Part shown: positions 1-47,697 of the stretch, in pieces
How positions within the stretch are numbered: position 1 is the first letter of the stretch
Layout of the letters: the number at the start of each line of letters is the position of its first letter
Translations under genes and position numbers: made by a program
The notes under the pieces: model-generated
Databases searched by the model: none
Seen by the model: the letters and a program-made list of their open reading frames with translations, nothing else
Told to the model about the DNA's origin: nothing
NCBI GenBank assembly: GCA_947594025.1
Contig: CANQDZ010000008.1
Location: forward strand, 1 to 47,697
DNA from: Candidatus Gastranaerophilales bacterium
GTDB lineage: Bacteria > Cyanobacteriota > Vampirovibrionia > Gastranaerophilales > Gastranaerophilaceae
DNA: 47,697 bases
Reading direction: 5' to 3'

Positions 1-1
1 T

Positions 2-598
2 CCCGTTATTCAGCCGCCGATTATGAAGGCTCTTACAACCGAAGAAGAACGCAAAATTGAAATGGTGCAGTTAAGAGATGTATCAAAGAGAGAAAAGATT
101 GTTTTTCCTCTGGTTGTACTTGGTCTTTGCATTATATTGCTGCCTGATGCATGCCCGTTGCTTGGCGCACTTTGTTTCGGCAATTTGGCACGTGAATCCG
201 GCGTTATTGAAAGAATTTCAAAAACCTTGCAAAATGAATTTTGTAATATAGTTACAATTCTCTTGGGCCTTTCTGTTGGTTCAAAACTATCCGCAAGCCA
301 ATTTCTGACAATTCAAACATTGTTCATGTTGGTTCTTGGCGTTGTAGCATTTAGCTTTGCAACCGCAGGCGGCGTTGTATGCGCAAAGATAATGAATGTG
401 TTCAGTAAAACAAAAATCAATCCTCTTATCGGTTCAGCAGGTGTTTCCGCAGTGCCGATGGCAGCTCGTGTTTCAAATAAAGTCGGTCTTGAATACAATC
501 CTAACAACTACTTATTGATGCACGCTATGGGTCCTAACGTATCAGGCGTTATCGGTTCCGCGGTTGCTGCAGGCGTATTGCTTTCACTTTGCAAATAA
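2..598 (+). CDS. Na+-translocating decarboxylase beta subunit (OadB/GcdB/MmdB family), 5' truncated by window edge
   Basis: This is the C-terminal part of the integral-membrane subunit that couples decarboxylation of a carboxybiotin to Na+ export (oxaloacetate, glutaconyl-CoA or methylmalonyl-CoA decarboxylase complexes). The reading frame is open to the left edge and reads [17 protein letters not shown], the conserved family stretch, so the ATG at 23 is internal and not the real start. About 198 residues are visible, with several hydrophobic segments ([29 protein letters not shown]) and the conserved end containing [19 protein letters not shown]. Which acyl substrate the complex uses cannot be told from this subunit. 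The partner alpha, gamma and biotin-carrier subunits lie outside the window. A terminator follows, so the gene ends its operon. Confidence 0.92.
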
Positions 599-610
599 TA
601 ATAATAAAGT

Positions 611-645
611 AAAAATCCTCCTTGTACTTCAAGGGGGGTTTTTAC
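611..645 (+). terminator. Rho-independent terminator after the decarboxylase gene
   Basis: An AT-flanked hairpin, AAAAATCCTCCTTG with a short TACT loop and CAAGGGGGGTTTTT, pairs along its whole length if two G-T pairs are allowed, and ends in a T-run. It lies 12 bases after the stop codon. Confidence 0.85.
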
Positions 646-689
646 TATTAGGTTTTTATTAATCGGTTTTTTTATGATAGAATTGTTTT

Positions 690-3341
690 ATGATGAAAGC
701 AGATGATATAAGAGAAGAGTTTTTAAGTTTTTTCGAAAAAAAACATAGCAGTACGAGGATTAAAAGTTCCTCACTTATACCCGATAATCCTACGATTTTA
801 CTTACAACGGCAGGAATGGTGCAATTTGTGCCTTACTATTTAAATATAGAAAAACCGCCGTTTAGCCCTGCAAGAGCAACAACATGCCAGAAATGCGCAA
901 GAGCGGGCGGAAAAGATTCCGATATCGAAAATGTGGGAAGAACCCCCCGCCACCATACTTTTTTTGAGATGCTCGGAAACTTTGCATTTAACGACTATTA
1001 TAAAGAAGAAGTTATTCCATGGGCTTGGGATTTTGTAACTAACTATTTAAAATTGGACAAAAACCGTTTATGGATAACAATATATGAAAATGACGACGAA
1101 GCCGGAGAACTTTGGCAAAAAGCAGGAGTTCCAAAAGAAAGAATTCTAAAAAAAGGCAAAAAAGATAATTTTTGGGGACCTCCGGGAGCTTCAGGTCCAT
1201 GCGGACCATGTTCCGAGATACATTACGACTTGGGTGAACATTTAAAATGCTCTCCAAATTGCGGTATTGACACTTGCGAATGCGACCGCTGGATAGAAAT
1301 CTGGAACCTTGTATTTACTGAAATTTTCCAAGATGAAGAAGGAAATCAAAGACCGCTTGGACGTAAAAATGTTGATACGGGTATGGGTCTTGAAAGAATT
1401 GCGATGGTATGTCAAGGGGTTAATTCAACATTTGAAACAGACCTTTTAAGACCTATTTTGGATAAAGTTTGCGAGATTTCAGGCAAAAAATATCTTGAAA
1501 ATGAAAAGACCGATATTTCTTTGAGAATAGTAACAGACCACGCAAGATGTGTTTCTTTTATGATTGCAGACGGTATATCAGCCTCAAACGAAGGAAGGGG
1601 CTACGTTTTAAGAATGATTTTAAGGCGTGCGCTAAGACATGGCTACTTATTAGGATTAGATTTACCCTTCCTGCGCCCTGTAGTTGAAACCGTTATAAAC
1701 AGATATAAAGCCGTTTATCCTGAACTTGAAGAAAATAAAGAAAAAATTATATCTCAAATAGAAGCTGAAGAAAAAAGATTTAAGTTGACTCTTCAAAAGG
1801 GACAGGTTCATATCGAAGATGTTATAAAAGCAATCAAATCAAAAGGTCAAGATACAATAATCGGCGAAGAAGCGTTTAAATTGTATGACACTTACGGTTT
1901 TCCGTTTGAGTTAACCAAAGATATTGCGGAAGAAAATAACCTGAAAGTTGACCTTGAAGGCTTTAATAAATGCATGGAGGAACAAAAAACACGTGCAAGA
2001 CAAAGCGTTCAAAAAACAAGCGTTGCAAACGATATGGTTTATGCAAAATATCAAGATACGGAATTTATCGGTTATGAAGAAAATGAATGCGAAGCAAAGG
2101 TTATCGGTATCATTAAGGATTTGGAAGATATAGACGAAAACACATCTGAAAATGATATAGTTGATATTATGCTTGATAAAACTCCCTTCTATGGTGAATG
2201 CGGAGGTCAAGTTGGCGACGTTGGCTATCTTGAAACGCAAGAAGGCGGCAAAATTGAAATCCTGAATACCTTTAGAGTGGGAAAGGTCTTTGTTCACAGA
2301 GGTAAGGGAAAAGTAAAGATTGGCGATAAAGTTTCTGCAAAAATTGACGTACAAAACAGACAAGAAATTGAAAAACACCACTCGCTTGCGCATCTTCTTC
2401 AAGCAGCACTCCAAAAAACGCTTGGAAGCGATGTTCACCAGGCAGGCTCGCAAGTTGAAAATAACAGAACAAGGTACGATTTTAATTATCAAAGCGCATT
2501 AACTTTGGAACAAATTAAGAAAATAGAAGGATATATAAACCTTTGGATTAAAGAAAAGTTAAAACGCCAAACGGATATTATGAGTCTTGATGAAGCTAAA
2601 AAAACAGGGGCTATGGCACTGTTTGGTGAAAAATACGAGGATGTGGTAAGAGTTGTAAGCTTTAAAGACAATGCCGGCAACACAATCTCAAAAGAACTTT
2701 GCGGGGGCTGCCACGTTAAAAACAGTGAAAACTTAAGGCTGTGTAAGATAGTTTCCGAATCTGCAATTGCTGCAGGTGTCAGACGTATTGAAGCCGTATG
2801 CTCCGATTCAGCTCTTGAATATTTAACATTAAAAGCTGATGAAATAGATAAAATTGCAAAAAAATACAAGCTTCCTTACACGGAAGTTGAAATTAAAATT
2901 GAAAAACTTCTGCAAGATAACAAAGAGTTAAACAATAAAGTTGAAAAAATGGAAGAACAAAATGCCAAAAATCAATTTGCAACTCTTATGTCACGCGCTC
3001 AAGATATTGAAATTAACGGTGTTAAAGGAAAATGCTTCATCACAAAAACCGAGGATATTCCAAATAATGCAATTAAAACGGGAGTTGAATACCTTGCAAA
3101 CAAACTTGGCGAAAGCATTATTGTACTGTGCTCAATAATGCCAAACGGGGTATTTGTGACAGCAAAAGTAACTGACGGTTTTGTAAAAGAAAAAATATTT
3201 GCAAGTAATATTGTAGGTGAAATAACAAAAGCTCTTGGCGGAAATGGCGGCGGACGTCCGCAATTTGCTCAGGGTATGGGAAAACACAAAGAAAACTTAG
3301 ACCAAATTTTGGTTGATTTAAAAGATAACTTAGTAAAATAG
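690..3341 (+). CDS. alaS: Alanyl-tRNA synthetase
   Basis: Cytoplasmic class II synthetase that charges tRNA-Ala with alanine. At 883 residues it has the full bacterial length. The N-terminal catalytic core shows TTAGMVQFVPYYL, GRTPRHHTFFEMLGNFAF and NVDTGMGLERIAMV. The editing domain carries HSLAHLLQAAL, the first zinc-binding pair of histidines, and later CGGCHV. The C-terminal domain ends with GGNGGGRPQFAQG, the usual C-Ala signature. Two in-frame ATGs (690 and 693) can serve as start and neither has a clear ribosome binding site. A TATGAT box at 673-678 lies 11 bases upstream, suggesting a very short leader. gdhA follows after 13 bases and is probably co-transcribed. No T-box is present; the gap to the previous terminator is only about 45 bases. 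Confidence 0.98.
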   Translation: MMKADDIREEFLSFFEKKHSSTRIKSSSLIPDNPTILLTTAGMVQFVPYYLNIEKPPFSPARATTCQKCARAGGKDSDIENVGRTPRHHTFFEMLGNFAFNDYYKEEVIPWAWDFVTNYLKLDKNRLWITIYENDDEAGELWQKAGVPKERILKKGKKDNFWGPPGASGPCGPCSEIHYDLGEHLKCSPNCGIDTCECDRWIEIWNLVFTEIFQDEEGNQRPLGRKNVDTGMGLERIAMVCQGVNSTFETDLLRPILDKVCEISGKKYLENEKTDISLRIVTDHARCVSFMIADGISASNEGRGYVLRMILRRALRHGYLLGLDLPFLRPVVETVINRYKAVYPELEENKEKIISQIEAEEKRFKLTLQKGQVHIEDVIKAIKSKGQDTIIGEEAFKLYDTYGFPFELTKDIAEENNLKVDLEGFNKCMEEQKTRARQSVQKTSVANDMVYAKYQDTEFIGYEENECEAKVIGIIKDLEDIDENTSENDIVDIMLDKTPFYGECGGQVGDVGYLETQEGGKIEILNTFRVGKVFVHRGKGKVKIGDKVSAKIDVQNRQEIEKHHSLAHLLQAALQKTLGSDVHQAGSQVENNRTRYDFNYQSALTLEQIKKIEGYINLWIKEKLKRQTDIMSLDEAKKTGAMALFGEKYEDVVRVVSFKDNAGNTISKELCGGCHVKNSENLRLCKIVSESAIAAGVRRIEAVCSDSALEYLTLKADEIDKIAKKYKLPYTEVEIKIEKLLQDNKELNNKVEKMEEQNAKNQFATLMSRAQDIEINGVKGKCFITKTEDIPNNAIKTGVEYLANKLGESIIVLCSIMPNGVFVTAKVTDGFVKEKIFASNIVGEITKALGGNGGGRPQFAQGMGKHKENLDQILVDLKDNLVK

Positions 3342-3354
3342 ACGAGGAACAGAT

Positions 3355-4707
3355 ATGAATAATTACACCCAAAAAGTCATAGAAGAAACAAAAAACAAAA
3401 ATCCTAATGAAAAAGAATTTTTGCAAGCTGTTGAGGAGGTATTAAAAAGCATAACTCCCGCAGTTAAACAACATACAAACTTTGAAAAATCAGCCCTTTT
3501 GGAAAGATTGGTTGAGCCTGAAAGAATTATAATGTTTAGAGTCCCGTGGGTTGATGATAACGGAAAAACTCAAGTAAACAAAGGTTACAGGGTTCAATTT
3601 AATGGGGCACTCGGTCCGTACAAAGGGGGTCTTCGTTTCCACCCGAGCGTAAACTTGAGCATAATTAAATTCCTTGGTTTTGAACAAATATTTAAAAACG
3701 CATTGACAGGGCTTCCGATAGGCGGAGGTAAGGGCGGTTCCGATTTTGACCCTAAGGGTAAATCAGATGCTGAAATTATGAGATTTTGTCAAAGCTTTAT
3801 GTCTGAACTTCAAAGGCATATAGGTCACGATTTAGACGTTCCTGCAGGCGACATCGGAGTTGGCGGACGCGAAATAGGATATTTATTCGGACAATACAGA
3901 AAAATTAAAAACCAATATGAAGCAGGCGTGTTAACAGGCAAAGGGCTTGATTATTGGGGAAGCTTGGCAAGAAAAGAAGCAACAGGGTACGGACTTGTTT
4001 ATTATATGAGAGAAATGCTTGGAGCAAACGGCCACACATTTAAAGATAAGGTTGTGACAATTTCAGGTTCAGGAAATGTCGCAATCTATGCTTGTGAAAA
4101 AGCTCAGCAATACGGCGCAAAAGTTGTTGCAATGTCAGATTCAAACGGCTGCATATATGATGAAGAAGGTATTAATCTTGATATTATTAAAGACCTTAAA
4201 GAAGTAAAAAGAGCAAGAATTAAAGAATACTTAAGCTTTAAACCTTCCGCAAAATATTTTGAAAACGAAGAAGGCAAGGAGCCAAAAGTTTGGTCAATCA
4301 AAACAGATATCGCCCTTCCTTGTGCAACACAAAATGATATCAACATGACTTCAGCTAAAAAACTTTTTGAAAACGGCTGTATGGCAATAGGTGAAGGTGC
4401 AAATATGCCGACAACAAATGAAGCAATTGAATACTTGATTAAAAACGGTGTTTTACTTGCTCCGGCAAAAGCGGCAAATGCAGGAGGTGTTGCAACTTCT
4501 GCTCTTGAAATGAGCCAAAACTCAATGAGATTACGTTGGACATTTGACGAAGTTAACGCAAAGCTTAACGATATTATGGTTAACATATTTAAAGCTTGTA
4601 AAGACGCCGCCGACAAATACAATTTAGGCATAAATTACCCGGCAGGTGCAAATATTGCAGCATTCGAGCTTGTATCAAGCGCAATGGAATCACAAGGCAT
4701 AATATAA
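3355..4707 (+). CDS. gdhA: Glutamate dehydrogenase, hexameric, probably NADP-dependent
   Basis: Catalyses reversible reductive amination of 2-oxoglutarate to glutamate, a main ammonia-assimilation route. The 450-residue length fits the hexameric small-subunit class. Visible motifs are YKGGLRFHPSVN, GGGKGGSDFDPKG with the catalytic lysine region, PAGDIGVGGREIGY with the catalytic aspartate, and the Rossmann segment TISGSGNVAIYACEKA. The start is supported by GAGGAA about 7 bases upstream of ATG. It sits 13 bases after alaS and is followed by a strong terminator, so alaS-gdhA is probably one unit. The NADP preference is inferred from similarity to the biosynthetic class and was not read from a single residue. 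The 2-oxoglutarate supply could come from the isocitrate-dehydrogenase-like gene at 9222-10229. Confidence 0.97.
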   Translation: MNNYTQKVIEETKNKNPNEKEFLQAVEEVLKSITPAVKQHTNFEKSALLERLVEPERIIMFRVPWVDDNGKTQVNKGYRVQFNGALGPYKGGLRFHPSVNLSIIKFLGFEQIFKNALTGLPIGGGKGGSDFDPKGKSDAEIMRFCQSFMSELQRHIGHDLDVPAGDIGVGGREIGYLFGQYRKIKNQYEAGVLTGKGLDYWGSLARKEATGYGLVYYMREMLGANGHTFKDKVVTISGSGNVAIYACEKAQQYGAKVVAMSDSNGCIYDEEGINLDIIKDLKEVKRARIKEYLSFKPSAKYFENEEGKEPKVWSIKTDIALPCATQNDINMTSAKKLFENGCMAIGEGANMPTTNEAIEYLIKNGVLLAPAKAANAGGVATSALEMSQNSMRLRWTFDEVNAKLNDIMVNIFKACKDAADKYNLGINYPAGANIAAFELVSSAMESQGII

Positions 4708-4723
4708 TAAAAAGCATAATAAA

Positions 4724-4750
4724 AAGCCCCTCAATCTGAGGGGCTTTTTT
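4724..4750 (+). terminator. Rho-independent terminator after gdhA
   Basis: A perfect 10-bp stem, AAGCCCCTCA / TGAGGGGCTT, with an ATC loop is followed by a run of T. It starts 16 bases after the gdhA stop codon. Confidence 0.95.
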
Positions 4751-4757
4751 AATTTAA

Positions 4758-4862
4758 GTTTTTATCTTTCATTATAAAAAAGAAGAGCTTATTAAAGAAA
4801 TTAAGGACAAAATAAATTTCCCTTCAGAAGGCAGCTTGAGTTTATCCGTAAGTAAGCTTTAA
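4758..4862 (+). pseudogene. Possible gene remnant: open frame with no start codon
   Basis: Between the gdhA terminator and the next gene one frame stays open from 4758 to a TAA at 4860-4862. It encodes a protein-like end, FHYKKEELIKEIKDKINFPS followed by EGSLSLSVSKL. There is no ATG, GTG or TTG in frame after the upstream stop at 4755, and no ribosome binding site. The lysine/glutamate-rich amphipathic composition looks like coding sequence, so this may be the 3' end of a decayed gene. I do not recognise the family. A chance open frame of 34 codons in AT-rich DNA is a real alternative. Confidence 0.3.
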
Positions 4863-4947
4863 AGTTATAAAACCGAGTTTTTGTATTTAATTTTAAAGCG
4901 CCTGAGTTTACGTATCAAAAAAAAATATTCAGATGCATTTTAGAAGT

Positions 4948-5247
4948 ATGGCAATAAATCCAATCCCTCAAAATAATTTGGAATTATTTAAAAAACAGCA
5001 GGCGCAAACGGCTAATTCAAATATGCAAGGCAAGCTGCCAAATGTCGGCGTTGTTGATGTGCCTGAATTGTCAAAAACCCCTATTCAAGACACACTTCAA
5101 AAAAGAGAGCAGGAAGCAACTCCCGCCAAACCTAAGGGAAAAAGAGGGAAAGACAAAGGCGCAGCAAGCATAAAGCTTGATATTTTAGCAGTTATAGCCT
5201 GTTTTGTCGGAATTGCACTTGCTGTTTTAAAAAAGAAAAAACCTTAA
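4948..5247 (+). CDS. Small lysine-rich protein with C-terminal membrane anchor, unknown function
   Basis: I do not recognise this protein. From ATG 4948 (MAINPIPQNN) it has 99 residues; an in-frame ATG at 4933 would add MHFRS. The N-terminal two thirds are polar, low in predicted structure and rich in Q, N, P and K. They are followed by a basic stretch (KPKGKRGKDKG) and one hydrophobic helix (LDILAVIACFVGIALAVL) that ends in KKKKP. The layout is that of a tail-anchored protein with a cytoplasmic or periplasmic disordered arm. Its stop codon overlaps the end of the convergent gcvPA by a few bases. No clear ribosome binding site precedes either start. Coding potential is supported by the ordered domain layout only. 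Confidence 0.65.
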   Translation: MAINPIPQNNLELFKKQQAQTANSNMQGKLPNVGVVDVPELSKTPIQDTLQKREQEATPAKPKGKRGKDKGAASIKLDILAVIACFVGIALAVLKKKKP

Positions 5248-6467
5248 GCAAGCTCTATATACTTTTTAATCTCGTTTTCGTCATTCATCTCGGTTGATGA
5301 AACAAGAATTTTAGCTTCGTCAATTTTTATACCTGCAAGAATTCCGTTTGCTTTCATTTTAGCTAAAAATTCATCAGAAGATTTAACATCAACAACAAAT
5401 TCATTGTAGAATTCGTTATTTAAAACATTATATCCTTTATTTTCAAGACCTTCCGCAAGAGTGTGCGCGTTATCGAAACATTTCTTTGATATTTGATATA
5501 ATCCGCTGTTTCCCATTAAATCAACGTAAACAGTCGCACATAACGCAGTTAAAGCCTGATTTGAACAAATGTTGCTTGTCGCTTTTTCGCGTCTTATGTG
5601 CTGTTCCCTTGCCTGCAATGTTAAAACGTAAGCAGAATTGCCTTCCGCATCGATTGTTTTACCTACAATCCTGCCTGCCAATTGTCTTTTGTATTCATCC
5701 TTACAAGCAATAAAACCGCCGTATGGACCGCCGAACGCCATAGGAATACCTAAAACCTGATAATCGCCGACTGTTATATCGGACATCGGAGGTTCGTAAA
5801 GGACAAGTGCGCTTAAGTTTACACATGAAATTATAAGTTCTTTACCTTTTTTTAAAGGCATTTCTTCTATTTCGCCAAAATAATTTGGGCTTTGATATAA
5901 AATACAAGCCAAATCATCACTGTAATTTGGAGTTTCACCAATCTCAAGCTCAATATCACCTGCCCAGAGATAAGTCTTAATAACTTCCAAATAATTAGGA
6001 TTTAAATTTGATGATACAAAAGCCTTATTTTTTTTGGTAATTCTGCACGCCATAAGGATAGCCTCAGCACATGCGCTTGCACCATCATAAACTGATGCGT
6101 TTGAAACATCCTGTTTGGTCATCTCGCATATCATTGATTGAAAATCATACATGGTTTCAAGCGTACCTTGGGAAATTTCCGCTTGATAAGGTGTATATGC
6201 GGATAAAAATTCAAATCTTTGGCTTATTGCAGAAATTGCAGGCGGGACAAATTTATTATAACTCCCCCCTCCTATAAAATAGACGTAATCGTTTTTATTT
6301 TTTTTAGCCATAGCGGATAGAGTTTTTTGAACTTCTATCTCGTCTTTCATATCAGGCAAATTTAAGCCGTTTATGCAAGCTTTTTCCGGTATTTGAGAAA
6401 AAAGCTCATCCACTGTTGCTATCTTAATTTCAGAAAGCATTTCTTCGGCATCATTTAATATACTCAT
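5244..6467 (-). CDS. gcvPA: Glycine dehydrogenase (decarboxylating) subunit 1, P-protein N-terminal half
   Basis: One half of the split, PLP-dependent P-protein of the glycine cleavage system. With GcvPB it decarboxylates glycine and passes the aminomethyl group to lipoyl-GcvH. The sequence has AYTPYQAEISQGTLETMYDF, MICEMTKQDVSNASVYDGA and GIPMAFGGPYGGFIACK, all characteristic of subunit 1. At 407 residues it is somewhat shorter than the usual 440-450, with a shortened central segment. It starts at ATG 6467, which overlaps the gcvH stop by one base (TAATG), so the two are translationally coupled. The expected partner gcvPB, normally next, is missing: the following gene is convergent and unrelated. 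The PLP lysine lies in GcvPB, so this gene alone cannot give an active P-protein. Confidence 0.95.
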   Translation of the reverse strand: MSILNDAEEMLSEIKIATVDELFSQIPEKACINGLNLPDMKDEIEVQKTLSAMAKKNKNDYVYFIGGGSYNKFVPPAISAISQRFEFLSAYTPYQAEISQGTLETMYDFQSMICEMTKQDVSNASVYDGASACAEAILMACRITKKNKAFVSSNLNPNYLEVIKTYLWAGDIELEIGETPNYSDDLACILYQSPNYFGEIEEMPLKKGKELIISCVNLSALVLYEPPMSDITVGDYQVLGIPMAFGGPYGGFIACKDEYKRQLAGRIVGKTIDAEGNSAYVLTLQAREQHIRREKATSNICSNQALTALCATVYVDLMGNSGLYQISKKCFDNAHTLAEGLENKGYNVLNNEFYNEFVVDVKSSDEFLAKMKANGILAGIKIDEAKILVSSTEMNDENEIKKYIELA

Positions 6468-6856
6468 TATTCGATTTCTTCTCTGTAATCTTCGTATTCA
6501 CAAAGTCCTATTGAATCTCTGGCAAAATCCTCCGCCTTAATTTTTACAAACCAGCCTTTTTCCCAATTGTCTTCGTTTACTATTTCAGGGGAAGAAATAA
6601 GTTCTTCATTTATTTCTATAATTTTGCCGCCGATAGGCATGTAAATTTCGCTTGCCGCTTTAACTGACTCTATAGTTGCAAACACTTCGTTTTTTTCAAA
6701 AGTTGTACCGACTTCGGGTAATTCAACAAAAACTATGTCCCCGAGTTCTTCGACCGCATAATCCGTTAATCCGACTGTACATACATTATCTTCTTCTAAA
6801 ACCCATTCGTGAGTCTTTGCACATAAAATTCCTTCCGGTGCTGTTCTTTGTTCCAC
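6467..6856 (-). CDS. gcvH: Glycine cleavage system H protein
   Basis: Small lipoyl carrier that shuttles the aminomethyl intermediate between P, T and L proteins. The 129-residue sequence contains HEWVLEEDNVCTVGLTDYAV, ELGDIVFVELPEVG and the lipoylation site ESVKAASE, where the lysine carries lipoate. The C-terminal NEDNWEKGWFVKIK is also conserved. The start is GTG at 6856, preceded by AGGAG about 11 bases upstream; there is no better ATG in frame before the conserved HEW segment. It lies 13 bases after gcvT and overlaps gcvPA by one base. Confidence 0.97.
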   Translation of the reverse strand: MEQRTAPEGILCAKTHEWVLEEDNVCTVGLTDYAVEELGDIVFVELPEVGTTFEKNEVFATIESVKAASEIYMPIGGKIIEINEELISSPEIVNEDNWEKGWFVKIKAEDFARDSIGLCEYEDYREEIE

Positions 6857-6869
6857 TTCTTATCTGCTC

Positions 6870-8033
6870 CTATATCCTTGTATGTTTTTCAACAAAGGGT
6901 CTTTTTACAACCTTTGCATTATACATTTTATTTCTTACCATAATTTGTATTATAGTGCCACATGTAACATTACTATTATTAAGAGATGTTAAGGCTATCT
7001 TATCATAATAGATATAACCCAGCCCTATGTTCTTACCTGTCGTTGGAGAGAAGGTTCCGCTTGTGACCTGACCTATTTTTTTATCTTCGAAGTATATTTC
7101 ATATTCGTGGCGGGCTATTGCTTTATCAACCATTTCAAAAGCTATAAATTGCTTTTTAACGTCATAAAGCCCTTTATTTTTAATACCGAGCTGAGATAAG
7201 ATGACCTCTTTTCCGTTATATCTTTCTTTTTTATCCTTTGCAACAGACCAAGAAAGCCCCGCCTCGACAGGAGTTGTATTTTCGTCTAAATCATTTCCCC
7301 AAAGATGAAGTCCTGCTTCAAGCCTTAGGGTATCTCTTGCGCCAAGTCCTGCGGGTTCTATATTAAACTCTTTTCCGTTTATTAAAAGTTCATGCCATAA
7401 AAATTCTATCACCTGATTACCGGCAATGATTTCAAAGCCGTCTTCTCCCGTATAACCCGACCTTGCGATGTATAAAGATACGGTATCAAGATGCGTTTTT
7501 TTGATTGAAAAATATTTTGGCTGTTTTTCTTTTTTAAGTCCCATTTTTTCAATTAAAGCACTTGCCTTAGGACCTTGAAGTGCAAGCATTGAGTAATTAT
7601 GAGATTGATTGTCGATAACAATGTCATAGTTAAGCGCATTTCTTGAAAACCAGTTTATATCTTCGTCAATACGTGACGCATTCATAATTAAAAGATATTT
7701 AGGGTATTTTTCTTTATCTTCCTGTTCGAGCCTGTATGTTATAAAATCATCAATAATTCCGCCTTTTTCGTTAGTCAATTGACAGTAGACGGCACGTCCT
7801 GTTTCTAATTTTGAAATATCCTGAGGACATATTTTTTGAAGAAAGCGAACGGAATCCTTGCCTGATACCAGAACCTCACCCATATGAGATACATCAAAAA
7901 GACCTACATTTTCTCTGACCGCCTTATGTTCTTCAAGAATTCCTTTATACTGGACGGGCATTTCCCAACCTGCAAAGGGAACCATTTTAGCGTTCAGTTT
8001 GAGTTGTTGTTCGTACAATAGGGTCTTTTTCAT
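6870..8033 (-). CDS. gcvT: Glycine cleavage system T protein (aminomethyltransferase)
   Basis: Transfers the methylene group from aminomethyl-GcvH to tetrahydrofolate, releasing ammonia. Family hallmarks are MVPFAGWEMPVQY near the N-terminus, GLFDVSHMGEV, the folate-site region ARSGYTGEDGFEI, GLGARDTLRLEAGLHLWGND and the C-terminal barrel with VTSGTFSPTTGKNIGLGYI. The 387-residue length is normal. The start codon lies one base after the alr stop (TGAaATG), so alr-gcvT-gcvH-gcvPA is probably one transcript. No glycine riboswitch is visible upstream; the gene has no leader of its own. Confidence 0.97.
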   Translation of the reverse strand: MKKTLLYEQQLKLNAKMVPFAGWEMPVQYKGILEEHKAVRENVGLFDVSHMGEVLVSGKDSVRFLQKICPQDISKLETGRAVYCQLTNEKGGIIDDFITYRLEQEDKEKYPKYLLIMNASRIDEDINWFSRNALNYDIVIDNQSHNYSMLALQGPKASALIEKMGLKKEKQPKYFSIKKTHLDTVSLYIARSGYTGEDGFEIIAGNQVIEFLWHELLINGKEFNIEPAGLGARDTLRLEAGLHLWGNDLDENTTPVEAGLSWSVAKDKKERYNGKEVILSQLGIKNKGLYDVKKQFIAFEMVDKAIARHEYEIYFEDKKIGQVTSGTFSPTTGKNIGLGYIYYDKIALTSLNNSNVTCGTIIQIMVRNKMYNAKVVKRPFVEKHTRI

Positions 8034-8034
8034 T

Positions 8035-9159
8035 TCATTCCTCTCTTGTGTATATTCTGGGTAGTCTGACTTTCAGTCTGCATGTTAATTCATAATTTAT
8101 GGTGTTTAAAATTTGCGCCCACTCGTCAATAGAATAGAAATTCCCTTTCTCATCTTTTCCAAGCAGTGTAATAATATCGCCGATTTCAGCATCAACACCC
8201 GTTATGTCAAACATCATCTGGTCCATTGTGATGTTGCCTATTTGATTAACCTTGTGGTCGTTTAGCGAACCGCTTATTTTATTAGATAAGCTTCTTGCAA
8301 CACCATCCGCATATCCTATGGGTATTGTTGCAACTTTTACGGTTTTATTTGCTTTAAATGTATGTCCGTATGATACTCCTTCGCCTTCTTTAATTTCGTG
8401 GATATTTGTAATTCTTCCTTTAAGAGCTATTACTTGCTTTATGTCGTCAACTTTTCTGCCTTGTCCAAAAGGAGTAAGCCCGTATAAGACAATCCCGAGC
8501 CTTACCATGTTAAAATAACAGTCTTTATCAATAGTTGCGGGAGAATTTGCGCAATGAATAATTAAATTGCTTGAATTTATATTATTTATAATATTTTTAA
8601 AATTGCTTAATTGAGCTTCGTATATATCTTTATTTTCAACATCCGCAAAATGGGTAAAAACACCGTCAAGACTTACGTAATCTGCCCCTTGAACTTCCTT
8701 TATAAACTCTATTGCATTTTCGCATCTGACACCTATTCTGTTCATGCCCGTGTCTATTTTGATGTGAACATGAAGCTTTTTACCCGTTCTTTCATACAAA
8801 TCTTTTGCAACATAGAGGTGCTCTTTATTAAATATAGAAATTGCAATATTGTTTTTAATTGCGGTTTCAAAAGACCAAATGGGAACTGTTCCCAGAACAA
8901 GGACGGGAATATTTATTTTATTTTCACGAAGCTCAACCCCCTCATCAATGGAAGCCACACCAAACATATCAACTCCGCATGCAATAAGAGTCGGCGCACA
9001 CATAACGGAACCATGTCCGTATGCATCAGCCTTCACAACGGCAAGAGTTCTAACACCTTGAGGAAGAATGCTTTTAACTGTTTTTATATTATGTTCAAGG
9101 TGTTCCAGATTTATCTCAACCCAACCATCCCTGTGTTTATTTGAGCCCCTGTTTTGCAT
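8035..9159 (-). CDS. alr: Alanine racemase
   Basis: PLP enzyme that interconverts L- and D-alanine for peptidoglycan. The Schiff-base lysine is in VVKADAYGHGS, the second catalytic tyrosine in GEGVSYGHTF, and the PLP phosphate region is TIPIGYADGVAR. I chose ATG 9159 (MQNRGSNK), giving 374 residues. An upstream in-frame TTG at 9177 would add MFYPYV but has no ribosome binding site. A TATCCT hexamer at complement 9166-9171 lies exactly 6 bases before ATG 9159, matching the leaderless pattern seen elsewhere in the window; this hexamer match is weak. It is the first gene of the unit with gcvT-gcvH-gcvPA. Linking a cell-wall enzyme to glycine cleavage is unusual and may only reflect co-transcription. 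Confidence 0.95.
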   Translation of the reverse strand: MQNRGSNKHRDGWVEINLEHLEHNIKTVKSILPQGVRTLAVVKADAYGHGSVMCAPTLIACGVDMFGVASIDEGVELRENKINIPVLVLGTVPIWSFETAIKNNIAISIFNKEHLYVAKDLYERTGKKLHVHIKIDTGMNRIGVRCENAIEFIKEVQGADYVSLDGVFTHFADVENKDIYEAQLSNFKNIINNINSSNLIIHCANSPATIDKDCYFNMVRLGIVLYGLTPFGQGRKVDDIKQVIALKGRITNIHEIKEGEGVSYGHTFKANKTVKVATIPIGYADGVARSLSNKISGSLNDHKVNQIGNITMDQMMFDITGVDAEIGDIITLLGKDEKGNFYSIDEWAQILNTINYELTCRLKVRLPRIYTREE

Positions 9160-9221
9160 AACATAAGGATAGAACAAAAAGAGATAAAAATCCAGCTATA
9201 ATGGCAAATTTTTTATATTTT

Positions 9222-10229
9222 TTAAGAAAGTTTTTTTATAATCTCCTGCGTAAATTCGTCAGTTGTGGAATTTCCGCCTAAATCCTTGGTTTTTACTTTG
9301 CCTTCATCTAAAACTTTAAATAAGGCGTCTTCAATCTTTTGTGCGGTTTCAAATTCGCCTAAATGTTTAATCATCTCAATTGCGCATAAAAGAAGGGCTG
9401 TAGGATTTGCAAGATTTTTGCCTTTTATATCAGGTGCCGAGCCGTGAACAGGTTCAAAAACCGCTATTTCATGCCCGATATTTGCCCCCTGTGCCACACC
9501 AAGACCGCCTATAAGTCCTGCAGTTAAGTCGGAAACTATATCACCGTATAGGTTTGGCATAACTAAAACATCAAATTTTGAAGGATTTTGAACAAGCTGC
9601 ATGCATAAAGCGTCAACAAGAACTTCCTGATATTCAATTTTGCCTTCATATATTTTTGCAACTTCCCTTGCGCATTCTAAAAACAAGCCGTCTGTTAATT
9701 TACAAATATTTGCTTTAGTTACTGCCGTTACTTTTTTTCTTCCGTTCTTAAGAGCGTATTCAAACGCCCACTCAACAATTCTTGAAGATGCTTTTCTTGT
9801 AATAACCTTTATTCCATGAGCTTCATTATCATTAATTTTTTCTTCAATACCTGCGTAAAGGTCTTCCGTATTTTCCCTGACTACAACCAAATCGACATTT
9901 TCAAAAGGGGTTTTAATTCCTTTAATACTTTTACAAGGTCTTAAGTTTGCATACAAATCAAGGTCACGTCTCAATTGAACATTAACAGACCTAAATCCCT
10001 TACCGATAGGCGTTGTGACTGGAGCTTTAAGTGCAACTTTATTTTTTTTGATTGAATCTATTACCCTTTGAGGGAGAGGAATACCTTCTTTTTCCGCAAC
10101 ATCTGCGCCTGCGTGTTGAACGTCCCAGTTTATTTTAAGTCCGCTTGCTTCAATTATTTTAACAACGCTGTCTGAAATTTCAGGTCCTATTCCGTCCCCT
10201 TTTATTAAAGTTACATTATACAATTGCAA
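9222..10229 (-). CDS. NAD-dependent isocitrate dehydrogenase-like / isopropylmalate dehydrogenase family
   Basis: Beta-decarboxylating dehydrogenase of 335 residues. It reads LIKGDGIGPEIS, then SVNVQLRRDLDLYANLRPCK, ENTEDLYAGIE, and DVLVMPNLYGDIVSD. The C-terminus has EPVHGSAPDI and DLGGNSTTDEF. The SVN..LR segment and the NTEDLYAG block match the isocitrate dehydrogenase branch better than LeuB, which carries a different ALR context. So I favour isocitrate to 2-oxoglutarate, with homoisocitrate or 3-isopropylmalate as alternatives. The start is TTG inside the end of the upstream gene. TTG 10229 has GGAG only 3 bases upstream, while TTG 10223 has it at 9 bases and may be the true start. No ATG is available. 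It is coupled to the dehydratase small subunit. Confidence 0.9.
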   Translation of the reverse strand: MQLYNVTLIKGDGIGPEISDSVVKIIEASGLKINWDVQHAGADVAEKEGIPLPQRVIDSIKKNKVALKAPVTTPIGKGFRSVNVQLRRDLDLYANLRPCKSIKGIKTPFENVDLVVVRENTEDLYAGIEEKINDNEAHGIKVITRKASSRIVEWAFEYALKNGRKKVTAVTKANICKLTDGLFLECAREVAKIYEGKIEYQEVLVDALCMQLVQNPSKFDVLVMPNLYGDIVSDLTAGLIGGLGVAQGANIGHEIAVFEPVHGSAPDIKGKNLANPTALLLCAIEMIKHLGEFETAQKIEDALFKVLDEGKVKTKDLGGNSTTDEFTQEIIKKLS

Positions 10230-10719
10230 AATCTCCGTTTTTCTTTAAGTGTTCTATTAGTCCGCCGTCGTTTAAAAGTTTAATCATAACATCGGGCAAG
10301 GGAGTAATTTTTATTTCAAGATTTTTTGTAACATCTTTTAAAATGCCGTTTTTAACATCTAATTCCAAGGTATCGCCGTCATCAATATTATCCGTATCGC
10401 ATTCAATAAGAAGAAGCCCGATATTTATTGCATTTCTGTAAAAAATTCTTGCAAAACTTTTTGCAATAACCGCTCCGACTCCTGAAATTTTAATAATTTG
10501 AGGAGCATGCTCTCTGCTTGAACCAAGACCAAAATTATTTCCCGCAACAACAAAATCACCCTCTTTATGTCTTGATGCAAATGTCGGATCTGCATCTTCA
10601 AGTACATGTTTTGCAAACTCATTTAAATCTGACCTCAAGTGAAATAATCTGCCCGGTGCAATATGGTCCGTTGAAATATCATCACCAAATTTAAATGCAG
10701 TACCTTTTTTAATTTCCAT
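10216..10719 (-). CDS. HacB/LeuD-type dehydratase (aconitase-family) small subunit
   Basis: Swivel-domain small subunit of a two-subunit hydro-lyase. With a 4Fe-4S large subunit (absent from this window) it isomerises 3-isopropylmalate, homocitrate or citrate-type substrates. The 167-residue sequence has KFGDDISTDHIAPGR, the specificity loop RLFHLRSD, NFGLGSSREHAP and AKSFARIFYRNAINIGL. This is the short archaeal-like HacB/LeuD form and not the 200-residue enterobacterial LeuD. The loop reads HLRSD where many family members have YLRT. The start is ATG 10719, 6 bases after GGGAG; the open frame extends upstream to 10782 but that part overlaps the divergent promoter. Its 3' end overlaps the isocitrate-dehydrogenase-like gene. 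Confidence 0.9.
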   Translation of the reverse strand: MEIKKGTAFKFGDDISTDHIAPGRLFHLRSDLNEFAKHVLEDADPTFASRHKEGDFVVAGNNFGLGSSREHAPQIIKISGVGAVIAKSFARIFYRNAINIGLLLIECDTDNIDDGDTLELDVKNGILKDVTKNLEIKITPLPDVMIKLLNDGGLIEHLKKNGDFAIV

Positions 10720-10745
10720 AGTAACTCCCTTTTGTTTTTTTATAT

Positions 10746-10751
10746 TATAAT
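10746..10751 (+). promoter_or_regulatory. -10 box 6 bases before tyrA start (leaderless-type); symmetric, may also serve the divergent gene
   Basis: TATAAT at 10746-10751 is followed by 6 bases and the ATG at 10758. The transcript would start at or next to the A of ATG, and there is no ribosome binding site. The surrounding ATTATAAT sequence also contains -10-like hexamers on the opposite strand, upstream of the dehydratase small-subunit gene, so the 38-base gap may act as a bidirectional promoter. No good -35 box is visible. Confidence 0.6.
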
Positions 10752-10757
10752 TGAAAC

Positions 10758-11543
10758 ATGGCAAAAAAAGCAAAAATCGCAATTATTGGTCTTGGTTTAA
10801 TAGGCGGCTCCATTTTTAAATCATTAGATAAAAGAAAGTATGAAGTCATAGCCGTTTCAAAAAGCCAAAAGGGTAAAAATATTTATCAGAATTATGATAA
10901 ACTTAAAAACTTGGATTTGGTTTTTGTGTGCTCTAAAATGTCTGACACCCAAGGGATTTTGGATAATTTAAATGACATTCTTGATAAAAAAACAATAGTT
11001 TCGGATGTCTGCTCAATTAAAAAATGCATAAAAGATAAAGATTATAACTTTAATTTTATAATGTCACACCCCATGGCAGGAACCGAAAAAAGCGGTTACA
11101 AAGCTTCTTTTAAAGGTTTATTTAAGGGTGCAAAATGGGTGGTTTCAAAAAATAATCCTCTCTTAAACAAAGTAATCAGGGAGCTTGGCGCAAAACCGAT
11201 ATTAATGGATAAAAATACGCATGACGCATCAGCCGCTATGGTTTCACATATGCCAAACATTCTTGCGGCAGCGTTATTTTATTCAATACAAAGTAATAAT
11301 TCCGCAAAACTTTTAGCTTCAAGCGGTTTTCGTGATATGACAAGACTTGTGCTTTCAGACAGCTATTTACTTTCCGATATGCTTGAATACAATGAGAAAA
11401 ATATAAATCTCTCCCTCAATGAACTTGAAAAATCCTTGAACAAGATTAAAAAATTGTCATATAATGAGAGAGTAAATCTTTTTAAAGAACTGTCATCAAA
11501 AAGAGAGAAGATGTACAAAAATGGAAAAAATCAAACAACTTAA
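10758..11543 (+). CDS. tyrA: Prephenate/arogenate dehydrogenase
   Basis: NAD(P)-dependent oxidative decarboxylation of prephenate or arogenate in tyrosine synthesis. The N-terminal Rossmann motif is IAIIGLGLIGGSIF. The substrate-site signature SHPMAGTEKSGY lies around residues 108-119, and AAMVSHMPNILAAAL and SSGFRDMTRL follow in the helical dimerisation domain. At 261 residues it is a minimal TyrA with no chorismate mutase or ACT domain, so feedback control by an ACT domain is not expected. The start ATG 10758 has no ribosome binding site but a TATAAT box exactly 6 bases upstream. The end overlaps the LptF/G-type permease by 23 bases. Confidence 0.93.
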   Translation: MAKKAKIAIIGLGLIGGSIFKSLDKRKYEVIAVSKSQKGKNIYQNYDKLKNLDLVFVCSKMSDTQGILDNLNDILDKKTIVSDVCSIKKCIKDKDYNFNFIMSHPMAGTEKSGYKASFKGLFKGAKWVVSKNNPLLNKVIRELGAKPILMDKNTHDASAAMVSHMPNILAAALFYSIQSNNSAKLLASSGFRDMTRLVLSDSYLLSDMLEYNEKNINLSLNELEKSLNKIKKLSYNERVNLFKELSSKREKMYKNGKNQTT

Positions 11544-12660
11544 GTCCAGAGTTGAATACGAAATTAAAAATGCGAAGATATTGGATAAATATATCTTTAT
11601 GCAGCTTCTTGAAGTTTTCTTGTTTGGCGTTGTTGTCTTTACCTCTTTAATTTTTGCATCTGAAACATTTACGGTTATTATAAGAAAAATTTCCGAGTAC
11701 GGTATCCCCTTAAATATTGCACTTATGATGATTGTTTTGAACCTGCCTCAAATATTTGTGCTCTCAATTCCTATTTCGACATTGTTTGCGGTTGTAATGA
11801 CAATAAATAAATTAAGCTTAAATTCTGAAATCACGGTTTTAAAAGCTTGCGGTATAGGTATTGACAGAATTGCAAAGCCGGTTTTTGCTTTTGCAATTTT
11901 AATGACTGTATTGAGTTTATTTATAAACAACTTTATTGTTCCTTCAACAAGCAAACAATCACAGCTTTTAACAATATATTCACTGCAGCAAAAACACATT
12001 CCGGAAGGAAAGAAAAACTATACTCTGCGCGATTCTCAAAGGATATTTTATGTGCAGGAGTGCATAGATAAAACCCTTCTGAACGTGACTGTTTTGGATT
12101 TATCAAATAAAGATACCATTCAGCTTATACAGGCAAAAAAGGGACAAACAGACGCAATTGGCTGGATTTTTAAAGATGCCGTTTTGTACACAATATCAAC
12201 CACGGGAAAATTGTTTAATACGGCTGTATCGGACGAATTTGTGGTCAATTTTGGGCTTGATAATATGAATTTTGAAAAACTCCTTAAGGGAGATGCAAGC
12301 CAGTATGACTATTTCAAACTTTTTAAATTCATAATGAAAAACAAAGGACAAGCGCATTTTCCGATTGAAATGGAAAGAAAATACAGAGTTGAACTCCACG
12401 ATAAAGTTGCACTTCCCATGACAACAATGGTGCTTGCACTTGTCGGAATTCCTCTTGCAATTACTCCCCCGAGAGTGAGATACAACAGGGGTTTCTTGTT
12501 TAGTATTTTAATTATATTTTTATTCTATGTAATAAGGGCATTTTGTATAAATTTAGGCGAAACAGGCACTCTTACTCCGCTTTTTGCCGCGTGGCTTCCC
12601 GTTATTATAATTTTTTCTATCGGATACATTTTATACAAGAGAAAAGCTTACAATATATAA
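11521..12660 (+). CDS. LptF/LptG-family permease (YjgP/YjgQ)
   Basis: Inner-membrane permease of the lipopolysaccharide export ABC transporter LptB2FG. The 379-residue layout is that of the family: three N-terminal membrane helices (about residues 30-140, with IPISTLFAVVMTINKLSLNS and the coupling-helix region EITVLKACGIG), a periplasmic beta-jellyroll (about 145-270), and three C-terminal helices with DKVALPMTTMVLALVGIPLA. It supports an outer membrane. I cannot decide between LptF and LptG; in some diderms a single gene serves both roles. It overlaps tyrA by 23 bases, with a purine-rich GAGAGAAG upstream as possible ribosome binding site. Confidence 0.92.
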   Translation: MEKIKQLKSRVEYEIKNAKILDKYIFMQLLEVFLFGVVVFTSLIFASETFTVIIRKISEYGIPLNIALMMIVLNLPQIFVLSIPISTLFAVVMTINKLSLNSEITVLKACGIGIDRIAKPVFAFAILMTVLSLFINNFIVPSTSKQSQLLTIYSLQQKHIPEGKKNYTLRDSQRIFYVQECIDKTLLNVTVLDLSNKDTIQLIQAKKGQTDAIGWIFKDAVLYTISTTGKLFNTAVSDEFVVNFGLDNMNFEKLLKGDASQYDYFKLFKFIMKNKGQAHFPIEMERKYRVELHDKVALPMTTMVLALVGIPLAITPPRVRYNRGFLFSILIIFLFYVIRAFCINLGETGTLTPLFAAWLPVIIIFSIGYILYKRKAYNI

Positions 12661-12706
12661 TCCTTAATAAAAAATTAAGTTTATAATGATTTTTCCTTTT
12701 TTGAAT

Positions 12707-12712
12707 TAAAAT
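12707..12712 (+). promoter_or_regulatory. -10 box 6 bases before the DnaJ start
   Basis: TAAAAT (five of six matches to TATAAT) ends 6 bases before ATG 12719. No ribosome binding site lies between. This is the same spacing as at tyrA, ruvC, der and the HtrA gene, consistent with a leaderless mRNA. No convincing -35 box. Confidence 0.5.
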
Positions 12713-12718
12713 AAGAAT

Positions 12719-13792
12719 ATGAAATATAAAGACTATTATGAAATATTAGGGGTTAGCAAGGACGCAAGTGAAAGCACCATTAAATCAGCATATAGAAAAC
12801 TTGCAAGAAAATATCACCCCGATGTGAATAAAGCGCCTGATGCAGCCAATAAATTTAAAGATATAAATGAAGCTTATGAAGTTTTATCGGATAAAAATAA
12901 ACGCGCCCGTTATGACCAACTGGGTTCTAATTGGCAGGCAGGCGCAGATTTTGACCCTAATGGAACTTACGGCGGGTTTGATTTTTCACAATTTACAAAA
13001 AATGGCGGGCAATATCAAACCTATGGTCAAAATTTTGGCGGATTTTCGGATTTCTTCAGCACAATCTTTGGCGACCTTATGGGAGGAGCAGCCCAAGGAG
13101 GCACCTCTTTTGGCGGATTTGAAAACCTGTACGGAAATATGGGAAATATGGGAAACACGGCAAGGGGCAAAAGAACAAGCACCAATTATTCTCAATCAGG
13201 CACAAGAAAAACCGAGGAAAACCTTGATATAGCGCAAGATTTAGTATTAACTTTGAACGATATAAAAACAAAGGATAAAGTATCCGTTTCCGTATCAACT
13301 CTTGAAAAATGCCAATATTGCAACGGCAAGCAAGGTTTTTGCTCACACTGCATGGGAACGGGAATTGTAAAAACCAATAAGAAGCTCACCGTTAAAATTC
13401 CAAAACCCGTTAAAAACGGTCAGAGAATAAGACTGAAAGGTGAGGGAAAAATTAATGAATACGGAGAAAAGGGCGACCTTTATTTAACAATAAAATTAAA
13501 AGACAGCTCTTTTGAAATAACCGGTTTTGATTTAAATAAAGAAATTGAAATAACCCCTCCTGAAGCAGTTATCGGCTGTAAAAAAGAGGTTCAATTACCT
13601 AATGAAAAAATAAATATCACAATTCCGCCCAAAACAAGTTCGGGAAAAATTTTAAGGTTAAAAAATCTCGGTCTTTCGAAAAGCGACGGAACCTTTGGAA
13701 ACTTGAATTTAAAAATTAAGATAGTAGTTCCAAAATCATTGACGGACAGAGAAACAGAGCTTTACAAAGAACTGCTTTCTTATCAAAAATAA
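12719..13792 (+). CDS. DnaJ-family co-chaperone with a reduced zinc-finger region
   Basis: J-domain co-chaperone that stimulates DnaK ATPase and delivers substrates. The J-domain occupies residues 4-70 with the HPD motif at 33-35. A Gly/Phe-rich linker runs over about 85-150 and is followed by a short cysteine cluster, then the two C-terminal substrate-binding domains ([19 protein letters not shown] onward). Canonical DnaJ carries four CxxCxGxG motifs (8 Cys). Here only two CxxC pairs are seen, C198/C201 and C208/C211, enough for one zinc ion. The protein is thus intermediate between DnaJ and CbpA, which has none. It ends 357 residues long with no grpE or dnaK nearby. Confidence 0.93.
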
Positions 13793-13810
13793 AAACTTTA
13801 CAAATAAAAT

Positions 13811-13837
13811 TTGCCAATTAAAAAAAATAAGTATAAT
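13811..13837 (+). promoter_or_regulatory. Promoter of the HExxH protein gene
   Basis: TTGCCA at 13811-13816 and TATAAT at 13832-13837 are separated by 15 bases. The expected transcription start, near 13844, leaves a leader of about 24 bases that contains GGCGGG at 13857-13861, a usable ribosome binding site before ATG 13868. The short spacer lowers confidence. Confidence 0.5.
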
Positions 13838-13867
13838 ATTATTATCAGAATAATTGGCGGGTTTATA

Positions 13868-14497
13868 ATGGAAAAGGAAAATTTTATTTTTAAGTTAGCG
13901 CTATGTCTTGCGCTTTTAGTAAGTACATCTTCCTGTTTTGGAATTACGGAAGATGATTTAAAAGGATATTCGGGTGTTACAAAAGACCGGAACATAATGC
14001 AGGCACTTGAAATTATGAAAGGGACAATCGGTGATTTTTCAAGAGAAGCAATTCTTGGAAATAATTTAACTAATCACCCCGTAAAAATAGAATTTAAAAA
14101 TCTTTCGGAAATGGGGGAAGCGTATGGAAATTTTGACGCTCTCGGCTGGAAAAAAAAGGGCAGACTTTACATCTATATAAATCCAAAACATCAAGATGCA
14201 CCCAAAGAAGCACTCGCCGCACTGCTTGCACACGAGGCGCTGCATCAGGATGAGTTTAATTCAATTAATGAAGAAACATACGCTTGGACTCTTGAAGCTG
14301 CTGTTTGGACACAGTTATGCGATGATAATTCTGAACTTGCAAATATTTCTCATCCTCTTGCAACACGCGAAAATTTGATTAAAAAGCTTTTTGAAAAAGG
14401 GGATTACACGGATACGTATATCAGAAAGTCCATTATTTCCAATCCCGGGTATCAAAATCTTCCTTCGCGCTCACCGGGCTTCGAAGATAATTTGTAA
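13868..14497 (+). CDS. Exported gluzincin-like putative zinc metalloprotease (HEALH motif)
   Basis: The 209-residue protein has an N-terminal hydrophobic signal (residues 7-20) ending at SSC (Cys23). This may be a lipoprotein site, but the residue three before the cysteine is Thr, so the lipobox is not canonical. The zinc motif HEALH is at residues 122-126. Two glutamates follow about 10 residues later (EE at 135-136, in EETYAW), which fits a third ligand of gluzincin type. No named family is recognised. An upstream TTG-initiated frame (13811) is rejected because it would start inside the promoter. A TATAAT box and GGCGGG support ATG 13868. Substrate unknown; envelope or secreted location is inferred. 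Confidence 0.8.
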   Translation: MEKENFIFKLALCLALLVSTSSCFGITEDDLKGYSGVTKDRNIMQALEIMKGTIGDFSREAILGNNLTNHPVKIEFKNLSEMGEAYGNFDALGWKKKGRLYIYINPKHQDAPKEALAALLAHEALHQDEFNSINEETYAWTLEAAVWTQLCDDNSELANISHPLATRENLIKKLFEKGDYTDTYIRKSIISNPGYQNLPSRSPGFEDNL

Positions 14498-14525
14498 AAG
14501 CCTTTATTTTTTTAAAACAATAAAG

Positions 14526-14531
14526 TACAAT
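14526..14531 (+). promoter_or_regulatory. -10 box 7 bases before the cyclase start
   Basis: TACAAT ends 7 bases before ATG 14539 and no ribosome binding site intervenes, consistent with a leaderless transcript. Confidence 0.45.
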
Positions 14532-14538
14532 AACTTAT

Positions 14539-16497
14539 ATGGAATCATCTAACAAAAATATTTCCTTTTGGTTATTGTTTGCATTTTTTATAGTGCTTGC
14601 GCTTGCAATTTTTTTAATGACATCAAATGTCTTTAGTTTAAAAACTGCAAGTTATGATTTTATGGTGAAAGTAAATTCCGACAAACAAAAACCTTCAAGC
14701 GATATTATGCTGGTTATAGTCGATGACAAATCATTAACGGAAATTGGCAGATGGCCTTGGAGCAGAGCTCGTTTTGATGAAATATTTGATTATTTGAATA
14801 ATTATACGGACTCGAAACTCATTGCATTTGATGCACTTATTGCCGCCAAAAATGTTGAAAATCCAAAAGATGACTCCGTGTTATTTGAAAATATAGGCAA
14901 ATATGACAAATTAACTGTGGGAGTTGCTTTCAGCGAAAAAGAATTTCCTTTTTCAAAAAGAGATATAACCAAATATAATCTTCTGCTTGACTCAAAAAAG
15001 GGTCTTACCATAAATGATGCAAGAACAAAGAAGCCAAACAGTATTTTTAACAGTTTTACACAATTTCCATACCAATATTTTGAAAATGCAAAAAATATGG
15101 GAGGCGTGAATATCATAAAAGATAGCGACGGCAAAGTAAGGCAGCTTCAACAAGTTATTGATTATAAGGGAATTTTATACCCTTCCATGGAGCTTATTTT
15201 GTACTCAAAGTACACCGGAATTAAAAATTTTACCCTTACAAATAAATATTTAACGGGCTCAAATAAATCTTACAGCCTTAAAATACCCATAACGAATATG
15301 AACGAAGGGATAAGCAACAATATATTTTTCTATTCCTCACCGGATAAGGTTTATTCTCACACCATAATTTCGGCGTCAGACATTTTAAAATCATATTATG
15401 CAATTAAAAAAGGTGAAGAACCGACGCTTGATAAAGAAATTTTTAAAGACAAGGTTGTGTTTGTGGGTGCAAATGCAAGTGCTCAATATGCAAAAGATGA
15501 AGTAAGGTCGCCTGTTTCGGATTTATTTTCGGGAACGGAGCTCCGAGCAACAAATTTCAACAATATGCTTAATAATCAATATTATGTTTCTACAAACAAT
15601 CTGTATGATTTTGTGATTGGAATAATGCTGTTTATTTTCATTTTTATGATTGTAAACGTTCTGCCTGTGCCTGTTGCTCTCATTTCTACATTTACGGTAA
15701 CCCTTCTTTATATGATTTTTTCCGGTTACATGTATAGCAAAAATATAGCGACAAATATGCTTTTACCGGTTATATTTGTTCCCATGGCACTTATTATGGG
15801 GTATGCTTATAAACTCATCCTTGAGGCTCAAAAGAATAAGCAAATTGAAAAAACGATGAGTAAGTATATCTCAAAAGACGTCATGGAAAATGTTATGCAA
15901 AATATAAACAGCGTCGGACTTGGGGGAAAAAGGTCAAATATATCCGTTCTTTTTGCTGATATAAGAGGTTTTACAACGATAAGCGAAGCACTGAGTGCGG
16001 AAGAAGTTTCTCTCATCTTAAATGAATATTTTTCTGCAATTGTCCCCATAATCGAAAAACACAGAGGGGTCTTAAATAAATTTGTGGGAGATGCCGTTTT
16101 GGCAATTTTTGGCGAGCCTATTCAAAATAAAGAACATGCGCTTGATGCAGTTAAATGCGGCTGGGATATGATAAATAAAGTAAAAGAACTTCAGGAAAAA
16201 TGGATTGAAGAGGGAAAACCAAAAATTGAAATAGGTATAGGCATTTCAACGGGTGAAGCGTTTGTCGGAAATATAGGCTCTGAAGACCGCTTCGAATATA
16301 CCGTGATTGGCGATACGGTAAACACTGCAAGCAGAATTGAAAACTTTAATAAGGTCTATAAAACCAAATTTTTAATAAGCCAGTCTACTTTTGATGCAGT
16401 TCAAAAACATGTGGATGTTCTTAAAATAAGAGATGTAGCCATAAGAGGCAAAGTAAAAAAAGTCAACCTGTACGAGGTTTTAAGGCTGATTAACTAA
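14539..16497 (+). CDS. CHASE2-domain class III adenylate cyclase, membrane bound
   Basis: Signal-sensing cyclase of 652 residues that would make cAMP. One N-terminal membrane helix (about 10-30) precedes an extracytoplasmic CHASE2 sensor (about 40-340; MLVIVDDKSLTEIGRWPWSR is typical). Three more helices (about 350-430) lead to the catalytic domain (about 475-650). The two metal aspartates are in LFADIRGF and KFVGDAVLAIFG. The purine-selecting residues read as the adenylate type: K in NKFVGD and D in TVIGDTVNTASR. The transition-state Asn and Arg are in VNTASRIE. The stop codon overlaps the recG start by one base. No cAMP receptor gene is nearby. CHASE2 cyclases are common in cyanobacteria. 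Confidence 0.93.
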   Translation: MESSNKNISFWLLFAFFIVLALAIFLMTSNVFSLKTASYDFMVKVNSDKQKPSSDIMLVIVDDKSLTEIGRWPWSRARFDEIFDYLNNYTDSKLIAFDALIAAKNVENPKDDSVLFENIGKYDKLTVGVAFSEKEFPFSKRDITKYNLLLDSKKGLTINDARTKKPNSIFNSFTQFPYQYFENAKNMGGVNIIKDSDGKVRQLQQVIDYKGILYPSMELILYSKYTGIKNFTLTNKYLTGSNKSYSLKIPITNMNEGISNNIFFYSSPDKVYSHTIISASDILKSYYAIKKGEEPTLDKEIFKDKVVFVGANASAQYAKDEVRSPVSDLFSGTELRATNFNNMLNNQYYVSTNNLYDFVIGIMLFIFIFMIVNVLPVPVALISTFTVTLLYMIFSGYMYSKNIATNMLLPVIFVPMALIMGYAYKLILEAQKNKQIEKTMSKYISKDVMENVMQNINSVGLGGKRSNISVLFADIRGFTTISEALSAEEVSLILNEYFSAIVPIIEKHRGVLNKFVGDAVLAIFGEPIQNKEHALDAVKCGWDMINKVKELQEKWIEEGKPKIEIGIGISTGEAFVGNIGSEDRFEYTVIGDTVNTASRIENFNKVYKTKFLISQSTFDAVQKHVDVLKIRDVAIRGKVKKVNLYEVLRLIN

Positions 16498-18902
16498 TGG
16501 ATTATTTCACACTATATCAAAATTTAACTAAAGCAATAAGTATTGAAAGAGAGCATAAATATATTGATTTTCCCGGAAACAGGATGGAATTTTCAGAATA
16601 TATTTTAAAATCTCTCTATCAAATTAAGAAAAAACTGGCAAGAGAAGAAAAAGCAAAAATTGATGTTTTGATATATTGTTTTGAGCAATACAGATATGAT
16701 TCTGTTTCGGGCAAACAAAATTCTGTTGAAAAATTGGAAAAAGCTCTGTCTTATTACAAAAGACAATTTAAAAAGCTTGAGCCTAAAGAAATGCCGAGAG
16801 ACGTTTGGCAAAGCGAAATTGATAAAATAAAAGTTGATTATGTAAAGGGAGTAGGTCCAAAACTCGGACAATTGTTCAAAAAACTATCCATTGAAACCGT
16901 GAGCGACCTGTTTGAATTCTATCCGAGAAAATATCTTGATTATGAAGGCAAAACAAGAATAAAGGATTTGCAAGAAGGTGAAGATGTAAGCTTTTTTGCA
17001 ACAATCAAAAAGGTTTCCGCCTATCCGACATCTAAGAATTTATCGGTTATAAAAGTAACCTTAGGGGATAGTTCAGGTTCAATAAATATCACCTTCTTTT
17101 ATAAAGTAAGAACGAGAAGAATGCTTGAAAGATATAAGGCGCAATATCCTTTAAATGCCGGCGTTTTAGCGTTTGGAAAAGTAAAATATGATAACTTCTC
17201 ATCTTCTCTCACGCTTGATAAACCGACTATTCAAGTTATAAACTGTGATTTTGATGATGACACAATAAGCTACGGAAAAATTGTTCCAATATATTCTTTA
17301 ACCGAGGATTTATCTTCAAAAGTGTTAGTGAAGGCAATTTATAATGCATATCAAACGTATCGGGATAAAATCAAAGACCCCCTTCCTGAGTATATAATTG
17401 AAGAAGAAAACCTTATAAGCAAAAAAGAGGCAATAAAGCTTATTCACTTTCCGCAAAGTCAGAAGGATATAGATAAAGCAAGGGAAAGGCTTGTTTTTGA
17501 TGAACTTTTCATAATGCAGGCAAATTTTGCTCTTGCAAAAGAGAGAAACAAAAAAATATATAAATCTACCCCCCTTTCAATTAAGAAAGGCGGGCTTGTT
17601 GAAAGATTTATTAAGAGTCTGCCTTTTGAACTTACAAATGCACAGAAAAAAGCCGTGGATGAAATATTACACGATTTAAATTCGACGGAGCCCATGCAAA
17701 GACTTCTTCAAGGAGATGTAGGCTCAGGTAAAACCGTTGTTGCATGTATTTGTTTGTTGTGTGCAATAGAAAACGGCTATCAAGGAGCTATTATGGCACC
17801 GACTGAAATCCTTGCAACCCAGCATTATAAAAATTTTGTTGAATGGCTTACTCCTTTAAATGTGAGTGTGGGTTTGTTTTTAGGAAAACACGGAACAAAG
17901 ACAAGGAGAGAAATGCTCACAAACCTTAAAAACGGGCAAATGAATATAGCAGTTGGCACCCACGCTCTTATTCAAGAGGGAGTTGAATTTAATAACCTCG
18001 GTGCCGTTATTATTGATGAACAGCACAGATTTGGCGTTAAACAAAGAGCAAAACTCCACAGCAAAGGTGACTACGCACAAATGCTCACAATGACTGCAAC
18101 CCCCATTCCAAGAACACTTGCGCTTACGGTTCATGGGGATTTAGATGTTACAACAATAGATGAAATGCCAAAAGGCAGACTGCCGGTTAAAACAGAACTT
18201 ATGACTCTTTCAGGTCAAGCAAAGGCATTTCGGTTAATAAAAGAAGAAATAGCAAAAGGTCATCAGGCATATATTGTTTACCCTTTAATTGATGAAAGCG
18301 AAACAATATCTGCTAAAAATGCGACTCAGGAATATGAAAAATTAAAAACTACGGTATTTAAAGATTATAAATTGGGACTTCTTCACGGAAAACTGGATAA
18401 CAAGGAAAAAGAAGAAGTAATGGCGGATTTCAAGAATAAAAAATTTGATATATTAATTTCAACAACCGTTGTGGAAGTCGGCGTTGATGTACCTAATGCA
18501 ACCGTTATCGTTATAGAAAATGCGGAAAGATTTGGACTGTCGCAGCTTCATCAACTGAGAGGCAGAGTCGGAAGAAGTTCTGACCAGTCATATTGCGTGC
18601 TGGTATCTTCAGGAAGCTCGAAAACAATAAAAGACAGGCTCGGGATTATGACGCAGACAAATGACGGTTTTGTTGTTGCGCAAAAAGACTTGGAAATAAG
18701 GGGACCCGGAGAATTTTTAGGCACGAGACAAAGCGGAATTCAAGAACTTGGTATAACCGATATTGTATCTGATGTAAAAATTCTTGAAAGAGCAAGAAAA
18801 CAAGCCTTTAATCTTGTTGAAAACCGTAATATTGAGGATTATCCCGACCTTATCCATGAAATCAGCAAAAAAGACTTTTTTGACCCTATGCGGGCAGGAT
18901 AG
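16497..18902 (+). CDS. recG: ATP-dependent DNA helicase RecG
   Basis: Remodels stalled replication forks and branch-migrates Holliday junctions. At 801 residues it is longer than the typical 680-700; the extra about 110 residues are an N-terminal extension before VDYVKGVGPKLGQLFKKLSI, similar to the helical extension found in cyanobacterial, Thermotoga and plant RecG. The wedge/OB domain follows, then helicase motifs GDVGSGKTVVA (Walker A, about residue 406), DEQHRFGVKQR, TATPIPRTLALT, STTVVEVGVDVPNA and QLRGRVGRSSDQSYC. The ATG overlaps the cyclase stop codon (TAATG). It is convergent with the TonB-like gene, one base apart. Confidence 0.97.
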   Translation: MDYFTLYQNLTKAISIEREHKYIDFPGNRMEFSEYILKSLYQIKKKLAREEKAKIDVLIYCFEQYRYDSVSGKQNSVEKLEKALSYYKRQFKKLEPKEMPRDVWQSEIDKIKVDYVKGVGPKLGQLFKKLSIETVSDLFEFYPRKYLDYEGKTRIKDLQEGEDVSFFATIKKVSAYPTSKNLSVIKVTLGDSSGSINITFFYKVRTRRMLERYKAQYPLNAGVLAFGKVKYDNFSSSLTLDKPTIQVINCDFDDDTISYGKIVPIYSLTEDLSSKVLVKAIYNAYQTYRDKIKDPLPEYIIEEENLISKKEAIKLIHFPQSQKDIDKARERLVFDELFIMQANFALAKERNKKIYKSTPLSIKKGGLVERFIKSLPFELTNAQKKAVDEILHDLNSTEPMQRLLQGDVGSGKTVVACICLLCAIENGYQGAIMAPTEILATQHYKNFVEWLTPLNVSVGLFLGKHGTKTRREMLTNLKNGQMNIAVGTHALIQEGVEFNNLGAVIIDEQHRFGVKQRAKLHSKGDYAQMLTMTATPIPRTLALTVHGDLDVTTIDEMPKGRLPVKTELMTLSGQAKAFRLIKEEIAKGHQAYIVYPLIDESETISAKNATQEYEKLKTTVFKDYKLGLLHGKLDNKEKEEVMADFKNKKFDILISTTVVEVGVDVPNATVIVIENAERFGLSQLHQLRGRVGRSSDQSYCVLVSSGSSKTIKDRLGIMTQTNDGFVVAQKDLEIRGPGEFLGTRQSGIQELGITDIVSDVKILERARKQAFNLVENRNIEDYPDLIHEISKKDFFDPMRAG

Positions 18903-18903
18903 C

Positions 18904-20469
18904 CTAAAGGTCAATTACGAGTGTTAAAGTGACGTTTTCTTTATCAACGTTTGGCTGCTCCATATATGTAAACGTTTGGACAATGTTTCTCTGAATTAAG
19001 TCATCAATTGAATTTGAACCTGAACTTTTAACAATTTTAAGCCCGATAATGGATGTATCGCCGGAGAATTGAACATCAACTTTTATATTTTTGTTTTTAG
19101 GAATTTCTTTAGATAGAACCAAGTCGTTTTCCAGTCTCAGTCTTATATTTTTGCCCGCAGCCTGCAAGAAACCGAGGTATTCTTGGTCTTCACTGACCTT
19201 TTTTGGAACTTCCCAGGAAATATTTTTAATAATATCCGAGGGATTGGGAATATTGTTTTCTTCAGCGTATTCAACGGCGTTCATTTCGTAATCGCCATAC
19301 TTGAATGACTCACCTGTTTCAGAGAAATCGCCCGCCTGATTTGTATAGTCAATATTCGTTTCTTCGCCGCCGTTAATTTGCCCTTCATCAAAGCTTATCC
19401 TGTCTTTGTTAGCACCAAAAGACACAAGCCCTACTACCGCACCGCCAATAATTAAAATAATTAATCCCACAAGAAGTGCGACTTTTCTTCTTTCAAAAAG
19501 TTTTGAGAAAACTTCAAGATTGAATATGGATTTTGCCTTATCTTTAAATATAAATTCGACTTCCTGTTTTTTTGTTGTAGTTTTGTGTGCTTCAATGTCT
19601 TTTTTATCATCCCAGGAAAGATTGGAAATAAAATCAATTGTATTATCCGAAAAATCATAAATTCCTGATATAAATTTTGTGAAGGCGTCTTTTTCACGTC
19701 TTACTCCGCCAACTTTTTTATATAAGGCTGCGCTTGAGTTTGTTACCTTTTCATACAGACCTTGATGCAAATTCGGGTATTTTTCCGCATCTTTCATTCC
19801 CCTGTGATATTTTTCAAAAGACAGAAAACTTTTTGTACAGCTTTCACAGTTCAAAAGATGTCTTATAAAAGACCTTTTTTTGTTAGGGATAAGCTCGTTC
19901 TCCAGAAATCTTAAAAATAAGGCTTCGCAATCTATGTGTTTATCAACCGGACTTTGAGGTTTTTTCCTTTTGTCGGAGATTTTGTTAAACATATCTTTAA
20001 TCGGATAACGCTTATCGGGATAATAATATTTTGAATCATGGTAAGAAGATATGACATCCTGCGGTTTAACAAAACCTAAAATTCTAAAGTCACCCAGATT
20101 TTGAGCCATTTTGATTACAATATAAAAATCAGGCATTATACCGTATACAACATGGCTTTTTGGCACTCTTGTCATATTTGTATTAAAGTTTGTAATTACG
20201 TCAATCCTGAAATTGTTATAGTAAATATCGGTTATTTCAAATTTTTCAAGGATAGACGGACTTTTATGGAGGCTTCTTTCCGTTTTGCATTCATAACCCT
20301 GCTCCTTAAGATAATTTAAAATTGCAAGTATACCCATTAAATCGACATAGCTTTTCTTCCTCATGCCTGAAGAAGATATTTTTGAAGCTATATTGGCTGC
20401 ATATTTGGAAAAAGATTTTTCTTGCGTTGCAGCACTTGTTAAAGCATTTTTCACAAGATTTTGTATCAA
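18904..20469 (-). CDS. DUF1822-like / zinc-finger / TM / TonB-like C-terminal protein
   Basis: The function is unknown and the 521-residue domain order is unusual. Residues about 20-140 resemble DUF1822, a cyanobacterial family (YVDLMGILAILNYLKEQGYE and a following ILGFVKPQDV segment). A short H-x3-C-x2-C cluster (H204, C208, C211), with C181 upstream, resembles zinc-binding anti-sigma domains. A single membrane helix spans about 329-351. The last 80 residues (about 440-521) look like a TonB C-terminal domain (VDVQFSGDTSIIGLKIVKSS). The N-terminus would be cytoplasmic and the TonB-like end periplasmic. The start is TTG 20469 with GGAGAGG about 7 bases upstream. No sigma factor gene is adjacent. 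The DUF1822 assignment is moderate. Confidence 0.85.
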   Translation of the reverse strand: MIQNLVKNALTSAATQEKSFSKYAANIASKISSSGMRKKSYVDLMGILAILNYLKEQGYECKTERSLHKSPSILEKFEITDIYYNNFRIDVITNFNTNMTRVPKSHVVYGIMPDFYIVIKMAQNLGDFRILGFVKPQDVISSYHDSKYYYPDKRYPIKDMFNKISDKRKKPQSPVDKHIDCEALFLRFLENELIPNKKRSFIRHLLNCESCTKSFLSFEKYHRGMKDAEKYPNLHQGLYEKVTNSSAALYKKVGGVRREKDAFTKFISGIYDFSDNTIDFISNLSWDDKKDIEAHKTTTKKQEVEFIFKDKAKSIFNLEVFSKLFERRKVALLVGLIILIIGGAVVGLVSFGANKDRISFDEGQINGGEETNIDYTNQAGDFSETGESFKYGDYEMNAVEYAEENNIPNPSDIIKNISWEVPKKVSEDQEYLGFLQAAGKNIRLRLENDLVLSKEIPKNKNIKVDVQFSGDTSIIGLKIVKSSGSNSIDDLIQRNIVQTFTYMEQPNVDKENVTLTLVIDL

Positions 20470-20568
20470 ATTTTACCTCTCCTTAGATAAAAAGTCCTGT
20501 TTACAAGATACACTTAAAATGAAATATTTTCAATATTTTTAAAGAAAAAGAAGGACAGACGGTGTTAC

Positions 20569-20596
20569 TTGATTTTAAATATTTTTTTGATATATT
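20569..20596 (+). promoter_or_regulatory. rpsO promoter
   Basis: TTGATT at 20569-20574 and TATATT at 20591-20596 are separated by 16 bases. The leader would be about 50 bases long and contains AAGGAA, about 7 bases upstream of the rpsO ATG at 20655. The 8-base sequence GACAGACG (20554-20561) upstream of the -35 is the reverse complement of CGTCTGTC (20613-20620) just after the start site. Confidence 0.65.
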
Positions 20597-20654
20597 AATT
20601 TTATAAGTTATGCGTCTGTCTGATAGGCAAGCGAAAAAAACGAAAGGAATTAAA

Positions 20655-20924
20655 ATGACTATCAATTTAAAAAACAAAGCGGAATTAGTTAAAAAATACG
20701 GTAAAAACGCAAAAGATACAGGAAATGTTGATGTTCAAATCGCTATGTTATCTCAAAAAATCAACGAACTTACGGAACATCTGAAAGACAATGCAAAAGA
20801 CTTTCAAGCAAAACGCGGTCTTATGATGATGGTCGGCAGAAGAAAAAACATGCTTAACTACATTAAAAAGTCTGATTTGGAAAGATACAGAGCATTAATT
20901 AAAAAATTAAAAATCCGTGGTTAA
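20655..20924 (+). CDS. rpsO: 30S ribosomal protein S15
   Basis: Primary 16S rRNA binding protein of the platform of the small subunit. The 89-residue protein has the S15 pattern: TGNVDVQIAMLSQKINELTE, a helix-rich middle, KRGLMMMVGRRKNMLNYIK and a C-terminal RYRALIKKLKIRG. The start is ATG 20655 with AAGGAA about 7 bases upstream; the longer open frame starting at 20610 lies in the leader and is not translated. A purD-like gene follows after 12 bases, then yidD. The usual neighbour pnp is not here. The leader could hold an S15 autoregulatory site, but I see no clear pseudoknot. Confidence 0.97.
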   Translation: MTINLKNKAELVKKYGKNAKDTGNVDVQIAMLSQKINELTEHLKDNAKDFQAKRGLMMMVGRRKNMLNYIKKSDLERYRALIKKLKIRG

Positions 20925-20936
20925 TTGTAAATCTAT

Positions 20937-21974
20937 ATGAGAATTCTTGTTATAGGAATAAATTACTGTGCAGAATCAATTTCAAATTGTTTTGCAAGCA
21001 ATCCCGACAATTTGGTTTTTACAAACAAAGAAGGAACGGCTGCAAACTATGTTGAATATGATACTGAGGATGTGGAATCATTAAAAGATTTTGCTCTTTC
21101 AAACGCAATAGAGCTTACCATTCTGTGCGATGAAAAAGCTATATCTCAAGACTTTACATCAGAATTTGAAGAAGCGGGACTAACGGTTTTTGCCCCTGAT
21201 TTTGACGCATCAAAAATAGCACTTTCAAGGGCAAGCGCAAAAAGGTTTTTATACAAAAATAAAATTAAGACCCCAAAATTCGGCATTTTTGACAGAACAC
21301 AAGTTGCAATTGATTGGGCAAGGGCGCAAAACCAACCCGTTATTGTAAATTCAGATACAAACAGAACAAATTCAAAAACGTTTATGTGTGATACTTTTCC
21401 TAAAGCAAAGAAAGCAATAACAGCATTTTTTGAAGAAGGTTGTAAGCAAATTACACTTGAGCTTGCAACGGACAATGAGTCAAAAGATTACACATATTAC
21501 GTGATTATTGACGGGTACAATGCCCTGCCTTTAATGCTTTGCACACATGAAAAAGAAATGAGCTTTTTAACTCCCGTTAACAGAAGTAATGTGTCTAAAG
21601 AGCTTCAAAAAATTGCAAACACAGTTGTTTCATCTCTTGTTGCAAATAAAACAAATTATATAGGTATCTTGGGAATAAACTTTAAAATAGACACAAGGGA
21701 TAATATTCTGGTTACGGATTTTGAACCGTTCTTTAAAGATATTGACGCGGATTTATTCTCATATTCCGTTACGGATAACAAAAGCGAGTTAATGGAAAGT
21801 GCAGTAACGGGAGTACTTTTAGATAAATATTCAAGTATTGAAACTTCACCTTATTCGTTTGTGACTTCGTATGACAATGAGCATTTTTACTGCGTATACG
21901 GACGCACGTTAAATGAAGCAAAGCAAAGAATGAAAGAAGTTTTATCCGTAAAGGAAGAAGAGTGTCCGGTTTAA
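20937..21974 (+). CDS. PurD-like ATP-grasp protein with degenerate active site
   Basis: Looks like glycinamide ribonucleotide synthetase (PurD) but shorter, 345 residues against about 420. The N-terminal Rossmann part starts [15 protein letters not shown] and the ATP-grasp linker [20 protein letters not shown] aligns with the PurD block before the ATP lid. The ATP-grasp core continues to about residue 275. The normal metal-binding motif EFNARFGDPE is replaced by [13 protein letters not shown]. The glycine-rich ATP loop (LAAGKGV type) is also missing; the corresponding region reads [17 protein letters not shown]. It may therefore be inactive as a ligase or act on another substrate. It lies between rpsO and yidD and overlaps yidD by 13 bases. 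Confidence 0.75.
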
Positions 21975-22186
21975 ATTTAGGTCAAAAATTTTGCCTTAAG
22001 CTTATTAGCGTGTATAAATTTTTCTCTAAATACACTCCTTCTGTCTGCAGATTTTACCCTACATGTTCAACATATACTTATCAGGCAATTTTAAAATACG
22101 GAGTCATAAAAGGGTGTTTTCTCGGATTTAAAAGAATTATAAAATGTCATCCTCTGCATCCCGGCGGATACGACCCTTTAAAGTAA
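21962..22186 (+). CDS. yidD: Membrane protein insertion efficiency factor YidD
   Basis: Small membrane-associated protein thought to help YidC insertion. The 74-residue sequence carries the family signature: [19 protein letters not shown], then KG and a final [13 protein letters not shown] with all three conserved cysteines. The start is GTG 21962, inside the end of the purD-like gene, with AGGAAG about 6 bases upstream; there is no in-frame ATG before the conserved region. The usual neighbours rnpA, rpmH and yidC are absent. Confidence 0.96.
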
Positions 22187-22251
22187 AATAAGAAATAAAA
22201 ATATTTTTATGCTACCATGTCTCAGTAAACGGCAAAGGGAGATATGAGTTT

Positions 22252-23544
22252 ATGAAAAATACGGTTGTAGTCGGTGCGCAATTCGGTGATGAAGGAAAAG
22301 CAAAAATCACTGACCTTCTGGCTCAAAAAGCTGACTTTATAATAAGATATCAAGGCGGCTGCAACGCAGGACACACCGTTGTTGCAGATAACAAAAAATA
22401 TAAATTTCATCTTGTGCCGTCAGGCATTCTTTATGAAAATAAAACCTGTTTCATAGGCGCAGGGGTTGTAATTCATCCGGAAAGTCTTAAAGCTGAACTT
22501 AACGAATTGATAAATGGCGGAATTCACCCTGACAGATTTAAAACATCTTTAAAAATAAGCCCTTTAGCTCACATCACAATGCCATATCACATTGATTTAG
22601 ACGGTGCGGATGAAAGTAAACTCGGCAAAAACAAAATAGGAACCACAAAAAAAGGAATAGGTCCTACATATTCCGATAAGTATGCCCGTATCGGTTTAAG
22701 GGTGGAAGATTTATTCGACGATGAAATTTTAAATAACAAATTAGATGTCATCCTCCCAAACAAAAATGCGGTATTAGGTAAAATATACGGACTTAAAACT
22801 TATACAAAAGATGAAATTCTATCTAAATGCAAAGAATATAAAGAATTTTTTGCACCATACGTCTGTTTTGATTGGCAAAATTTATTAAGAGACGCCAAGA
22901 AAGAAAAAACAATATTGTTTGAAGGGGCGCAAGGGGTTTTGTTAGACGTTGATTACGGAACATACCCTTACGTTACATCATCAAACCCGATAGGGGGCGG
23001 TGCGGCAGTGGGTGCGTCAGTCGGCGTTAAAACAATTGAAGAAGTAGTCGGGGTGTTTAAAGCCTATATTACTCGTGTCGGCGAAGGCGACATGATAACC
23101 GAGCAGCTTGGAGAAGATGGTGCCAAACTGCAAGAAATCGGCGCTGAATTTGGTGTTACTACGGGCAGAAAGCGCAGATGCGGATTTTTTGATGTTCCTC
23201 TTGCAAAATATAGCGTGCTTGTTGGCGGTATAACCGCAATAGCTCTAACGAAACTTGATGTATACGATAGCTTTGACACAATAAAATTATGCGTAGGTTA
23301 TCAAAACAAAAAAACGGGAGAGATAACGGACACCTATCCGACATCTGTTTATACGCACAAAAACTATGCGCCCGTTTGGGAAACATATAGGGGCTGGAGG
23401 TCAGATACAACAAAGTGCAAAACGTACGAAGAACTTCCCCAAAATGCAAAAATTTATCTGAAACGCATTGAAGACTTGCTTGAAACACCGATTAAAATAA
23501 TAAGTGTCGGACCGGATAGAGAACAAACAATCTTTGTAGATTAA
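22252..23544 (+). CDS. purA: Adenylosuccinate synthetase
   Basis: GTP-dependent first step from IMP to AMP. At 430 residues it is full length. The P-loop is VGAQFGDEGKAKITDLLA; most homologues read GDEGKGK, so the second Gly is Ala here. NAGHTVV, TTKKGIGPTYSDK, TGRKRRCGFFD and the last block VGPDREQT are intact, so activity is expected. The start ATG 22252 has GGGAG 10 bases upstream. A three-codon frame ATG-AGT-TTA-TGA at 22244-22255 overlaps the purA start. It lies 65 bases after yidD and has its own weak TATGCT -10 box near 22208. It is convergent with the ycf23 gene with no gap and no visible terminator. Confidence 0.97.
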   Translation: MKNTVVVGAQFGDEGKAKITDLLAQKADFIIRYQGGCNAGHTVVADNKKYKFHLVPSGILYENKTCFIGAGVVIHPESLKAELNELINGGIHPDRFKTSLKISPLAHITMPYHIDLDGADESKLGKNKIGTTKKGIGPTYSDKYARIGLRVEDLFDDEILNNKLDVILPNKNAVLGKIYGLKTYTKDEILSKCKEYKEFFAPYVCFDWQNLLRDAKKEKTILFEGAQGVLLDVDYGTYPYVTSSNPIGGGAAVGASVGVKTIEEVVGVFKAYITRVGEGDMITEQLGEDGAKLQEIGAEFGVTTGRKRRCGFFDVPLAKYSVLVGGITAIALTKLDVYDSFDTIKLCVGYQNKKTGEITDTYPTSVYTHKNYAPVWETYRGWRSDTTKCKTYEELPQNAKIYLKRIEDLLETPIKIISVGPDREQTIFVD

Positions 23545-24330
23545 TTAACCAAAGAATGAAGGAATTTCCATTCTGAGAGATTCTTCTCTAAGTTCTCTTG
23601 AAGCTCTTTTATTGTATGCAATGGAGCCTACAATATTTCTGACCATGGCAGTCATACCGATTTGAGTATCCATTTTGTTGATACAAGAACCGACACCAAC
23701 CGCTCTTGCGCCTGATGTAAATGCCGACGGCACCGTATTCTCCGTAAGTCCGCCTGATGTCATAACGGGTAAACCTATTGTGTCCGCTAAATCCAAGGTA
23801 TTTGCAATTGAAATTTTTGCGGCATCATAAGAACCCTTAATTGCTCTTGATTGGTATTTGACGGAACCTTCCGTTTGAACAATATCAACACCTAAAATTT
23901 CAAGCTTTCTTGCAAGTTCTATTTGTTTTTCCGTATCTAAATAACCCGGAATTGTAACCCCGACAAAAGGTTTAAAACTCTTTGTAAGAGTAATGGCTTC
24001 AACCGCCATTTCATAAACGTCTTTTACGCCCAAGAGAATATCTTTTTTATAAATATCGCTGTAATTACCGATAAATATTCCGTCAGCTCCTTCTTTCATT
24101 GCTTCCTGCAATCTGAAAGGGTTATAAGAAGCGGCAAATACTGTTAATCTTGTATTTTCTCTTGCAACTCTAATAGTATCTTTTGAAGCGCTTACGCATA
24201 CGGAAGATGCCATGCCTTGCTGAGCTGCCGTTGCAACCCTTTTAATATTTTCTAAATCGAACCCGTAATCAATAACTTGGACTGCCCTTCTCTCCCTTAG
24301 GTGTTTTCTGAAAACTTCGGTAGTTCGCAT
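23545..24330 (-). CDS. ycf23: Ycf23/DUF561-family TIM-barrel protein
   Basis: Member of the Ycf23 family of cyanobacteria and plastids, whose biochemical function is unknown. The 261-residue protein has the expected blocks: a strand with SVCVSASKDT, GADGIFIGNYSDIYKKDI, a VTIPGYLDTEKQIELA strand-helix, GVDIVQTEGSVKYQ and VMTSGGLTENTVPSAFTSGA followed by AVGVGS. These resemble phosphate-binding TIM barrels. Start ATG 24330 has AGGAAG about 6 bases upstream. A TATAAT promoter lies about 30 bases further out. Its presence supports a cyanobacterium-related host. It is single and divergent from the HtrA-like gene. Confidence 0.85.
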   Translation of the reverse strand: MRTTEVFRKHLRERRAVQVIDYGFDLENIKRVATAAQQGMASSVCVSASKDTIRVARENTRLTVFAASYNPFRLQEAMKEGADGIFIGNYSDIYKKDILLGVKDVYEMAVEAITLTKSFKPFVGVTIPGYLDTEKQIELARKLEILGVDIVQTEGSVKYQSRAIKGSYDAAKISIANTLDLADTIGLPVMTSGGLTENTVPSAFTSGARAVGVGSCINKMDTQIGMTAMVRNIVGSIAYNKRASRELREESLRMEIPSFFG

Positions 24331-24358
24331 TTAGCTTCCTTTCATAATTATTAATTTA

Positions 24359-24387
24359 ATTATAACATACCTAACAATTATGAGCAA
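24359..24387 (-). promoter_or_regulatory. Promoter of the ycf23 gene
   Basis: On the minus strand TTGCTC (complement 24382-24387) and TATAAT (complement 24359-24364) are spaced 17 bases apart. The leader is about 20 bases and contains the AGGAAG ribosome binding site. It overlaps the divergent HtrA promoter region back to back. Confidence 0.6.
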
Positions 24388-24415
24388 TTGAAAAATTGTA
24401 GAACCAACGTACAAT
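24388..24415 (+). promoter_or_regulatory. Promoter of the HtrA-like gene (leaderless-type)
   Basis: TTGAAA at 24388-24393 and TACAAT at 24410-24415 are separated by 16 bases. The ATG at 24422 follows 6 bases after the -10 box, so the mRNA would start at the initiation codon. A small inverted repeat CAATT/AATTG (24385-24398) covers the -35 box. Confidence 0.6.
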
Positions 24416-24421
24416 CTAGAT

Positions 24422-25156
24422 ATGCTACATTATATTAAAAAGTACAAATCTATAACGCATGTTTTTAAAATTTTTTTGCTAGTTTTTCATGCTTTGTTAA
24501 TTTTTGTAAATTCTGATATGGTTTATGCCCAAACTCCACCCGATATTTCAAAAGAGGAAAGCATATATACAACCATTTACGAAAATATCACACCAAGCAT
24601 TGTATCTATTGAAGCAAACACGAGAGAAGGTATTTCAAGCGGAACGGGATGTATTGTTGATTCGTCAGGACTTATACTTACAAGTTTACATGTAATAAAA
24701 AATGCTGGTTCTATTGAAGTTACAACAAATTCAGGCGCAACGTACGGCGCCAGTCCCTATGCGATACTTAAAAACAATGAAGATTTAGCGATTATAAAAA
24801 TTGAACCGAGAGAGGAGCTTAAAATCGTAAAATTTGGCGATTCCGAAAATGTTAAAGTGGGACAAAGAGTGCTTACAATAGGCAACCCTTTTGGTTTTAG
24901 AGGAACACTTACAACGGGTATAGTTTCAAGAATTGACTACACCAGAAACAAAATACAAACGGATGCCGCCATAAACCCCGGTTGTTCCGGAGGACCGTTA
25001 TTAAATACAAGGGGTGAAGTTATAGGCATAAATCAATCTATATATAATCCCGATCACAACCGCTCAAATATAGGAATAGGCTTCGCAATTCCGATTAATA
25101 ATGCTAAAAGTTTTGTAGATGCGACTCTTAAAAAAACAAGAATGTCTCTAAAATAA
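24422..25156 (+). CDS. HtrA/DegP-like trypsin-fold serine protease without PDZ domain
   Basis: Exported serine protease of 244 residues. A long hydrophobic signal (about 15-32) ends at VYAQ, a likely signal peptidase site. The trypsin-fold triad is visible: His in LTSLHVIKNA, Asp in NNEDLAIIKIE and Ser in NPGCSGGPLLN (usually NPGNSGGPL, so Asn is Cys here). The fold continues to GIGFAIPINNA and the protein stops soon after, so there is no PDZ domain, unlike DegP, DegS and cyanobacterial HhoA. Periplasmic location is inferred. It starts without a ribosome binding site from a leaderless-type promoter. der follows 26 bases later with its own -10 box. Confidence 0.93.
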   Translation: MLHYIKKYKSITHVFKIFLLVFHALLIFVNSDMVYAQTPPDISKEESIYTTIYENITPSIVSIEANTREGISSGTGCIVDSSGLILTSLHVIKNAGSIEVTTNSGATYGASPYAILKNNEDLAIIKIEPREELKIVKFGDSENVKVGQRVLTIGNPFGFRGTLTTGIVSRIDYTRNKIQTDAAINPGCSGGPLLNTRGEVIGINQSIYNPDHNRSNIGIGFAIPINNAKSFVDATLKKTRMSLK

Positions 25157-25170
25157 AAGATATTTTGTTA

Positions 25171-25176
25171 TATAAT
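25171..25176 (+). promoter_or_regulatory. -10 box 6 bases before the der start
   Basis: TATAAT at 25171-25176 is followed by 6 bases and ATG 25183. An upstream TG at 25166-25167 could make an extended -10. No ribosome binding site is present. The position shows that a TTG frame starting at 25165 cannot be the real start. Confidence 0.6.
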
Positions 25177-25182
25177 AGTTTT

Positions 25183-26511
25183 ATGAAAGAGAAAATTATC
25201 TCAGTTGTCGGTCGTCCAAATGTCGGCAAATCAACTCTTGTAAATAGGATACTGGGCTCAAGAAAATCTATAGTTGATGACTCCGCCGGAGTTACAAGGG
25301 ATAGAATTTATTTTGATGCGGAATGGCAAGGTAAAAATTTTACCTTGATAGATACAGGCGGTATCATAATTGGTGATAAAGAAAGCGAATTTGTAAAAAA
25401 CATATTCACTCAGGCAGCAATTGCCATGAATGAATCGGATTTAATTCTGTTTGTGGTTGACGGTAAAAGCGGAATAAGCCCTTATGATAAAGATATTGCA
25501 AACATATTAAGACAAGGGAATAAAAAGGTTATTCTTGTTGTTAATAAAATTGATGATATAACTCAAATTGGTGATATATCCGAGTTTTATTCCCTATCTT
25601 TAGGCGAACCTATGCCTGTTTCAGCACTTCATGGTTCAGGCGGAATTGGCGACCTGCTTGATGAAATAACAAAAGATATAAAAGAGGAAAAACAAGAGGA
25701 GGAGACCTCTGCAATAAAAATTGCAATTACGGGTAAACCTAACGCAGGTAAAAGTTCAATTCTAAACAGACTTCTTAAAAAAGAAAGAGCAATCGTAAGC
25801 GATGTTTCAGGCACAACCCGCGACAGTATAAATTCCGAACTTACGGTTGACGGGCAAGAGTATGTGCTCATTGATACCGCAGGTATCAGAAAAAAATCTA
25901 AGGTTGATTTTGGAATTGAAGCCTTTGCGGTCGATAGAGCGTTACAGTCAATAAAAGAGGCGGATATCGCCCTTCTTGTAATTGATGCCTCTGAAGGACT
26001 TACGGATCAGGATAAAAAAATCGCACAAACGATTGAAGAAGCAGGCTGCGGAATTATTGTCGTATTTAATAAATGGGATTTGGTTAAAAACACCCAAACA
26101 CAAAATTATGAAAAGAAAATAGAACAAGAAGCTCCGTTTTTAAATTATGCGGATAAAATATTTATAAGCGCAAAAACAGGTCAAAGAGTTGACAGAATTT
26201 TTGAAGAAGTTAAAAAAGTTGCTGCGGAAAGAGCAAAAAGAATTCAAACCGGTATATTAAATAAAGTGGTTAACGATGCAATTGCCATGAACCCCCCTGT
26301 TTCAGTTCATGGCAAGATACTTAGAGTTTACTATACGACACAAGTTAAGACAAAACCGCCGACATTTGTCATATTTATAAATAATATTAAGTTGTTGCAC
26401 GACAGCTATAAAAGATATTTAACAAAAAGAATGCGCGAAACATTCGGCTTTTTTGGCACACCAATCAGAATATCTTTCAGGGAAAAGAAGAAGCAGAAGG
26501 GGGATAAATGA
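25183..26511 (+). CDS. der: Ribosome assembly GTPase Der (EngA)
   Basis: Double-GTPase needed for 50S subunit maturation. Two G-domains in tandem: the first with GRPNVGKSTLVNR, DTGGI and NKIDD, the second with GKPNAGKSSILNR, DTAGIRKKSK and FNKWDLV. A C-terminal KH-like domain ends with RMRETFGFFGTPIRISFRE. From ATG 25183 (MKEKIISVVGRPNV) the product has 442 residues, the family norm. It is the first gene of der-plsY-malic enzyme, with 4-base ATGA overlaps at both junctions. Confidence 0.98.
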   Translation: MKEKIISVVGRPNVGKSTLVNRILGSRKSIVDDSAGVTRDRIYFDAEWQGKNFTLIDTGGIIIGDKESEFVKNIFTQAAIAMNESDLILFVVDGKSGISPYDKDIANILRQGNKKVILVVNKIDDITQIGDISEFYSLSLGEPMPVSALHGSGGIGDLLDEITKDIKEEKQEEETSAIKIAITGKPNAGKSSILNRLLKKERAIVSDVSGTTRDSINSELTVDGQEYVLIDTAGIRKKSKVDFGIEAFAVDRALQSIKEADIALLVIDASEGLTDQDKKIAQTIEEAGCGIIVVFNKWDLVKNTQTQNYEKKIEQEAPFLNYADKIFISAKTGQRVDRIFEEVKKVAAERAKRIQTGILNKVVNDAIAMNPPVSVHGKILRVYYTTQVKTKPPTFVIFINNIKLLHDSYKRYLTKRMRETFGFFGTPIRISFREKKKQKGDK

Positions 26512-27107
26512 TTTTAGCATTGCATGTCCTTATCATAGGTATAATAGCTTATTTCACAGGTTCAATACCAACGGGATATATTGTAGTTAAAGCCTTTAAA
26601 AATCAGGATATAAGAACAATAGGTTCAGGCTCGACCGGTGCTACAAACGTTAAAAGAATTATGGGCAAAAAATGGTTTTTTATTGTTCTTCTTTTAGATG
26701 CAATAAAAGGTATGGCGCCTGTCTTTCTGGCAAAAGCAATCTATCCCGATACTTACGGGATTGCGGCTGTCGCAGGTGCGATATGCGTTATCTTGGGTCA
26801 TTCAAAATCCATATTTCTCGGTTTTTCAGGCGGAAAATCAGTTGCATCAGGTGTAGGCACAATACTTGCTTTAAATCCCCTTGCGGGACTTGTTATAGCT
26901 ATTATTTGGGCTATTATAACTTACTTTTCAAAATATGTTTCTTTGGGTTCAATTATTGCGCTTTCATTATCTCCCGTTGTCATGTGGTATTTTAAAAGCC
27001 CGGCTGCATACATCGCATATTGCGTAGTCGGCGCAATATATATTATCTATCTTCACAGAGAAAATATTAAAAGGCTTGTTAAAGGCGAGGAAAATAAAGT
27101 CAGATGA
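26508..27107 (+). CDS. plsY: Acyl-phosphate:glycerol-3-phosphate acyltransferase PlsY
   Basis: Integral membrane enzyme that acylates glycerol-3-phosphate using acyl-phosphate, first step of phospholipid synthesis. The 199 residues include several hydrophobic helices and the three family motifs: GSIPTGYIVVK, GSGSTGATNVKR and GHSKSIFLGFSGGKSVASG. The start ATG overlaps the der stop (ATGA), and its own end overlaps the malic enzyme start in the same way, so expression is translationally coupled. der-plsY adjacency is a common arrangement in bacteria. Confidence 0.97.
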   Translation: MILALHVLIIGIIAYFTGSIPTGYIVVKAFKNQDIRTIGSGSTGATNVKRIMGKKWFFIVLLLDAIKGMAPVFLAKAIYPDTYGIAAVAGAICVILGHSKSIFLGFSGGKSVASGVGTILALNPLAGLVIAIIWAIITYFSKYVSLGSIIALSLSPVVMWYFKSPAAYIAYCVVGAIYIIYLHRENIKRLVKGEENKVR

Positions 27108-28564
27108 TTGAATACACATCAAAAGTCAAAATAAGGTCAAATGAAGCGCTTGCTCTTGTTTATACTCCCGGCGTTGCAAAAAGTTCTCTTGAAATAAAAG
27201 AAAATCCTGATAGAGTATTTGACCTTACAAACCGTTCAAATTCAGTGGGAGTACTTTCTTACAATTATGAAGATTCCTATAAGCGTGCCGAATTTATTAA
27301 AAAAACACAAAATATAGATTGCTATCCCCTTGAAATTAAAAAAACAAACAAAGAGGATTTGGAATTTGTAATAAACAACATAATGCCTAATTTTATGGGG
27401 GTAGATACTTCCTTAATCGAAGGTAAGCCTTATAATACGCCTTGTGACATTCCAACCGGATCAAAAGCTTGTCTTTATGAAGATAAGATTGAAAAACTTG
27501 AAGCGGTTATGCTTAGAGAGCTGTATGGCGGAGTTGTAGAAACAACAATAAATGAAGAAAAAGACGAAATTATAAAACCGGTTGCTATTTTATCGGACGG
27601 CTCTGCAGTTTTAGGTTTAGGCAACATTGGTGCACTTGGCGCAATTCCCGTTATGGAAGGGAAAGCGGTATTATTTGAGGAACTTGGAGAAGTTTCCGCC
27701 ATATCTTTTTGCGTTCAAACTCAAAAGGAAGATGAAATTATAAAACTTGCATGGCTTTTGGAAAATTCCTTCTCCGGTATAAATTTAGAAGACATATGCG
27801 CACCAAAATGTTTCCGTATCGAAGATGAGATGATAAATTCTCTTTCAATCCCCGTTTTTCATGATGACCAGCACGGGACGGCAATTGTTGTGTGCGCCGG
27901 TTTATTAAATGCGCTTGAAATTACGGGCAAAAAAATTCAAGACATTAAAGTTGCAATTTCAGGGGCAGGCGCCGCGGGAACATCAATTTGCAAACTGCTT
28001 TTAAAATTTGGCGTAAAAAATATAATTATGTCAAATATAAACGGTATTATATATAAGGGAAACCCCGACAATGACTCTGAACTCGAAAAACTTGCAGAAG
28101 TAACAAATAAAGACTGTATAAAAGGAAATCTTGCAGAGGCAGTAAAGGGAGCGGATGTGTTTATCGGGGTTAGCACCGCAAATATTTTAACTGCCGATAT
28201 GATAAAAACGATGAATTCCGACCCCGTTATCTTTGCTCTTGCAAATCCAATCCCTGAAATTATGCCCGATAAGGCTAAAGAGGCAGGGGCAAAAATCACT
28301 TCAAGCGGAAGGTCAGATTTTGATAATCAAATAAACAATTGCCTTGTGTTCCCCGGTTTATTTAACGGTGTTTTAAGCTCAGGATGCAAAAAAATTACGG
28401 ACGATATAAAAATAAGATGTGCAATCACCTTAGCGCACACTATTGAATACGATGAGCTGGATGAAAATTACATAATTCCTGATGCACTTGATCACAGGGT
28501 TGCAAAAAATATTTCAGCATGTATTATTGATTATGTCAGAAATTTTGAAGAAAATAAAGTGTAA
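27104..28564 (+). CDS. Malic enzyme (NAD(P)-dependent malate dehydrogenase, decarboxylating) with large insertion
   Basis: Oxidatively decarboxylates malate to pyruvate and CO2. The catalytic tyrosine is in LVYTPGVAKS (Tyr20), the general-base lysine in VMEGKAVLFE, and the metal and substrate site in FHDDQHGTAIV. The NAD-domain glycine motif is ISGAGAAGTS. The 486-residue length is well above the usual 390-410 of small bacterial malic enzymes. The extra about 100 residues (52-159) lie between NSVGVLS and KPVAILSDGSAVLGLG, segments that are contiguous in ordinary enzymes. The inserted region has its own hydrophobic and charged pattern with three Cys in total and no family I recognise. It is the last gene of der-plsY-mae; a weak AT-rich hairpin follows at 28563-28582. 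Confidence 0.92.
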   Translation: MIEYTSKVKIRSNEALALVYTPGVAKSSLEIKENPDRVFDLTNRSNSVGVLSYNYEDSYKRAEFIKKTQNIDCYPLEIKKTNKEDLEFVINNIMPNFMGVDTSLIEGKPYNTPCDIPTGSKACLYEDKIEKLEAVMLRELYGGVVETTINEEKDEIIKPVAILSDGSAVLGLGNIGALGAIPVMEGKAVLFEELGEVSAISFCVQTQKEDEIIKLAWLLENSFSGINLEDICAPKCFRIEDEMINSLSIPVFHDDQHGTAIVVCAGLLNALEITGKKIQDIKVAISGAGAAGTSICKLLLKFGVKNIIMSNINGIIYKGNPDNDSELEKLAEVTNKDCIKGNLAEAVKGADVFIGVSTANILTADMIKTMNSDPVIFALANPIPEIMPDKAKEAGAKITSSGRSDFDNQINNCLVFPGLFNGVLSSGCKKITDDIKIRCAITLAHTIEYDELDENYIIPDALDHRVAKNISACIIDYVRNFEENKV

Positions 28565-28645
28565 CTTTTAATTGAAAAAGTTCCATTTTGTTGTTTTCAA
28601 AATTTTTTATTATGTACACAATTATAAAATTGAAAGGTATAAAAC

Positions 28646-29323
28646 GTGGACGAACAAGAAGTAAAAGTTGAAGAAACTACTGCAGAAGAAGTTGCTGCAG
28701 AAGAAACGGCAGTTGAAGAAAAAGAAGAAGTTGAAGCTAAAGAAGCAAAAGCTGAAGAAACTGAAGCTCCCGTTAAAAAATTAAGAGGCTCAAAAGCTAA
28801 AGGGCAAGGAAGAAAAAGAAAGATTGAAACAGTTGAACCTGTTGAATCTGAATGGAAAGAACAAGTTGTTCAAATCAGCCGTGTTACAAAAGTTGTAAAG
28901 GGCGGTAAGAAACTTAGCTTCAGAGCAATTGTTATCGTTGGTAACAAAAAAGGTCAGGTTGGTATGGGCGTTGCAAAAGCTGCAGAAGTTATCATTGCAA
29001 TCCAAAAAGCTATTGCAGACGGCAGAAAAAACCTTATCACGGTACCGATTTTCAAAACTACGGTTCCTCACCAAATCACCGGTACTTCAGGGGCAGGTTC
29101 AGTTATTTTAAAACCGGCTTCTCAAGGTACGGGTGTTATCGCAGGCGGTGCGGTGCGTGCGGTGCTTGAACTTGCAGGATATGAAAATATCTTAAGTAAA
29201 TCATTAGGCTCTAAATCTCCGCTAAATGCGGCAGGCGCTACGTTAGACGCACTAAAAAATCTAAAATCATTCGGCGAAGTTGCCAAAAAACGCGGTATTT
29301 CGCTAAAACAAATGTTGGGCTAA
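28646..29323 (+). CDS. rpsE: 30S ribosomal protein S5 with acidic N-terminal extension
   Basis: Component of the decoding-site side of the 30S subunit. The ordinary S5 body begins near residue 68 ([20 protein letters not shown]) and contains the double-stranded RNA binding part and [20 protein letters not shown]. The preceding 67 residues are an extension: about 42 residues rich in E, A and V, followed by a basic patch ([16 protein letters not shown]). Start GTG 28646 with AAAGG about 9 bases upstream. It is the first gene of a ribosomal block; the usual upstream neighbour rplR is not present and the malic enzyme gene precedes it by 81 bases. Confidence 0.96.
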
Positions 29324-29344
29324 TAAATTTAAGGAAAAATAAAA

Positions 29345-29536
29345 ATGGCTAAGAAAAATAATGAAACAATAAAAATAACTTTAAAAAAGGGTTTGGTTGG
29401 TGTACCGGAAAAACACATCAAAATTGTTAAAGCGTTAGGCTTAACTAAAACAAACAGCACCGTGGAACATGTGGCAAGCCCTACTATTATGGGTATGTTA
29501 AACAAAATCCCACATCTTGTAGAAGTTGTAAAATAA
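29345..29536 (+). CDS. rpmD: 50S ribosomal protein L30
   Basis: Small 63-residue large-subunit protein. The family pattern is clear: IKITLKKGLVGVPEKHIKIV, LGLTKTNSTVEH and the end IMGMLNKIPHLVEVVK. Start ATG has AAGGAA about 7 bases upstream. It sits between rpsE and rplO as in most bacterial spc operons. L30 is generally missing from photosynthetic cyanobacteria, so its presence would separate this organism from them if the lineage guess is right. Confidence 0.95.
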   Translation: MAKKNNETIKITLKKGLVGVPEKHIKIVKALGLTKTNSTVEHVASPTIMGMLNKIPHLVEVVK

Positions 29537-29554
29537 AAAAGGTAAGGAAATAAA

Positions 29555-29998
29555 ATGATAACATTAGAAGATTTAAAACCGGCAGAAGGTTCAGTTAAAA
29601 AGTCCAAAAGAGTTGGCAGAGGCCGCTCATCAGGACATGGTAAAACATCTTGCAGAGGCAACAATGGTGAAGGTCAAAGATCAGGAAGATCCTCTAAGAG
29701 AGGTTTTGAAGGCGGACAAATGCCGTCATTCAGACAAATGCCCAAATTAAAAGGTTTCACTAACCATTGGGCTTTAAACACAGTTGCGCTTAACGTTTCA
29801 GACGTAGCGAAACTTGGCGTTAAAGAAGTTGATTTGGCATATTTAGTTAAAAACAACTTGGTAAACAGAAATGCAGCAGTTCTTAGAATTTTAGGAAACG
29901 GCGAAATCTCAAAAGCCGTTACGGTTAAAGCAACATATTTTACCGAAAGTGCCAAAGCTAAAATCGAAGCTGCCGGCGGAAAGGCTGAACTGGTTTAA
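29555..29998 (+). CDS. rplO: 50S ribosomal protein L15
   Basis: Large-subunit assembly protein of 147 residues, normal length. The N-terminal basic stretch KKSKRVGRGRSSGHGKTSCR and GGQMPSFRQMPKLKGF are typical of L15. The start is supported by AAGGAA about 7 bases upstream. Its stop overlaps the secY start codon by one base (TAATG), giving coupled translation with the translocon gene. Confidence 0.97.
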   Translation: MITLEDLKPAEGSVKKSKRVGRGRSSGHGKTSCRGNNGEGQRSGRSSKRGFEGGQMPSFRQMPKLKGFTNHWALNTVALNVSDVAKLGVKEVDLAYLVKNNLVNRNAAVLRILGNGEISKAVTVKATYFTESAKAKIEAAGGKAELV

Positions 29999-31353
29999 TG
30001 CAACAGAGCGGATTAAGCAAAGAACAAATTGCGCAAAACATAATATCAAGCTGGCAGACGAGCGGCTTAAAACAAAGACTTATATTTACGTTTTTAGCTA
30101 TTGCTTTCTTCAGATTTGGCGCACAACTTCCGATTTTCGGAATTAATAATGAAGTATTTCAAAACATAGCATCAGGAAACAACATAATAGGCTTCTTGGA
30201 TATGTTCACGGGGGGTGCCTTGGGTAAAGTTTCAATCTTTGCACTTGGTATCGGACCATACATCACATCTTCAATCATCATTCAACTGCTTGCAGTTGTA
30301 GTACCTTCTCTTGAGAGCTTACAAAAAGAAGAAGGAGAAGGGGGAAGACGTAAATTGCAGCAAATCACAAGGCAATTTACCGTCTTTTTAGCGGCATTTC
30401 AAGCAATTGCATTTGTTGTAATTTTGTCAAAATTGAGCGGTGCCGTAGTTCACACCATAAACCCTTTATTATTCAATATAGGTTCGGTTATAACCTTAAC
30501 AGCGGGCGCAATATTTGTTATGTGGCTTGCCGAGCTTATCACTGAAAAAGGCGTTGGAAACGGCGGAAGCTTATTAATCTTTATCGGTATATTATCGGGT
30601 ATTCCTTTATACATAAAAAATACTTCAATTCTGGTTGCAAATGACAGCCACTTACAGCTTGGTCTTGTTGCCTTGCTTGTAATATTTGTTGCGACAATTA
30701 TTACAATTATTATTTTTCAGGATGCAACAAGAAACGTTCCTATTGTGAGTGCAAGACGTCAGGTGGGAAATAAGGTTTACGGCGGTCAAAATACAAGCAT
30801 ACCGTTCAAATTAAACCCGGGCGGCGTTATGCCCATCATCTTTGCAATTGCAATATTATTGTTCCCGACAACCATATTGAGCTTTGTTCAGCAGATGAAT
30901 ATATCAAACCCGACTTTAAGAAGCATTCTTGAAAACTTAAATTTTTATTTAAGTTCTTCAAGCCCCGTATATTATATGATTTATTTTGGCTTAATTGTGT
31001 TATTGACGTTTTTCTATTCATCAATTATCCCAAATATGCAGCCAAAAGAAATTGCGGCAAACCTTAAAAAGTACGGTTCTGCAATTCCGGGCATAAAACC
31101 GGGTAAACCTACCGAGGAAAAACTTGATGAAATTTTATCAAGAGTTACGTTCATAGGTGCGGTAAGCTTGGGTTTAATTGCGCTTGTGCCGAGTTTGGCA
31201 AGTAAAGTCACGGGTATCACAACATTCCAAGGTATCGGTTCAACGTCTTTAATCATCATGGTTGGTGTTGCGCTTGACTTTATCAATCAAATTAAGGCGC
31301 ATTTATACGCAAAAAATTACGAGAGTTTTTTGCAAAAAAATAATATCAAATAA
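29998..31353 (+). CDS. secY: Preprotein translocase subunit SecY
   Basis: Central channel of the Sec translocon. The 451-residue sequence shows ten hydrophobic helices, the plug and pore region MFTGGALGKVSIFALGIGPY, LITEKGVGNGGSLLIFIGI, and the basic cytoplasmic loop VPIVSARRQVGNKVYGGQN. All are family features. The ATG overlaps the rplO stop. adk follows after 10 bases. Confidence 0.98.
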   Translation: MQQSGLSKEQIAQNIISSWQTSGLKQRLIFTFLAIAFFRFGAQLPIFGINNEVFQNIASGNNIIGFLDMFTGGALGKVSIFALGIGPYITSSIIIQLLAVVVPSLESLQKEEGEGGRRKLQQITRQFTVFLAAFQAIAFVVILSKLSGAVVHTINPLLFNIGSVITLTAGAIFVMWLAELITEKGVGNGGSLLIFIGILSGIPLYIKNTSILVANDSHLQLGLVALLVIFVATIITIIIFQDATRNVPIVSARRQVGNKVYGGQNTSIPFKLNPGGVMPIIFAIAILLFPTTILSFVQQMNISNPTLRSILENLNFYLSSSSPVYYMIYFGLIVLLTFFYSSIIPNMQPKEIAANLKKYGSAIPGIKPGKPTEEKLDEILSRVTFIGAVSLGLIALVPSLASKVTGITTFQGIGSTSLIIMVGVALDFINQIKAHLYAKNYESFLQKNNIK

Positions 31354-31363
31354 GGAATAAATA

Positions 31364-32029
31364 ATGAAAAATGTTTTTATATTTTTAGGTCCTCCGGGTT
31401 CAGGAAAGGGCACTCAAACATCCAGATTGGCCGAGGAGCTTAACTTCCCGCACATAGATACAGGAAGCCTTTTAAGACAAAATATAAAAGAACAGACTCC
31501 TTATGGAATTGAAGCAAAAAAATATATGGATAAAGGACAACTTGTTCCGATTGAAATTGTTCAGGATATTATTTTTGAGAGACTCAAAAAAGATGATGCA
31601 AAAAACGGCTACATATTAGACGGCTACCCGAGAAGCGTCGAACAAGCGGAAGCACTTGAAGTTATCCATGAAAAATTAAAGGAATATTGGAATGATAATG
31701 GCGCAAAAGTAACTGCCGTCTATTTTGATGTTCCGATGGAAAAACTCGTAGAAAGACTTGTAAACAGGCGTTCATGCCCGATGTGCGGAGAAATATACAA
31801 TCTAAAAAATAAAAAGCCCCTAAAAGAAGGCTTTTGTGATAAATGCGGCGTCGAGCTTGTTCAAAGAACAGACGATAATGAAGAAACCGCACGTCTTAGA
31901 TTTGAAACATACAACAAAGAAACAAAGCCTCTTTTGGATTATTACGGCAATAAAAACAATTTAAAAACAATTGATGCCGATAAGGATATTGAAGAAGTTT
32001 GGAATAATCTTCTTAAGGTCGTGAAATGA
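31364..32029 (+). CDS. adk: Adenylate kinase with zinc-binding LID
   Basis: Interconverts ATP+AMP and 2 ADP. The P-loop is GPPGSGKGTQTSRLA. The LID carries CPMCGEIYN and, about 19 residues later, CDKCG, i.e. four cysteines that bind structural zinc as in Gram-positive and many deep-branching adenylate kinases. NRR and the DGYPRS AMP-binding motif are present. At 221 residues it is the long form. Its stop overlaps the map start (ATGA). Confidence 0.97.
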   Translation: MKNVFIFLGPPGSGKGTQTSRLAEELNFPHIDTGSLLRQNIKEQTPYGIEAKKYMDKGQLVPIEIVQDIIFERLKKDDAKNGYILDGYPRSVEQAEALEVIHEKLKEYWNDNGAKVTAVYFDVPMEKLVERLVNRRSCPMCGEIYNLKNKKPLKEGFCDKCGVELVQRTDDNEETARLRFETYNKETKPLLDYYGNKNNLKTIDADKDIEEVWNNLLKVVK

Positions 32030-32772
32030 TACACAGAAAATCGCGCGAAGAAATAAAGTTAATGAAAGAGGCAGGCCATATTGTAGCCCTTGTTCATCAA
32101 GAAATGAAAAAAGTTATAAAACCCGGTATTACAACTTTTGAACTTGATAAAATCGCACACGATATTATTAAAGACAACAAAGCATTTCCTACGTTTTTGG
32201 GGTATAACGGTTTTCCCGCAACAATATGTGCTTCAGTAAACGAACAAGTGGTACATGGCTTCCCGAGTAAAGATGTTGTTTTAAGGGAAGGGGATATAAT
32301 CTCTGTCGATGTTGGTGCAACATATAAAGGGCTTGTGGGTGACAGTGCTTGGACTTATGCGGTAGGAGACATTAAGCCTGAAATTCAAACTCTGCTTGAA
32401 GCAACAGAAAAGGCATTATTTGCGGGTCTGTCAAAAGTTAAAAACGGAGCGCTGCTTGAAGATGCATCAGGTGCAATTGAGGACGTTGCAAAAGAATATA
32501 ATCTTGGAATTGTAAGACAATATGGCGGACACGGTGTGGGACGCAATATGCATGAAGAACCTTTTATTTATAACTATAGAACAGGAAATAATCTTGTTTT
32601 AAAAAGCGGAATGGCACTTGCAATTGAACCTATGTTAAATTTAGGTGTTGACGACGTATATGTATTAGATGATGACTGGACGGTTGTAACAAAAGATAAA
32701 AAATGTTCGGCACACTTTGAACACACTGTTATTGTAACGGACGACGGTATGGAAATCACAACAAAACTTTAA
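32026..32772 (+). CDS. map: Methionine aminopeptidase, type I
   Basis: Removes the initiator methionine. The five metal ligands are all visible: Asp in ISVDVGATYKG and VGDSAWTYA, His in GGHGVGRNMHEEP, Glu in AIEPMLNLG and Glu in HFEHTVIV. The 248-residue length fits type I enzymes without N-terminal extension. It is the last gene of the block; infA and rpmJ, which normally follow, are absent. The convergent nuclease gene overlaps its end by 4 bases. Confidence 0.97.
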   Translation: MIHRKSREEIKLMKEAGHIVALVHQEMKKVIKPGITTFELDKIAHDIIKDNKAFPTFLGYNGFPATICASVNEQVVHGFPSKDVVLREGDIISVDVGATYKGLVGDSAWTYAVGDIKPEIQTLLEATEKALFAGLSKVKNGALLEDASGAIEDVAKEYNLGIVRQYGGHGVGRNMHEEPFIYNYRTGNNLVLKSGMALAIEPMLNLGVDDVYVLDDDWTVVTKDKKCSAHFEHTVIVTDDGMEITTKL

Positions 32773-33335
32773 TCATCGTTTGATACAATGTCGTTGATTA
32801 TTTTTTGATAATCCTTATTTTTATCAAACAGAACTTCTCTCATTTCAAGCTTTTTAAGGGCAACATACCTTATTTTGATATTTTCTGTTTTAAAAAGTTT
32901 TGAGGCGGAATATAAATACACAACGGTTTGAATATCATCCTCGGGATTTTGGGGGATATTTTCGCTTTTCCAATCATAAATTATGTAAGAATTATCCTCT
33001 TTTAAAATAGCGTCATATCTTCCGTTTATAAAAAAATCTTTATCGGACTTTTCTTTTATCCAAAACGTTTGTTCAACACTTTCGTATTTTTCTTTTAGAA
33101 TACCGCTTTGAATAAAGTTTTCCCAAACTTCTTTGTTGTCATCAGACAATTTTTGAACCATTTTTGAAACGTCAAAACCTTTTAGGTAATAAAAAATAAG
33201 CTTATGAAACACATTCCCTGTTTTTTCAAACTCGTTCGTATGCTTGAAAGACAAAGACATTTTATATTTTTTCTTAAATTCTTCCTTGTCTTTTTGAAGA
33301 AGCCTCAAAGAAGATGCACTATAGCTTTCAATCAT
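32769..33335 (-). CDS. PD-(D/E)XK nuclease, RecB/AddB-like, stand-alone
   Basis: Putative Mg2+-dependent DNA nuclease of 188 residues. Motifs of the RecB-type nuclease fold are visible in order: H44 in GNVFHKLIFYYL, D108 in NGRYDAIL, then D121-x-K123 in IIYDWKSEN and QxxxY (Q136, Y140). The protein contains no cysteine at all, so it lacks the iron-sulfur cluster that AddB and Cas4 nucleases carry. The start ATG overlaps the stop of the giant helicase gene by 4 bases (33332-33335). It therefore very likely supplies the nuclease activity for that helicase, which itself has no nuclease domain. Confidence 0.88.
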   Translation of the reverse strand: MIESYSASSLRLLQKDKEEFKKKYKMSLSFKHTNEFEKTGNVFHKLIFYYLKGFDVSKMVQKLSDDNKEVWENFIQSGILKEKYESVEQTFWIKEKSDKDFFINGRYDAILKEDNSYIIYDWKSENIPQNPEDDIQTVVYLYSASKLFKTENIKIRYVALKKLEMREVLFDKNKDYQKIINDIVSNDD

Positions 33336-36300
33336 TTTAGCACCTCGCTTATAAAATCACATGGCGCAATTTCCGTCATTTTGTGAAATATCTTATATTT
33401 TTTAGAGGTTGTAAGGTATATTCTTTTTTTAGCTCTCGTGATACCGACATATAAAAGCCTGTAATTTTCTTCAGCTGCTTCTTTTTTCATATCGAAAAGG
33501 GTTTTAGGAATTTTTTTTACATTTTCCGTAAAAATGAAGTCGCTCTCTCTTTTAATTTTGATATTCATATCCAGAGGAAAATTTTCTTTCGACATTTTCG
33601 GGATAAATACATAATCAAACTCATCCCCTTTAGATTTATGAATGGTCATAATTTCCACAGTACCTTTTCTGTTTTTCTCAATATCAAAGAATTTTTTTGT
33701 CTCTCTTTTGTTATTTTTCATTTTTTCAAGTTTATGCACCGCCCCTAGCGAGCTTTTTTCTTTTTTATTCACGTCTTCAACAATCCCCGAAACAAGAGAG
33801 ATGTTGACATTATGAGGCGAATTTGAGAAATAATATTCTCCAATCATCATGCTTAATTCAACAATATCTTTCTTTGAATTTGAAACAAATTCTCTCAAAT
33901 CCCACCAAAGGGGAAAATCTTCAAGCTCTGAATTTAAAAACGGAGTTTTTATCTTTTGAACTTTTTCCTTAAATTCACAAAAATCGTTATATATTCCGCA
34001 TTCAAAAAGTGCTTTTGAGCATTCAACCGCGTTTTCATTAGTTGTATCTTCAATAAATTTTAAACATGCTAAAACCACTTTAAATACAGGATTTTCACCT
34101 AAATTATCAGAAAATACTTTAGTTTTTATTTTATGCGCATTTAAAATATCTGCCCAGACATTTACTTCGTAATTTGTTCTAAGCAGCAATCCGGCGGTTG
34201 AATTGGGGTTTTTGGTAAATATTTTTCCAATCTCGCTTATTATATATTTTGTTTCTTCATTTTCTTCATTAAATACTTCACATTTTACTTCAATGTCGTC
34301 TTTTGGATTTTTGCCTTCTACGGGAAGCATTTCAACATCTATGAATGCATCGATATTCTTGTTTTTTGCATATTTTATAAGTTTATTTGCAAGGGTATAA
34401 ACCCCTTTTGAACATCTTTGTGAGCGGTTCATATTTACATAGTTACTGTTTTCCACAAAATTTTTAAAGCCCTTAACGTCAGAATTTGAAAAAGTCGTCA
34501 TAATGGATTGGTTCACATCCCCGACACGTACAACATTTTCCCACTTTTTGCTTAGAATTTCGATGATTTTTTGCTGAATGCAATTTGAATCCTGAGCCTC
34601 ATCTTCCAATATGTAACGGGCAAGTTTTCCGTAATATTCTCTAATTTCTTTATTTTCTCTTAAAAGTTTTAGAGCATATATTAAAAGATCGTTGTAATCA
34701 AGAAGACTATTTTCTTTCAAATAATTTTGATAAGCCTCGTAAACTCTTTTAAAATTAAGACTTTTAAATGTTTTGCCTTCTTCAAGTTTAAAGTTTTCGA
34801 TGGCTTTTATGTAGGTTTTTGCCCTTGAGCTTTCCCCTTCCAAAATCTCACTCATAATATTTTGGGTCCGGACTTCATCTATAATTTCAAAATTCTCACT
34901 TAAATCTAAGTATCTGTAATTGCTGTTTTCCTTAATTATTCTGAGTGCAAGCCCGTGTATGGTTGATATATGAGGAAGCTCAATCAAGTTTGGGAAATTT
35001 TCCTTTATTTTTTCTTTGAAGTTTTTTGCGGCAGAATCCATAAATGTAAGAACAAAAATATTTTGAGGCTCAACCCCTTGATTTAACAGTTTTACAAGAA
35101 GTGCAAGCATAATTGTAGTTTTGCCTGAGCCCGCAACGGCGTTTACACCCATTTTCCCGCCGTTATATTCAAGCACGGGTTTTTGGTCATCCCTTGGAAT
35201 AATATTTTTAGGCTTTTTGGTATTTTTCTGTTCTGATTTAAAAAATTTACTTATACCGCCTGTGTTTTCCTGCCCCCTAAAATTATAGTTGCTTGAATAT
35301 ATATAGATTTTATCTTCATTTAGTAAAAATAGTTTCCTTAAAATTCTTGCCGTTTTGTCAAGCATAAAAGCTTTATTATCTTCATAAGTAAAGTCTTTTT
35401 TGTCCCATTTTTTTCTAAAAACCCAAGAATTATATAAAGGTCCCGTATCTTGTTTAATCCAGTTTTCACAAGATCCGTCAAGCAAAAATTGGTATTTTGT
35501 TTTGACTTCGCTGTCTATAATTTTTTGCGCAGTTCCCGCAACAATACTATCTTTATCTATCTCCTCGCTTCTTATCGGGTTCTCGGAAATTATTGTGTAG
35601 TCCAGAGCTTCAAGCAAATATTTTTTTGCCGTATCGTCGCCTAAAACATCTTCAAAATCCGTTATCTGTTTCATAAGTTCATTTAGCTTTAAGATATCTT
35701 TTTGATTTTCTTCTTTTAGCTCAATAAATTTATCGCACAATATGTAAAGCTGGTTTGAAAGCTTTTCGGCTTTAATGTCGTTTAACACGCTTAGAAATTT
35801 AAGATATTTTTTATTATCGTAATGTACAAAAGACCCGTTTTTAACGCATAAGTCGCAAATTGTATTTGAAGTTTTAAAATCAATTTTTAAAACATCTGAC
35901 ATGATTTTTCTTACAGGTTTAGACGAAAAGCTTACATTTAGCGAATTAATGCTTTTTAAAATCATCAAAAAGCAATTTACAAGAGAATTGTTTGAGAGTT
36001 TTTCAGAGCCCGTTAAATAATATATTTTCTTATTAATTTTACTCAGATAAAATTTTATGATGCTGTCCGTTTCAGGCATTATAATTGAAATTTCACTTAA
36101 TTTAACTCCGTTTTTTAAAAGTTCATTTATTTTATCAATTACATCTTTTATCATGGCATCGCGCCCAATAAAATCTTTTAAGATTATTTTTTCATCTTCA
36201 AATTTTTCTTCATTTTTGATTGAATAAAAAAGCCTGTCTTCTAAAGTTGTATCTTCGTCAATTTTCTGCGCTTTTTCATTCAGAAGCTTTTCAAAATCTT

Positions 36301-37033
36301 CATTTGCAGCAGCCAAATACCCTTCTCTTGAAGCTCCTTTATCATCATAAAAAACGTAAAATTCCTTAACATCATCTTTAATGTATTTTAAATATTCCGT
36401 TGCGGCAGGCGAAAGCTCATCTCCGTCATCAACAAAAACGTATTTAAAATTGTTTTTCAGTTTTTTATATAAAAAACTGAATGCTTCACTCTGCCTTAAG
36501 TAATCAAAAGACCTAAGCTCAAGAGTTTTATTTCTGTATAGGCTTATAGCGGCTTGAGCATCGTTTGAGAAGGATTCCTTTAAAATTTTTACGCGATTTT
36601 CGACATCCTCCTGAGTTAAGGCATTTTGACAGATTAAAGAATAACGTCTGAACATCTGATGAAGAAGATTGTTTTTTGAATTGTAGCCCTTAAATTTTAC
36701 GTTTTCTATACAGTTTTTAAAAATGTACCGTGATATTTCAAGCCCGCCGAGATTAGGCATAACAACTGCATTTTCATCTTTTATACTGTTTTCGATTATC
36801 GGCCAATTTTCTTCTATAAAGTATCTTGCAAGCCCAAAAAAACTAAATATCTTAAAACCGTAACAGGGAGCAGACAAAAATTCTTTTGCGTAATCCGTAA
36901 AAATCTTCTTTTTTTCTGAATTTTGACACAAAACAAGAATATTATCGGAGTTAACGCCTGAATTTATCAATTCCGCGTATTTTTGTGCGAGAAATTTAGT
37001 TTTATTACTTTTTACACTTCCCTTATACAGCAT
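33332..37033 (-). CDS. AddB-AddA-like fusion: degenerate plus active UvrD-type helicase
   Basis: 1233-residue superfamily I helicase with two helicase-like halves. The first (1 to about 600) is degenerate: its Walker A reads KGSVKSNKTKF (residues 4-14) where GxxGxGKT is expected, and VDDGDELSP takes the place of the DExx box; its end (YIYSSNYNFRGQENTGGISK) resembles AddB/RecC-like proteins. The second half has every motif: NAVAGSGKTTIM (about 635), STIHGLALRII, ILEDEAQDSN, VRVGDVNQSIMTTFSNSD, LLRTNYE, MTIHKSKGDEFDYVFIP and LLYVGITRAKKRIYL. There is no nuclease domain; the next gene encodes one and is translationally coupled. ATG 37033 has AAGG upstream. Role in double-strand break end processing is inferred. 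Confidence 0.88.
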   Translation of the reverse strand: MLYKGSVKSNKTKFLAQKYAELINSGVNSDNILVLCQNSEKKKIFTDYAKEFLSAPCYGFKIFSFFGLARYFIEENWPIIENSIKDENAVVMPNLGGLEISRYIFKNCIENVKFKGYNSKNNLLHQMFRRYSLICQNALTQEDVENRVKILKESFSNDAQAAISLYRNKTLELRSFDYLRQSEAFSFLYKKLKNNFKYVFVDDGDELSPAATEYLKYIKDDVKEFYVFYDDKGASREGYLAAANEDFEKLLNEKAQKIDEDTTLEDRLFYSIKNEEKFEDEKIILKDFIGRDAMIKDVIDKINELLKNGVKLSEISIIMPETDSIIKFYLSKINKKIYYLTGSEKLSNNSLVNCFLMILKSINSLNVSFSSKPVRKIMSDVLKIDFKTSNTICDLCVKNGSFVHYDNKKYLKFLSVLNDIKAEKLSNQLYILCDKFIELKEENQKDILKLNELMKQITDFEDVLGDDTAKKYLLEALDYTIISENPIRSEEIDKDSIVAGTAQKIIDSEVKTKYQFLLDGSCENWIKQDTGPLYNSWVFRKKWDKKDFTYEDNKAFMLDKTARILRKLFLLNEDKIYIYSSNYNFRGQENTGGISKFFKSEQKNTKKPKNIIPRDDQKPVLEYNGGKMGVNAVAGSGKTTIMLALLVKLLNQGVEPQNIFVLTFMDSAAKNFKEKIKENFPNLIELPHISTIHGLALRIIKENSNYRYLDLSENFEIIDEVRTQNIMSEILEGESSRAKTYIKAIENFKLEEGKTFKSLNFKRVYEAYQNYLKENSLLDYNDLLIYALKLLRENKEIREYYGKLARYILEDEAQDSNCIQQKIIEILSKKWENVVRVGDVNQSIMTTFSNSDVKGFKNFVENSNYVNMNRSQRCSKGVYTLANKLIKYAKNKNIDAFIDVEMLPVEGKNPKDDIEVKCEVFNEENEETKYIISEIGKIFTKNPNSTAGLLLRTNYEVNVWADILNAHKIKTKVFSDNLGENPVFKVVLACLKFIEDTTNENAVECSKALFECGIYNDFCEFKEKVQKIKTPFLNSELEDFPLWWDLREFVSNSKKDIVELSMMIGEYYFSNSPHNVNISLVSGIVEDVNKKEKSSLGAVHKLEKMKNNKRETKKFFDIEKNRKGTVEIMTIHKSKGDEFDYVFIPKMSKENFPLDMNIKIKRESDFIFTENVKKIPKTLFDMKKEAAEENYRLLYVGITRAKKRIYLTTSKKYKIFHKMTEIAPCDFISEVLK

Positions 37034-37040
37034 TTTAACC

Positions 37041-38069
37041 TTAAAAGATTGTGCTTAATTTATCGGGAGCAAGTATGCCTTCTTCCGTGATAATTCCCGT
37101 TATGAGTTCATTTGGGGTAACATCAAAGCCGGGGTTTATAACATTTACGCCTTCCGCACAAATTCTTTTGCCGTTTACAATTGTGACTTCTTCTTCATTT
37201 CTTAATTCAATCGGAATTTCTGCCCCTGTTTTTATACTCATATCAATTGTTGACTTTGGAGCTGCAATATAAAACGGAACTTTATAATATTTTGCGGCAA
37301 TTGCAAGAGTACAGGTTCCGATTTTATTCGCGCTGTCACCATTTGCGGCAATTCTGTCTGCTCCGGTAATAACAACGTCAATCATTCTTTTTGACATAAA
37401 ATATGAACACATGCCGTCTGTTATAAGAGTTGTGGGAATTCCGTCCCTTACAAGCTCAAATGTTGTAATTCTTGCACCTTGACCCCTTGGTCTTGTTTCA
37501 TCCGCAAAAACTTTTATTGTTTTATCTTTTTCAAAAGCGCTTCTTACAACACCAAGCGCCGTCCCCCAACCGACAGTTGCAAGGGCGCCCGCGTTACAGT
37601 GAGTTAGAATTGTTGCCCCTCTGGGGACAATTTCCGCTCCGTAATACCCGATTTTTTTATTTATTTTTATATCTTCATCTTCAAGTTTTATACTGTTATC
37701 AATAAGCTTTTCAACTATTTCATCAACAGATGTACCGTTTTTTACGATTTTTCTTTGCTGTTCGACCGTCCACATAAGATTTACTGCAGTTGGTCTTGAT
37801 GAAATAAGATAATCGCAAGCATCTGTTAACTCGCCCTTAAATGTCGCAATATCAACTCTTTGGCGCTTCAATTCAACCGCCTTTAAATTGACTCCATGCG
37901 CCCCTGCGATACCAATTGCGGGAGCCCCCCTTACAATCATCGTTTTTATTGCGTTATACATTGAAGAACATGTGTCTATATCTACTTTTTTGTATTCATA
38001 AGGCAGAAGAGTCTGCTCTACCATTCTTGAAACATTTTTTTCTCTAACCCACTCTATTGTCTTTTCCAT
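37041..38069 (-). CDS. mtnA: Methylthioribose-1-phosphate isomerase
   Basis: Isomerises 5-methylthioribose-1-phosphate to the ribulose form in methionine salvage. Family motifs are MIVRGAPAIGIAGAHGVNL, THCNAGALATVGWGTALGVV with the catalytic cysteine, and VITGADRIAANGDSANKIGT with the catalytic aspartate. The C-terminal block PGFDVTPNELITGIITEEG is present. Length, 342 residues, is normal. The ATG overlaps the upstream stop by one base (TAATG) and has AAAGGG upstream. No other mtn genes are in the window. Its position inside a repair operon looks accidental. Confidence 0.96.
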   Translation of the reverse strand: MEKTIEWVREKNVSRMVEQTLLPYEYKKVDIDTCSSMYNAIKTMIVRGAPAIGIAGAHGVNLKAVELKRQRVDIATFKGELTDACDYLISSRPTAVNLMWTVEQQRKIVKNGTSVDEIVEKLIDNSIKLEDEDIKINKKIGYYGAEIVPRGATILTHCNAGALATVGWGTALGVVRSAFEKDKTIKVFADETRPRGQGARITTFELVRDGIPTTLITDGMCSYFMSKRMIDVVITGADRIAANGDSANKIGTCTLAIAAKYYKVPFYIAAPKSTIDMSIKTGAEIPIELRNEEEVTIVNGKRICAEGVNVINPGFDVTPNELITGIITEEGILAPDKLSTIF

Positions 38070-38500
38070 TACTTACCCTTTCTAAGCGTATCAATAAATT
38101 GTAAAAGCATAAGCATTGCCCCGTTTGAAACCGCACAAATGAGTCCTGTCGTAATTAAAATCAAAACAAAAAGCCATAATGCCTGCAAATTTAAAAAGTA
38201 CGGCAGCCCATAATTATAATAGTTTTTAAAAATTAAATTTATTACCAAAACACAGGGAATAAAAACTGCGGTAAAACTGATAAAAGAAATAAAACCGAGT
38301 ATCCCCCCGTTGAGCGCGGCTGTTTTACTGTCAAGAAGCTCAAATTTTTCCCTCTTTCTGTAGAATAAAACCGCAGCGATTGCACTAAACAGAAATATGG
38401 TAAGACATGCATAAAATATAAGCTGCGGAATAAGTGCAGCAACACCCGTTGCAATCCCAAATAAAACCGCTATTTTTATTATTTCTTTAGACATGTTCAT
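38069..38500 (-). CDS. Four-helix membrane protein, unknown function
   Basis: I do not recognise this protein. The 143 residues form four hydrophobic segments: two at the N-terminus (about 5-47, with VAALIPQLIFYACLTIFLFS), one near 65-90 (GGILGFISFISFTAVFIPCV) and one near 105-135. A short charged loop, RKREKFELLDSKT, lies between the second and third. It is encoded between ruvC and mtnA with an ATGA overlap at the ruvC end and a one-base overlap at the mtnA end, so it belongs to the same transcript. DUF-type inner-membrane protein is the most that can be said. Confidence 0.8.
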   Translation of the reverse strand: MNMSKEIIKIAVLFGIATGVAALIPQLIFYACLTIFLFSAIAAVLFYRKREKFELLDSKTAALNGGILGFISFISFTAVFIPCVLVINLIFKNYYNYGLPYFLNLQALWLFVLILITTGLICAVSNGAMLMLLQFIDTLRKGK

Positions 38501-38970
38501 AAACTGCTCCTATCATGACAAATTGCAATTGCTACAGCATCAATTGTATCATCTAATTTAATTTCTTTTTTTAATTCGACAATTCTTCTAACTATAGCTT
38601 CAACCGTATCTTTGTCGGCTCTGCCCGAACCTGTCAAAACTTGTTTTACCACGATGGGGGTATATTCATAAATCTCTATTCCTTTCTCTTCAAGAGCGGT
38701 GAGAATAACTCCCCTTGCTTCTGCAACCGGAATGATTGTTTTTTGGTTTTTAAAAAAGAATAATTGTTCAATTGAGGCTACATCGGGTTTATATGTTTCA
38801 CAAATTGTTAACATGTCTTTGTATATTTCAAGCAGTCTTTTTGACGTATTATCGTCTTTAGATGTTTGAATAGAACCTGAACTTACAATATCGTAAGAAT
38901 CTTTACCCACGACATCTAAAACGCAGTAGCCCGTTATTTGTATGCCCGGATCAATCCCAATAATTCTCAT
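38497..38970 (-). CDS. ruvC: Holliday junction resolvase RuvC
   Basis: Endonuclease that cuts four-way DNA junctions in recombination. The 157-residue protein starts MRIIGIDPGIQITGYCVLD with the first catalytic Asp (D7). E68 in ASIEQLFFFKNQ is next, and the C-terminal acidic pair is in KLDDTIDAVAIAICH. The start has no ribosome binding site. A strong promoter (TTGCAA, 17 bases, TATAAT) ends exactly 6 bases before the ATG, so this is the clearest leaderless candidate in the window. It heads a five-gene operon ending in the helicase and nuclease genes; ruvA and ruvB are not here. Confidence 0.97.
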   Translation of the reverse strand: MRIIGIDPGIQITGYCVLDVVGKDSYDIVSSGSIQTSKDDNTSKRLLEIYKDMLTICETYKPDVASIEQLFFFKNQKTIIPVAEARGVILTALEEKGIEIYEYTPIVVKQVLTGSGRADKDTVEAIVRRIVELKKEIKLDDTIDAVAIAICHDRSSL

Positions 38971-38976
38971 AATCTT

Positions 38977-39005
38977 ATTATAAAACGATGTTTGACACTT
39001 TGCAA
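38977..39005 (-). promoter_or_regulatory. ruvC operon promoter, leaderless
   Basis: On the minus strand TTGCAA (complement 39000-39005) and TATAAT (complement 38977-38982) are spaced exactly 17 bases. The ATG of ruvC begins 6 bases after TATAAT, so transcription should begin at the initiation codon. Confidence 0.75.
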
Positions 39006-39019
39006 ATTTAATATTACGC

Positions 39020-39048
39020 TTGCTTTTTATATTACACTATTATATAAT
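39020..39048 (+). promoter_or_regulatory. Promoter of the SLH-protein gene
   Basis: TTGCTT (39020-39025) and a perfect TATAAT (39043-39048) have a 17-base spacer. The leader of about 38 bases ends with an AGGAGG ribosome binding site before ATG 39093. ACACT (39034-39038) and AGTGT (39050-39054) form a dyad that encloses the -10 box and might bind a regulator. Confidence 0.75.
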
Positions 39049-39092
39049 CAGTGTAAAAAGGAATTAAGTAGACATAAAATAAGGAGGACTTA

Positions 39093-40361
39093 ATGAAAAT
39101 GTTGAAAAAATTGCTACTTTTATTTGTTGCAGCAGGTATGATGTTTACGTCTGTACAAGCAAGAGAAGCACAAAAATTCAGCGACATCGACAGCAACTAC
39201 TGGGCTTATACTGAAATTGCAGCTGTAGTTAATGATGGTGTAATGGCTGCAAAAGACGGTGCGTTCAATCCTGAAGCTCCGGTTGCGAGAGTATGTTTCG
39301 TAAGCAGCTTGCTAAAAGTTTTAGGACATGACGAAACAGCTGTTACGGTTAAAAATCCGTTCAGCGATGTAGCTGCTGACACAAAAGGATATGAAGATAT
39401 TCTTAAATCACAACAATTAGGTTTAGTTTATGGTTACCCGAACGGCAAATTTTTACCCGAAAAAACCATGACAAAGGCTGAAGTTACATCTGTAATGAGC
39501 CACATTACAAAAGATGCTACTCCAAGCGCAAACATATTAAACCAATTTACGGACAAAGCTGAAATCCCTGCTTGGGACGTAGCTCAATATGCAAAAGCCG
39601 TAACTCTTGGTTTATATGTAAACTATCCTGATGCGGCTCAATTAGAACCAAACAGAGAAATCACAAGAGCAGAAGCAGCTGTATTATTATACAGACTTAA
39701 AAATGCTTTAAACCTGGTTAAAGACCAATACAAAGCTTCAGGTGTAGAACACTTAAATGTTTCTAAAAAAGCTGAAACAAATGAAGTTATAATCGCTGAC
39801 GGTCAAAAAATTATTAAAAAAGGTAACTTACTTGAAGTTGAATTTGACGAGTTATTTAAATCTAAAAATGCAAACGAAGGCGACATTGTTGCTTTCAAAT
39901 TTGACAAAGATGTATACACTAAAGAAGGTACTTTAGCAATCCCTGCAGGTACAAAAGTATACGGTCAAGTTACGGAAATTATTCCTACAAAATGGTTCAA
40001 CAAAAATGCAAGAGTAAGCGTTTTATTTAATAAAGCAGTTCTACCTTGCGGTACTGAAGTTGCAATGAATGCAATTCCGTTCACAAAAGATAACTACTTA
40101 AAAGAAGGACCATGGGAAACAACCGGTAAACTTACAGCTTACACTCTTGGCGGTGCAGTTGTTGGTGGCGGCGTTGGTACAGCAATTGGTGTTCCAAGCG
40201 AAGACCATAAATACTTAAATGAAGGTCTTGGCATTGGTATTCCTGTTGGCGCAGGCGTTGGCTTAGCAGCAGGTTTAATTACTAAAGGTCTTAACTATGT
40301 AGGACATGAAGGTGACAAAGTTCTTCTATACTTATTAGAAGATGTAGTTATCCCTCAATAG
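39093..40361 (+). CDS. SLH-domain envelope protein with C-terminal beta-rich domain
   Basis: Exported 422-residue protein. A signal peptide (residues 1-23, ending SVQA) is followed by three SLH repeats of about 50 residues: FSDIDSNYWAYTEI, FSDVAADTKGYEDI and FTDKAEIPAWDVAQ, each ending in a motif like AAVLLYRL. SLH domains anchor proteins to cell-wall polymers. The C-terminal half contains VEFDELFKSKNANEGDIVA, LAIPAGTKVYGQVTEI and LPCGTEVAMNAIPF, resembling VirB10/TrbI-type beta-barrel blocks. It is followed by a Gly-rich hydrophobic segment (GGAVVGGGVGTAIG, VGAGVGLAAGLI). Promoter, AGGAGG ribosome binding site and a strong terminator indicate high, independent expression. Cyanobacterium-related and other diderms use SLH proteins to tie the outer membrane to peptidoglycan. 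Confidence 0.9.
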   Translation: MKMLKKLLLLFVAAGMMFTSVQAREAQKFSDIDSNYWAYTEIAAVVNDGVMAAKDGAFNPEAPVARVCFVSSLLKVLGHDETAVTVKNPFSDVAADTKGYEDILKSQQLGLVYGYPNGKFLPEKTMTKAEVTSVMSHITKDATPSANILNQFTDKAEIPAWDVAQYAKAVTLGLYVNYPDAAQLEPNREITRAEAAVLLYRLKNALNLVKDQYKASGVEHLNVSKKAETNEVIIADGQKIIKKGNLLEVEFDELFKSKNANEGDIVAFKFDKDVYTKEGTLAIPAGTKVYGQVTEIIPTKWFNKNARVSVLFNKAVLPCGTEVAMNAIPFTKDNYLKEGPWETTGKLTAYTLGGAVVGGGVGTAIGVPSEDHKYLNEGLGIGIPVGAGVGLAAGLITKGLNYVGHEGDKVLLYLLEDVVIPQ

Positions 40362-40380
40362 TAATTACTGTCAAAAATAA

Positions 40381-40415
40381 AAATCGCTCTTGGAAAATCC
40401 AAGAGCGATTTTTTT
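40381..40415 (+). terminator. Terminator of the SLH-protein gene
   Basis: Perfect 14-bp stem AAATCGCTCTTGGA / TCCAAGAGCGATTT with a loop of 3 A, followed by a T-run. It begins 20 bases after the stop codon. Confidence 0.96.
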
Positions 40416-40530
40416 ATTCTTTAATGTTTCATGATTAGCATTTTATCTTTTTAAAATACAGCAAACGAATTATTGACAAAAAGTCCCCCATAAATAAAAA
40501 TAAGAAATAAAACTATTGGAGGAAGAATAG

Positions 40531-40962
40531 ATGAAAAAGAATTTATTGGCTTTAAGCTTAATACTATTTATGGGAACGAACATTTCACTTGGAGGCACCA
40601 TATTTGATTCATATTCGCAAGACGCTGCAGATATACAAAAAATAAATCTTTCTCCCGTTAAAGACCAAACAAAAGAAAACATTAGAACAAACGTGGAAAA
40701 AACATCCAAACAGCTCGGACAAATTCAAAAAGAAAATTTTGAGTCAGCTATTCAAAATTTAGATTCCGCTCAGGTTGAAATAAGAGATGAGCTTGCTCAA
40801 TATACCCAAAAATATAATGAAGCTCTCGGAAGATACAACGTTTCAAAAGAAGAATGCAAAGCGCTGAAATCACAAATCAGAATGATTAAGAACAAAATTA
40901 AAACAATAGAAAGAACAAAAGGAAACATAAATAAACAAATTATAAAATATTATGACAACTAG
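40531..40962 (+). CDS. Secreted coiled-coil protein, unknown function
   Basis: Not recognised. The 143-residue protein has an N-terminal signal (LLALSLILFMGTNISLGG) and then about 115 residues rich in K, E, Q and N with heptad-like hydrophobic spacing (IQNLDSAQVEIRDELAQYTQ and IKTIERTKGN), suggesting a long coiled coil. One cysteine, C109, lies in the coiled region. GGAGG about 7 bases before ATG is a strong ribosome binding site. A TTGACA sequence at 40473-40478 may be its -35, but no well-placed -10 is clear. A bidirectional terminator follows. OmpH/Skp-like or tether roles are possible but cannot be shown. Confidence 0.8.
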   Translation: MKKNLLALSLILFMGTNISLGGTIFDSYSQDAADIQKINLSPVKDQTKENIRTNVEKTSKQLGQIQKENFESAIQNLDSAQVEIRDELAQYTQKYNEALGRYNVSKEECKALKSQIRMIKNKIKTIERTKGNINKQIIKYYDN

Positions 40963-40984
40963 GAATTAGCGAAACCCTCATTAA

Positions 40985-41020
40985 AAAACCCTCTCTTTAT
41001 TTTATAAGAGAGGGTTTTAT
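40985..41020. terminator. Bidirectional terminator between the coiled-coil and TolC-type genes
   Basis: A 13-bp perfect stem AAAACCCTCTCTT (40985-40997) / AAGAGAGGGTTTT (41006-41018) with an 8-base loop is flanked by T-runs on both strands. It therefore can end both the rightward coiled-coil gene and the leftward efflux channel gene. Confidence 0.95.
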
Positions 41021-41040
41021 TTTAACTTTTTATTTTTATA

Positions 41041-42408
41041 TTATAAAAGCTCAGCACCCGCCGTTGCTTTATATAATCCGATTTGGTCAACATAGTTATC
41101 AATTTTGCTTGAGACAACGAGTTTTTCAATATCAAGCAAGGTTTCTTTTCTTTGCGTCAAATCAAGATATGACATAACGCCTTCCTCATATTGAAGTTCG
41201 CTGTATCTGAAATCTTTCTTTTCCATATCGTATATTTGCACGTTCTTTTGATATTTTTCATTATCAAGCTTTAAAGTGCTCAATGAGTCGTTTACTTCTT
41301 GGATAGATGTTAAATTTGTTTTATAGTAGTTTTGAAGAATTTCTTCGTAAACACTTTTTTGTAATTTTAAATTTGCAATTCTTTTACCGCCAGTAAATAT
41401 AGGTAAAAGTCCGTTTGCGCCGACACCTGCAAGAGCTGTTTCCCAGCCCATTGAGCCAAGCCCTGCAATAGATGCGGCGGTAAATGTAATTAAACCTCCG
41501 ATATCAATTGTCGGTAAAAATTCTTTTTTGGCAACCCTTACATCCATTTTTGCCTTTTCAACCATTTTTTGGGCAGCAAGATAGTCAGGTCTTGAAACTA
41601 TAACTTCTGAAGAAATAGTTTGAGGGATTTGTTTTTCGCCTGAAAGCTCATCGTAGGAAATTCTTTTGATTTCGTTTGAGTTATTTGGGCTTTCACCGAT
41701 TAATACGCACAAGGTATTTAGCATTATCTCTCTTGCTTTTTTAAGTTCAATTAAGTCTGTTGTTGAAAGTACGTATGCTTTTTCCGCTCTTGTTAAATCC
41801 GCAGTTGATGTAATGCCTGCTTCATTTCGTTTCTTCATTAAATCATAGATTGTTTTTCTGTCTTTAATAATCTTGTCTTGAATTTCTATCAGTTTATCGA
41901 GTTTTACTATATTATAATAAGCAGTACCTACCGCACCAGCAACTGCAATATAGACCGCTTTTTCCTGATATTGTTTAGCTTCGTATGCCTTTTTCAAGCT
42001 TCTTGTTTTATCTCTGTTTTTCAAAAATAAATCAAGCTCATAAGTTGCAATAAAAGGAACTGAAAAAAATCCCGTGGATTTTGTTTCCCTTGGTATTTTT
42101 GCAAGTATGGGCGACGCGCCGACTGACAGTGTCGGAAGTTCATCCCCTAATTGAATATTTGAAGCTTGTCTTGCCTGTTCAACTTTTTGTGCCGCAATTT
42201 TCAAGTCATTGTTATTTTCAAGTGCTTTAACGATATAACCTGATAAATATTCATCGTTATATTCTTGCCACCATGCCAGATTTATATAATCAGCTTTTGT
42301 TTCCTCATGTTTTTTAGTATTTTTAATAGCAAAGGCTTCCATTGGAAGAACAAAAGTCGAAAATATTCCAAACAAAATAGTTAATGCTACCAGCTTTTTT
42401 GTATTCAT
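41041..42408 (-). CDS. TolC/NodT-type outer-membrane efflux protein
   Basis: Outer-membrane channel of a tripartite pump, 455 residues. A signal peptide (ending MEAFA) precedes two OEP repeats, each with long coiled coils: ALENNNDLKIAAQKVEQARQ in the first, and VSRPDYLAAQKMVEKAKMDV in the second with preceding EFLPTIDIGGL. Two such repeats form the beta barrel and periplasmic tunnel. No lipobox cysteine is seen at the cleavage site, so it is TolC-like and not a lipoprotein. AGGAAAAG lies about 6 bases upstream of the ATG. It is divergent from marR and the pump genes and shares their operator region, so it is probably the partner channel. Confidence 0.93.
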   Translation of the reverse strand: MNTKKLVALTILFGIFSTFVLPMEAFAIKNTKKHEETKADYINLAWWQEYNDEYLSGYIVKALENNNDLKIAAQKVEQARQASNIQLGDELPTLSVGASPILAKIPRETKSTGFFSVPFIATYELDLFLKNRDKTRSLKKAYEAKQYQEKAVYIAVAGAVGTAYYNIVKLDKLIEIQDKIIKDRKTIYDLMKKRNEAGITSTADLTRAEKAYVLSTTDLIELKKAREIMLNTLCVLIGESPNNSNEIKRISYDELSGEKQIPQTISSEVIVSRPDYLAAQKMVEKAKMDVRVAKKEFLPTIDIGGLITFTAASIAGLGSMGWETALAGVGANGLLPIFTGGKRIANLKLQKSVYEEILQNYYKTNLTSIQEVNDSLSTLKLDNEKYQKNVQIYDMEKKDFRYSELQYEEGVMSYLDLTQRKETLLDIEKLVVSSKIDNYVDQIGLYKATAGAELL

Positions 42409-42445
42409 AATCTTTCTTTTCCTTCAAAAATCTTTGTACTTGCAT

Positions 42446-42473
42446 TTAGAATAATAACATGCTAGCATATAAG
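42446..42473 (+). promoter_or_regulatory. Promoter of the marR-pump operon
   Basis: TTAGAA (42446-42451) and TATAAG (42468-42473) are separated by 16 bases. On the minus strand TATTAT (complement 42451-42456) is a possible -10 for the divergent channel gene, with TTGCAA (complement 42476-42481) 19 bases further away. A second perfect palindrome ATGCTAGCAT lies at 42459-42468 between the boxes. Confidence 0.5.
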
Positions 42474-42489
42474 TGTTGCAAATGCAACA
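42474..42489. promoter_or_regulatory. Probable MarR operator palindrome
   Basis: TGTTGCA AA TGCAACA is a perfect 7-bp inverted repeat with a 2-base centre, of the size bound by MarR dimers. It abuts the -10 box of the marR-pump promoter and covers its start site and the -35 box of the divergent channel promoter. A weaker half-site pair ATGTT/AACAT follows at 42489-42506. Autorepression by the adjacent MarR protein is inferred. Confidence 0.7.
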
Positions 42490-42517
42490 TGTTTTTACAG
42501 CAACATAAATAGAAGAT

Positions 42518-42979
42518 ATGAAAGTACCGGAAAGATATACAGAAAGTTTATTTTATCAAATTGAACTTACAAGCAAATACTTCAAATATTTGATTAATCA
42601 AGTATTTGAAAAGCTTGATATAAAAATTTCGCCTGATAATTTTGCAGTACTTGATATTTTAATTCAGGCACCCGATATTTGCCAAAGAGATTTAGCCAAG
42701 ATATTGTTAAAAGATAGAGCAAATACGGGTAAAATCGTAAATTCCCTCGAGGAAAAAGGACTTGTAAAAAGATTTATAGACATAAAAGGTAAAAGACTGG
42801 TTAAAAAATTAAGAATAACCGATGAGGGACATAAATGCGTAAAAGAAATAAGCGAAAAAACAAAATATATTGCAAAACTGTTTGATAAGCAGGTAATGCA
42901 CGAAGAACAAACCAAAGTTAAACAATCGCTTATGAGCATAAGAAGTTTTTTAAAGGAAAATATTGAAACGAATATATAG
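42518..42979 (+). CDS. MarR-family transcriptional regulator
   Basis: Winged-helix repressor, 153 residues, likely dimeric. The helix-turn-helix region reads DICQRDLAKILLKDRANTGK, then the wing SLEEKGLVKRFIDIKGKRLV, matching the MarR fold. It probably senses a small lipophilic compound and controls the neighbouring pump. ATG 42518 has no strong ribosome binding site. The gene starts the operon marR-HlyD-EmrB and lies next to the palindrome it is expected to bind. The next gene starts 8 bases after its stop. Confidence 0.92.
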   Translation: MKVPERYTESLFYQIELTSKYFKYLINQVFEKLDIKISPDNFAVLDILIQAPDICQRDLAKILLKDRANTGKIVNSLEEKGLVKRFIDIKGKRLVKKLRITDEGHKCVKEISEKTKYIAKLFDKQVMHEEQTKVKQSLMSIRSFLKENIETNI

Positions 42980-42987
42980 GAGACCGT

Positions 42988-43983
42988 ATGGAAGACAAGG
43001 AAAAAATTGAAAAAGAACAGGAAAACGCAAAGAAAAAAGTGCAAAAAAGACTTATTTTGATACCTTTATGTATTTTGCTTGGAACTCTTGCAATATATTT
43101 ATATTGGGATGCAAGTCATTATCAATCAACCGATGATGCGTATATTGAAACACATATGGTGAAAATAGCACCTAAAGTTTCAGGCGAGGTTGTTGAAGTT
43201 TACATAGATGATAATCAACAGGTCAAAGAAGGCGATTTGGTTGTTAAAATTGATGATGCCGACTATAAAGTTCGCTTTGAGCAAGCAGATGCAATGTACC
43301 AAAAAGCACTTGTTGACCAAAAAGTTGCACAGGCAAATTTAAAAGCTGCTCAATCAGAGATTAATCTTGCAGCACTTGACCTTGAAAGATATAAAAAATT
43401 ATATGAATCAGGTGCGGTTTCAAAACAAGCACTTGATAATGCGCAAACAAAATATGACGGCGTTCAGGCAAAATATAAACATGCTGAAGAACAAATTATA
43501 ACCAATAACAACAGCAATGTTGCGGATGCAAACATTAAATCCCTTAAAGCAGCAAGAGACCAGGCAAAATTATACTTAGAATATACAAATGTTATTGTTC
43601 CGAGAACAGGCAGAGTAACAAACAAAAACGTGGAAAAAGGCGCATTTGTGTCCGTCGGACAGCCTTTATTTACGGTAACACCCGACAAAGTTTGGATTGT
43701 TGCAAACTACAAAGAAAGTCAAGTCGGTAAAATGAAACCCGGACAAGAAGTAAAAATTAAAGTAGATGCCTATCCAAATAAAGTATTTAAAGGCAAAATT
43801 GACTCAATACAAAGAGCATCAGGCGCAAAATCAAGCTTATTCCCGCCTGAAAACGCTGTAGGTTCATTTGTAAAAATTGTGCAAAGAATACCTGTAAAAA
43901 TCGTATTTGATGAAGAAATTGACCCTGAAAAATATAATATCGTTTCAGGAATGTCAGTAGTACCAAAGGTGAGGGTTAAATAA
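42988..43983 (+). CDS. EmrA/HlyD-type membrane fusion protein
   Basis: Periplasmic adaptor of an MFS-type tripartite pump, 331 residues. A single N-terminal membrane helix (about 17-36, LILIPLCILLGTLAIYLYWD) follows a charged cytoplasmic head. The biotinyl-lipoyl halves read YQSTDDAYIETHMVKIAPKV and VYIDDNQQVKEGDLVVKIDD, flanking a coiled-coil hairpin (QADAMYQKALVDQKVAQANL). The beta-barrel part is VFKGKIDSIQRASGA. Ribosome binding site GGAG about 6 bases upstream. It pairs with the following EmrB-like pump (5-base gap) and the divergent TolC-type channel. Confidence 0.95.
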   Translation: MEDKEKIEKEQENAKKKVQKRLILIPLCILLGTLAIYLYWDASHYQSTDDAYIETHMVKIAPKVSGEVVEVYIDDNQQVKEGDLVVKIDDADYKVRFEQADAMYQKALVDQKVAQANLKAAQSEINLAALDLERYKKLYESGAVSKQALDNAQTKYDGVQAKYKHAEEQIITNNNSNVADANIKSLKAARDQAKLYLEYTNVIVPRTGRVTNKNVEKGAFVSVGQPLFTVTPDKVWIVANYKESQVGKMKPGQEVKIKVDAYPNKVFKGKIDSIQRASGAKSSLFPPENAVGSFVKIVQRIPVKIVFDEEIDPEKYNIVSGMSVVPKVRVK

Positions 43984-43988
43984 TTAAA

Positions 43989-45572
43989 ATGTCTGAAGCC
44001 CAAGCGCAACAAATTAAAGAAACAAATGAGGAAGATTGGACCAAGGGTAAAAACCCGTGGTTACTTGCCTTGCCTACCATTTTTGCAGCATTTATGTTTG
44101 TATTGGATGAGACAATTGCAAACGTAGCGCTTCCTTATATGGCAGGCACATTCTCCGTAAGCCGTGAAGAATCAACCTGGATTTTGACAAGCTATCTTGT
44201 AGCTTCAGGTATTACAATTCCTACTGTCGGCTGGTTTTCAAAACTTCTTGGCAGAAAAAACTTTTTCTGCATAAGTCTTTTGGTTTTTATCGGCGCATCG
44301 TTTGCATGCGGAATTTCAACCTCCTTAGGCGCTATGGTTTTAGCAAGAATTGCGCAGGGTTTTGGCGGCGGAAGCTTGCTTCCTATCTCACAAGCAATTA
44401 TGCTTGAAGCGTTCCCTAAAGAACAACGCGGAGTTGCAATGGCAGCTTTTGGTATGGTTGTTGTGACCGCGCCGATTATAGGGCCTGTTGTCGGCGGGTA
44501 CATAACGACAAACATGTCTTGGCACTGGATATTTTTTATAAATCTTCCTATCGGTATTTTTGCATTTTTCCTTGCAAGATATTTGCTTGAAGATCCTCCT
44601 TATGCAAGGAAACAATCAGGTGTTTCGATTGACGGATGGGGATTTTTCTTCTTAACCGTTTGGCTTGCAACTTTGCAAGTGGTTCTTGATAAAGGAAATA
44701 ACGCCGATTGGTTCCATGCGGCATGGGTCGTAAGAGTATCAATTATTTCCGTAATCTCCTTGATTATGTTTGTCACCATACAGTTAAACTCAAAAAAACC
44801 GCTTATTGATTTGTCGGTATTTAAAGACAGAAATTACCTTATAGGCACATTTGTTCAGGTTATTATGCAGGCAATTTTGCTTGGTTCGCTTGCAATATTA
44901 CCTCAATTCTTGCAGATGATGCTCGGATATGATGCATTTCTTAGCGGTTTAACGGTTATGCCGAGAGGCTTCGGCGCGATGACCGCAACAATTTTATACG
45001 CAATTTTTTCAAATAAAGTCGATAACAGAATTCTTTGTGCAATAGGCGTCATATTAATGGGAATTGCGGGCTTAAGTTTTGGCTTCTTAAACTTGGATAT
45101 TGCGACAATAAATGTTGCAATTCCAAATTACATATATGGGCTTGGCATGGCACTTGCAATGATTCCAATCATCACATTATCGGTTATCACGCTGAAAAAT
45201 GAGCAGATGACAAATGCTTCAGGACTTCAAAACCTTGTCAAAAACGTAGGCGGTGCAATTGGTACATCAATTGTAACAACTATGATTTCAAGATTTTCTC
45301 AAATGCATCAATTTATGCTGGTAAAAAATCTGACCGACTTAAATCCGGAATTTGTTGCAAGAGTTGCAGCAACAAAAGGCGCATTAATGCAATATGCGAC
45401 AGAATCCGTTGCGGAGTATATGGCACAATATTCTCAATACGGTGCGTTAATAAAACAATCTACATTATTCGGCTTTATTGATGCATTTAGAGTGTTCGGA
45501 CTTCTTGCTTTTTCTCTTGTACCTTTATTCTTCTTGCTTAGGGTGCCAAAAGATACAAACAAAGAAAGTTAA
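43989..45572 (+). CDS. EmrB/QacA-type MFS drug efflux pump (DHA2, 14 TM)
   Basis: Proton-driven exporter of 527 residues with about 14 membrane helices. Typical DHA2 motifs: FVLDETIANVALPYMAGTF in helix 1, LARIAQGFGGGSLLPISQAI, and the antiporter motif GPVVGGYITTNMSWHWIFFI. Substrates are probably lipophilic drugs, bile salts or similar compounds, which cannot be read from sequence. It starts 5 bases after the adaptor gene, closing the marR operon. No obvious terminator follows; the 361-base gap after it begins with a 12-bp palindrome. Confidence 0.95.
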   Translation: MSEAQAQQIKETNEEDWTKGKNPWLLALPTIFAAFMFVLDETIANVALPYMAGTFSVSREESTWILTSYLVASGITIPTVGWFSKLLGRKNFFCISLLVFIGASFACGISTSLGAMVLARIAQGFGGGSLLPISQAIMLEAFPKEQRGVAMAAFGMVVVTAPIIGPVVGGYITTNMSWHWIFFINLPIGIFAFFLARYLLEDPPYARKQSGVSIDGWGFFFLTVWLATLQVVLDKGNNADWFHAAWVVRVSIISVISLIMFVTIQLNSKKPLIDLSVFKDRNYLIGTFVQVIMQAILLGSLAILPQFLQMMLGYDAFLSGLTVMPRGFGAMTATILYAIFSNKVDNRILCAIGVILMGIAGLSFGFLNLDIATINVAIPNYIYGLGMALAMIPIITLSVITLKNEQMTNASGLQNLVKNVGGAIGTSIVTTMISRFSQMHQFMLVKNLTDLNPEFVARVAATKGALMQYATESVAEYMAQYSQYGALIKQSTLFGFIDAFRVFGLLAFSLVPLFFLLRVPKDTNKES

Positions 45573-45933
45573 AAAATCAAACGTTTGAACTTTAAAAGCC
45601 CCTTAAAGCCATTGTTTGTCATTGTGAGAGAAATTACCTTTACTTTTACTTTTTATTGTAAGCATACCTTTTAAATTTGTTATAATTTTTTTATGTAATT
45701 GAGCTATTTTTGCCGTAATTACCATGCAAAAATTGCAAAAGTTCTTTTTTTAACTTTTAATTTTTTCGCGTCAACGGATAATTCCTCGTCTATAGTATCA
45801 TCAAAAACCCTTCAGCCTGTTCGGACAGGTTTTAAAATTCTGTAAGATTTAAATTGTTAAAAATGCTTAACGGAGAAATATTCATACCGCCCGTAAAACA
45901 TCTCGATAAAAAAATTTTTGTTATACTTATAGT
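45573..45933. other. Non-coding gap of 361 bases between the efflux pump and the ankyrin gene
   Basis: The gap contains: a perfect 12-bp palindrome TCAAACGTTTGA at 45577-45588; TATAAT near 45678-45684 whose following ATG is immediately stopped; a short hairpin CCTGT-TCGG-ACAGG near 45817-45830 followed by TTTT, a possible weak terminator; and the ankyrin promoter TATACT at 45922-45927. A 24-codon frame (45863-45937) is described separately. No tRNA, riboswitch or longer coding frame was seen. Confidence 0.6.
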
Positions 45934-45937
45934 ATGA
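45863..45937 (+). CDS. Possible 24-residue small protein overlapping the ankyrin start
   Basis: ATG 45863 opens a frame reading MLNGEIFIPPVKHLDKKIFV and ending ILIV before TGA. Its stop overlaps the ankyrin gene start (ATGA at 45934-45937), the coupling style used elsewhere here. However there is no ribosome binding site, and the ankyrin -10 box lies inside the frame. The peptide has no family I know. It may be a chance frame. Confidence 0.2.
   Translation: MLNGEIFIPPVKHLDKKIFVILIV
45922..45927 (+). promoter_or_regulatory. -10 box 6 bases before the ankyrin start
   Basis: TATACT (five of six) ends exactly 6 bases before ATG 45934, with no ribosome binding site; same arrangement as ruvC and der. 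No -35 match is evident. Confidence 0.5.
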
Positions 45938-46470
45938 AAAAAATCGTTGCTTTTATTTTAATTTTTATAATTACATCCGCTTTTTCTTATGGCAAGGAAG
46001 ATAACACATATTTGAGCGGCAAAATACAAAGTGCTGAATTCCTAAAAAATGCGAATTCGTTTGTTCGGGCGGTCATAGAGGGTGACGATAGCAAGGTTGA
46101 AGCCCTTTTAAATCTGGGTGCTGATCCGAATGAAAAATATACGGGAATTCCCGTTATATATTTTGCAAGCCACCTTAAATATGATAATATTATGAACCTT
46201 TTGCTCAAACATGGAGCAGACCCCGACACAACATTTATGAGAGAGAGTGTTTTAAAATATTCGATATACAGAAAATGCACAAAATGTGTTTCAAATCTAA
46301 TTTTATTTGGAGCAGACGTAAATAAAAAATCTGCAGGATGTTCTTCCCCGCTGGATTTTGCGCTTCAGCTAAAAGATACGGAAAGCGCAGGCATGCTGCT
46401 TAAAGCAGGCGGCGTGCCAACTAAAAAAAGCTATAAGCTAATGAAAAAAATCAAATATAAAGAAAATTAA
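45934..46470 (+). CDS. Exported ankyrin-repeat protein
   Basis: 178-residue protein with an N-terminal signal (IVAFILIFIITSAFSYG) and three to four ankyrin repeats: VRAVIEGDDSKVEALLNLGA with DPN, VIYFASHLKYDNIMNLLLKH with GADP, SNLILFGADVNKK and SPLDFALQLKDTESAGMLLK. Ankyrin repeats bind protein partners. After the signal, the protein would be periplasmic or secreted; single or few ankyrin proteins with a signal also occur in ordinary bacteria (AnkB-type), so a host-directed role is speculative. Two cysteines (KCTKC) lie between repeats two and three. It is convergent with the next gene, whose stop abuts it. Confidence 0.88.
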   Translation: MKKIVAFILIFIITSAFSYGKEDNTYLSGKIQSAEFLKNANSFVRAVIEGDDSKVEALLNLGADPNEKYTGIPVIYFASHLKYDNIMNLLLKHGADPDTTFMRESVLKYSIYRKCTKCVSNLILFGADVNKKSAGCSSPLDFALQLKDTESAGMLLKAGGVPTKKSYKLMKKIKYKEN

Positions 46471-47229
46471 TTATGCTTGTTCTTTTTGTGCAGTTCCGGC
46501 TTCGTAGCCGATTTTTGTGTACATAAGAGGAAGTAACTTATCTATGTGAAGCTTAGACGCAAACGGAACTTTTGCTAAAACCAAAACGCTTGCTAAATCA
46601 TCAACCTGAGCTATAATATCGGATGCTTTAAATTTACGTTTTGCTTTTTCTTTATCTTTAGTCTTAAATACTTTTTCATTTACCTTATTGGAAACTTTAT
46701 TTGCGGTATACATGCCTGCCAAAATGGAAGATAGAATTGCTGCAGCCTTAAGCGGAGCAGATTTTGATTTTCCTGCTTTTTCTAAACCTTTTAAGCTGAA
46801 ACCGACAAGTGCTGCGGGGATTACGGAATTTGCAAATTCGAATATGCCTTCTTTGTATTTAGCCTGTTTTTCTTTTTTCGTGTTAACCATTTTAGCACCC
46901 GTTAAGGTACCTGCTAAAACACTGCCTGTTGTGGTTGCAACAATTGCCCCCAGGTTTTTAACCTCAAATAATTTTGAAACGGATTTAAGAGTTTCTTTAA
47001 CGGGTAATTTATTTTTAAATGCTGAGGCAACATCAGCTATATTTCCTTTTTTAAGCGCATTTATGACAATAATAGGCAAGACGGCGCCTGCAAATGCCGC
47101 AGCTGCAACTTTTGCATTCTTTGCTTTATCGGTTTTTTCCGTATGATAAACGGCACCACCTTTAGATTTTACCTTTGAAGTGCTGCTGTATACCTTATTA
47201 CCTGAAAAACTTACCTTCTGCGCTTCCAT
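46471..47229 (-). CDS. Hydrophobic lysine-rich protein with N-terminal VSFSG segment, unknown function
   Basis: Not recognised. The 252-residue protein has a polar N-terminus (MEAQKVSFSGNKVYSSTS) without a signal peptide. It then has alternating hydrophobic Ala/Gly-rich helices and Lys-rich linkers: AAAAFAGAVLPIIVINAL (about 42-59), LGAIVATTTGSVLAGTLTGA, VIPAALVGFSLKGL and AAAILSSILAGMYTANKV. Composition suggests a membrane-inserted or membrane-coating protein with four to five helices. GAAAGG upstream of ATG supports the start. I recall short FxG-type N-termini on several uncharacterised proteins of this bacterial lineage, but that is unverified. Confidence 0.75.
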   Translation of the reverse strand: MEAQKVSFSGNKVYSSTSKVKSKGGAVYHTEKTDKAKNAKVAAAAFAGAVLPIIVINALKKGNIADVASAFKNKLPVKETLKSVSKLFEVKNLGAIVATTTGSVLAGTLTGAKMVNTKKEKQAKYKEGIFEFANSVIPAALVGFSLKGLEKAGKSKSAPLKAAAILSSILAGMYTANKVSNKVNEKVFKTKDKEKAKRKFKASDIIAQVDDLASVLVLAKVPFASKLHIDKLLPLMYTKIGYEAGTAQKEQA

Positions 47230-47298
47230 TTTTCGCCTTTCACTGTTTAAAAAACATGAAATAAAAAATAATTGCGCATTTGTAAAGTATTTGTAATA

Positions 47299-47697
47299 TT
47301 AGTCAATCATTGCCAAAACTTCTTTTCTTTTAATCTTGCTGGTCGCAGTTCTGGGAAGAAGTTCTTTTGAAATTACAACTTTTGTAGGTCTTTTGAATAC
47401 CGCAAGTTTTTGAGAAATTTTTGAAATTTCTGTTCTGACGGCATTTTCTGCGTTATCACCTTGCTGCTCGTATACTTCAGCTTTCGGGACAACAACAGTT
47501 GCAACATACTCGGTACCTTCCTTTTGCCCGCCTTTTTTGATTGCACCAACAACACAAGATTCTTGTATCATAGGGCTTTTATCAAATAAAGCTTCGAGTT
47601 CTTCGGGAAATACTTTTTTACCGCCTGAAAGAACAATCATGTTTTTAATTCTGCCAGTAATTTTTAAAAATCCCTGTTTATCGATTTCTGCAATATC
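47299..47697 (-). CDS. AMP-forming acyl-CoA synthetase, C-terminal part (truncated by window edge)
   Basis: The end of an adenylate-forming ligase (long-chain acyl-CoA synthetase or relative). The frame is open to the right edge and reads DIAEIDKQGFLKITGRIKN followed by MIVLSGGKKVFPEELE, the hinge and A8 motif of the family, and ends with LLPRTATSKIKRKEVL, the A10 region with the catalytic lysine (TSKIKR). About 132 residues are visible. The ATG at 47640 is internal. Acyl substrate cannot be assigned from this part. Confidence 0.93.
   Translation of the reverse strand, partial: DIAEIDKQGFLKITGRIKNMIVLSGGKKVFPEELEALFDKSPMIQESCVVGAIKKGGQKEGTEYVATVVVPKAEVYEQQGDNAENAVRTEISKISQKLAVFKRPTKVVISKELLPRTATSKIKRKEVLAMID

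Follow-up and report, generated by a model that had tools for sequence, protein, structure and literature searches.

The window, a stretch of 47,697 nucleotides from a Candidatus Gastranaerophilales bacterium, encodes a protein that is probably a single-pass inner-membrane class I anti-sigma factor with a periplasmic sensor of the TonB/TolA fold. Computation revealed the domains of this protein and its likely topology, the linkage of its relatives to an ECF sigma factor gene, and a conserved ECF-type promoter in front of the operon (Table 1). The sequence-only reading of this DNA had proposed that the protein signals across the membrane and couples envelope state to transcription; the survey of neighboring sigma factor genes supports that proposal.

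Gene context and family architecture

The open reading frame is real. It starts with TTG behind a good Shine-Dalgarno sequence and lies on the minus strand, which the sequence-only reading had left unstated. Its 3' end is 1 base from the end of a recG-like gene on the plus strand, and a ribosomal-S15-like gene is divergent from it; the gene therefore stands alone in its own genome (1.5 Mb), where it is present as a single copy. Searches of the protein against NCBIfam gave no useful match, and PADLOC gave no defence-system match. In the surrounding DNA (14539-18902), a CHASE2/adenylate-cyclase-like gene is followed by the recG-like gene, and these neighbors also flank the homologue in L080, L082 and L092; CHASE2 genes are also found beside DUF1822 genes on cyanobacterial plasmids. 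Farther along the window (41041-45572), the gene for a TolC-like outer-membrane protein (minus strand) is divergent from a MarR-HlyD-EmrB-like efflux set, which looks ordinary as read from its translations.

Table 1. Features of the window gene and of the operon in related genomes; positions are those of the window unless a locus is named.
Feature	Position	Strand	Basis or remarks
ORF, 521 aa	18904..20469	minus	DUF1822-like, zinc anti-sigma, linker, TM and TonB/TolA-like periplasmic parts
Putative ECF-type promoter, TGAAAA-N14-TGTAT	20508..20532	minus	degenerate copy of family consensus TGGAATAWTT-N10-TGT[C/A]A
Shine-Dalgarno sequence AAGGAGAGG	20476..20484	minus	upstream of TTG start
DUF1822-like N-terminal domain, aa 20-170	19960..20412	minus	Pfam, HMM-HMM, AlphaFold (pLDDT >90 over most)
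Predicted class I anti-sigma domain, aa 177-245	19735..19941	minus	matches RsiW and RslA
Predicted zinc ligands, H178-x25-H204-x3-C208-x2-C211; C181 also present	19837..19938	minus	sequence, alignment
Single TM helix, aa about 331-351	19417..19479	minus	N-in/C-out, positive-inside rule for family
Periplasmic TonB/TolA-like C-terminal domain, aa 414-521	18907..19230	minus	Pfam, profile, AlphaFold
Third operon gene, zinc ribbon/STAND/TPR	L075 17779-19902; L084 4103-7459; L085 12515-15676		

Homologues were found in 186 of the 192 genomes and 44 of the 45 genera of the order, which makes this a core gene and its architecture more than a product of chance. In a class-wide search, strong matches were confined to the Gastranaerophilales-type order, and weak matches (E values of 2e-8 to 7e-4) occurred in one other family of the class. 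The full-length nonredundant members (n=85) range from 456 to 1376 aa, and this variation resides in the linker between the zinc domain and the TM helix, which is strongly acidic in the long forms. The order of the parts is constant in all 85 members: the DUF1822-like domain, the helical cluster, the linker, the TM helix, a short periplasmic stretch (median 70 aa, n=85) and the TonB-like domain. The single TM helix, placed at 329-351 by the sequence-only reading, was recovered at nearly the same position. The family (n=85) carries more Lys/Arg residues before this helix than after it (means of 3.7 vs 1.7), which fits an N-in/C-out topology.

In four genomes of one genus (g12; L228, L229, L230 and L231), the protein is split over two genes, which encode a soluble DUF1822-anti-sigma protein of approximately 300-327 aa and a TM-TonB protein of 635-690 aa and are followed by the sigma gene. 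This split suggests that each half can stand as a module of its own.

The anti-sigma domain and its predicted zinc ligands

When a profile of the N-terminal region was compared with all PDB sequences, RsiW (E=2.3e-4), DdvA (E=0.21) and RslA (E=0.53) were matched at the cluster; the two top-ranking matches, to the designed proteins OR497 and OR329, reflect the composition of helical repeats and were set aside as artefacts. In the AlphaFold model (pLDDT 92.9, pTM 0.86), residues 177-245 align with zinc-form RsiW (Z 6.7) and with RslA (Z 6.1), values that are modest for helical bundles, so that the sequence profile is the stronger evidence. With RsiW of Bacillus subtilis and RslA of Mycobacterium tuberculosis, the window protein shares a helical anti-sigma domain with an optional H-x3-C-x2-C zinc site and, with class I anti-sigma factors generally, one TM helix and, in its relatives, a genetic link to an ECF sigma factor (PMC7406223). 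It differs from them in that a DUF1822 domain precedes the anti-sigma domain, the periplasmic domain is TonB/TolA-like, a long acidic linker is present in most relatives, and the anti-sigma gene stands before the sigma gene, the reverse of the usual order. Similarly, FecR/FecI signaling combines a cytoplasmic sigma-binding part, one TM helix and a periplasmic sensor; unlike FecR, the window protein has no Pfam match to the FecR domain up to an E value of 10, and no TonB-dependent transducer was detected in its genome.

The zinc cluster H204-x3-C208-x2-C211 is exactly as claimed earlier; that claim had overlooked C181 and also H178, with which the pattern becomes the classic H-x25-H-x3-C-x2-C. 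The Pfam model zf-HC2 alone falls below its cut-off in the window protein (E=0.038). Across the family, the four ligands are complete in 43 of the 85 homologues, H178 alone is missing in 2, and the set is missing in 40, of which 33 have none of the five positions and 7 retain a single stray Cys. The H-x3-C-x2-C signature is thus present in 45/85, and the ligands are all-or-none, the behavior described for class I anti-sigma domains, in which zinc and zinc-free members are mixed within one family (PMC7406223). In a tree that used only the DUF1822 part, 39 zinc-free rows group in one well-supported clade and one more falls outside it; members with the zinc ligands occur in other families of the order as well as in several clades of the window's own family. 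The helix sequence is retained where the zinc ligands are lost. The cysteines are therefore conserved, as had been expected, in 45 homologues, but their loss elsewhere is concerted and mainly confined to one clade; likewise, a cluster typical of anti-sigma factors is present, but about half of the sampled family does without the zinc site. In the window protein, the anti-sigma domain probably binds zinc.

The DUF1822-like domain

The DUF1822-like character of the N-terminus was confirmed by Pfam (PF08852, E=1.5e-7, 31.3 bits vs a cut-off of 25) and by HMM-HMM comparison with 23 cyanobacterial DUF1822 proteins (probability 90.6, E=1.3e-6). With this match and with the metal ligands kept in 45 homologues, the test by which the sequence-only reading could have been refuted did not refute it. 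The Pfam match spans only positions 7-130 of the 370 in the model and leaves the rest uncovered; the window protein is better described as containing a DUF1822-like domain than as a typical member of that family. It resembles the cyanobacterial DUF1822 proteins encoded beside ECF sigma factors (PMC8195603) in having a DUF1822 domain and, in its relatives, a sigma neighbor. On the other hand, the cyanobacterial proteins are approximately 390 aa long and lack both the H-x3-C-x2-C signature and a predicted TM helix, and DUF1822 was the sole Pfam domain in the two that were scanned.

The AlphaFold model of the DUF1822 part shows an alpha/beta fold. Nucleases, mainly of the PD-(D/E)XK type, make up nearly all of its structural neighbors. 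The best structural match of residues 1-170 was I-Ssp6803I (Z 8.7), and Foldseek E values were no better than 6e-3; the domain may have a PD-(D/E)XK nuclease-like fold. As judged by the order of residues in the sequence rather than by coordinates, the catalytic D...(D/E)xK pattern is incomplete, since D81-x8-D90-x-I92 and V118-x-K120 each lack one catalytic residue. At position 92, where a catalytic Lys would be expected, the window protein has Ile and 63/85 relatives have Arg, and the would-be catalytic aspartates are not kept in cyanobacterial DUF1822. With these residues replaced or lost, a nuclease-like fold, if correctly assigned, is probably inactive.

In photosynthetic Cyanobacteria, an ECF-type sigma gene lies immediately upstream of the DUF1822 gene on the same strand at all 30 loci, which were the best-scoring ones rather than a random sample. 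Plasmid records show a gene annotated as sigma-70 followed by DUF1822, the pair being accompanied by CHAT, caspase or CHASE2 genes; in two further plasmid records, the gene upstream of DUF1822 is annotated as hypothetical. A 2021 survey also placed ECF sigma and DUF1822 genes beside caspase (EACC2-caspase) genes and called DUF1822 a TPR protein (PMC8195603); the model shows the alpha/beta fold described above instead of TPR. DUF1822 is likely a partner of sigma factors.

This constant partnership, which holds even for proteins with no recognizable anti-sigma domain, would also be expected if the protein served the sigma factor as a necessary co-activator or chaperone and were not mainly an inhibitor. 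Among membrane regulators of sigma factors, some act as inhibitors and yet are needed as well; the PUMA3 regulator is a reported example (PMC2729926). However, the domain matched here is an inhibitory class I anti-sigma fold, which by definition binds and inhibits sigma (PMC7406223), and we regard a mainly activating role as distinctly unlikely.

Linkage to an ECF sigma factor

The survey of neighboring sigma factor genes proposed earlier gave a positive result in both groups. In addition to the 30 cyanobacterial loci, an ECF sigma gene lies directly downstream of the homologue, on the same strand, in 103 of the 112 genomes for which both genes were listed; of the 9 genomes that differ, the two genes fall on separate contigs in 5, and the other 4 are members of the short-form clade. 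In the long-form genera, the downstream gene encodes a protein of approximately 195 aa that TIGR02937 identifies as an ECF sigma factor (E values down to 4.9e-21), as in L085, where the homologue (8970-11840) is followed by the sigma gene (11877-12476). Sigma profile matches were obtained in 190/192 genomes, the weak ones of which may be other sigma factors. The operon often contains a third gene, for a protein of approximately 1000 aa with a double zinc ribbon, an AAA/STAND-type ATPase and TPR. In L087, L088 and L089, from other families of the order, this zinc ribbon/STAND/TPR gene lies away from the sigma gene.

The window's own genome has a sigma ortholog (G000:C18:6257-6835, profile E=5.7e-27) that is unlinked to the window gene and divergent (TIGR02937, 22.6 bits vs a cut-off of 42.9), and the ortholog is likewise unlinked in related short-form genomes. 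In G151 (genus g23), the anti-sigma homologue is present and the partner sigma profile found no match; the rest of the genus gave weak matches only. The unlinked, divergent ortholog in this genome and clade and the result for G151 weaken the anti-sigma reading, as do the sub-cut-off zf-HC2 match and the reversed gene order. The unlinked, divergent ortholog and the weak or absent matches in one related genus would suit a short-form protein that, in the window's lineage, has lost its sigma partner and been repurposed in the envelope. Against such a change of function, which we consider unlikely, the window gene still encodes the anti-sigma domain with its metal ligands and is still preceded by a sequence like an ECF promoter.

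A conserved ECF-type promoter

The pattern TG[AG]AAN-N14-TGT[AC][ATC] was found in 42 of the 85 upstream regions vs a mean of 0.54 (maximum 3) in mononucleotide shuffles, a comparison in which the related genomes are not independent. A 13-base spacer gave 17 matches and other lengths gave 0-2, and the corresponding block stands out in phylogenetic footprints of each of two separate clades. Genome-wide, the exact match occurs once in each of 9 of the 12 genomes searched, always at this operon. One-mismatch sites in the 12 genomes are scattered, and most of those examined lie inside genes; as candidates for a wider regulon, they were set aside as chance matches. In sequence, the conserved block looks like an autoregulated ECF promoter, with a -35 element like GGAAT and a -10 element like TGTC, and would be recognized by the partner sigma factor. 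Farther upstream than the promoter is another conserved block (for example, in L003, L010, L075 and L076), reading TATTAAGAAAATGCAACAAA in one clade and TTTGTTACAAAA in another; it is possibly a regulator site.

The periplasmic TonB/TolA-like domain

The TonB-type C-terminus noted earlier was also borne out. The AlphaFold model of this part matches TolA (Z 8.5) and Helicobacter pylori TonB (Z 8.2), the C-terminal profile weakly matches TonB, TolA and HasB, and TonB_2 scores 21.7 bits, just under the Pfam cut-off of 22. This fold raises the alternative that the protein is a second TonB/TolA, energized by ExbB/ExbD, which moves or braces the outer membrane while its cytoplasmic domains merely regulate the motor. 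ExbB and two tandem ExbD proteins are indeed encoded in the order (ExbD in 59/60 genomes), within approximately 10-25 kb of this gene in several genomes, yet Plug-type receptors occur in only 7 of the 60 genomes, and no TonB-dependent receptor (Plug) was found in the window's own genome. In TonB, a histidine of the TM helix couples the protein to ExbB/D; the helix has no His in 81/85 family members, the window protein included. In addition, the operon partner of the family is a sigma factor rather than ExbB/D, and a dedicated TonB-like gene already exists in the exbB-exbD-exbD operon. Because the TM helix has no histidine, a separate TonB-like gene is at hand and no Plug receptor was found here, the window protein is probably not a working TonB, and the second-TonB alternative is highly improbable. 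The operon in question (L079 7710-14017; G000:C2, about 73709-80016) encodes the dedicated TonB-like protein, ExbB, two tandem ExbD and an AsmA/YhdP-like protein.

Returning to the anti-sigma reading, the TonB-like domain may touch an outer-membrane protein, a contact that stays conditional because no TonB-dependent receptor was detected in the window's genome. The same result weakens the anti-sigma reading itself, as does the scattered and mostly intragenic distribution of promoter sites elsewhere. A precedent is offered by the PUMA3 ECF system of Pseudomonas aeruginosa (VreA-VreI-VreR), in which VreA is proposed to bear a TolA/TonB-like domain in the periplasm that is believed to help convey the envelope signal (PMC2729926). 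In PUMA3, a separate protein carries this domain together with an STN domain, whereas here it is fused to the anti-sigma factor. In the open-access literature searched, no report was found of an anti-sigma domain and a TonB/TolA fold in one chain, VreA being the nearest reported case, and no direct report on sigma factors in this order was found.

Proposed mechanism and implications

Based on the results presented above, the cytoplasmic part, composed of the DUF1822-like and anti-sigma domains, would bind an ECF sigma factor and block its access to RNA polymerase. This sigma factor would be the one encoded adjacently in most relatives and, in the window's genome, the unlinked ortholog. The linker and the one TM helix would join the cytoplasmic part to the periplasmic sensor. 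A change at the periplasmic domain or in its envelope partner, through loss of that partner or through proteolysis, would then free the sigma factor, which would first activate its own operon and perhaps a small regulon that escaped detection.

A more specific version, which we offer only tentatively and consider doubtful, is a trans-envelope anti-sigma factor whose TonB/TolA arm engages an outer-membrane or cell-wall partner and relays load, or the loss of contact, directly to the sigma factor; its DUF1822 domain would be a catalytically dead, nuclease-derived sigma-partner domain associated with ECF factors throughout Cyanobacteria.

DUF1822, so far named only as a domain of unknown function, gains a testable role from this analysis, and the gene appears to be a core switch that connects envelope and transcription throughout an order of non-photosynthetic Cyanobacteria.
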